DNA of 36,375 nucleotides. Origin: Deltaproteobacteria bacterium. Its GTDB lineage: Bacteria; Desulfobacterota; Syntrophia; Syntrophales; UBA2210. A model generated the notes under the pieces. That model did not search any database, was not told the DNA's origin, and saw only the letters and a program-made list of their open reading frames with translations. The first letter of the stretch is position 1, and the number at the start of each line of letters is the position of its first letter. The position numbers and the translations under genes are program-made. The DNA lies in contig JAPLJO010000125.1 in NCBI GenBank assembly GCA_026388515.1, positions 1 through 36,375 of the forward strand, read 5' to 3'. Shown piece after piece: positions 1 through 36,375 of this stretch.

Positions 1-3000
1 GTCTGTTCATAAATCGTGAAGTCGCTGTCGTTCGCCGCACCAAGGTTATCGGTAATGCCGAGGGCCGCCACGTTGGTGGCGCGGGTTTGAACATTAATAT
101 AGTCGCCTGCTTCCATGGCAAGGTTTGTCACACCGATGAAACCACCCGTTCTATTGATATACCAGTGGGTGTAAAGGTGGAGCGTATCAGAATCTGCCTG
201 GAAGTCGGCGGTATTCGCCGCGGTACCCTGTATGATGATGGGCCCGACGAGGATGTTGGTTGCAGTATCGGGATCTATACCGATATAGGTTTTACCCGTC
301 GTGTTGTTGAAGCCGTCCACGTCAGCACCGGTGAGTCCCAGTGTGCGATTCGCGTCGGCGTCGCCGTCACCGATGATGACCTGCACCGGCGTTACCTGGT
401 CATCCCAATTCACGGGCATGACGTAGATACTCTCGGAAGCACTTCCCAGCCAGTTGCCGCCATCGAAGTCCATATTGTCCGCCCAGAGGACGATCTGGGC
501 GTTGTTGTTGTCCACGAGGGCGTTCACGTCGAGCATCCGGGAGGCGCCGGTGTTGCCGGCATTATACCCTGCGGTGAGGGTGATGCGGCCCGTGCCGGAA
601 ATGACGTTACTGTTAATAGTCAGATTGCCGTCGATGGCGGTGATATCAATCGTCCCGGTGCCCGCACCCGGTACAGTGGCGCCGACGACCGAGCCTGCGC
701 CCGCATAAAGATTGGAGACACTCCCCACCGTCAGGTTTCCGCCTGTCGCGTCCTCAAATATATTGATGACGCCGTTCCCGCTGTTCACGACGGCGGCAAC
801 GGTATTTGCCCGTGTGTAGATGGGATCATAGGGAGACTGGCTTCCAATGCTTCCATTCGCGGAAATAAAGGCAACGCCGTCGCCGGCCTTGTTCGCTTCC
901 ACATATATATCCGCCACGCGGTCCGTGGTATCGCCCAGGGTATCCGGCATGGTGATGTTCTTGTCGGCATAGAAGACAAAGGTGTCCGCCGCCGCGCTGC
1001 CGCCGGTATTGGTGACAATGGCGTCGATGTTCAGGTTGCCGTTTGTTGGGGTCGCGTCGGTTGCTGCGAGGACCACAATACCTGCTCCGTCGGTCTGCCA
1101 CACGCCATAACTCATATTACCAAGACCGAAATCAAAGCCGGTAACAGGTGTCGCTATTGTCAAATCGCCGGCGTCATCCTCGACCTTTGCATCGCCCGCG
1201 GTGTAGATGCTGAGAGAGCCGGACCGGATGTTGAGACGGTCCGCCGCTCCAGCGCCGAAGGTGCCGTTGATGTCGTCGCCACCCTGTGTGGAGACGAGGT
1301 ACGCCTGGCCCGTGACAGTCAGCCTGTCGTTTCCGCCGCCATCATCGGTGATGGCGTTCAGCACCGCGCCACCGTCGCCGTTCGCCACGAGGGCGATATT
1401 GGCAAAATTCGCCGTGGAGAGGTCCACCGTGCCGGTGAGGGTGATGTAGTCGGCGCTGTTCACGTAATCGCCGGTGAGGTCGCCATCCGCGGCGCTCGCC
1501 GCAGGAACCGCACGTCCCAGCACCACGCCGTAGCCCGCGGCATTCGCCGTGATGGTCAGAAGCTCCGCCTGGGTAAGGCCGAGTGTATCCGCCGCGTCGG
1601 CGCCGCCGACAAGGATATGGTCATCGGCATCGCCCACTTCGGAGATGCTGAGGTAGGCATTATGGCTGCCGCCCACGGTAATCGTACCGGTAAGGTTCAT
1701 ATTATCCGAGACGAGATGGATTTCGCCGTCGTTCGTCTGGATGGTGCCTGCGTTTATGATGTTGTTGTCATCCGCCCTGGCTTCCAGAACGATAAAGCCG
1801 CTGCCTCCGGCATAGACAGTGGATAACGCCGGAATGTTGATGGGCGTATTGGAGCTCACCACGATATTGCTTGCCGTCGTGGAAATGCCTTCGTACGTCG
1901 CGAAGGGGCTGAAGAAGGTAGTGTCCACGAAGAGGCCTGCTGTAGACCCGTCGACATTGTCGATGATGATATCGCCCTTCACGGTGGAGTGGGCTTCAAT
2001 AAGCGCGCCGTTGCCCGTGCCGGGTGCTGCATTGGTGGTATCGAGCATGCGCGTGGTGATATCGATGCCGCCTTGGGCTTGCACGTAGAGCTGGTTCACC
2101 CGGAGTTCGTTTCCGCCAAGACCGCTGTTGCCAGCACCGTCGTTAATCGCCTTGTAGTCAGTACTGTCGGTAATGAGGGCGAGGTTGTTCGTATAGGCCG
2201 CGCTGTTGTCAAGATTGACGTCGCCGCCTATGGTTATGGTGCCGTCCATGATGACGGGTGTCACGAGGTTGTCCTGGCCGATGATGATACCGCGCTCCGT
2301 CGCCACCACATCTCCGCCGCCGGTTGATGAATGGGCCGTATTGATTCTCCGGAGCTCCGCCTGAGTAAGGCTGAGCCTTGCAGGGTCATCCGGCGTTGCG
2401 TCATCTATGAGATAGACCCCCCGGTTCACCGCGTCATAGGGACGGATATAGACGTCGCCGTCGCTGGTGCCGTTATTGGTAGCGGCGCTGTCGGTATTCA
2501 CGTTTCCTGAAATATCGATGTTGTCGCCGATGAGGACCACGTCACCATCGTTGGTGATGACCGTCTCGCCACCGGAAATAGTCAATGTTGTCTGGGTGTC
2601 GGAAAGATCGCCCGCCTCGAGCCATATCTGCTGACCCGTGCTTGGAGTATTATCGACGGATCCGTTCAGAAGGAGGTTGCCGTCGATGGTAATAATTTTG
2701 ATATCGCCGCCGCCATCGTTGATGACATTGTCGAGGACGGTGGGGGTCACACCGGGAATGACTTCCGCCTCGCCGAGTTCCAGGTTCCCGCCGTCGTCGG
2801 ATTCGGTGATAAAGATGCCGCCGGAAGTGCTGTTATAGATTGCAAGCTGGCCCGTGATATCGGTGACGATGGCGCTGTCTGGCGACCCGGAAGTGCCTAC
2901 GCCTGCCGCCGCATAGATTGCCGTATCCTGGCCACTGGCAACGCCTTCAATGCCTGTCGCTGCGGAGCTTACGTTCAGGTTCGTGAGAGTCCCGTCGGTT

Positions 3001-6000
3001 TCGAGGACCACATCCTGGTAGCCGTCAACATGGGCGGTAAACGCGGAGCTCGCATCGTACTTCGTGTTCACATTCACTTCCGTGTCGAGCTGCATGCCGC
3101 CGCCGTCGTCTTCAAAGAGGCGCAGATCGCCGCCTTTGGCACGCGCCGCGATTGAACCCGCGGACTGAACGTTAAGCTCATTGCCGTTGATTCCCTCCAC
3201 GCCGAAGATGGCCCCGCCCGCGTCGAGAGTGAGGGTGCCGCTCGCATTGGCGTTGATAATGGTATCCGTCGTTACGTCGCCGTCATCAGTAATATCGCCG
3301 CCGGTGATGATGGTGAAGTTCGTAACCTGCGTTCCAACGGGACCAATGGCGGCATCGGCGGTGACGGTCACATCACCGGCACCCGCCGCGCCCACAACAA
3401 GGCCATCGGCAAAGACGTTATTGAGGTCTGTGTCGGTGAGGCCGAGCTTCGTCGCCGAGTCGTGGCCAAGGTCGATTTCCCGGTTGGCACGGGCCGTGTA
3501 AGGGCGAATGAAGAGGGTGTTTGTATTCGTGTCAATGAGGGTGCCAAGAGTAAGAGTAACCCCCGGATTGATGTCCACGTCATCCGCCGCAAGGATAAGG
3601 TCAATATTCGGGGCGTTGCTAGTGACGTTAGTGGTGAAATCAACATTACCCGCCACCCCGGCGATGCCGTCAATCGTAATCTGCTTATTGGGACTCTCAA
3701 GCTGGAGGCTCACGATAGTGTGCGCCGTCGCGTGGGTGGTTATGGAGAAATTACTGAGCAGGAGATCATTGGATGTCTTGTCGATTTCGACGATGTGAAT
3801 CTCGCCGTCACCGGAGGCCGCAGAGGTGTTGAGGGTGACCAGTTTCCCCACGCCGAGGGATGCCGTCTCGACGCCCACCGGGTCATCGAAGGTACCGATG
3901 GATGAGTTGGTTCCGGCACCGATGAGGGTGATTGAATTGGCGCTGATGCCAGTGCCGGCGACTTTGTCATCGATTATGTCGCCGTGGGCGCGGACAATCA
4001 GGTTGGTGACATCGACCCCCGACGTCAGGTCAAGATCGAAGACCTGGACGTCGCCGTCGTGCTGGACATCGATGGGCGAGCCGTCGGCACTCGTGAAGGA
4101 GCCGATGTACAGGTCGGTCTCGTTAATTACGTTTTTAATATCCGATGCATTCAGTATCAGGGTCGATCCCGGCACCAGTGCATCCGAGCCGCCGAGTTCG
4201 ATCTGGACACCAGGTTGACTTGACGAGATGAAGACCTTGCCCGTTCCCCCGAGATCCATGCCGCCCGCGATTCCAATGACCTGCGCGGCCGTGAGCACGG
4301 CATTGCCGCCCTTGGTATAGACGCTCGGCACTCCCGCGGCGTACTGGAAAATGTCGATTCCGCCTTCGCCGTCGGTGCTGTAGTAGTCGGCCCGCGCGAT
4401 GAACGCACCTCCGTCGGTCAGTGCACGCCCCTTATTGATCCTGAACTGTATGCCGCCGCTCGCGTACGCCGTAATGTCGCCGCCGGTTCCCGCACCGCCG
4501 TCATCCGTATTCAGAATGCCCCCGATGGTGACGGAGTGGTTCAGGGTTGTGTCGAGACTCCCCGCCTTCAGCTCAATCAAGCCGCCGTTCGTCGTGATGT
4601 TTCCCGTCGTCAGATCGCCCTTCGTCGCGTTCAGGAAGACGTCGCCGCCCTGCGTTCTCAAGGTGTCGCCGATGTCGTTGAACGTGATGGTGCCGGCAGT
4701 CATGGTTATGCTGTTGCCCACACCCGTCTGGAGCGCGAGCACGCCGTCCGTGTAGAGATCCTGAACCGTAATCTGGTTCGTGGCCTCAAGAACGATATTA
4801 ACGGTCGACGCCAGCGCTTCCAGGTTATTTTCAGATACCGTATTCAACGCACCTCCCTCGGCCGCCAGTATGTCGGGCAGTGAGCCATCAAGAGGATTGA
4901 GCGGTGCATCATTCTGGTCGATAATCCATAGCACCGTGGGATCGATGTAAAGGGTCCCATCTGCCGTGCCTCCGGAGCCGTTCACGGAACCTTCGAGCAC
5001 GATGTTTCCCTCCGCAGAGACTTCGGCAAAACCACCCTTTCCCCCCGCGGAAATATCAAATACCGAACCGCCGTCTCCTACTACAGACGAGGCGCTCAGG
5101 ACTCCATCGGCAACCACGGTCTTCACCGTGGAATTCAAATCGATGGCGCCGGCCTTGCCCAGCACGGCATTCGCAAGAATGTCGCCGCCCACGCCGACCT
5201 TTTCACCGGCCATCACGACGCTTCCGCCCGCCGTCACGCCGGACGCATCGAGGGTCCCCGTATTGATGACTATACCCTCGTCACCACCAAGAAGTTTTAT
5301 CACGCCGCCCTCGGCCACCACCGAGGTCGCTTCGATGATTCCTGTGTTGTTCACTACCGCGTCAAAAACATCGCGTGCGGCCTGAGCCGTCATGGTCACC
5401 CGTGATGCTTTGATTTCGCCCGCATTCAGAACGGCGGAGGTCAGGTCCGCTCCGTCAGGGCCGGTAATCGAGGCCGCCGTCTTTCCGTCAACGGCGAAGT
5501 TGATGAGTCCGTCACCATCAAAGTCGAAGGACATGGCACGCCCCGAGGCAAGCACCACCTCGCCCGCCCGAGCGTTGATGAGCCCTTCATTCACGACGGA
5601 GGCGCCGGCCAGTATGGCGTACCCGCCGTTATGTACTGTAATTTCACCTTTATTGATGACGTAGCCGCCATCGCCTTCCTGCGTGAGGTTATACCGTCCC
5701 GCGAAGAAGTCGTCCCTGTCCATTACGAGTGAGGTGCCGAGGAACCCCGCCGTGTTGATGCGGGCTTCGGACCCGATGACGAGTCCGTTGGAGTTCATGA
5801 CCCAGACCTGCCCGTTGGCAATGAGCTGCCCCAGGATGGATGAGGGGTCCTGCCCTATGACCCGCTGGAGGAAGATGGAGTCGGCCGACGGCTGATTGTA
5901 ACGGTGAGTCTCATCAATCCCGATATTGTAGTGCTGCACGGGATTGTAGACCTTGTTCGCCGTCTGGGTATAGGTGGTCGTCTTCCCATCCACCGCCTGG

Positions 6001-6176
6001 GTAAAACCGCCGGCGGCATTACCGGTTGCAGGCAGGGCAAGCAATACCATCGCTCCTCCCAGCCCGATCCCCAGGTTCTGCAGACGCTGGAGGCTGCGCT
6101 CGAGGGAGTAGGTCTTCCTTTCGCGACGGTTTCTTCTAATCTGTGATCTTTTGATTTTCCTGCTCAAACTGGCCAT
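1..6176 (-). CDS. Two-partner secretion exoprotein (TpsA; filamentous haemagglutinin N-terminal domain), 3' end beyond window
   Basis: I read an uninterrupted minus-strand frame from ATG at 6176 to the window edge (about 2058 codons, no stop). AGGAGG at 6184-6189 sits 7 nt before the ATG. Residues 1-33 are strongly basic, residues 35-55 form a hydrophobic signal core ending in a likely Ala cleavage site, so this is a long signal peptide. Residues 56-205 match the TPS/haemagglutination-activity domain: SIFLQRVIGQDPSSILG, then NSNGLVIG at 128-135 (NPNG in most relatives), then GGYAILAG and GEVVLASG. The rest is Gly/Asp/Asn/Thr/Val-rich beta-helix sequence with no cysteine that I noticed, and it contains spaced copies of an L-x-LT-x-(A/T)-(E/D)-L module. 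Family knowledge: the TPS domain is recognised by the TpsB pore encoded just upstream, and the protein is exported to the cell surface as an adhesin. The actual target is unknown and any C-terminal effector domain lies outside the window. Confidence 0.93.
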   Translation of the reverse strand, partial: MASLSRKIKRSQIRRNRRERKTYSLERSLQRLQNLGIGLGGAMVLLALPATGNAAGGFTQAVDGKTTTYTQTANKVYNPVQHYNIGIDETHRYNQPSADSIFLQRVIGQDPSSILGQLIANGQVWVMNSNGLVIGSEARINTAGFLGTSLVMDRDDFFAGRYNLTQEGDGGYVINKGEITVHNGGYAILAGASVVNEGLINARAGEVVLASGRAMSFDFDGDGLINFAVDGKTAASITGPDGADLTSAVLNAGEIKASRVTMTAQAARDVFDAVVNNTGIIEATSVVAEGGVIKLLGGDEGIVINTGTLDASGVTAGGSVVMAGEKVGVGGDILANAVLGKAGAIDLNSTVKTVVADGVLSASSVVGDGGSVFDISAGGKGGFAEVSAEGNIVLEGSVNGSGGTADGTLYIDPTVLWIIDQNDAPLNPLDGSLPDILAAEGGALNTVSENNLEALASTVNIVLEATNQITVQDLYTDGVLALQTGVGNSITMTAGTITFNDIGDTLRTQGGDVFLNATKGDLTTGNITTNGGLIELKAGSLDTTLNHSVTIGGILNTDDGGAGTGGDITAYASGGIQFRINKGRALTDGGAFIARADYYSTDGEGGIDIFQYAAGVPSVYTKGGNAVLTAAQVIGIAGGMDLGGTGKVFISSSQPGVQIELGGSDALVPGSTLILNASDIKNVINETDLYIGSFTSADGSPIDVQHDGDVQVFDLDLTSGVDVTNLIVRAHGDIIDDKVAGTGISANSITLIGAGTNSSIGTFDDPVGVETASLGVGKLVTLNTSAASGDGEIHIVEIDKTSNDLLLSNFSITTHATAHTIVSLQLESPNKQITIDGIAGVAGNVDFTTNVTSNAPNIDLILAADDVDINPGVTLTLGTLIDTNTNTLFIRPYTARANREIDLGHDSATKLGLTDTDLNNVFADGLVVGAAGAGDVTVTADAAIGPVGTQVTNFTIITGGDITDDGDVTTDTIINANASGTLTLDAGGAIFGVEGINGNELNVQSAGSIAARAKGGDLRLFEDDGGGMQLDTEVNVNTKYDASSAFTAHVDGYQDVVLETDGTLTNLNVSSAATGIEGVASGQDTAIYAAAGVGTSGSPDSAIVTDITGQLAIYNSTSGGIFITESDDGGNLELGEAEVIPGVTPTVLDNVINDGGGDIKIITIDGNLLLNGSVDNTPSTGQQIWLEAGDLSDTQTTLTISGGETVITNDGDVVLIGDNIDISGNVNTDSAATNNGTSDGDVYIRPYDAVNRGVYLIDDATPDDPARLSLTQAELRRINTAHSSTGGGDVVATERGIIIGQDNLVTPVIMDGTITIGGDVNLDNSAAYTNNLALITDSTDYKAINDGAGNSGLGGNELRVNQLYVQAQGGIDITTRMLDTTNAAPGTGNGALIEAHSTVKGDIIIDNVDGSTAGLFVDTTFFSPFATYEGISTTASNIVVSSNTPINIPALSTVYAGGSGFIVLEARADDNNIINAGTIQTNDGEIHLVSDNMNLTGTITVGGSHNAYLSISEVGDADDHILVGGADAADTLGLTQAELLTITANAAGYGVVLGRAVPAASAADGDLTGDYVNSADYITLTGTVDLSTANFANIALVANGDGGAVLNAITDDGGGNDRLTVTGQAYLVSTQGGDDINGTFGAGAADRLNIRSGSLSIYTAGDAKVEDDAGDLTIATPVTGFDFGLGNMSYGVWQTDGAGIVVLAATDATPTNGNLNIDAIVTNTGGSAAADTFVFYADKNITMPDTLGDTTDRVADIYVEANKAGDGVAFISANGSIGSQSPYDPIYTRANTVAAVVNSGNGVINIFEDATGGNLTVGSVSNLYAGAGSVVGATVPGAGTGTIDITAIDGNLTINSNVISGTGRITLTAGYNAGNTGASRMLDVNALVDNNNAQIVLWADNMDFDGGNWLGSASESIYVMPVNWDDQVTPVQVIIGDGDADANRTLGLTGADVDGFNNTTGKTYIGIDPDTATNILVGPIIIQGTAANTADFQADSDTLHLYTHWYINRTGGFIGVTNLAMEAGDYINVQTRATNVAALGITDNLGAANDSDFTIYEQ

Positions 6177-6289
6177 TGTATAACCTCCTGAGTGACAAAA
6201 ATGAATGGTGGTTAACTCTCTTTATTTATGTAACCTGCCCGGCTGACGGAATCGGGCGGGTTCGTTCGCTATGCGTTATATACTTTCTA

Positions 6290-7990
6290 TTAATAGAAGG
6301 CGCTTAACTGGAAATACCAGACGCCCCTATTTTTGAAATCCTCATCCTGCGGCTCATCGCCGCCGACGCTCCTCGCCCAGTCAATCTTCGCTTCCACGTA
6401 GGGAGAGAGGGCGAAGCGAAGCCCAAAACCCTGACCGATAAATTCGCCGCTTCCCACTTCGTCAATGGCCGCATCCTTGACGGATACACTGGCCGCATCA
6501 ATGAAGGCGGCAAAGGCCATCGAGAATCCCCATGTCTCCGCGCCTATCCACTTAAAGTCACGACTCCAGAAGGGAACCCTGACTTCAAGGGTTCCGTAGA
6601 CGCCGCTATCGCCGCTGTATTCGCCCATGCCATAGCCGCGGACGGTGCCCGCGCCGCCCACGCTGAGCTCTTCACCCGAGGGAAGGCGGTCGGCGCTGAT
6701 CTGGCCGCCGAGAGACAATACCGCATTAATGTTATAGGGGAAAAGCTGGTAGCGGGTGGCAAGAAATTCCGTCTTGGTGAACGTGCTGTCTGCCTCATGG
6801 CGGGATTCGATTGCATTATCTTTTATACCCTGCCGGAAGGTGGCGGAAAAGTAATTGCGCCCGTTCCACGCGTCCACCCAGTCCACAGAGGCACCCGCGC
6901 GGAGCACGACGAGCTCATCCTTATAAAGCTGCGTATCGAGGATATCGTTGGTGAGATGCTTGTAATCCACGCCGAAGTCGCCGAAGACGCTCAGACTTCG
7001 TGACCTGACGAAGGGATGGCTCACCCACAGGCTCGCGATTCTGGATTTGCCTGTAGCGTCGAGCACTTCAAGCTCCCTGCCTGCCGTGTATTCGAGGTAA
7101 CTGTAGGAGGCGCCCACTTTCGTTCCACAGTAATTGACGGGAAAGATGTACTCGAGACGCCCGTAGTACAGCTCGTCGTCCTCGCCGATGTCAAATCCCG
7201 CGCGGAGAGAGTCGCCGTATTTGAAGGGATTGTACAGTGAACCGTTGATTCCAAAGCGGTTCCGCGCCACGTAGCGCGAGCCGAAATTATTGTAGTCAAG
7301 ACCAATGCCCCATATCTTCGATTCCGTCACGTCCACGATGATGTCTGTGGTGCCCGGCGCGTCACCCGCCATAAGCGTTGATTTCACGCTCATTCCGGGA
7401 TAATCCATGAGAAGCAGCAGCGCCCGTTCCAGGTCCGCCGTACTCAGGGCGCCCCTGTCACGGACAATCTTCATCACGTTCTGGATGAGTTCCTCTTTGT
7501 ATCGCTCGTTACCCCTGACGATGACCTTGCCGAGGCGCCCCTCTCGAATGGCAACGACCACACGGCCGCTCTCGATGGTCTGGGGCGGAATGTATACCTT
7601 TGTCAGCACGAAAAGCTTTTTTATATAGTAGGAGGATACCTTGTCGACAATCTGCTGGAGATCGTTTACTTCGATGGTCTTCCCGATAAAATCTTTGACG
7701 ACGTCACGCAGTTCGTCTTCTGAGATGACTTCGTTGCCATCGAAGGCGATTTCCCTCACCTCGACGGTGACGCCCTCGGCGCCCTTGAACTTGCGTCCTT
7801 CGTCATCCTTGATTATTATTTCGGGAAGCGAGGGGAGCTTGCGCACATCCTCCTTCTGGAGAGATTGCTGAACCGCGCCTGTCTTGGCACCCTCCGGAAT
7901 TACTGGCGGCGCAGACCACGCCACGGAACAAAGCATGACGAAAAGAATTACCTGACTCAGGACCACCGGTTTTAAGATTAGTCTTTTCAC
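6290..7990 (-). CDS. TpsB outer-membrane transporter, ShlB/FhaC/HecB family
   Basis: Exports the downstream TpsA protein across the outer membrane. I chose GTG at 7990 because AGGAGG lies 5 nt upstream and the product then begins with a classical signal peptide (VKRLILKPVVLSQVILFVML, cleavage near Ala27); an in-frame TTG at 8020 would add ten unconvincing residues. About 566 aa, the normal size. Residues about 73-145 form the first POTRA domain (VREIAFDGNEVISEDEL), followed by a second POTRA-like segment (GKVIVRGNERYKEEL), then a beta-barrel of about 330 residues. The conserved lid-loop motif VRGYGMGEY is at about residue 450, and the chain ends in aromatic residues (WYFQLSAFY), as expected for BAM-inserted barrels. 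The gap to the tpsA gene is 113 bp, so the two are likely co-transcribed. Confidence 0.95.
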   Translation of the reverse strand: MKRLILKPVVLSQVILFVMLCSVAWSAPPVIPEGAKTGAVQQSLQKEDVRKLPSLPEIIIKDDEGRKFKGAEGVTVEVREIAFDGNEVISEDELRDVVKDFIGKTIEVNDLQQIVDKVSSYYIKKLFVLTKVYIPPQTIESGRVVVAIREGRLGKVIVRGNERYKEELIQNVMKIVRDRGALSTADLERALLLLMDYPGMSVKSTLMAGDAPGTTDIIVDVTESKIWGIGLDYNNFGSRYVARNRFGINGSLYNPFKYGDSLRAGFDIGEDDELYYGRLEYIFPVNYCGTKVGASYSYLEYTAGRELEVLDATGKSRIASLWVSHPFVRSRSLSVFGDFGVDYKHLTNDILDTQLYKDELVVLRAGASVDWVDAWNGRNYFSATFRQGIKDNAIESRHEADSTFTKTEFLATRYQLFPYNINAVLSLGGQISADRLPSGEELSVGGAGTVRGYGMGEYSGDSGVYGTLEVRVPFWSRDFKWIGAETWGFSMAFAAFIDAASVSVKDAAIDEVGSGEFIGQGFGLRFALSPYVEAKIDWARSVGGDEPQDEDFKNRGVWYFQLSAFY

Positions 7991-8044
7991 TACGCCCTCC
8001 TTGCAAGACATTTGGTTCAATAGTTAAAAAACAAAGACATGACA

Positions 8045-8077
8045 GACACCGGAAACGCTCCACATGGAATGCGTGTC
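8045..8077 (-). promoter_or_regulatory. Stem-loop in the tpsB 5' leader
   Basis: GACAC at 8045-8049 pairs with GTGTC at 8073-8077, with further pairing inside (TCCA/TGGA around the loop). On the minus strand it lies about 55 nt before the tpsB GTG and is followed about ten bases later by a T-rich run. It could be an attenuator or an mRNA-stabilising leader. I do not recognise a known riboswitch class. Confidence 0.3.
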
Positions 8078-8357
8078 ACCGGCCCTCTATCTTCTAAAAC
8101 AGCAACGCCGATCCATCCGGGTGGCGCAGCACACCCGCAGGCCGGTCATTATACACGTATCCGAAAGATTAAGTAATTGATGTTCCCTCCGAATAAGAAA
8201 GGCCCTAATACCCCTTGATTTCAGCATCATATATCCGCTTAGAAAACGCACTAAAGGCATACGGCACCACTTCCCCCGCCGCACACCGCCACAAGGAAAC
8301 CGTCAAAATAAATCTAACGTGCTGAAATTTCTCGCCAATAAAAATATGGTGTAAAGG

Positions 8358-8387
8358 AGATTATTCCTAAAGAGAAGGTATTGTCAA
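8358..8387 (-). promoter_or_regulatory. Candidate sigma-70 promoter for tpsB-tpsA
   Basis: Minus-strand TTGACA (8382-8387, perfect -35) is separated by 18 bp from TAATCT (8358-8363, weak -10). It would give a leader of about 360 nt. Seen in sequence only. Confidence 0.35.
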
Positions 8388-8440
8388 GCAAAAAGTGGAT
8401 GGCGAAACGTAGACTTACCATTAATCTGGCGCCTTTGTCC

Positions 8441-8470
8441 TTGTCTGTATTCTCTGTCCCGTGATATAAA
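8441..8470 (+). promoter_or_regulatory. Candidate promoter for the ABC exporter operon
   Basis: TTGTCT (8441-8446) and TATAAA (8465-8470) are 18 bp apart and end 30 bp before the TTG start at 8500, leaving a short leader with the ribosome-binding site. Confidence 0.4.
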
Positions 8471-8499
8471 CACCACACTTTTGCAGGGGAGGGAATCAC

Positions 8500-9510
8500 T
8501 TGAAAAAGCGAATCATCCTCATTATTTTTGTACTCCTTCTCGTGGGTGTCGCCTTCTTTGTCTACCTCGGGCAGCTTAAGGTGAAAAATGCCGGGATGTA
8601 TTACTCGGGAACCATCGAGGCGACAAACTCGCAGCTTTCGTTTCAGGTGGGCGGCAGGGTGGCGCAGGTAGAGGTCGGCGAAGGTGAGCAGGTCACCGAG
8701 GGGCAGGTGCTGGCTAGGCTCGATGCCTCGGAATACCGGTCACGGCACAGCCAGGCCGACGCGAACCTGAAAACCGCCCAGCGGACGGTGGAAAAATTCG
8801 AGACGGTGCGTGACGTGTATCGCGCCACCCTCCCCGCCGATGTGACACGGGCGGAAGCCGCCGTCGCAAGTGCGCGGGCGGTGCTGGACGAGGCGGAAAA
8901 GAACCGCGCACGCTTTGAGAAACTTTCCCGCGACGGCGTGGTATCACAGTCGGAATGGGAGTCGGTGAAACTTAAGTTTGAAACGGCCTCGGCCCAGTTC
9001 AGGGAAAGCGACGCGGTCCTCCGCCAGGCCCGGAGCAACCTCACCAGGCTGGAAACGGCGGAAAAGGATATCGAGGTGGCGCGGGCCCAGGTACTTGCCG
9101 CACTCTCCGCTCTCCAGTTCACTGAAATCCAGCTCGGCTATACGGAACTCTCCGCACCGTTTGTCGGCACCATTACAAGCAGAAATATCGAACCAGGGGA
9201 GGTGGTGACGCCGGGACGGGAAGTGCTGACGCTCTCGGATCTCGAAACGGTGGATCTCAAAATATTTGTGGATGAAACGAATATCGGTGAAGTCCGCCCG
9301 GGACAGAATGTTGAAGTCAGAATAGACACATTCCCGGACAAGGTCTTCGAGGGAACCGTATCCTTTATATCACCTGAGGGTGAATTCACCCCCAAAATCA
9401 TACAGACACAGAAAGAGCGGGTGAAGCTGGTGTACCTGGTAAAGGTCTCCATTCCCAATCCCGAACTCATATTGAAGCCGGGAATGCCGGCGGACGCGTA
9501 CCTGCAATAA
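8500..9510 (+). CDS. HlyD/YbhG-type membrane fusion protein
   Basis: Periplasmic adaptor of an ABC-2 type exporter. The start is TTG, supported by GGGGAGGG 6-7 nt upstream. Residues 5-23 form one N-terminal membrane anchor (IILIIFVLLLVGVAFFVYLG). Residues 38-75 are the first half of a biotinyl-lipoyl barrel-sandwich (QLSFQVGGRVAQVEVGEGEQ), residues 80-205 a long Ala/Glu/Arg-rich coiled coil, and then come the second half-lipoyl motif (LSAPFVGTITSRNIEPGEVV) and a beta-barrel ending in LKPGMPADAYL. Length (336 aa) is normal for YbhG/EmrA-like proteins. It is first in an operon with two ATPases and two permeases in the same order as E. coli ybhGFSR. The substrate is not visible from sequence; drugs or other hydrophobic compounds are typical of this family. 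Confidence 0.92.
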   Translation: MKKRIILIIFVLLLVGVAFFVYLGQLKVKNAGMYYSGTIEATNSQLSFQVGGRVAQVEVGEGEQVTEGQVLARLDASEYRSRHSQADANLKTAQRTVEKFETVRDVYRATLPADVTRAEAAVASARAVLDEAEKNRARFEKLSRDGVVSQSEWESVKLKFETASAQFRESDAVLRQARSNLTRLETAEKDIEVARAQVLAALSALQFTEIQLGYTELSAPFVGTITSRNIEPGEVVTPGREVLTLSDLETVDLKIFVDETNIGEVRPGQNVEVRIDTFPDKVFEGTVSFISPEGEFTPKIIQTQKERVKLVYLVKVSIPNPELILKPGMPADAYLQ

Positions 9511-9550
9511 TAAGTTTCAAGTTTGAAGATCTTGTAAAAAGCCAAAAAGC

Positions 9551-9644
9551 CGTCTCTCCTGTGCAGGCGGGAGCCCCGACGCCGTCTCCGTGAATGCAGG
9601 GAATCATGCAGTAAAATCTGGATTCCCGCCTCCGCGGGAATGAC
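9551..9644. repeat. REP/MITE-like palindromic repeat, copy 1
   Basis: Three successive short hairpins fill most of the gap between the adaptor and ATPase genes, ending in GATTCCCGCCTCCGCGGGAA followed by TGAC. It matches, with scattered differences, the repeat at 35359-35450. TTGTAAAAAG just upstream resembles the outer arm of that second copy. Confidence 0.7.
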
Positions 9645-9668
9645 AAAACTGGATTCACGGTTTCACCT

Positions 9669-10421
9669 ATGCCGTCATTCATAGAAATCCGGGAAGTGAC
9701 AAAACGTTTCGGCGATATCGTGGCGGTGGACAACCTATCCTTCACCGTTGCGGCGGGCGAGATTTTCGGCCTCGTGGGTTCCGACGGCGCGGGAAAGAGC
9801 ACCCTGCTCCGCATGATCGCCACCATGTTTCCGCCGGCATCGGGGGAAATCATCATCAACGGTCTCAACGCGGTCACCCGTCGGCCGGAAGTGAAACTCC
9901 TCATCGGATACATGCCCCAGCGCTTTGGTCTGTACCAGGACCTGACGGTGGACGAAAACATCGAATTTTTCATGGATATCTTCGGTATTTTCGGAGCCGA
10001 GCGCAAGAAACGGAAACAGCGTTTTCTCGAATTCTCCAATCTTCTTCCCTTCCATGACCGTCTCGCGGGAGCCCTCTCGGGCGGGATGAAACAGAAGCTC
10101 GGCCTTGCCTGCGTCCTCGTCCACCATCCCCGGATACTGATTCTCGACGAACCGACGAACGGCGTCGATCCCGTTTCCCGCCGCGAATTCTGGGACATTC
10201 TCCTCCAGATGAAGAAAGACGGCATGACGATTCTGATTTCCACCGCCTATCTCGACGAGGGCGAGCGGTGCGAACGCCTCGCGCTCATGCACGCATCACG
10301 AATCATCGCATCCGGCCCGCCGGAGACGATGCGGGGAGATTACCCGAACCTTGAAGAAGCCATCATCCATCGTATCCAGGACGTGGATGGGAGACCGGCC
10401 AATGACAACTTCAAACTCTGA
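9669..10421 (+). CDS. ABC transporter ATPase, equivalent to the N-terminal half of YbhF
   Basis: Nucleotide-binding subunit of the exporter. Walker A is GSDGAGKST (37-45), the Q-loop lies in MPQRFGLY, the signature LSGGMKQK starts at about 136, and Walker B is ILILDEP (about 156-162). The H-loop reads STAYLDE (about 190), with Ala where the switch histidine normally sits. From memory, the N-terminal half of E. coli YbhF has STSYLDE at this place, so the loss is a family trait, not local decay. At 250 aa it is a single NBD. It is followed, with a 20-bp overlap, by the second NBD, so the usual fused ATPase is here two genes that probably form a heterodimer. Confidence 0.92.
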   Translation: MPSFIEIREVTKRFGDIVAVDNLSFTVAAGEIFGLVGSDGAGKSTLLRMIATMFPPASGEIIINGLNAVTRRPEVKLLIGYMPQRFGLYQDLTVDENIEFFMDIFGIFGAERKKRKQRFLEFSNLLPFHDRLAGALSGGMKQKLGLACVLVHHPRILILDEPTNGVDPVSRREFWDILLQMKKDGMTILISTAYLDEGERCERLALMHASRIIASGPPETMRGDYPNLEEAIIHRIQDVDGRPANDNFKL

Positions 10422-11151
10422 CGCCATCGTTGTCACGGATCTTGAAAAAAGATTCGGCGCCTTTGTCGCCGTCAACAGGATTTCATTTTCCGTGCAGCGG
10501 GGAGAGATTTTCGGCTTCCTCGGACCTAACGGATCGGGAAAGTCCACGACCATCCGGATGCTCTGCGGCATCATGACCCCCACCTCCGGGCGCGGCCTCG
10601 TGGCAGGCCATGACATTGTAGCGGAGCCGGAAAAGGTCAAACAGTCCATCGGGTACATGTCGCAGAAGTTTTCCCTTTACGAAGACATGACGCCCTTTGA
10701 AAATATCCGCTTCTATCTCGGCGTCTACAATATCCCCTCCCGCGAGTGGATGGAGCGCATCAGGTGGATTCTGGAACTCACACAGCTCACTGACGCGCAG
10801 GACCGGCTCACCCGCGACCTTCCATCCGGCTGGCGCCAGCGGCTTGCCCTGGGATGCGCCCTGCTCCATCGGCCGGAGATTCTTTTTCTCGACGAGCCCA
10901 CCTCCGGCGTGGATCCCCTCACGCGGCGCCACTTCTGGCACTTCATCGGCACGCTGGCGGGCGAGGGTGTCACGGTGTTCGTGACCACCCACTATATGGA
11001 CGAGGCACGGAACTGCGGACGAATCGTCATGCTGAACGAGGGAACCATCGTTGCACAGGGAAGCTCCGATGAAATCATCCGGGAAGCCCTCCCCGGGAGC
11101 CCCGGCGCAGACCTGGAGGATGCCTTCGTTGATTTGATGGGGCGGACATGA
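10402..11151 (+). CDS. ABC transporter ATPase, equivalent to the C-terminal half of YbhF
   Basis: Second NBD of the exporter. I chose ATG at 10402, which overlaps the previous gene by 20 bp; ATG at 10387 and an upstream in-frame start at 10351 are possible but lengthen the overlap. Walker A is GPNGSGKST (41-49), the Q-loop region is YMSQKFSLYEDM, Walker B is ILFLDEPTSGVDP (about 160), and the switch histidine is present in TTHYMDEA (about 195). The ABC signature is degenerate, LPSGWRQR in place of LSGGQ. It ends in ATGA, with the stop overlapping the start of the first permease gene, which suggests translational coupling. Confidence 0.92.
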   Translation: MTTSNSDAIVVTDLEKRFGAFVAVNRISFSVQRGEIFGFLGPNGSGKSTTIRMLCGIMTPTSGRGLVAGHDIVAEPEKVKQSIGYMSQKFSLYEDMTPFENIRFYLGVYNIPSREWMERIRWILELTQLTDAQDRLTRDLPSGWRQRLALGCALLHRPEILFLDEPTSGVDPLTRRHFWHFIGTLAGEGVTVFVTTHYMDEARNCGRIVMLNEGTIVAQGSSDEIIREALPGSPGADLEDAFVDLMGRT

Positions 11152-12278
11152 AACTAAAAAACATCCAGGCCATCGCCCGCAAGGAGTTCTACCATATCAT
11201 CAGGGACTTCAGGAGTCTCTATCTCGCCTTCGCCATTCCGCTTATACTGATTCTCCTTTTCGGGTATGCCCTCAGCCTGGATGTCAATAATGTCACGACG
11301 GTGGTCGTTGACTACGACAAAACCGATCTCAGCCGCGACTTCATACGGCACATTGATGCATCACCCTATTTCCAGGTGACCCCTCTCGACGATACACGGG
11401 ACGCCACGGAATACCTTGATCACGGGCGGGCGATGCTGGCGCTCATCATCCCCCCCGGCTGGACGAAGAACCTGCGCGCCGACCGCGATGCCCCCCTCCA
11501 GGTCCTCATCGACGGAAGCGACCCCAATTTTGGAAGCACGACGGCGGGATACATCACGGGACTGGTGGAGCAGTACAATCGTCGCCTGCTTTCGGCGTTT
11601 CTGAACCGCCGCGGCATGGACCAGATACAGCCGCCCGTCGAGGCACGCATACGGGTATGGTTCAATGAAGACCTCGAAAGCACGAATTTTATCATTCCCG
11701 GCATCATCGCCGTCATCATCATGATTGTGGGCGCCATGCTGACGTCGCTCGTCATCGCCCGGGAGTACGAGACCGGTACTATGGAAACGATTCGCTCAAT
11801 CCCCGTCGGCGCGGGAGAGTTTTTTATCGGGAAAGCGCTGCCCTACTTTTTCATCGGCATGACCGACGTGATGGTCGCAGTCCTGATGGGGCAGGTGCTC
11901 TTCGGCGTCATCGTCAAATCAAATTTCTGGCTCCTCGTGCTCGCCGCGTCCATTTATCTCGCCGTGGCACTCAGCCTGGGCCTCATGATATCCGTCCTTA
12001 CCAAATCACTTCTCATCGCAAATGTGGCGGCGGTGCTGACAACGTTTCTTCCATCAATGCTGCTCTCTGATTTTGTGTTTCCCGTCTCAAATATGCCGGA
12101 AGTCCTTCGATTGATCACCTATATCGTGCCGGCCCGGCACTTCATCAACATATTGAACGGGCTCTATCTCCGGAATCTGGGATTCGCCTATCTCTGGCAG
12201 AGCTATCTCATCCTTACGGTCATGTTCCTGATACTGGCAACGGTTACCTTCAGGCTTCTGAAACGAGAGGGGTTGTAA
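11148..12278 (+). CDS. ABC-2 type permease, YbhS/YbhR-like (first of pair)
   Basis: Membrane subunit of the exporter. One N-terminal transmembrane segment (LYLAFAIPLILILLFGYAL), a periplasmic domain of about 150 residues (contains LQVLIDGSDPNFGSTTAGY), then five predicted C-terminal membrane segments, including IIPGIIAVIIMIVGAMLTSL and the ABC-2 family stretch REYETGTMETIRSIPV. 376 aa, normal. The start overlaps the ATPase stop as ATGA. It probably pairs with the next gene as a heterodimer. Confidence 0.93.
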   Translation: MKLKNIQAIARKEFYHIIRDFRSLYLAFAIPLILILLFGYALSLDVNNVTTVVVDYDKTDLSRDFIRHIDASPYFQVTPLDDTRDATEYLDHGRAMLALIIPPGWTKNLRADRDAPLQVLIDGSDPNFGSTTAGYITGLVEQYNRRLLSAFLNRRGMDQIQPPVEARIRVWFNEDLESTNFIIPGIIAVIIMIVGAMLTSLVIAREYETGTMETIRSIPVGAGEFFIGKALPYFFIGMTDVMVAVLMGQVLFGVIVKSNFWLLVLAASIYLAVALSLGLMISVLTKSLLIANVAAVLTTFLPSMLLSDFVFPVSNMPEVLRLITYIVPARHFINILNGLYLRNLGFAYLWQSYLILTVMFLILATVTFRLLKREGL

Positions 12279-12279
12279 G

Positions 12280-13401
12280 ATGGCGTGGCTCCGCGTCAGG
12301 GAACTGGTGAGAAAAGAATTCATCCAGCTCTTCCGGGATAAACGGAACAGGCCCATACTCTTTATCGTTCCCTTCATCCAGCTTCTGATGTTCGGATACA
12401 TACTGACCACCGACGTCCGGACAATCGCCGTTGGTTTTCTTGACCAGTCACGGACGATTGAAAGCAGGATGCTCTATGATGCGCTCAATGCCAACAGCAC
12501 GTTCGATGTCACCTATGTCGCGGGCGATGCCGCGGCGCTCGAAGAGATGCTTCTCAGGCGAAAGATAGACCTTGCCGTCAAGGTGGGGCCCGATTTCAGC
12601 GAGCGCATCCGGAGGGGAGAGACGGCGCCGGTCCAGATTCTCGCCGACGGGACGAGAAGCCACATGTCCTCGGTGATGATCGCCTATACGACGGTCGCGA
12701 TAGAGCAGCTTAACAGGAAGCTGCTACTGGAACTTCACCCCTTCTCGCTTGCCTACGGACGCATCGACGCACGGATCCGTCCCTGGTACAATCCGAACCT
12801 CTACAGCCGGAATTTCTTCGTGCCCGGCATCGTTGCCTTTCTCATCATGATTCTTTCGCTTCTCTTCACGTCCATGGCGATCGTCAAGGAACGGGAAATC
12901 GGCACGATGGAACAGCTCATTGTCACCCCCATAAGGCCCGTCGAGCTTCTCATGGGCAAGACGATTCCCTTCGCGATTATATCGATAGCCCAGATGAGTG
13001 TCGTGACCGCGTTCGGAGTCGTATGGTTCGACGTACCGATCGCAGGCAGCATACCGCTTCTCTTTTTCGCCACCTGTCTCTTCCTCCTGAGCACACTCGC
13101 CATCGGCCTCTTCATTTCAAGCATCTCCGCAACCCAGCAGCAGGCCATGATGACCACCTTTTTCGTCTCCCTTCCCTTCTTCATGCTGAGTGGATTCGTC
13201 TTTCCCATTGCCAATATGCCCAAAGCGATTCAATGGCTCACCTATCTGAACCCGGCGCGATATTTTCTCGTCATCATCAGGGGTATTTTCCTCAAAGGCG
13301 TGGATATACATGTCCTCTGGCCGCAGTGCGTGGCGCTGGCCGCGCTTGGATTCGTACTCTTCGCCGGCGCGGTGAGGAGGTTCAGGAAGAGATTAGACTA
13401 A
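12280..13401 (+). CDS. ABC-2 type permease, YbhR-like (second of pair)
   Basis: Partner permease, starting 1 nt after the previous stop, with GAGAGGGG as ribosome-binding site inside the end of the preceding gene. Same architecture: N-terminal membrane anchor (PILFIVPFIQLLMFGYIL), periplasmic domain (VQILADGTRSHMSSVMIAY), then five membrane segments with KEREIGTMEQLIVTPIRPVE between the first two. 373 aa. Its similarity in layout to the upstream gene points to an old duplication. Confidence 0.93.
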   Translation: MAWLRVRELVRKEFIQLFRDKRNRPILFIVPFIQLLMFGYILTTDVRTIAVGFLDQSRTIESRMLYDALNANSTFDVTYVAGDAAALEEMLLRRKIDLAVKVGPDFSERIRRGETAPVQILADGTRSHMSSVMIAYTTVAIEQLNRKLLLELHPFSLAYGRIDARIRPWYNPNLYSRNFFVPGIVAFLIMILSLLFTSMAIVKEREIGTMEQLIVTPIRPVELLMGKTIPFAIISIAQMSVVTAFGVVWFDVPIAGSIPLLFFATCLFLLSTLAIGLFISSISATQQQAMMTTFFVSLPFFMLSGFVFPIANMPKAIQWLTYLNPARYFLVIIRGIFLKGVDIHVLWPQCVALAALGFVLFAGAVRRFRKRLD

Positions 13402-13423
13402 AATAATCAACAGGGAGGTTCCC

Positions 13424-14164
13424 ATGAAGGTCTACTTCCACGATGATTTCTATGAATCCTATTGTGCCGACCCCGCAGCCGCGCCCGGCCGGATCGAAGC
13501 GGTGGTGCAGGCCCTCCGGGGCAAGGGTGACTTCGTCGACGCAGTACCGGCATCCAGGACGGACATCATTGCATGCCATACCGACCAGCACATCGAACAC
13601 GTACGCCGCCAGGGCCTGTATGAGATAGCCGCTCTCGCGGCAGGCGGCGCCGTCCAGGCGGCTGAAACGGGACTTGCCGAACCCTGCTTCGCTCTCATAC
13701 GGCCGCCGGGTCACCACGCATCGTCCGGAAGCGCCTGGGGTTTCTGCTATTTCAACAACATGGCCATCGCCATCACAAGGCTCAAGCGGGCCGGCAAAAT
13801 CAGTAAGGCCTTTATCCTGGATTTCGATCTTCACTTCGGCGACGGCACGGTCAACATCCTCGGAAAATTTCCCTGGGTGAGTATACTGAATCCCTCGTCG
13901 TCGGACCGTGCGCGCTACCTCAAAGAAGTGGAACGGACACTTCCCGACGACGCCGATATCATCGGCATATCAGCGGGATTCGACAACCACCTCGAAGACT
14001 GGGGCGGGACACTCGCCACGGAGGACTACCGGGAGATGGGAAAGATGGTGCGCGAGGCGAGCGAGCGCAGCGGCGGCGGATGCTTCGCCATCCTCGAAGG
14101 CGGATACAACCACCGCGTCATCGGCCAGAACGCGCGGGCGCTGATCGAAGGAATGGAGACATAA
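13424..14164 (+). CDS. Histone deacetylase family (class II/AcuC/HDAC-like) zinc amidohydrolase
   Basis: Expected to remove acetyl or similar acyl groups from an amine (lysine or polyamine); the substrate here is unknown. The motifs are complete: RPPGHHA (about 93-99), DFDLHFGDGT (about 133-142, Asp and His zinc ligands), GFDNH (about 185, third ligand Asp) and EGGYN (about 225, catalytic Tyr). At 246 aa it is shorter than most relatives (300 or more), and DFDLHF replaces the common DWDVHH. GGGAGG precedes the ATG, and only 22 bp separate it from the permease, so it is probably the last gene of the exporter operon. A functional link to the exporter is inference. Confidence 0.88.
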   Translation: MKVYFHDDFYESYCADPAAAPGRIEAVVQALRGKGDFVDAVPASRTDIIACHTDQHIEHVRRQGLYEIAALAAGGAVQAAETGLAEPCFALIRPPGHHASSGSAWGFCYFNNMAIAITRLKRAGKISKAFILDFDLHFGDGTVNILGKFPWVSILNPSSSDRARYLKEVERTLPDDADIIGISAGFDNHLEDWGGTLATEDYREMGKMVREASERSGGGCFAILEGGYNHRVIGQNARALIEGMET

Positions 14165-14190
14165 TAAAAGAGGGATGGGGCAATACGATT

Positions 14191-14529
14191 TTATGAGGCT
14201 ATGCCGAAATAGACCTGGACCCGGGGATACCGGGCGTCGAGCAGCTTTTCTATCTCTTTCTGCTCCCTCTCATCTTCTATCGGATCGACATCGGTGATAT
14301 CCATTCCATCCCGGCTTTTTCCGCGCCTCCACGAGACCACGTAACCGGGAATCCGGACAAAAATGCATCCCGTCACGCCGCAGCAGGAATTATCCACGCA
14401 TCCTACACCCACCAGACAGAAGACGTCCCTTCCCTGATAGGGAAGCAGCTCCTCGCGCAGAAAGGAATAACTTCCCGAAATGAACCGTACCTCTTCACCC
14501 ATTTCGAAGTGGATGTGTTCCCTGCTCAT
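14191..14529 (-). CDS. Small cysteine-rich hypothetical protein
   Basis: 112 aa, not recognised. A good ribosome-binding site (CCGGAGG, 5 nt before the ATG) supports it being real. The middle holds five cysteines within 18 residues (38, 44, 49, 50, 55; CLVGVGCVDNSCCGVTGC), which could bind metal or form disulfides. The C-terminal half is charged (DEREQKEIEKLLDARYP). No signal peptide or membrane segment is obvious. It points away from mnmE, past the inverted-repeat element, and converges on the HDAC-family gene. Confidence 0.7.
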   Translation of the reverse strand: MSREHIHFEMGEEVRFISGSYSFLREELLPYQGRDVFCLVGVGCVDNSCCGVTGCIFVRIPGYVVSWRRGKSRDGMDITDVDPIEDEREQKEIEKLLDARYPRVQVYFGIAS

Positions 14530-14568
14530 GAGGACCTCCGGTGGTTGAATTGATAGCGAGATGATTCA

Positions 14569-14759
14569 TGCTTGATCACCTCTCTTTTGAGACGTCAATT
14601 ACAGGTGCTTTTTGTCAATAAATCGAGGCACGCGGAGGATGCGCGTTTTCAACTGTCTGAGACCCGACGAAGTCGGGGCGAGTTTTGAAAACGCCCGCAG
14701 CGGGCCGTAGACTTATACAAAAAGCGCCTGGACGACCGAAAAAGAGAGGTGGTCAAGCA
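14569..14759. repeat. MITE-like element with about 45-bp imperfect terminal inverted repeats
   Basis: Left arm 14569-14615 and right arm 14717-14759 are inverted copies (TGCTTGAyCACCTCTCTTTT at the ends, CAGGyGCTTTTTGT at the inner side). Inside is a second inverted pair (GCGTTTTCAA 14643-14652 with TTGAAAACGC 14685-14694) around a hairpin CCCGA/TCGGG at 14663-14677. There is no coding capacity. It starts 18 bp after the mnmE stop and could act as a transcription terminator. Confidence 0.75.
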
Positions 14760-14777
14760 CGCACTGTATGAAATGTA

Positions 14778-16157
14778 TCACTTGCCAACGCAGAAGCGCG
14801 AGAAAATTCTGTCCAGTATCTCTTCCGTTGTCGTCGCCCCCACAATCTCCGCGAGGTTCTCCAGGGCTTCCCTGATATCGACCGCCGGCAGTTCAGGCGA
14901 GAGGCCGTCCCTGAGACCCTCACACGCCCTTTCGAGGGCATCCGCCGTCTTTTCAAGGGCAATCTTATGCCGCAGGTTCGTGATAACGCACCGGGCCGCC
15001 GGAGCACTTTCCGCGCCCGCCGCAACCCTGTAAATTTTTTTCTTCAGTGCGGGAATCCCGTCCCCGAATTTGGCGGATATCGCAAGCGGGTCGCTCCCCG
15101 GCACTGACCGGGAAAGTTCATCCGGGGTCACCACCGCGGGCAGGTCTGATTTATTCAGCGCAAGGATAACGGTTTTTCCGGCGCATCGCGCAATGATGTC
15201 GTGATCCTCTTCAGTCAGCGGCGCACTTCCATCGGTGAGAACGATGACGATATCCGCGGCGGCAACCTTCTCCCAGACGAAGGATATCCCCTCACGCTCG
15301 ATTTCTTCACCGCCCTCCCGGACCCCCGCGGTATCGATAAACTTCACCGGCATGCCTTCGATGGTCACCACTTCTTCGATAAAGTCCCTGGTGGTCCCCG
15401 GAGTGGAGGTGACGATGGCGCGGCGCTGCCCCACCAGCCTGTTCAGGAGGCTCGACTTTCCCACGTTGGGCCTGCCGGCAATGACCACTGAAATACCCTC
15501 CCGCTGGATACTGCCTTCACGAAAGGTGGAGAGCATATCGATGATGCCCGAGCGTACTTCATCGATGCCGCTGACAAGTCCTTCACCATGGTCGGCCGTC
15601 CCGTCCTCTTCGTTAAAATCTATGGACATCTCGATCTCGGCCAGGATGTCGGCGAGCGATGACCGGTACTCTTCGATGACCTTCGATATGCCGCCCCTGA
15701 ACTGAGAAAGGGCGAGTTCCCTTCCGCGCTCCGTCTGCGCCGCAATCAGGTCCATGACGGCTTCGGCACGCACGAGGTCGAGCCGCTCGTTCAGGAATGC
15801 GCGACGGGTGAATTCACCGGAGTCCGCGGAACGCGCCCCCGCCCTCACCGCCTCGCCGAGGATCGCCTCGAGTATGAGCGGACCGCCATGACAGTGGATT
15901 TCCAGCGTGTCCTCGCCGGTATAGGAATGGGGGGCCCTCATGAGAGTGACAAGGACTTCGTCAATCACCGCGCCGGAAGCCGGTGCGATACACTCTCCGT
16001 AATAGAGACGGTGGCTCTCCATGGGGGTGCGATTTTTTTTCGGCTTGAAAAGAAGACGGCAGATGGATTCCGCTGAGGGACCGCTGATCCTCACAATCCC
16101 GATTCCGCCCGCCCCGCGGGGCGTGGCGATGGCGGCTATGGTGTCTTTCTCGACCAC
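14778..16157 (-). CDS. mnmE: tRNA-modifying GTPase MnmE (TrmE)
   Basis: With MnmG it installs the 5-aminomethyl-type group on wobble uridine 34 of several tRNAs. The N-terminal folate-binding domain begins DTIAAIATPRGAGGIGIVRI. The GTPase domain, inserted in the helical domain, has G1 GRPNVGKSS (about 228), G3 DTAG (about 272) and G4 NKSD (about 333). It ends in FCVGK, the family's C-x-G-K tail with the catalytic cysteine. I set the start at GTG 16157, giving 459 aa as in typical MnmE; the frame stays open to a GTG at 16241, with an ATG at 16217, but the extra residues do not resemble the family. No clear ribosome-binding site precedes either start, so the start is uncertain. Last gene of the rpmH cluster. 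Confidence 0.93.
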   Translation of the reverse strand: MVEKDTIAAIATPRGAGGIGIVRISGPSAESICRLLFKPKKNRTPMESHRLYYGECIAPASGAVIDEVLVTLMRAPHSYTGEDTLEIHCHGGPLILEAILGEAVRAGARSADSGEFTRRAFLNERLDLVRAEAVMDLIAAQTERGRELALSQFRGGISKVIEEYRSSLADILAEIEMSIDFNEEDGTADHGEGLVSGIDEVRSGIIDMLSTFREGSIQREGISVVIAGRPNVGKSSLLNRLVGQRRAIVTSTPGTTRDFIEEVVTIEGMPVKFIDTAGVREGGEEIEREGISFVWEKVAAADIVIVLTDGSAPLTEEDHDIIARCAGKTVILALNKSDLPAVVTPDELSRSVPGSDPLAISAKFGDGIPALKKKIYRVAAGAESAPAARCVITNLRHKIALEKTADALERACEGLRDGLSPELPAVDIREALENLAEIVGATTTEEILDRIFSRFCVGK

Positions 16158-16290
16158 GGCAGGTGTACGCGTATGCCTGTGTGATTTGACCGGGAGGACC
16201 GAGCATCGCCGCGCCATGACGCGTAATCCGTCACGCCGCACGGTGAGTTTCCGCTCGCACCCGGCATATTCATGGCATCAGTTTCGATGC

Positions 16291-17091
16291 TCACCTCTTC
16301 TTACCGGGTATGACAATTATTTTTCGGAGAGCCCCTTCACCCCGGCTCTTCGTGATGATGCCCTTTTCGTTCTGGAGTGCCAGATGGACGATTCTGCGAT
16401 CGTGGGCGTTCATGGGATTGAGCGCGATGGGTTTTTTTGTCCGGCGCACCTTCTCTCCCACTTTTTCAGCAAGCGCAACCAGGTTTTTCATCTTTTTGTC
16501 CCGGTAGTTTTCCGTGTCAAGAATGATGCGCTTCAGTTCCCTGCCGTTTCTGCTGACCGCCTTGTTGACGATGTACTGGATGGCGTCAAGGGTCTGGCCG
16601 CCCTTGCCGATGAGAAGCCCGCTGCCGTCACCCTCGATGGTGATGACGATGTACTCCTCGTTGATTTCCACACGGGTCGGAAAATCGAACCCCATCCGTG
16701 TGAGCATCTCCTCGAGGACTTTCTTCGCCTCCGCTCCCAGCTTTTCGTCCTCGGGGCCTGGCGCCGCCGTCTCGCGGGGAGCTTCGGGTTTGACCTTTTC
16801 AGTGACGGGCCTTTCAGTTTTCGGTTTTTCGATCCTTGCCTTCTCGGTCCTTGCCTTCTCCGCCGTCACCGGTTTTTCTTTGACGGCCGCCGTCTCTTCC
16901 TCAAGACTGATGTCGAAGGTAAGAGGGCTCGCGCTGATACGCGCTTTTCTGGAACCAAGACCTAAGATCCCCCGGGAACCTTCGGCGAGTATTTCTATGT
17001 GCAGTTTTTCCCTGGGAACGCTCAATTCGGAACAGGCTTTTTCAATGGCTTCATCGATGGTTTTACCTTCGAATTCCCTTGCATCTTTCAT
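16291..17091 (-). CDS. jag: Jag/KhpB (SpoIIIJ-associated) RNA-binding protein
   Basis: Predicted RNA-binding protein, usually encoded beside yidC. Residues 2-51 form the Jag-N domain (EFEGKTIDEAIEKACSEL, GILGLGSRKARI). Residues 60-118 are a Lys/Glu/Pro-rich linker with repeated EKARxEK-like units. Next comes a KH domain with GLLIGKGGQTLDAIQYI (GKGG loop), then an R3H domain (NAHDRRIVHLALQ, ITKSRGEG). 266 aa, normal for a Gram-negative homologue. ATG with GAGGTG 7 nt upstream. It begins 19 bp after the yidC stop, so it is co-transcribed. Confidence 0.93.
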   Translation of the reverse strand: MKDAREFEGKTIDEAIEKACSELSVPREKLHIEILAEGSRGILGLGSRKARISASPLTFDISLEEETAAVKEKPVTAEKARTEKARIEKPKTERPVTEKVKPEAPRETAAPGPEDEKLGAEAKKVLEEMLTRMGFDFPTRVEINEEYIVITIEGDGSGLLIGKGGQTLDAIQYIVNKAVSRNGRELKRIILDTENYRDKKMKNLVALAEKVGEKVRRTKKPIALNPMNAHDRRIVHLALQNEKGIITKSRGEGALRKIIVIPGKKR

Positions 17092-17110
17092 GGCACTACA
17101 CCTCGTCGTA

Positions 17111-18733
17111 TTAGGTTTGCTGCCTGTTGATGTAATACTGCTGGCCGATGCTCAGTACGTTGCTGAATAACCAGTAAATGACCAGTCCCGAGGGGAAGCT
17201 GAGAAAGAGGAACGTGAAAATCACGGGCATCCACATCATCATTTTCACCTGAAGATCATTTCCCGTGGGAGTGGGGGTCATTTTCTGCTGGATGAACATG
17301 GTCGCTCCCATGATTATGGGCGTCACGTAGTAGGGGTCTTTCGCCGAGAGATCATGAATCCAGAAGTAAAAGGGCGCGTGGCGGAGTTCGATGGAGTAGA
17401 GGAGCACCTTATAGAGGGCGAAAAAGACCGGTATCTGAATCAGAAGGGGCAGACATCCGCTCATGGGATTTATCTTGTGGGTTCGGTACATCTCCATGGT
17501 GGCCTGCTGGAGCTTTGCTTTGTCATTCTTGAACTTTTCCTGGAGTTCCTTGAGCTTGGGCTGAAGCTTCTGCATTTCCTTCATGGACTTGTAGCTCATG
17601 GTGCCCAGCGGCCACAGGATAAGCTTGATGAACACGGTGAGAATGATGATGGCGAGACCGTAGTTGCGGGCGTACTGGTAAATGTAGTTGAGCACGGAGA
17701 GAAGAGGAACGGTAAGCCACCGTATCCAGGTGCCGCCGAGATCGACGGCCCGTTCAATCCCCAGACCTTCGGATTTTAGCCGCTCATATTCCTTGGGGCC
17801 CACGTACAGTGCGTACCTGAAGGTTCCCGACTGTCCCGGGGGGATGATATTCCGCGGTCCTTCGAGGGCCGTCGTCACCACGTTCGCGGCATCCTGCACC
17901 ATGACGAAGCCCGTGAGCGAAGGCTGTTCGGGGACGATGGACGCAATGAAATACTTGGTTTCATATCCTCCCCACTGGACATCGGGACCCGTGAATTTCC
18001 GTTCGTCGAGATTCTTGATCTTTTCAGTGACAAGCGCATTCTTCACCATCGCCACCGGCCCCTCATGACTGTACCGGTCCGCTTTGGTGTCTGGATCGAG
18101 GTAATGGGTCCACGCCACCAGGGCGTTTTCCTTTATGGTGATGTTGGAAAGATTATGGACCTTGATTTCGAGATCGAAGGTGTATTTTCCGGGGTGAAAG
18201 GTGTATATCTTGTCAACCTTTACCTCGCCCGGATAGGCCCACGAGAATATAAGCTGGCGCGGCGCCTCCCCTCCCACCACGGCAAGTGAACCGGCGCTCG
18301 CCTCGTAGAGCACGCCGCCGGGGATCGCCACTGTTGAATCGGGGAAGCCGACGGTAAGCGGATAGTCGCCGGTGCCTGTGGCAGACACAAGTTCGACGGG
18401 CCCTGAATCCGTTGCGAGACTTTCCCTGTAATCGCGGAGCATGAAGGATTTCAGGCTTGCGCCCCGGGTGGTGAATACCGCCGTATAGAGCGGCGTTTCA
18501 ACGGTTATATCCTTCGCTTCGCCGCCGTTCTTTTCAATTGCAAGCCGCTTGAGGGGAGCTTCCTCTGCCCCCGGCGCGACTGCGTTACCCTGCGGTTCTG
18601 CGGGGGACTTTTCTTCCGCGGGCTTTTCCATCGTCACCCCGGGCTTCGGGGGATGGGTTTTCATGTAATAATATTGATAGCCTATCAGCAGTAAAAGCGA
18701 CAGGACTATGGCAAGGAATGTCCTCTGTTCCAA
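17111..18733 (-). CDS. yidC: Membrane protein insertase YidC
   Basis: Inserts proteins into the inner membrane alone or with SecYEG. The start is TTG 18733, firmly set by AGGAGG 6 nt upstream and by the first membrane segment immediately after it (TFLAIVLSLLLLIGYQYYY). A Pro/Glu-rich linker leads to a large periplasmic beta-domain (about 60-330), the Gram-negative form. The conserved insertase core follows: GLAIIILTVFIKLILWPLG, a coiled-coil loop with LQPKLKELQEKFKNDK, NPMSGCLPLLIQIPVFFALY and further C-terminal segments. The position of the groove arginine of E. coli YidC (Arg366) appears to be Lys here. 540 aa. Confidence 0.96.
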   Translation of the reverse strand: MEQRTFLAIVLSLLLLIGYQYYYMKTHPPKPGVTMEKPAEEKSPAEPQGNAVAPGAEEAPLKRLAIEKNGGEAKDITVETPLYTAVFTTRGASLKSFMLRDYRESLATDSGPVELVSATGTGDYPLTVGFPDSTVAIPGGVLYEASAGSLAVVGGEAPRQLIFSWAYPGEVKVDKIYTFHPGKYTFDLEIKVHNLSNITIKENALVAWTHYLDPDTKADRYSHEGPVAMVKNALVTEKIKNLDERKFTGPDVQWGGYETKYFIASIVPEQPSLTGFVMVQDAANVVTTALEGPRNIIPPGQSGTFRYALYVGPKEYERLKSEGLGIERAVDLGGTWIRWLTVPLLSVLNYIYQYARNYGLAIIILTVFIKLILWPLGTMSYKSMKEMQKLQPKLKELQEKFKNDKAKLQQATMEMYRTHKINPMSGCLPLLIQIPVFFALYKVLLYSIELRHAPFYFWIHDLSAKDPYYVTPIIMGATMFIQQKMTPTPTGNDLQVKMMMWMPVIFTFLFLSFPSGLVIYWLFSNVLSIGQQYYINRQQT

Positions 18734-18763
18734 GGGTAACCTCCTGATTGTCCGAACCAGCGT

Positions 18764-18973
18764 TCATTTTACGGGGTCATATCCGCCCGGATTGAAAGGA
18801 TGGCACCGAAGTATGCGCAGGATGCCCATTGCAAGGCCTCTCATCACGCCGTGGCGGTCAATGGCCTCTTTTGCATACTCGGAGCAGGATGGATAAAACC
18901 GGCAACTCGGCGGCAGGTAAGGTGATATCATCACCTGGTAGGAACGGATTATAAAAATGAAAAAACGTTTCAC
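18764..18973 (-). CDS. yidD: Membrane protein insertion efficiency factor YidD
   Basis: Small membrane-associated protein thought to assist YidC-dependent insertion. I chose GTG at 18973: it overlaps the rnpA stop as GTGA and gives the usual family N-terminus ([20 protein letters not shown]). TTG at 18982 is an alternative three codons upstream. The motif [17 protein letters not shown] with two cysteines, followed by [14 protein letters not shown], is diagnostic. 69 aa. It lies 30 bp upstream of yidC. Confidence 0.93.
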
Positions 18974-19329
18974 GCTCTGCAATTCGTCCGCGCACGTTCG
19001 AAGAGTTTCTCAAGTTCCGTACATATATCCTGATATTTCAAAGACGATACATCATTTCTGGCGATTATTACTATATCCTTTGAATCAGGCAACTTGTCTT
19101 TCCTCAGTCTGAAAAACTCACGCACGAGCCGTTTTATTCTGTTTCGTCTGACCGCCTTCCCTACCTTTTTGCCGACGGTAACCCCAAGCCGCCGCGTTCC
19201 CAGTTCGTTGCCGTGGATTATGACCACAAAATTTTCCGAGCTGAACCGTACCCCCTTTTGATGTGCGTCGAGAAAACGCGCTCTTTTCCTTATTCTTTCA
19301 AGTTTTCCGAAGGTCTGCGTTCCAGGCAA
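18970..19329 (-). CDS. rnpA: Ribonuclease P protein component
   Basis: Protein subunit of RNase P, which trims tRNA 5' leaders. The RNR motif is present ([18 protein letters not shown]), as is the N-terminal [16 protein letters not shown] typical of RnpA. The start is TTG 19329 with AGGGA about 9 nt upstream; no in-frame ATG precedes the conserved region. 119 aa, normal. It follows rpmH by 36 bp and overlaps yidD by 4 bp. Confidence 0.95.
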
Positions 19330-19365
19330 TCGTACAATCCCTGCATAACCGCGTGTGATATATGG

Positions 19366-19503
19366 TTATACCGAAATTCTCTTTCTACCTTTTGCCCTTC
19401 TTCTGCTGAGGACCTGCCTCCCGGCACGCGTGGACATTCTGACGCGAAATCCATGAGTTCTCTTACGCTTTGTATTGGTAAAGGTGGTGATGTTTCGTTT
19501 CAT
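19366..19503 (-). CDS. rpmH: Ribosomal protein bL34
   Basis: A 45-residue basic protein of the large subunit. Residues 11-30 ([20 protein letters not shown]) and the tail RRRAKGRKR are unmistakable L34. The start is ATG at 19503 with GGAG 7 nt upstream; the stop is TAA at 19366-19368. The N-terminus reads [10 protein letters not shown] where nearly all L34 proteins have MKRT(Y/F)QPS, so the family signature is missing at this end. First gene of the cluster. Confidence 0.96.
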
Positions 19504-19536
19504 GATTTAACTCCAACCGGAATCTGTGAAGCGGTA

Positions 19537-19565
19537 CTTTGACCACAAAGACACTTTTTTGTCAA
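19537..19565 (-). promoter_or_regulatory. Candidate promoter for rpmH cluster
   Basis: Minus-strand TTGACA (19560-19565) is a perfect -35 box about 60 bp upstream of the rpmH start. The -10 at the right distance (TCAAAG, 19537-19542) is weak, so only the -35 is convincing. Confidence 0.3.
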
Positions 19566-19654
19566 GCCGGAAATCACTTTACCCTTGAACCGGGAGCATC
19601 TTTGATATATGCCTTCAACCCTCTTCATATCGTTTAAGGTATTTATCGGCACCA

Positions 19655-20641
19655 ATGAATAAAAAAACGGCGCCCATCAGGGAAATTGCCAGTGATCTTT
19701 ATATGATAACGCTTCCCATGCCCTTCAGGCTGGGGCATGTGAATGTCTATGTGCTCGCGAACGGCGGGAAAGCCGTTCTTTTCGATACGGGCCTCAACAT
19801 CAATGAATCCCGCGGAGAGTTCGGGGCCGCTCTCGATACGCTGAACCTTTCTCCGGTGGATATCGAGCACGTCTTTCTCACGCACTTCCACGCCGACCAC
19901 TGCGGGGCGGCATCCCACATCAGGCAGGCCTCGGGTGCAACAATCCACATGTCGGAGCAGGGCGCACGGCAGATTCAAAAGCTGGACGAGATGAACGCGA
20001 TGATAGAGCGCACGGGGAGCTACCTGAAAGCCCACGGACTTCCCGAAAAAACAATCGGATTTATTGAGAAATTCTTTATTCTTTTCAGGCAGGTCACCAG
20101 CCCCTTTGAAGTGAACGCCGTCATACAGCCCCACGATATTATTACCGTCGGGACCCGGACCATCGAGGCGATCCCGACACCGGGCCACGCCAACGGCCAT
20201 ATCTGCTTCTATCTCAAAGACGACGGCATCCTGATTTCCGGCGATCATGTGCTCCCGGACATCACCCCGAATCTCGGCCCCGACCTTTTCGATTCCTCCT
20301 TTTTCCCGCTGGAGGCATTTCTTGCATCTCTTGCGGGCGTGAGGGAACTGCCGGTTTCAATGGTATGCCCCGCCCACGGGGCGCCCTTCCCGGGCCTGAA
20401 GGGGCGAGTGGATGAAATCATCGAGCACCACAGGGTGAGGAAGCAGGTTGTCCTTGACGCAGTGAGGAAAAAAGAAAGGAGCACGTATCTCATCGCGTGT
20501 GAAGTGTTCGAAAACAACCTTACGGAGTTCGACAAGTTCCTCGCGCTGAACGAGACGTACGTGCATCTCCTGGAGCTGGAAAAAGAGAAAATCATTTCAA
20601 GAAAAACCCTGGACAACGGCATTATTCACTGGTCTGCCTGA
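19655..20641 (+). CDS. MBL-fold metallo-hydrolase
   Basis: Metallo-beta-lactamase-superfamily hydrolase of unknown substrate. Metal motifs: THFHADHCG (76-84), the His in PGHANGHICFY, the Asp in LISGDHVLPDITPNLG, and the C-terminal CPAHG. After the MBL core comes a helical extension (about 250-328; DEIIEHHRVRKQVVLDAV) resembling the LACTB2/winged-helix-like tail of thioester hydrolase-type members. 328 aa. Transcribed divergently from rpmH and convergently with the O-antigen ligase gene; the last 20 bp overlap that gene's 3' end on the opposite strand. The ribosome-binding site is weak. Confidence 0.9.
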   Translation: MNKKTAPIREIASDLYMITLPMPFRLGHVNVYVLANGGKAVLFDTGLNINESRGEFGAALDTLNLSPVDIEHVFLTHFHADHCGAASHIRQASGATIHMSEQGARQIQKLDEMNAMIERTGSYLKAHGLPEKTIGFIEKFFILFRQVTSPFEVNAVIQPHDIITVGTRTIEAIPTPGHANGHICFYLKDDGILISGDHVLPDITPNLGPDLFDSSFFPLEAFLASLAGVRELPVSMVCPAHGAPFPGLKGRVDEIIEHHRVRKQVVLDAVRKKERSTYLIACEVFENNLTEFDKFLALNETYVHLLELEKEKIISRKTLDNGIIHWSA

Positions 20642-21878
20642 TATTCTCTTCCCCGGTGCCGGTCAACACGGGAGATTCCTTCCCGGTGGATGAATCAAGA
20701 CTGTGTAAAATCGATGTACACGCCAGGCATACATAAAAGAGTACGGCGCTTTTATGATTATTCATGATATTGCCTGTCATTCCCGCCGCCAGAAGGACCA
20801 CAAACGCAGATAGAGAGCAGTGAGACCAGTATCTGACGAAACTGCCATGTCCGGACCGCCAGAGGGACCAGGATGTTTTAAGGCTGATACCTATAATGCA
20901 GGAAAATATAATCAATCCCACAAGGCCAAGCCGGACGAGTACATCGAGGATGAAATTGTGGGTGTGAGAGAATGCCCTGCTCTGCAGTTCCTGCGGAAGC
21001 CTTGAATTATAGGTATTCCACTCTTTCCTGAAGGTCTCCATACCGAACCCGATCCCCGTCAGCGGGTGTTCCTTGATTATTTCCAGCGCCGTATAAATAA
21101 TTTTAACCCTTCCGTCCTGCAGTATCCTTTCAGGAACCACCCTCTCTTTAAACCCGGGGGAAAGGGTGATCATGAGCGACACGATAATGGTTCCCGCGAG
21201 CATCACGAGAAGCAGTTTCTTCCAGTTCTGTGAAAAAAGCAGAACCAGCGACACGATGAGAGCGACAAGAGAGCCGCGGGAATAGGTTAACACCATCGCC
21301 GCCAGACTGGCCGCGAAGCACGCCGATATCATCATCACTGCCGGCAGTCTTTTCTCTCTGAAAAGCAGGGAGAGTGAAAGCACCGTCGCAAAGGAAGTAA
21401 TGATGCCGATCATATTCGGCTGTATCTCCGGGTCGGGTAAAAGGCGGGCGGACAGGGGATTTCCCTGTACGAAGTAAAAATATGCGATTGCCGCAACGGA
21501 AAAGACTGCCGTTGAGATGACAATGGTCTTAACGAGGATAATAAAGCGCCTCTCCGTGTTGAAAAAATTGACCAGAATGTAAAAGAGCACGACATAATTC
21601 AAAAGGTGCGTGTAGAAATCGTGAAAGCTGTTCGCGCGGTCGTGCGACCAGAAGATGCTCGCGAAGGACCAGCCGAGATATACTGCAAGAATCCAGGTAA
21701 AGGGCGTCCTGAATGTAAAATCAGCGGACCGTGACAGGACAAGGACAACGAGCAGGACGAGCGCCAGGTTGAAGGATATCGCCTGGAGGGCCGTCACATG
21801 CGGGAATGGGTTCAGCACGAGAAAAAGGGCGATGAGCACCAGGACTATCCGGTTACCACAGGTATTCCATGAGATCAT
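20622..21878 (-). CDS. O-antigen ligase (WaaL/Wzy_C family)
   Basis: Integral membrane protein expected to join undecaprenyl-linked O-antigen to the lipid A-core. I count about ten or more hydrophobic segments over 418 aa (for example IVLVLIALFLVLNPFPH and ISFNLALVLLVVLVLS). The Wzy_C landmarks are HPLTGIGFGMETF and, in the large periplasmic loop, SHTHNFILDVLVRLGLVG. The start at ATG 21878 overlaps the upstream kinase-like gene by 26 bp. Last gene of the LPS cluster. A polymerase (Wzy) role cannot be excluded from sequence, but location among core transferases favours ligase. Confidence 0.85.
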   Translation of the reverse strand: MISWNTCGNRIVLVLIALFLVLNPFPHVTALQAISFNLALVLLVVLVLSRSADFTFRTPFTWILAVYLGWSFASIFWSHDRANSFHDFYTHLLNYVVLFYILVNFFNTERRFIILVKTIVISTAVFSVAAIAYFYFVQGNPLSARLLPDPEIQPNMIGIITSFATVLSLSLLFREKRLPAVMMISACFAASLAAMVLTYSRGSLVALIVSLVLLFSQNWKKLLLVMLAGTIIVSLMITLSPGFKERVVPERILQDGRVKIIYTALEIIKEHPLTGIGFGMETFRKEWNTYNSRLPQELQSRAFSHTHNFILDVLVRLGLVGLIIFSCIIGISLKTSWSLWRSGHGSFVRYWSHCSLSAFVVLLAAGMTGNIMNNHKSAVLFYVCLACTSILHSLDSSTGKESPVLTGTGEENIRQTSE

Positions 21879-22674
21879 ACAGCGTTACCTTGCCGGAATT
21901 TCTTTTCTTTTTTCTTTCATTGCTGAACCGGTGGAACGACTGAAAGGGCCTGCCGACGACGCCGGTTCTAATGCATTGAAATACCTCGTCATGGTGATAA
22001 CAATCACGAAAAATTCTCATGACGGGCGCGCGGGATTCCGGGTCCAAATCTTCCGCAAGCGTCACCAGAAGCTTGAGCACTTCGCGGGACGCAGAGAGTG
22101 CCGGAGGCTCCCACGGCCTCCCCATTTCAAAATCAACGTGATACACGGCACTGCCTGCAAATAGAATATTGCGCGTATTCGCATCGATATGAAAAAGCAG
22201 GGGGTCGGCCGCCGCGAAGGCGCTGCCATGGCGGGCCGCAACTTCCGTAAAGAGGGCACGCAATTCCCCGCTCCGATCCTCTACGGAACGGGACGAACTA
22301 CGCGCCATCTCCCGCAGGGTTATCCCTTCGATAAACCGGGTGGCAAGAACGGGAATCCCGCCGAGCTCTTTCAGCGGATTGTCAACAATATCAGGAACGG
22401 TGAAGCCGTGCGCCTTCCAGTGCTTCAGGGCTTTTTCTTCGAATGCCCTGCGCTCTCCCGGAGATGTGTATTCGACGGGCTGCCTGAACCCCACAAAACC
22501 GAGAAACCGCCTCATTGCATATGTCGCCGCCGGCCGCTTCGGACAATATACCTTCAGAAACACAAAGGTCCCGTGTGATGGTATCTTGTAACAGGCATTG
22601 CTGTGGAGGGAGGTAATTCTGTACCTTTCAATTTCCTGCAGCAGCGGCAACGCATCATTGTTTCTTGAAGACAT
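21853..22674 (-). CDS. Lipopolysaccharide kinase-like protein (InaA/WaaP/Kdo-kinase type fold)
   Basis: Probable LPS-core sugar kinase with a protein-kinase-like fold. The catalytic loop is HIDANTRNIL (about 161-170, Asp and Asn in place) and the metal-binding DFG equivalent is HVDFEMG (about 178). A VFLKVY segment near residue 40 may carry the ATP-binding lysine. I chose ATG 22674, which overlaps the upstream methyltransferase stop by 20 bp and has AGGA 8 nt before it; the frame extends to 22716 without support. 273 aa. Which sugar is phosphorylated cannot be told. Confidence 0.75.
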   Translation of the reverse strand: MSSRNNDALPLLQEIERYRITSLHSNACYKIPSHGTFVFLKVYCPKRPAATYAMRRFLGFVGFRQPVEYTSPGERRAFEEKALKHWKAHGFTVPDIVDNPLKELGGIPVLATRFIEGITLREMARSSSRSVEDRSGELRALFTEVAARHGSAFAAADPLLFHIDANTRNILFAGSAVYHVDFEMGRPWEPPALSASREVLKLLVTLAEDLDPESRAPVMRIFRDCYHHDEVFQCIRTGVVGRPFQSFHRFSNERKKKRNSGKVTLYDLMEYLW

Positions 22675-23293
22675 AGACGAGATCCTGGCTGAACACCGTG
22701 GGCCATAACTTCGCACGGATGGTCTTTTTCGGTGTCGTCAATTTATACAGGGCAAACCCTTCTGAGGTCACCATTTTTTCAAAATCAGGCCCTGTCTGGA
22801 AGTTCACATGCGCCCTGGAAATCGGCGGGAACTTTCCTGCCAGGAATTTCAAACGATGATGATAGTAGCAGATATTCGGGATAACTCCCATGAACCAGCC
22901 ATCATCCGCCAGCACTTCCCGCACATTCTTCACGAATGCAACGGGGTCCGCGAGGTGATGAACGATTCTGCCGGCAATGACAAGGTCCATTGCATCCCGA
23001 TAGGCCGGCAGCCCCCCGTTAAGATCCCATATGGCAATCCTCTCCGTAGAAAAATCATAGAGCTCAAAGACCTTCTCCGAGAGCTCGATACCGTACAGGT
23101 CGTAATGCCGGGACAGCTCGCGAAAGACATGGCCCGGCCCCACACCGCAATCGAGCACGCGGGCTTTTCTTTTCCCGAGAATGTCAATCGCCGTTTTGAT
23201 AATGGTGCGGTGCACATCGGTAAATTGAAAGTGCCCGCTGCCGAGACGCTGTTCCCAGTATGATTCGTAATCGGAAACTCCAAATGTCTTCAT
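22655..23293 (-). CDS. Class I SAM-dependent methyltransferase (LPS cluster)
   Basis: Rossmann-fold methyltransferase. Motif I is VLDCGVGPGHV, motif II acidic end YGIELS, and GRIVHHLADPVAFVKNV resembles the post-I/motif IV region of Methyltransf_11/UbiE-like enzymes. I set the start at ATG 23293, whose ATGA overlaps the stop of the upstream glycosyltransferase; ATG at 23311 and 23323 are in frame. About 212 aa. Substrate unknown; a glycan or lipid-linked sugar is likely from context. Confidence 0.82.
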   Translation of the reverse strand: MKTFGVSDYESYWEQRLGSGHFQFTDVHRTIIKTAIDILGKRKARVLDCGVGPGHVFRELSRHYDLYGIELSEKVFELYDFSTERIAIWDLNGGLPAYRDAMDLVIAGRIVHHLADPVAFVKNVREVLADDGWFMGVIPNICYYHHRLKFLAGKFPPISRAHVNFQTGPDFEKMVTSEGFALYKLTTPKKTIRAKLWPTVFSQDLVYVFKKQ

Positions 23294-24312
23294 GCGTTCA
23301 TCAGATGACATGAGTCCACCCATGCGAATATTTTTCCCATCTGTGTTTCATAGGTATAGTCGGCGAGCACCCTTTGCTGACCCGCCAGGGCAATCCGGCG
23401 CCGCTCACCGTCATTGCGAAGATAATACCCCACCTTCTCAACCATTTCATCAGGCGTGTCAAATACCGCCACCTCCTCGCCGACCCTGAAGGCATCTTCA
23501 ATTCCCGGCGTCCGGCGACAGAGATAAAAACCACCGCACCCCGGCACGGCAAGACTACGGTTGCTGAGGCTCCTTCCCCGGACCGGGAGGTCGGCATCCT
23601 GGCCGATGAAAATCCCCGTCCCCCTGACCACCCCGGCAAAATCACGCATGTACACCTCACGACCCGCCCAGGCGCGGTGCACCCCGCCCAGAAAATAAGG
23701 CAGGTTCTTCAGCTGCCGCGAAAGCCGGGGACCCCACCAGCGGACGGCTATCCCCTCGCGCCGCAACCGCATGACCATCTCGCAACGCGTCCGGTAGATC
23801 GGCGCCCCCATGGAGCCAATCATCGCCACGTCCGTATGAAACTGCCGGGGCGAGTTCTGCCCCGATTCGCCAATGCCGAAAAAGGCCGGCGCAAAACCCT
23901 GGTGCACCCACTTCACGTGCCGTACGCCGCACCGCTGAAAAAACTCTACGTGATCCTCCACGTTGGTGCATACAAAATCATGCGCCAGGGCAAGGGGCGT
24001 CATCCAGTCTTCGAGGGGAATCATGGTAAACCATAGAATTGTCACACAGCCGGCACGCCGGAATTTCTCCACGAGGCCGGGGGATAATTTTTCACCTTTT
24101 AACGTAACGACATACGTTGGCTTTTCCCTTTCGACGATGCCCGGCAGGTCTTCTTCAAACCGCGGGTTGGTGCGGTAGTCGTACCCGATGACCCGATAGC
24201 CGAGACCTTCCATGGCCGCCGCCATGTACCGCCCCGAATTAAGGGGACTGTCGATTGGCCCGCAGAAAAGAACGGTCTTCCAACCGTGTCCTTCATCCGT
24301 TATACTTCCCAT
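23290..24312 (-). CDS. CgeB-like glycosyltransferase
   Basis: Putative GT-B glycosyltransferase of the CgeB/spore-maturation-protein-like group. The N-terminal half has VLFCGPIDSPLNSGRYM and an alternating beta-alpha pattern. The C-terminal half has the family's nucleotide-sugar region: GRSLSNRSLAVPGCGGFYLC followed by an acidic stretch (EEVAVFDTPDEMVEKVGYYL). 340 aa. It starts 7 bp after the P-loop kinase stop. The donor and acceptor are unknown. Confidence 0.8.
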   Translation of the reverse strand: MGSITDEGHGWKTVLFCGPIDSPLNSGRYMAAAMEGLGYRVIGYDYRTNPRFEEDLPGIVEREKPTYVVTLKGEKLSPGLVEKFRRAGCVTILWFTMIPLEDWMTPLALAHDFVCTNVEDHVEFFQRCGVRHVKWVHQGFAPAFFGIGESGQNSPRQFHTDVAMIGSMGAPIYRTRCEMVMRLRREGIAVRWWGPRLSRQLKNLPYFLGGVHRAWAGREVYMRDFAGVVRGTGIFIGQDADLPVRGRSLSNRSLAVPGCGGFYLCRRTPGIEDAFRVGEEVAVFDTPDEMVEKVGYYLRNDGERRRIALAGQQRVLADYTYETQMGKIFAWVDSCHLMNA

Positions 24313-24319
24313 GGCTGCT

Positions 24320-24901
24320 CTAATGATTGCATATTCCGGTGATGATCCTCTTTATCATCCACTGAATCAACCACGCCGTTATCTCACGAGAGTTGTTGAT
24401 GAGCGTCAGAGACTTCCCGTACCGAAAGGAATCCTCGAGGGGTATTGTCCGCTTTTCTTTCTGAATAAGAAACTTGTCCGGATGGTGCCGATATCGTCTC
24501 TGCAGGCGTGCGAGACGAATCTCTTCGTCCGTCGTCAGGAAAATCATGATATCGGCATTATCGAGAAAGCGGCCGGGAATCCAGTTTGAAAAAAAAATGA
24601 CCTTCGCGGAAGCGGAGCCTACGAAATCACCGATGATTTTCTTTTCGCCGGGAAGCTTATCCCAGTGAAGCCTCCAGAATCGCGTGGTGTAGACCGTATT
24701 GTCATCGATCACGGTGATGTCCCGTCTCGGAATACTTCCAAATCCGAAGCGCACGAACTGCTTTGCCACATGGGTCTTGCCGGAGCCGGGAAGTCCCGCC
24801 AGCGCGATCACCACCTTCCCTTTTTCACGGAGAAGATCGTTGACCGCCCTCAGCAGCACCTCGCAGCCCTGTTTCCCTTGAAATGTTCCGAGATCAATCA
24901 T
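24320..24901 (-). CDS. P-loop kinase/ATPase of LPS cluster
   Basis: Small nucleotide-binding protein with Walker A GLPGSGKTH near residue 36, then VIDDNTVY (a likely Walker B/acceptor region) and IFLTTDEEIRLARLQRR, which resembles the lid region of adenylylsulfate- or gluconate-kinase-like enzymes. 193 aa. ATGA overlap with the heptosyltransferase stop shows tight coupling. It probably phosphorylates a sugar or sugar-lipid made by this cluster, but that is inference; I cannot assign a named family. Confidence 0.75.
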   Translation of the reverse strand: MIDLGTFQGKQGCEVLLRAVNDLLREKGKVVIALAGLPGSGKTHVAKQFVRFGFGSIPRRDITVIDDNTVYTTRFWRLHWDKLPGEKKIIGDFVGSASAKVIFFSNWIPGRFLDNADIMIFLTTDEEIRLARLQRRYRHHPDKFLIQKEKRTIPLEDSFRYGKSLTLINNSREITAWLIQWMIKRIITGICNH

Positions 24902-25983
24902 GATGGCTTCGTAAAAAGTCCTGCTTCCGCGTGGCGCTTTATCTGCAATTCCACGGCCGCCACTACCTCACCGAGGGATAGCTCCTGAAGGCAACGGCTC
25001 CACAGCCCGTCGTCGTCGCAGCCTTTTTTGCGGCAGGGCACACACTCCCAGGATTTCTGCACCACACTATGTCCTTCCCCGAAAGGTCCCCAGCGCCGTT
25101 GATTCTGAGGGCCGAAGAGCGCCACGACCGGTGTCTTCGCCGCCGCCGCGATATGCATCGGCCCCGAATCAACCCCCACAAAAAGAACCGCATTGCCTAT
25201 CAACGCAATCAGATTTCTCAGTGACAGACAACCGGCAAGATTGACCGCGCGGCCATTCGACAGCTGCTCCACGCGCTCGATGAATTTCCGCTCACTCTCA
25301 GTAGTCCCGCATACCAGGATCGGACGGATATTCCATGTATCATGCAGATACTCACAAAGCGCCGCGCATTCCTCACTCTTCCATTCCCTGTACCGGGCGA
25401 AGAGTGTGGGATGAATGACCGCGTACCGGTCATGCATCGCCACACCTTTTTCCTGTAAAATGCCCCGGCACGATTCATACTCTTCTTCGCTCCAGAAAAC
25501 GGCGGGTTCCGTCGTCACGGGAGCATGCCCAAGGTATTCAATCATCCGGAGCTGATCATGAACGATATGCGTCGCGCCGTTTGAATGTACCAGGTCCGTA
25601 TACAGGACATGCCGGTCGAATTTTTTTATCTTCTTCGATGCAAAACCAAGCCTGCGCGGTGCGCCGCTCACGTAACCCGTGAATGCTCCGCGGTCGTTGC
25701 CGGTAAGCTCCAGGACGAGATCAAAGCGCTGCCGGCGGATATCGCGGAGGAACCGGAACTGCTCCCATCCATCACGAAAGAAACCGGGGAACCTGCGCAA
25801 TGGCAGTATATTATCAAGATGCGGGTTATTGGCAAGTATGCCCTCCGTTCCTTTGTTCACCACCGCAGTTATGCGCGCCTCCGGGTAGCAATGCCGCAGT
25901 GAGGCGAAGACAGGTGTGATGATGATAACGTCGCCGATGCTCTTTAATTTCACCACCAGTATGTTGTGAAACGTATCGGGCAT
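24898..25983 (-). CDS. Lipopolysaccharide heptosyltransferase-like glycosyltransferase family 9
   Basis: GT9 enzyme, likely adding a heptose (or related residue) to the inner core from an ADP-heptose donor. Near the N-terminus ILVVKLKSIGDVIIITPVFA is the GT9 start motif; VIHPTLFARYREWK and GVDSGPMHIAAAAKTPVVAL are the donor-binding region. It has WaaQ/RfaQ-like features, including CVPCRKKGC near the end. I chose ATG 25983 over TTG 25995. The last residues (LFTKPS) and stop are encoded by bases matching the end of a dispersed repeat (24900-24920). ATGA overlap with the following kinase gene. Confidence 0.9.
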   Translation of the reverse strand: MPDTFHNILVVKLKSIGDVIIITPVFASLRHCYPEARITAVVNKGTEGILANNPHLDNILPLRRFPGFFRDGWEQFRFLRDIRRQRFDLVLELTGNDRGAFTGYVSGAPRRLGFASKKIKKFDRHVLYTDLVHSNGATHIVHDQLRMIEYLGHAPVTTEPAVFWSEEEYESCRGILQEKGVAMHDRYAVIHPTLFARYREWKSEECAALCEYLHDTWNIRPILVCGTTESERKFIERVEQLSNGRAVNLAGCLSLRNLIALIGNAVLFVGVDSGPMHIAAAAKTPVVALFGPQNQRRWGPFGEGHSVVQKSWECVPCRKKGCDDDGLWSRCLQELSLGEVVAAVELQIKRHAEAGLFTKPS

Positions 25984-25991
25984 GGCGGCTG

Positions 25992-27137
25992 TCAATTCCT
26001 GAAGATCCTCTTGTATATATCAAGCACCTGCGATGCGTGCCGTTCCCAGGTAAAGCGTTCAAGCAGGCCGGCATTCACCTCCTCCATTATCTTTCTATCC
26101 AGTGCCAGCCCCTTTTTCACCTTCTCCGCTATCTCACGGGCATCAAGAGGGTCTTCGATTATATACCCGTTGGCCCCCTCCTTGAGAATTTCAGACGCTC
26201 CGCATATCCTCGATACCACGACGGGAAGACCCGATGCGATCGCTTCCAGGCACACATTACCGAACGGTTCATAAATGGTGGGGAAGACAAGCATGTCACT
26301 TGCCCGGTAAAATTTTTCCACCCCCGATACCGGGCCCGCGAAGTGAATCCTTTTCTCAACACCGAGACGCTGCGCCATTGAGCGGTACTGCTTGATACGG
26401 TCCTTGCCGACTACTATCATCCGTATGTGAGTATCAAGATATGCCATTGACTGAATGGCCGCCGCAAGTCCCTTGCGTTTGAAACCTGAACCGACAAAAA
26501 GGATTATTTTGTCTCCGCCCGGGATACCAAAAGACGCTCTGACATTGAGCGCCTCATCATCACGTTTCTCAGAACGAAACCGTTCGGTATCGACGGGATT
26601 ATATATGACCTCGATTTTATCGCCCGGAACCCCGTAATGACGCATGATCTCGGCCTTCCCGCGGCTGGAATTGGCAATAATCATTTTATAGTTCCCCTCG
26701 GTAAATATCTTCTTTTCTATCCAGAGAAGAGAAATGTGGAGGGGATTGAATGTATGCATCACCGTCTTGTAGAAGGGATCGATTTTCTTTCTCTGTATCA
26801 GCCATTCACGGTGACAGCCGTCTCCCGCCCGAAACACGTCCTGGTAGAGCGTCCTTTCAAAACTATGAATGATATCAAAAGATTCCCGACGCAGGAGACG
26901 CCGCGCATTCAGTGCGAATGTCATCACCTCGAAGACAGAGAGCCCTCTCACGACGGGTACTCTGTGGAACTTGATGTAATGATGATTGTGCGACGGCTTC
27001 TGTCCCCCCACCCTCCATTCGCTCGCAAAGAGGTGTATTTCGTGTTCCGACTGGGCAAGATGCTCGGCGAGTGACGCCAGGTAGCGTTCGGCGCCTCCAA
27101 AGTCGGAGTATTTTTGACGGACCAGTGCGATTTTCAT
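25992..27137 (-). CDS. Glycosyltransferase family 4 (WaaG-like)
   Basis: GT-B fold, retaining glycosyltransferase. The N-terminal glycine-rich acceptor loop is KYSDFGGAERYLASL. The donor half contains ILFVGSGFKRKGLAAAIQSM and the E-x7-E motif in YEPFGNVCLEAIASGLPVVV. The motif HSFERTLYQDVFRAGDGCHR is characteristic of WaaG (RfaG), the enzyme that adds the first outer-core glucose. 381 aa, normal. It lies 12 bp after the upstream methyltransferase stop and ends close to the heptosyltransferase start. Confidence 0.9.
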   Translation of the reverse strand: MKIALVRQKYSDFGGAERYLASLAEHLAQSEHEIHLFASEWRVGGQKPSHNHHYIKFHRVPVVRGLSVFEVMTFALNARRLLRRESFDIIHSFERTLYQDVFRAGDGCHREWLIQRKKIDPFYKTVMHTFNPLHISLLWIEKKIFTEGNYKMIIANSSRGKAEIMRHYGVPGDKIEVIYNPVDTERFRSEKRDDEALNVRASFGIPGGDKIILFVGSGFKRKGLAAAIQSMAYLDTHIRMIVVGKDRIKQYRSMAQRLGVEKRIHFAGPVSGVEKFYRASDMLVFPTIYEPFGNVCLEAIASGLPVVVSRICGASEILKEGANGYIIEDPLDAREIAEKVKKGLALDRKIMEEVNAGLLERFTWERHASQVLDIYKRIFRN

Positions 27138-27149
27138 CTTACGATTCCA

Positions 27150-27791
27150 TCATTTTTCCAGCAGGAAGAAGCGATGATACACATTCTCGGGAATGGAAGT
27201 ATCGACAATAATCTTGAATTTCGCCTTTTCGATATCATGGATGATTTTTTTCAATGGATACTCTTTTATATCTATCTCCCACCGATGACTCCGCCCCGAC
27301 GGCTTTTCGTACCCCTGATACCGCGGAAAATCCCGGAAGGCATGATGACTCTCGCCCTGCCTCATCCATGGGCTGTGAAGCGAAACATGGAGATACTTTC
27401 TTCTCTGCGGAAGCGACAGGGCAACATGCTTCCGGGAAATCTTATAGAGCGAGCACAGGCACGGGTAAAAATACCGGTAGTCCAGATGCTCCAGAACCTG
27501 GAAGCACGCCACCAGGTCAAACGACGTATCCCTGAAGGGAAGATGCCTGATGTCGGCCGTCACATCGGGCGTGAGCGTTGTTAAAATATCACAGGTGATG
27601 ACTTCATGGCCCAGTTTTTTTTCAATCGCCGATGCAATTCCGTCTCCGATTCCTATCTCCAGCACTTTTTCAGGATTACATGACGACACCAGCTGCATCT
27701 GCCAGTAATAACTGAGCCAGCGCTGATACGTAATTTTTCTGTAATAGGCGCCGTCTTTACACTGAATCGACGATCCCCGGTGTTTCATCAT
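27150..27791 (-). CDS. Class I SAM-dependent methyltransferase
   Basis: Motif I is VLEIGIGDGIAS, followed by VITCDI (motif II) and LPFRDTSFDLVACFQVLEHL (motifs III/IV), a typical Methyltransf_11 pattern. The C-terminal region is aromatic and His-rich. Start at tandem ATGs with TGAGGA about 5 nt upstream. 213 aa. It sits between a family 2 and a family 4 glycosyltransferase, so a glycan or a lipid carrier is the likely substrate. Confidence 0.85.
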   Translation of the reverse strand: MMKHRGSSIQCKDGAYYRKITYQRWLSYYWQMQLVSSCNPEKVLEIGIGDGIASAIEKKLGHEVITCDILTTLTPDVTADIRHLPFRDTSFDLVACFQVLEHLDYRYFYPCLCSLYKISRKHVALSLPQRRKYLHVSLHSPWMRQGESHHAFRDFPRYQGYEKPSGRSHRWEIDIKEYPLKKIIHDIEKAKFKIIVDTSIPENVYHRFFLLEK

Positions 27792-27914
27792 GTATCCTCA
27801 ATGCGGCCTGACCCGGGAGCGATGGTGGCTCTTTCCGGCCTGCCGGCCATCGCGAATCGGAATGACAGGAGCGCTCCCTGCACACTGCGGCCTGCAACCC
27901 GGCGCTGCCGCGCC
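27792..27914. repeat. Probable degenerate remnant of the dispersed palindromic repeat
   Basis: This 123-bp gap inside an otherwise tightly packed operon has CCGGCCTGCCGGCC (palindromic) and GGAATGACAGG, resembling the GGAATGAC end of the repeats at 9551 and 35340. Too decayed to be certain. Confidence 0.3.
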
Positions 27915-28706
27915 TCAACGTCTGGTGATGCGTTCCGTCCGGAGGTATTTCCAGTTCGCGATTTTTTCGTGCAGCTTGGCGTACTTGTAAAAGATTTCTT
28001 CAAAATTACCAAGGGCGATCATAAAGCCGGCCCATCCATCCAGGATGCCGCCCTTGATAATCCAAGTATGAAAGAAGGCCCAGAGCGCGTGAGACAATGC
28101 CTTCCCCATACCGGCCGTCACACCCCTTGAATTCAGCTTTACCGCGCCAAGGTCCGAATAGCGCTGCACCTTCTGAAGCCGCTCGGCGAATTTTTCAAAG
28201 GGAACCTGCCATATTGCGTTCTTCAGGTAATCGGGTTTCGTGCCGGTTGTCAGGTCAAATCCCTCATGCACTTCATCCTGCCGGTATACAAGCGCCCCCT
28301 TCCGGAAAAGCTGCGGCTGGCGATAGTCGGGATAATAGCCCGAGAACCGGATCCACCTCCCCATGAAATAGTTCCTTCGGGGCATGTAGTACGCATCCTT
28401 CGGGTTATCCGAATTAATCACCTGTAAAATTTCATCCCGCGCCTCCGGTGTGCAGCGTTCATCGGAATCGAGGCTGAATATCCATTCATGGGAACAGGCG
28501 GCCACCGCCTGGTTTCTGAGATCGCCGAACCCCTTGAATTCCACCTGGACGACTCTGGCGCCGAGACCGGACGCTATCTCGGCCGTTCTGTCTTCGCTGT
28601 GTGAATCAACGAGCACAATCTCGTCGGCCCACAAGACCGACTTCACGGCGTCTTCTATTTTGCTTTCCTGATTATAGGCTATGATATAGGCGGATATTTT
28701 TTTCAT
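27915..28706 (-). CDS. Glycosyltransferase family 2 (WaaE/KdtX-like)
   Basis: GT-A fold transferase, similar in layout to WaaE, which adds glucose to inner-core heptose. N-terminus KISAYIIAYNQESKIEDAV; the donor-binding acidic motifs are VDSHSEDRT and FSLDSDERCTPEARDEI; then RRNYFMGRWIRFSGYYPDYR and QLFRKGALVYRQDEVHEGF, both typical of the WaaE group. A hydrophobic stretch near the end (ALWAFFHTWIIKGG) may touch the membrane. I preferred ATG 28706; GTG 28718 is four codons upstream and too close to the AGGA. 263 aa. Confidence 0.88.
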   Translation of the reverse strand: MKKISAYIIAYNQESKIEDAVKSVLWADEIVLVDSHSEDRTAEIASGLGARVVQVEFKGFGDLRNQAVAACSHEWIFSLDSDERCTPEARDEILQVINSDNPKDAYYMPRRNYFMGRWIRFSGYYPDYRQPQLFRKGALVYRQDEVHEGFDLTTGTKPDYLKNAIWQVPFEKFAERLQKVQRYSDLGAVKLNSRGVTAGMGKALSHALWAFFHTWIIKGGILDGWAGFMIALGNFEEIFYKYAKLHEKIANWKYLRTERITRR

Positions 28707-28785
28707 GATGGTGCTCACTTCCTGTCATGCGTGCGCGCAGGGGAAATCGTGTGAATGCCGGCCGTCGGAAGAGGCAATGGCGCTC

Positions 28786-30162
28786 TCAGAAATGTTTCAT
28801 GGGCGGTTTTCCGACGGGATATACATTGAAACCGATGGCAAACAATTTTTCGTGGTTCAGAATATTCCTGCCGTCAAATATGAACGCGGGCTTATTCATC
28901 ACGCGGTATATTTTTTTATAATCAAGCTCCCTGTAAAGGCTCCATTCGGTGAGTACGGCGACGGCATCGCACGAAACGGCGGCGTCATAGGGATCATTTT
29001 TGTAGATCACGGTCCCTTTTATATCTTCCAGGTCTTTTTCGGCGTTCTGCAGCGCCCGGGGGTCCGTGATCACCAGTTCAGCCCGCTCCTCGCATAACCG
29101 CTTCGTAATATATATCGCGGGGCTTTCCCGAGTGTCGCCCGTATTTGCCTTGAAGGCAAACCCGAAGAGGCATATTCTTTTTCCCGCCAGGGTATCGAAC
29201 ATGGCATTCAATATGCCGAGGACGAAGCGTTCCTTCTGGTACTCATTGATTTTCACCACCCCTTCCCAGTAGTCCGCCACCTCATCGAGACCGTAATGGC
29301 GGCAGAGATAGACCAGGCTCAGGATGTCCTTCTTGAAGCATGACCCACCGAATCCGATACCGGCATTGAGATATGTGCCGCCGATACGATGGTCCAGCCC
29401 CACGGCGCGGGCGACTTCCGTGATGTCCGCCTCCGTCTTTTCACAGAGCTCGGTGAAAGAATTGATGGACGATATCCGCTGCGCCAGAAACGCATTGGCG
29501 ACCAGTTTCGATAGTTCGCTGCTCCAGATATTCGTCGTCAGAATCTTCTCCCGCGGAACCCAGTTGAGAAATATTTCAACCATCTCGTCCCGGGCCCTCA
29601 ACCCTCCGGGTGTTTCATGGGACCCGACGAGGACGCGGTCGGGGGTTTCCAGGTCGGCAATCGCCGTTCCCTCGGCAAGAAACTCGGGATTCGATACTAT
29701 GTCGAAATGAACTCCCGTCTTCGTCGCCGACAGGATCCGCTCCATGGCAAAGGCGGTCCTCACCGGGAAGGTGCTTTTCTCAACAATGATCTTGTCCGAT
29801 TCGGCATTGTCGCGGATCTGACGGGCGGTTTTTTCCCAGAACTGGAGATCCGGCGCCATGCCGGAGCCGGTGCCAAAAGTCTTGGTGGGTGTGTTCACAC
29901 TCACAAAGATAATTTTCGCTTCCTTTATTCCGCGCTCAATATCGGTGGAGAAAAAGAGGTTCTTGCCCCGCGTGGCGGCGATGATTTCATCGAGCCCCGG
30001 TTCATAGATGGGAAGCTCATCGGAATTCCACCGGGCAATTCTTTCATGATTCGTATCGACCACGGTCACTTTATACCGGGGACACTTGTACGCAATCATG
30101 GCCATGGTGGGTCCCCCCACATAGCCCGCGCCGATGCAGATAATATGCTTTTCAAATTTCAT
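28786..30162 (-). CDS. UDP-glucose 6-dehydrogenase
   Basis: Oxidises UDP-glucose to UDP-glucuronate with two NAD+. NAD-binding GAGYVGG (11-17), substrate motif NPEFLAEGTAI, catalytic cysteine in GFGGSCFKKD (about 275) and late motif FGFAFKANTGDTRESPA. The length (about 458) and local motifs are closer to the animal-type UGDH than to the shorter E. coli Ugd. Start at ATG 30162 with GGTGG upstream (GTG 30171 possible). It sits directly after the 4-epimerase that uses its product. Confidence 0.95.
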   Translation of the reverse strand: MKFEKHIICIGAGYVGGPTMAMIAYKCPRYKVTVVDTNHERIARWNSDELPIYEPGLDEIIAATRGKNLFFSTDIERGIKEAKIIFVSVNTPTKTFGTGSGMAPDLQFWEKTARQIRDNAESDKIIVEKSTFPVRTAFAMERILSATKTGVHFDIVSNPEFLAEGTAIADLETPDRVLVGSHETPGGLRARDEMVEIFLNWVPREKILTTNIWSSELSKLVANAFLAQRISSINSFTELCEKTEADITEVARAVGLDHRIGGTYLNAGIGFGGSCFKKDILSLVYLCRHYGLDEVADYWEGVVKINEYQKERFVLGILNAMFDTLAGKRICLFGFAFKANTGDTRESPAIYITKRLCEERAELVITDPRALQNAEKDLEDIKGTVIYKNDPYDAAVSCDAVAVLTEWSLYRELDYKKIYRVMNKPAFIFDGRNILNHEKLFAIGFNVYPVGKPPMKHF

Positions 30163-30171
30163 GTCCGCCAC

Positions 30172-30278
30172 CGTTTTTTATTTGTGCATCCATAAAGAAT
30201 TGCGCCCTGCATTCGCAGGGACGACGTCCGGAGTCCCGCATCGCGTGAGCAACCACGCCAAACCTTTTTGCAAAGCCG
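30172..30278. repeat. Short hairpin in operon gap, possible repeat fragment
   Basis: CCCTGCATTCGCAGGG forms a 6-bp hairpin next to GACGACGTCC, recalling the first hairpin of the dispersed repeats at 9551 and 35340. Otherwise nothing recognisable in this gap. Confidence 0.3.
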
Positions 30279-31298
30279 TCAGGATTTGACGCTGCCGCCA
30301 TGATACTCCTGGTACCATTCGACAAATCGGCGAAGTCCCTCTTCTATATTTATCTTCGGCTGGTAATCCACCGCTTTCATGAGGTCGTCGATATCCGCCC
30401 AGGTTTCAGGAACATCGCCCGTCTGGAGCGGAAGATAGTTTTTCTTCGCCTTCATGCCGATAAGCTCCTCAAGCACCGCAATGCACCGCTCCAGCTCAAC
30501 CGGCCGGTTGTTGCCGATATTATAAATCCTGTAGGGGGCGAAACTTACGGCGGGATCGGGATTTCTCCCGTTCCAGGCCGGGTCCGCACCGGGAATTCTG
30601 TGAATGATCCTTTTCACCCCTTCGATGATATCATCAATATAGGTAAAGTCACGCTTCATGTTCCCGTTGTTAAACACCTTGATCGGCACTCCTTCAAGAA
30701 TCGCCTTCGTGAAAATGAAATAGGCCATGTCCGGCCTTCCCCAGGGACCATACGCCGTAAAAAACCGTAATCCCGTGCAGGGAAGGTTGTAAAGGTGCGC
30801 ATAGGCGTGGGCCATGAGCTCATTGGCCTTCTTGGTGGCGGCATAAAAGCTGACAGGGTGGTCCACATTGTGATGGACGGAAAACGGTGTCAGCTGATTC
30901 CCGCCGTACACGGAACTGGAGGATGCAAACACCAGATGGCCCGTGCCGGCATTTCTGCATCCCTCGAGGATATTGGTAAACCCGACAAGGTTGCTGTCCA
31001 CATACGCATAGGGATTCTCGAGGCTGTAACGGACGCCTGCCTGCGCAGCAAGATGTACGACCCTGTCGAAGGGGTTCGCGGCGAAAAGGCGGCGGACGCC
31101 TTCCCTGTCGGCGATATCCAGAAGGATAAACCGGAAGCCGGGACGTCCTTCGAGCTGTGCCAGCCTGTCTTTCTTGAGGGTGACGTCGTAGTAGGTGTTC
31201 AGATTATCAAGACCCGCGACTGCACATCCGGCATCAAGAAGTTCCCGGCACAGATGAAAACCGATAAACCCCGCCGCCCCCGTGACAAGAATATTCAT
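30279..31298 (-). CDS. NAD-dependent epimerase, probable UDP-glucuronate 4-epimerase
   Basis: Extended short-chain dehydrogenase/reductase: TGAAGFIGFHLCREL at the N-terminus binds NAD, YAATKKANE (about 148) carries the Tyr-x3-Lys pair, and SSSSVYGGN supplies the Ser. LAAQAGVRYSLENP and NNGNMKRDFTYIDDI are the segments that distinguish UDP-GlcA 4-epimerases from GalE. Converts UDP-GlcA to UDP-GalA, so with the dehydrogenase downstream it forms a two-step route to galacturonic acid for LPS or capsule. 339 aa. First sugar-nucleotide gene of the cluster. Confidence 0.93.
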   Translation of the reverse strand: MNILVTGAAGFIGFHLCRELLDAGCAVAGLDNLNTYYDVTLKKDRLAQLEGRPGFRFILLDIADREGVRRLFAANPFDRVVHLAAQAGVRYSLENPYAYVDSNLVGFTNILEGCRNAGTGHLVFASSSSVYGGNQLTPFSVHHNVDHPVSFYAATKKANELMAHAYAHLYNLPCTGLRFFTAYGPWGRPDMAYFIFTKAILEGVPIKVFNNGNMKRDFTYIDDIIEGVKRIIHRIPGADPAWNGRNPDPAVSFAPYRIYNIGNNRPVELERCIAVLEELIGMKAKKNYLPLQTGDVPETWADIDDLMKAVDYQPKINIEEGLRRFVEWYQEYHGGSVKS

Positions 31299-31395
31299 AG
31301 ACCATACTCCGCGTGACGACCGTCACACACCCGCGCAACCGGTACCTGCCTCGCACTCCACGGGCGCATGACAACCCGCACTTCCCGCCGGTTAT

Positions 31396-31566
31396 TTATT
31401 CCAGCTTCTTCGCCTCATCGATGAGCATGATGGGGATTTCGTCCCGTATCTCATACACAAGCCTGCATGCGTCACAGACAAGGCCGTCTTCCTTCTCATT
31501 GAGATGAATCTCGCCCTTGCACTTCGGGCAGGCGAGGATGTCGAGCAGTTCCTTCTTTATCGCCAT
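31396..31566 (-). CDS. Trm112 family / UPF0434 (YcaR-like) protein
   Basis: A 56-aa protein. It begins KKELLDILACPKCKGEI and has a second pair in LVCDACRLVYEI, so four cysteines form a zinc knuckle; IRDEIPIMLIDEA closes the fold as in all UPF0434 members. ATG at 31566 with GAGGT 7 nt upstream; TAA at 31396-31398. YcaR homologues are often encoded near lpxK and kdsB; here the gene precedes the sugar-nucleotide genes. Family function in bacteria is not settled; in eukaryotes Trm112 activates methyltransferases, and this cluster does carry two. Confidence 0.9.
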   Translation of the reverse strand: MAIKKELLDILACPKCKGEIHLNEKEDGLVCDACRLVYEIRDEIPIMLIDEAKKLE

Positions 31567-31588
31567 GTTCGTACCTCTTCAATAATTC

Positions 31589-31984
31589 TCAGTCCGTTTT
31601 GACGGGATTCGCCGCCAGTATTTCCTGGGCCTGCCGCCGGTACAGTTCGACAAGGTTGAGATAAATCACCGCCACCTCGTTGTGCACGTCCCCTAAAATC
31701 CTCTTTCTCATGTTGAGCGCATCATGGAAGCACTGCTCGGCAAGATCGTAGTCGCGTTGGAGCATGAAGACCATCCCCATATTGTTGTACGTCGTCGCCT
31801 TCTCCCGTGCGTCACCCTTGAATTTCCGGTCAACGAACTCCACCATTTCCTTCCCCCGATCGAGCGCCTCCTGTATCTTTCCGGCATTGAGGAGGCCCAC
31901 CAGTTCATTGTTCTTTTCCCGCCAGATCTCTTCCCTGGGTTTTTTTTCCTCTCCCGATGACCGCTTCTGCAAGAATCCTTTCAT
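31589..31984 (-). CDS. Tetratricopeptide-repeat protein
   Basis: 131-aa soluble protein. Residues 27-60 and 65-105 are TPR-like helix pairs, the second clear: TTYNNMGMVFMLQRDYDLAE then CFHDALNMRKRILG, with AVIYLNLVELYRRQAQ after it. The N-terminus is strongly charged (Lys/Glu-rich). The start codon overlaps the stop of the upstream zinc-ribbon membrane protein frame as ATGA, which is evidence that both frames are translated. Likely a scaffold for partner proteins; no specific role can be assigned. Confidence 0.85.
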   Translation of the reverse strand: MKGFLQKRSSGEEKKPREEIWREKNNELVGLLNAGKIQEALDRGKEMVEFVDRKFKGDAREKATTYNNMGMVFMLQRDYDLAEQCFHDALNMRKRILGDVHNEVAVIYLNLVELYRRQAQEILAANPVKTD

Positions 31985-32468
31985 TGCGCCCCCGTCGTTT
32001 CCTGCGATGAAATACTACCCGCCGCTTTTTTCTTCAACATATCCTCGTGGCGGCTGATTTGTTTCTTCACATAATGATAGAGAAGAAACCCGCCTCCGAT
32101 AAAACCGAGCGAAACACCCACGATGACCGATATCACGACAATGGACACCGGCCTCGCGAGATAATGGACCCGTAGTTCCTGAAATCGTGGGCGGCATAGA
32201 GCGCTGTGAGGACGAGCCCGGCACAGCCGGTGAGAATCCCGAATATGGCAATCATCTGCCACTTCAGGTAATCCTCGAGAAAGGGGTCCTCAAGAATCCG
32301 CGTCGCCGCCTCGCTTTTCCGGTCCTTATGGCCGGAGACGAGTGTCACACCGTCCCCGACCACCGCGATATCCAGCTCCGCGTTGCAGCCGGGGCAGACA
32401 AAAAATTCCTCGTTTTCCTCGACATTGATCGTCGCGTAACACTCAGGGCACCTGACTTCGGTCGTCAC
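31981..32468 (-). pseudogene. Zinc-ribbon, two-helix membrane protein with an apparent frameshift
   Basis: The upstream frame (GTG 32468, AGGAGA 8 nt before; alternative ATG 32489) encodes a zinc ribbon, with CPECYATINV and VCPGCNAEL, then a membrane segment (IAIFGILTGCAGLVLTALYA), and then stops at 32133. The downstream frame encodes a second membrane segment (VSIVVISVIVGVSLGFIGGG), a basic helix and a stop that overlaps the TPR gene start. Neither half makes sense alone after about 32150-32170; one added base there would join them into about 162 residues. It may be a true mutation, a sequencing error or recoding. Function unknown; membrane-anchored zinc sensor or adaptor is a guess. Confidence 0.7.
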
Positions 32469-32770
32469 GGCGTCGCTCTCCTGCTTCATCCACACACCGA
32501 CATGCCCCGCATCTCCGGGGAATCCGGTCCTTTATGACCCCGGACACAACGTGTGGAGTTTTTCATTTCAAAAGTCGGTCGTTAAGTCAAGAGATTTGGC
32601 GGGGATGGTGCGCAAAGGTACATATGAGATGCGCATTAAATTGAAGTTATATTAGCTTACTACTGAAGTAAGCGTCATGATATCTTTAGATTGATCCAAG
32701 GTTTCATCTCATAAATCAATGATAACGCAATAATCAGTCACGAGTGTAACGATACGGCAGAATTGCCTTG
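32469..32770. other. AT-richer intergenic stretch holding direct repeat 1
   Basis: No gene seen. It contains the first 42-bp direct repeat (32567-32608) and a small hairpin GCTTAC/GTAAGC at about 32653. Base composition becomes visibly more AT-rich from here to about 33470. Confidence 0.5.
32567..32608. repeat. 42-bp direct repeat, copy 1
   Basis: 39 of 42 bases identical, same orientation, to 35156-35197. Contains AAGTC twice, 12 bp apart, and on the minus strand CTTGACTTAAC. Lies about 100 bp upstream of the zinc-ribbon gene. Confidence 0.85.
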
Positions 32771-33472
32771 TTAAGGACTCCTTGTCAAACGTCTTTCGAA
32801 CATCTCAAGTTTTGAAATCGCCAGAATTTTCTCGATCTCAGTAATCTCCCTATACTTATCAGTGTAGTTTTCCGGACTCAGGTTGAAATGGACGAGGGTA
32901 ATTGTTAACATGAGATCAAGAATCTGGTCCGAGTAGCCTAAGCATTGGCTGAATATCACTGGATGATGATATCGCCCGGAGCCGTAGAACTTGGGACATA
33001 TGTTTTTTACCCACTTCCCATATGGGTGGGCCCACGCACTTAGTTCATTCCACAGTTTCTGCAAATTATTTTTCTCGTCATTATCCAAGAAACTGATCGA
33101 GGAAATCTTATCTCGCATACTTCCATTTTCTTTTGTTGCTATCCCAATCAGAAGTTCAAAAACACTTCTAAGGAGAATCATGGCCCCAAGATAATCTGTT
33201 GCTCCGATAAGAAGCAGTGCACTCTGATAGACTTTTCCTAGGTAACCCAGGAAAAGCGTTTTCTCTCTCACAGCTTCAACATTCTCGCCAGCCTCGACTC
33301 GTTTCTTGTCGAATTCGATGATTATTTGCTCGGAAACCCTTATAAGATCAAAGGCGTTGGATAGTTTCAGCGAGATTACAGGATCCTGACGGATAGAGTC
33401 GATAAACGGGGCGATGAACTCTCTTTTCAGGACAAGTTCAATTTGCTTCTTTGGAACCCATTTTGTTGTCAT
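32771..33472 (-). CDS. Hypothetical helical protein, possibly DUF5677/HEPN-like
   Basis: 233 aa, mostly helical, no signal peptide. The segment GAMILLRSVFELLIGIATKE (R-x3-E core), followed later by LWNELSAWAHPYGKW, resembles the R-x3-E...H pattern of DUF5677/HEPN-type proteins; this is pattern memory, not a search result. The gene is AT-richer than its neighbours and lies between the two direct repeats, suggesting acquisition by transfer. Ribosome-binding site weak. Confidence 0.6.
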   Translation of the reverse strand: MTTKWVPKKQIELVLKREFIAPFIDSIRQDPVISLKLSNAFDLIRVSEQIIIEFDKKRVEAGENVEAVREKTLFLGYLGKVYQSALLLIGATDYLGAMILLRSVFELLIGIATKENGSMRDKISSISFLDNDEKNNLQKLWNELSAWAHPYGKWVKNICPKFYGSGRYHHPVIFSQCLGYSDQILDLMLTITLVHFNLSPENYTDKYREITEIEKILAISKLEMFERRLTRSP

Positions 33473-33547
33473 GGTCAGTCAAAATCCCTATCCTTAACGG
33501 GGCTCATCACATGCTCGTGCAAGGACGGGCTTGGCTATCAAATACTG

Positions 33548-33700
33548 CTACAGCCCGAGGGTTGTCTGGTTGCGACCATGGGTCAGGTGGCCCGTATCGC
33601 CGGCCATCACTGTCACACAGCCATAGTCGCCACGCGGCCTGCCGCTTTCAAAGATGTTCACTATGGCCTGGGCTGTTTTCTTCTGGATTTTACTGATCAT
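33548..33700 (-). pseudogene. Truncated chitosanase-like/phage-type lysis protein fragment
   Basis: ATG 33700 with AGGGGA 7 nt upstream opens a 50-codon frame: KIQKKTAQAIVNIFESGRPR, then DYGCVTVMAGDTGHLTHGRN, then QTTLGL and a TAG. I recall this as the N-terminal part of a family annotated as chitosanase or peptidoglycan-degrading domain, where the text continues TLGSGNL; here it stops. So this is a 5' remnant of a longer gene. The rest of the 33473-33801 gap shows no gene. Confidence 0.5.
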
Positions 33701-33801
33701 AATATGTTCCCCTGTATGTATCAGTACGCGAAGACAATCAGCATCGCCCGCCTGAATAGCGATACGGCCAGTTTGGCATTTTCAATTTATCTTCATCTGC
33801 T

Positions 33802-34863
33802 TCATCCGCAAATGATTCCGTACTCCGGTAATACCTCGTGAAGAGCATGGAAGATATGATAGGACGCCGCATCATGAAAACACTTCCAGTTGCTCACCTC
33901 AAAACCTATCTTTCTTTCATAGATGTCCGGCTTCTTGGAATCTTGTTCATCTTTTATCACCTCAACGGCGCTTCTGAACCATTCGCGGTCGTCATACCTG
34001 AGTGTCTTATCTTCATCCGTAGGACTAAAATTGAACCCGCCCCCCGAGATCGCGGCCTGCCAGCGTTCGCATCTTTCTTCCACGGTTCCTTTCTCACCGA
34101 AAAGCATACTTACTTTCCCGGAAAAATCCTGCCAGGGCACGGAAGCGCTTTCCGCAAATTGGGGATACTGCTTCAGAAACCGGGTCAACACTGCGCAGCA
34201 ATTCTGCGCGGCATCCATGGCGCGTTCATGGTTGAATATTGTATGGTGCCGATCTCTGTAGTCGTAATATTCCCATTCGCGATAAGGCTCATCAGGAAGA
34301 GTGCCGGCCTGTGCATGGCCGAGCATAGGGAACGCATATTCGCATATACGACCCTTAAGATCCCCGCAGACTTTTTCAAACCAACCCGCCTCCTCATCGA
34401 TCACCTTCAGATCTTTCACGTCATTCATATGCTCCCTCTCGACCCCCATGAAATTCTGATGTGACCAGGTATCGGCATAGAGATGAAGGATAATCCCCAG
34501 AAGATGCAGGCTGTAAGGTTTCAGGGGCATCTGGAGAAAATCGTTCACGACCCGCTGGGCTATTATGCTATTGGGCCTCGTGTACATCCGCTCGTAGAAA
34601 TCGACGCCGTGATTGCCGGGAATAAAGTGAAAGGGCACATAAATTGTGTAACTGGTATCCTTGGAGATGGCACCCGCAGCAAGAAACTGGTGTGCCGTTA
34701 ACGTTTGTTGAAACCGTCCTCCATTCTCAAATTCCAGAGTGTGATGGTACTTTGCATCGTCCGTATGCTGGGACGCGTAGGCTGCAATCTTAGCGTTATC
34801 GGGCCCAAACCCGGCGGCTCTCGCAAGCGCGTACACGGTGTTGAAGTGAAAGTCCTTTTCCAT
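33802..34863 (-). CDS. DUF6765-like protein, histidine-rich, possible metal-dependent hydrolase
   Basis: 353 aa from ATG 34863, chosen because GAGGAG lies 7 nt upstream (ATG/other in-frame start at 34878 lacks a site). The N-terminus EKDFHFNTVYALARAAGF with IAAYASQHTDDAKYHH, then ILHLYADTWSHQNFMGVERE, has the H-x3-D-x3-H spacing and tryptophan found in zinc-dependent phospholipase C/nuclease-like folds. I associate these motifs with DUF6765, whose function is not known to me. No signal peptide or membrane segment. It lies inside the direct-repeat island and its 3' neighbour is the chitosanase-like remnant. Confidence 0.72.
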   Translation of the reverse strand: MEKDFHFNTVYALARAAGFGPDNAKIAAYASQHTDDAKYHHTLEFENGGRFQQTLTAHQFLAAGAISKDTSYTIYVPFHFIPGNHGVDFYERMYTRPNSIIAQRVVNDFLQMPLKPYSLHLLGIILHLYADTWSHQNFMGVEREHMNDVKDLKVIDEEAGWFEKVCGDLKGRICEYAFPMLGHAQAGTLPDEPYREWEYYDYRDRHHTIFNHERAMDAAQNCCAVLTRFLKQYPQFAESASVPWQDFSGKVSMLFGEKGTVEERCERWQAAISGGGFNFSPTDEDKTLRYDDREWFRSAVEVIKDEQDSKKPDIYERKIGFEVSNWKCFHDAASYHIFHALHEVLPEYGIICG

Positions 34864-35155
34864 ATTCCATCTCCTCACAGGCGCCTTTCAGATTGACGGT
34901 ACGTCTCGTCACCTCAGTGCACTGGCTTTGCCATGGCTCTGGCTCTGACACTTCGGGCAGCGCATGGACTGCCTCCCCCATCAAAGACTGTGTCATAATT
35001 ACTTTTTTCGTCATTTTGAAAGCAATTTAAATGAGTTGAGAAGCCAAAGTCAATGTAAATCCGGTTACCCTGATTTATAAATATTCATCCGGTGAAGTAT
35101 GTGCCGCACCGTCATCACCGGCCTGACACCGGCAATGGCCCGTGAGACTTCTCAA

Positions 35156-35197
35156 TTCAAAAGTCGGTAGTTAAGTCAAGTGATTTGGTGGGGATGG
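35156..35197. repeat. 42-bp direct repeat, copy 2
   Basis: Same orientation as 32567-32608, with three mismatches. It bounds the right side of the island, about 290 bp upstream of the DUF6765-like gene. Confidence 0.85.
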
Positions 35198-35339
35198 AAT
35201 TACACTATCAGCTTTCGACTAATAGTTTTCTATCATCTTTCCCAAATTGACGGGAACCAGCACATCATCTATTGACACATCCGGGGGTATCGTTCGGATC
35301 GTACACACGTCTCTTTTTCAGAGAACAATCTTGACGTGC

Positions 35340-35478
35340 TCGCAAAAAGTCCCCGGAACGTCACTCCTGCGAAAGCAGGAGTCCAGACGTCGTCCCGGTG
35401 AAAACCGGGAACCAGTGAAACACTGGATTCCGTGTCAAGCACGGAATGACAAAACAGGGCATAACCGACTTTTTACGA
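35340..35478. repeat. MITE-like palindromic repeat, copy 2, with 12-bp terminal inverted repeats
   Basis: Outer arms TCGCAAAAAGTC (35340-35351) and GACTTTTTACGA (35467-35478) are inverted with one mismatch. The core 35359-35450 has three hairpins: CTCCTGC/GCAGGAG, CCCGG/CCGGG, and ATTCCGTG/CACGGAAT. The core matches the copy at 9551-9644. Confidence 0.75.
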
Positions 35479-35500
35479 AGCAATCAATCTTCATAATTCA

Positions 35501-35509
35501 GGGGGGGGG
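35501..35509 (+). promoter_or_regulatory. Nine-G tract acting as the ribosome-binding site
   Basis: A run of nine G bases, 5 nt before the ATG at 35515, replaces an ordinary AGGAGG. Such runs are prone to slipped-strand length change. Confidence 0.6.
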
Positions 35510-35514
35510 TAATC

Positions 35515-36375
35515 ATGAAGAAACTCATATCTATTCTTGTTTTTGCCGCAGTTTTCATTCTGATTGCAGGCATGTCGTCCGGTTCTGAGATTGTTACGTT
35601 TGGTCCAAAAACCTATACCTGCACAAAGCCATTGGTCTATTTCAGCAACTCGTTTACCACATTCCCGGGGCCGGGAACGCTGACCATCCGGAATGGAAGC
35701 GGGAATTATAAAGACCGTGTGTTACTTGCATTGATTGAACTGAACGGAAAAAGAGTTGCGCCATTTCTTCTGCACGCGGGTGCAACAACGACGGCCGTAA
35801 GGTTGGAAAATATCAACACACTTTCCATACGGCTTCTCGGTACCACCGGTTCCTTTATTACCATCACCATCACGCAGAATGTGCAGGCGCCCACCGTCTC
35901 CATCAGTGCCGATCCTTTGTCCATTCAGAAAGGCGAATCATCAACACTCTCATGGGATACCACTTACTCGGATTATTGCGTGATAGACCCCGACATAGGG
36001 ACCGTTGTACCGGTCGGTTCGTGCGCGGTGTCACCCGCTGGAACCACGACATATCACATTTCCGCCGTAGGGCGTGGCGGAACGGCCTCCGGCTCCGTCA
36101 CCGTCGAAGTGACAAAGTCAGCCTACGACCCGCCGACGGTCGACCTCAGTCCACCGAAGGCCGCTATCACGAAGGGCGAATCGATCACCATTTCATGGAC
36201 CTCTGAAGGCGCTCTTAATGCATATATCGATAACAGCGTAGGACCCGTCCCGGCAAACGGCTCCCGCACGGTTACCTCGGAACATACCACCATATCCACA
36301 CTGACGGTAAGCGGGGAAACCGGCTCGGCAAGCGCAACGGCGGAGATTTCGGTGAACGGAGCGCCTGAACTTCCA
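35515..36375 (+). CDS. Secreted Ig-like-repeat surface protein, 3' end beyond window
   Basis: ATG 35515 opens a frame still open at the window edge (287 codons). Residues 1-23 are a signal peptide (KKLISILVFAAVFILIAGMS). Residues 24-125 form an unassigned beta-rich domain (EIVTFGPKTYTCTKPLVYF). Then come at least two tandem Ig-like domains: one from about 128 (PTVSISADPLSIQKGESSTL) with two cysteines, and one from about 202 (PPTVDLSPPKAAITKGESIT), each opening with the same proline-rich linker and ending T-V-x-V. Such repeats usually form stalks of long adhesins or RHS/hemolysin-type exoproteins; the functional end is outside the window. Confidence 0.88.
   Translation, partial: MKKLISILVFAAVFILIAGMSSGSEIVTFGPKTYTCTKPLVYFSNSFTTFPGPGTLTIRNGSGNYKDRVLLALIELNGKRVAPFLLHAGATTTAVRLENINTLSIRLLGTTGSFITITITQNVQAPTVSISADPLSIQKGESSTLSWDTTYSDYCVIDPDIGTVVPVGSCAVSPAGTTTYHISAVGRGGTASGSVTVEVTKSAYDPPTVDLSPPKAAITKGESITISWTSEGALNAYIDNSVGPVPANGSRTVTSEHTTISTLTVSGETGSASATAEISVNGAPELP

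Follow-up and report, generated by a model that had tools for sequence, protein, structure and literature searches.

Integron recombination takes place between bases 1 and 2 of the core site GTTRRRY (PMC8876359), written here as G↓TT. Most genes carried by integron cassettes have no known function, and the remainder are enriched in defence and toxin–antitoxin genes (PMC7370490; PMC8618304). For cassettes without an integrase, off-target insertion and loss of intI have been proposed as origins (PMC8618304), and off-target integron activity has been shown (PMC10127599). The closest described counterparts of the present locus are CALIN and lone cassettes outside integrons, which it resembles in having one ORF with an attC-type site, exact G↓TT ends, unrelated hosts and no integrase nearby. 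It differs in its single attC site, the decayed inner stem of that site and its location beside an LPS block. A CALIN comprises at least two clustered attC sites; a single one was found around the cassette, which therefore falls short of a cluster.

The window, a stretch of 36,375 nt from a Deltaproteobacteria bacterium (contig JAPLJO010000125.1), had been predicted to carry a 2.6-kb accessory island between two direct repeats. Our analysis indicates that the mobile unit is a different and smaller one: very probably a single integron gene cassette at a G↓TT target, which is probably stranded and whose ends are not the repeats. The features of the region are as follows.

32166–32468, minus strand: zinc-ribbon membrane protein gene, 49% identical in the relative G005, last of the conserved LPS-side block
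32567–32608, plus strand: left 42-bp direct repeat
32720–32726, minus strand: 3' junction core, GTTATCA
32726–32776, minus strand: linear part of the attC site, from R'' CCTTAAC to the last G of the cassette
32726–33497, minus strand: integron gene cassette, 772 bp, from the TT of the 5' core G↓TTAAGG to the G of the 3' core G↓TTATCA
32771–33472, minus strand: cassette ORF, 233 aa, predicted all-helical (low-confidence model)
33492–33498, minus strand: 5' core site, GTTAAGG, matching GTTRRRY at 6/7 positions
33551–33700, minus strand: 50-aa ORF, no match found
33802–34863, minus strand: DUF6765 gene (PF20551), 353 aa, outside the cassette
35156–35197, plus strand: right 42-bp direct repeat

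The extent of the cassette was established by comparison with other genomes. A scan of public genomes recovered homologues of the cassette protein, at 83–86% identity, in three MAGs, assigned to Desulfobacterales (L046), Dehalococcoidia (L047) and Deltaproteobacteria (L048). The corresponding DNA aligned with the window at 84–90% identity, and the edges of the homology were sharp. At the 5' end, all four contexts diverge at the same point, G↓TTAAGG; at the 3' end, three of the four diverge at ..TTG(C/T)G↓TTA, and the L048 copy, in which the cassette gene is broken by an IS-type insertion, stops at the identical G and continues with GGC in place of the TTA seen elsewhere. On either side, the four contexts otherwise have unrelated flanking DNA. 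The shared segment is thus a discrete unit with its ends at core sites, and because those ends are the points of integron recombination, we identify the 772-bp segment as an integron gene cassette. The Desulfobacterales and Dehalococcoidia (Chloroflexota) copies are 93% identical at the DNA level in hosts of two phyla, the latter on a 288-kb contig, the former, like the L048 copy, on a short MAG contig that may be mis-binned. The near-identical copies show an apparent movement of the cassette gene between distant bacterial phyla.

The attC-type site measures 57 nt in the circular form, in which it is closed by the cassette's own G↓TTAAGG. Its R'' core, CCTTAAC, overlaps the stop codon of the cassette ORF, and the R'' and R' cores are complementary at 7/7 positions. 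Pairing of the L box is complete in the Desulfobacterales and Dehalococcoidia copies (6/6 each), near-complete in the L048 copy (5/6) and reduced to 4/6 in the window; relative to shuffled sequences, the fold has a z of about −2.4 in L046 and L047 and about 0 in the window. The site is therefore good in those two genomes but worn in the window, where the inner stem is, judging from its pairing and fold, decayed. No convincing attC site was found upstream of the window cassette, and a search of the window for a second attC-like site near the cassette found none. A possible second, decayed cassette upstream (33500–33760; R'' AGACAAC or TGATAGC) has complementary cores, but its fold is no better than that of shuffled sequences, and 7/7 partners occur anyway at 5/48 GTTA cores on the minus strand of the window; it is not claimed here.

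The genome that carries the window (G000) encodes no detectable integron integrase: the best TIGR02249 score was 88 bits (cut-off, 265), and only generic tyrosine recombinases were present, in an assembly of 175 contigs and 2.68 Mb from which an integrase could be missing. Integrases above the 265-bit cut-off were found in 6 of the 20 relatives searched. In one of these relatives, G001 (L069 1–7700), an integron integrase at 6403–7692 adjoins attC-like sites and small genes. Among the hosts of the cassette itself, L048 has its copy beside intI: a TIGR02249 integrase, split into two pieces that score 281 and 131 bits, is situated about 330 bp away. In the Desulfobacterales contig, a canonical attC site (z −7.6) is located one gene upstream of the cassette copy. 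This contig also encodes a group II intron-type reverse transcriptase (772–2265), which has a weak maturase match and precedes cassette-like genes, an arrangement to be expected if an intron lay within an integron array. The gene upstream of the Dehalococcoidia copy (L047 5151–5834) matches PF08915, the archaea-type editing domain of threonyl-tRNA synthetase (E 9.3e-10).

The insertion of a single cassette into a secondary site would be the simplest account of the window locus. An integrase, supplied in trans or by an integron since lost, would have joined the folded attC of the cassette to a G↓TT target with the LPS block on one side and the DUF6765 gene on the other. With no integron integrase detectable in G000 and a decayed inner stem in the attC site, the cassette is probably stranded in its present genome.

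These boundaries bear directly on the original prediction, in which the 42-bp repeats delimited an island, with a partly AT-rich interior, that might still be excised as a circle together with the helical and DUF6765 genes. The repeats themselves were confirmed. They are direct and identical at 39/42 positions, far beyond chance, with a best local alignment of 44/49 that scores 73 against a maximum of 29 in 200 shuffles. They occur just twice in the whole genome (up to 3 mismatches allowed in the core), which rules out the dispersed element that the prediction had named as its refutation. The AT-richness is also real, the cassette having 42% GC against 50% for the DUF6765 gene and 54% for the left flank. 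However, the DNA in common with other genomes stops short of both copies, by 118 bp on the left and 1.66 kb on the right, so that the repeats are not where the mobile segment ends, and no recombinase gene lies between them. The repeat is absent from 99 relatives, with noise-level matches only, and from viral contigs. Moreover, similarity between the copies fades beyond the 42 bp, going on weakly to 74 nt at 77% identity, rather than ending sharply on one side. The prediction also looked to relatives for an empty site with one repeat, but G005, the nearest syntenic relative and our stand-in for a same-genus genome in this comparison, has the LPS block but lacks both the island and the repeat. 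We consider an excisable island highly improbable. What survives of the accessory insertion is an acquired gene just beyond the LPS block, with ends at G↓TT core sites instead of the repeats. Nor do the repeats represent an attC or attI site: their GTTAAGT lies on the strand opposite the cassette and has no partner core.

The repeats, which do not delimit the mobile unit, may be a duplicated upstream segment, perhaps kept for regulation as an operator or promoter of the DUF6765 and zinc-ribbon/LPS units, to which the cassette would be incidental. The original prediction had offered a duplicated promoter or operator as its own alternative, pointing to a minus-strand TTGACT in each repeat, which is present in both copies. 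It is a fair guess, because both copies point the same way and each stands ahead of a minus-strand unit, at about 100 and 290 bp from the likely starts, and the 42-bp core is much better conserved than the adjoining 32 bp. Against it, neither copy has a sigma-70 promoter match, a third copy is lacking from the genome even at 3 mismatches, and neither G001 nor G005 shows conservation of the segment next to its homologues of these genes. The repeats could equally be a functionless relic of an old segmental duplication, in keeping with two copies that have no counterpart elsewhere and with the weak similarity that extends on one side; in this case, the contrast between 39/42 identical positions and about 18/32 alongside would be unexpected, as a neutral duplicate should not be so unevenly conserved. 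We rate the two readings the same, each somewhat below an even chance.

Other repeated sequences were observed in the vicinity. A 9-bp perfect inverted repeat (32623–32631 and 32705–32713) lies in the interval that separates the left 42-bp repeat from the end of the cassette, and a palindromic, MITE/REP-like intergenic repeat of 160 bp (35330–35490) has 14 more matches in the genome at 72–96% identity. The sequence ACCGACTTTT, common to the 160-bp palindromic repeat and the 42-bp repeat, was judged a likely chance occurrence. Further along (35515–36375), a gene for a secreted-looking protein that matches phrog_2155 (PHROG virion structural; E 4.7e-31) runs off the contig.

On the left, the LPS cluster does end where the prediction had placed its end, at the left repeat: synteny with G005 stops at the adjoining zinc-ribbon gene, past which G005 has other genes and no repeat, so the repeats sit at a variable end of the LPS block. 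The block (23861–32468) is collinear with G005:C21 (L074), and this extends to the small TPR and zinc-ribbon genes that adjoin the sugar genes. Compared with its G005 counterpart, the zinc-ribbon gene (32044–32468) carries a frame shift near 32167 that breaks it in two, either as a pseudogene or through an assembly error.

To the right of the cassette, the DUF6765 assignment was borne out, the protein being a full-length member of PF20551 (276.4 bits, cut-off 26.6). By eye, its motif spacing may resemble that of a zinc-dependent phospholipase C, and one homologue matched PF00882 at E 0.099; the model of the protein (pLDDT 68) had no PDB match. The 50-aa ORF between this gene and the cassette had been read as a chitosanase-like remnant, which we could not substantiate, as it had no Pfam, phage, plasmid or relative match. 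It had also been suggested that the helical and DUF6765 genes form a small defence or stress unit, a proposal in keeping with their position as same-strand neighbours in the window. Homology searches of both genes, which the prediction had called for, do not bear this out. The helical gene occurs without a DUF6765 gene in all three other genomes, and the two are therefore not a unit; the DUF6765 gene does not travel with the helical gene, its homologues in relatives having other neighbours (for example in G001, a genome of the same family, at 48% identity), and PADLOC returned no match of weight. A joint defence unit is, in our view, scarcely credible.

We return to the cassette and its product. 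The description of this gene as unrecognised holds, as the protein has no Pfam match over cut-off and belongs to no curated family; its nearest likeness is a weak local one to DUF5677 (PF18928) at residues 77–111, where 35 residues align at 12.9 bits (E 0.12), below the cut-off of 27.1. The further suggestion that it is HEPN-like finds no echo in the sequences, since the RX4-6H motif is absent from 4/4 homologues. The structural model (pLDDT 45) was too poor for a structure search. A match in G096 (E 7.7e-4), located within the frame of an unrelated conserved gene, was judged spurious. A search of 395 genomes of the phylum and 294 genomes of the class of L047 revealed no copies beyond the known ones, and none were found in plasmids, phages or viral contigs. 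Between the cassette copies, dN/dS is 0.10–0.32, a signature of purifying selection and so of a gene kept for its protein; because they reflect the copies' entire history, these averages are no proof of selection in the present host today.

Our best guess, held with low confidence, is that the cassette protein has a host-beneficial function in stress or defence. The sole ground for this guess is the base rate among cassette genes, and nothing in the sequence itself shows it. It is doubtful, yet conceivable, that the protein represents a new family which integrons carry between Desulfobacterota and Chloroflexota, which confers a portable benefit in stress or defence irrespective of the host, and which is kept after integron loss.

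What had been a vague island has become a precise case of one cassette with exact ends and hosts of two phyla. One copy still lies beside an integrase, whereas another is probably stranded, its recombination site apparently decaying and its gene under purifying selection. The locus may therefore be suited to testing whether cassette genes that have become immobile are retained for their function.
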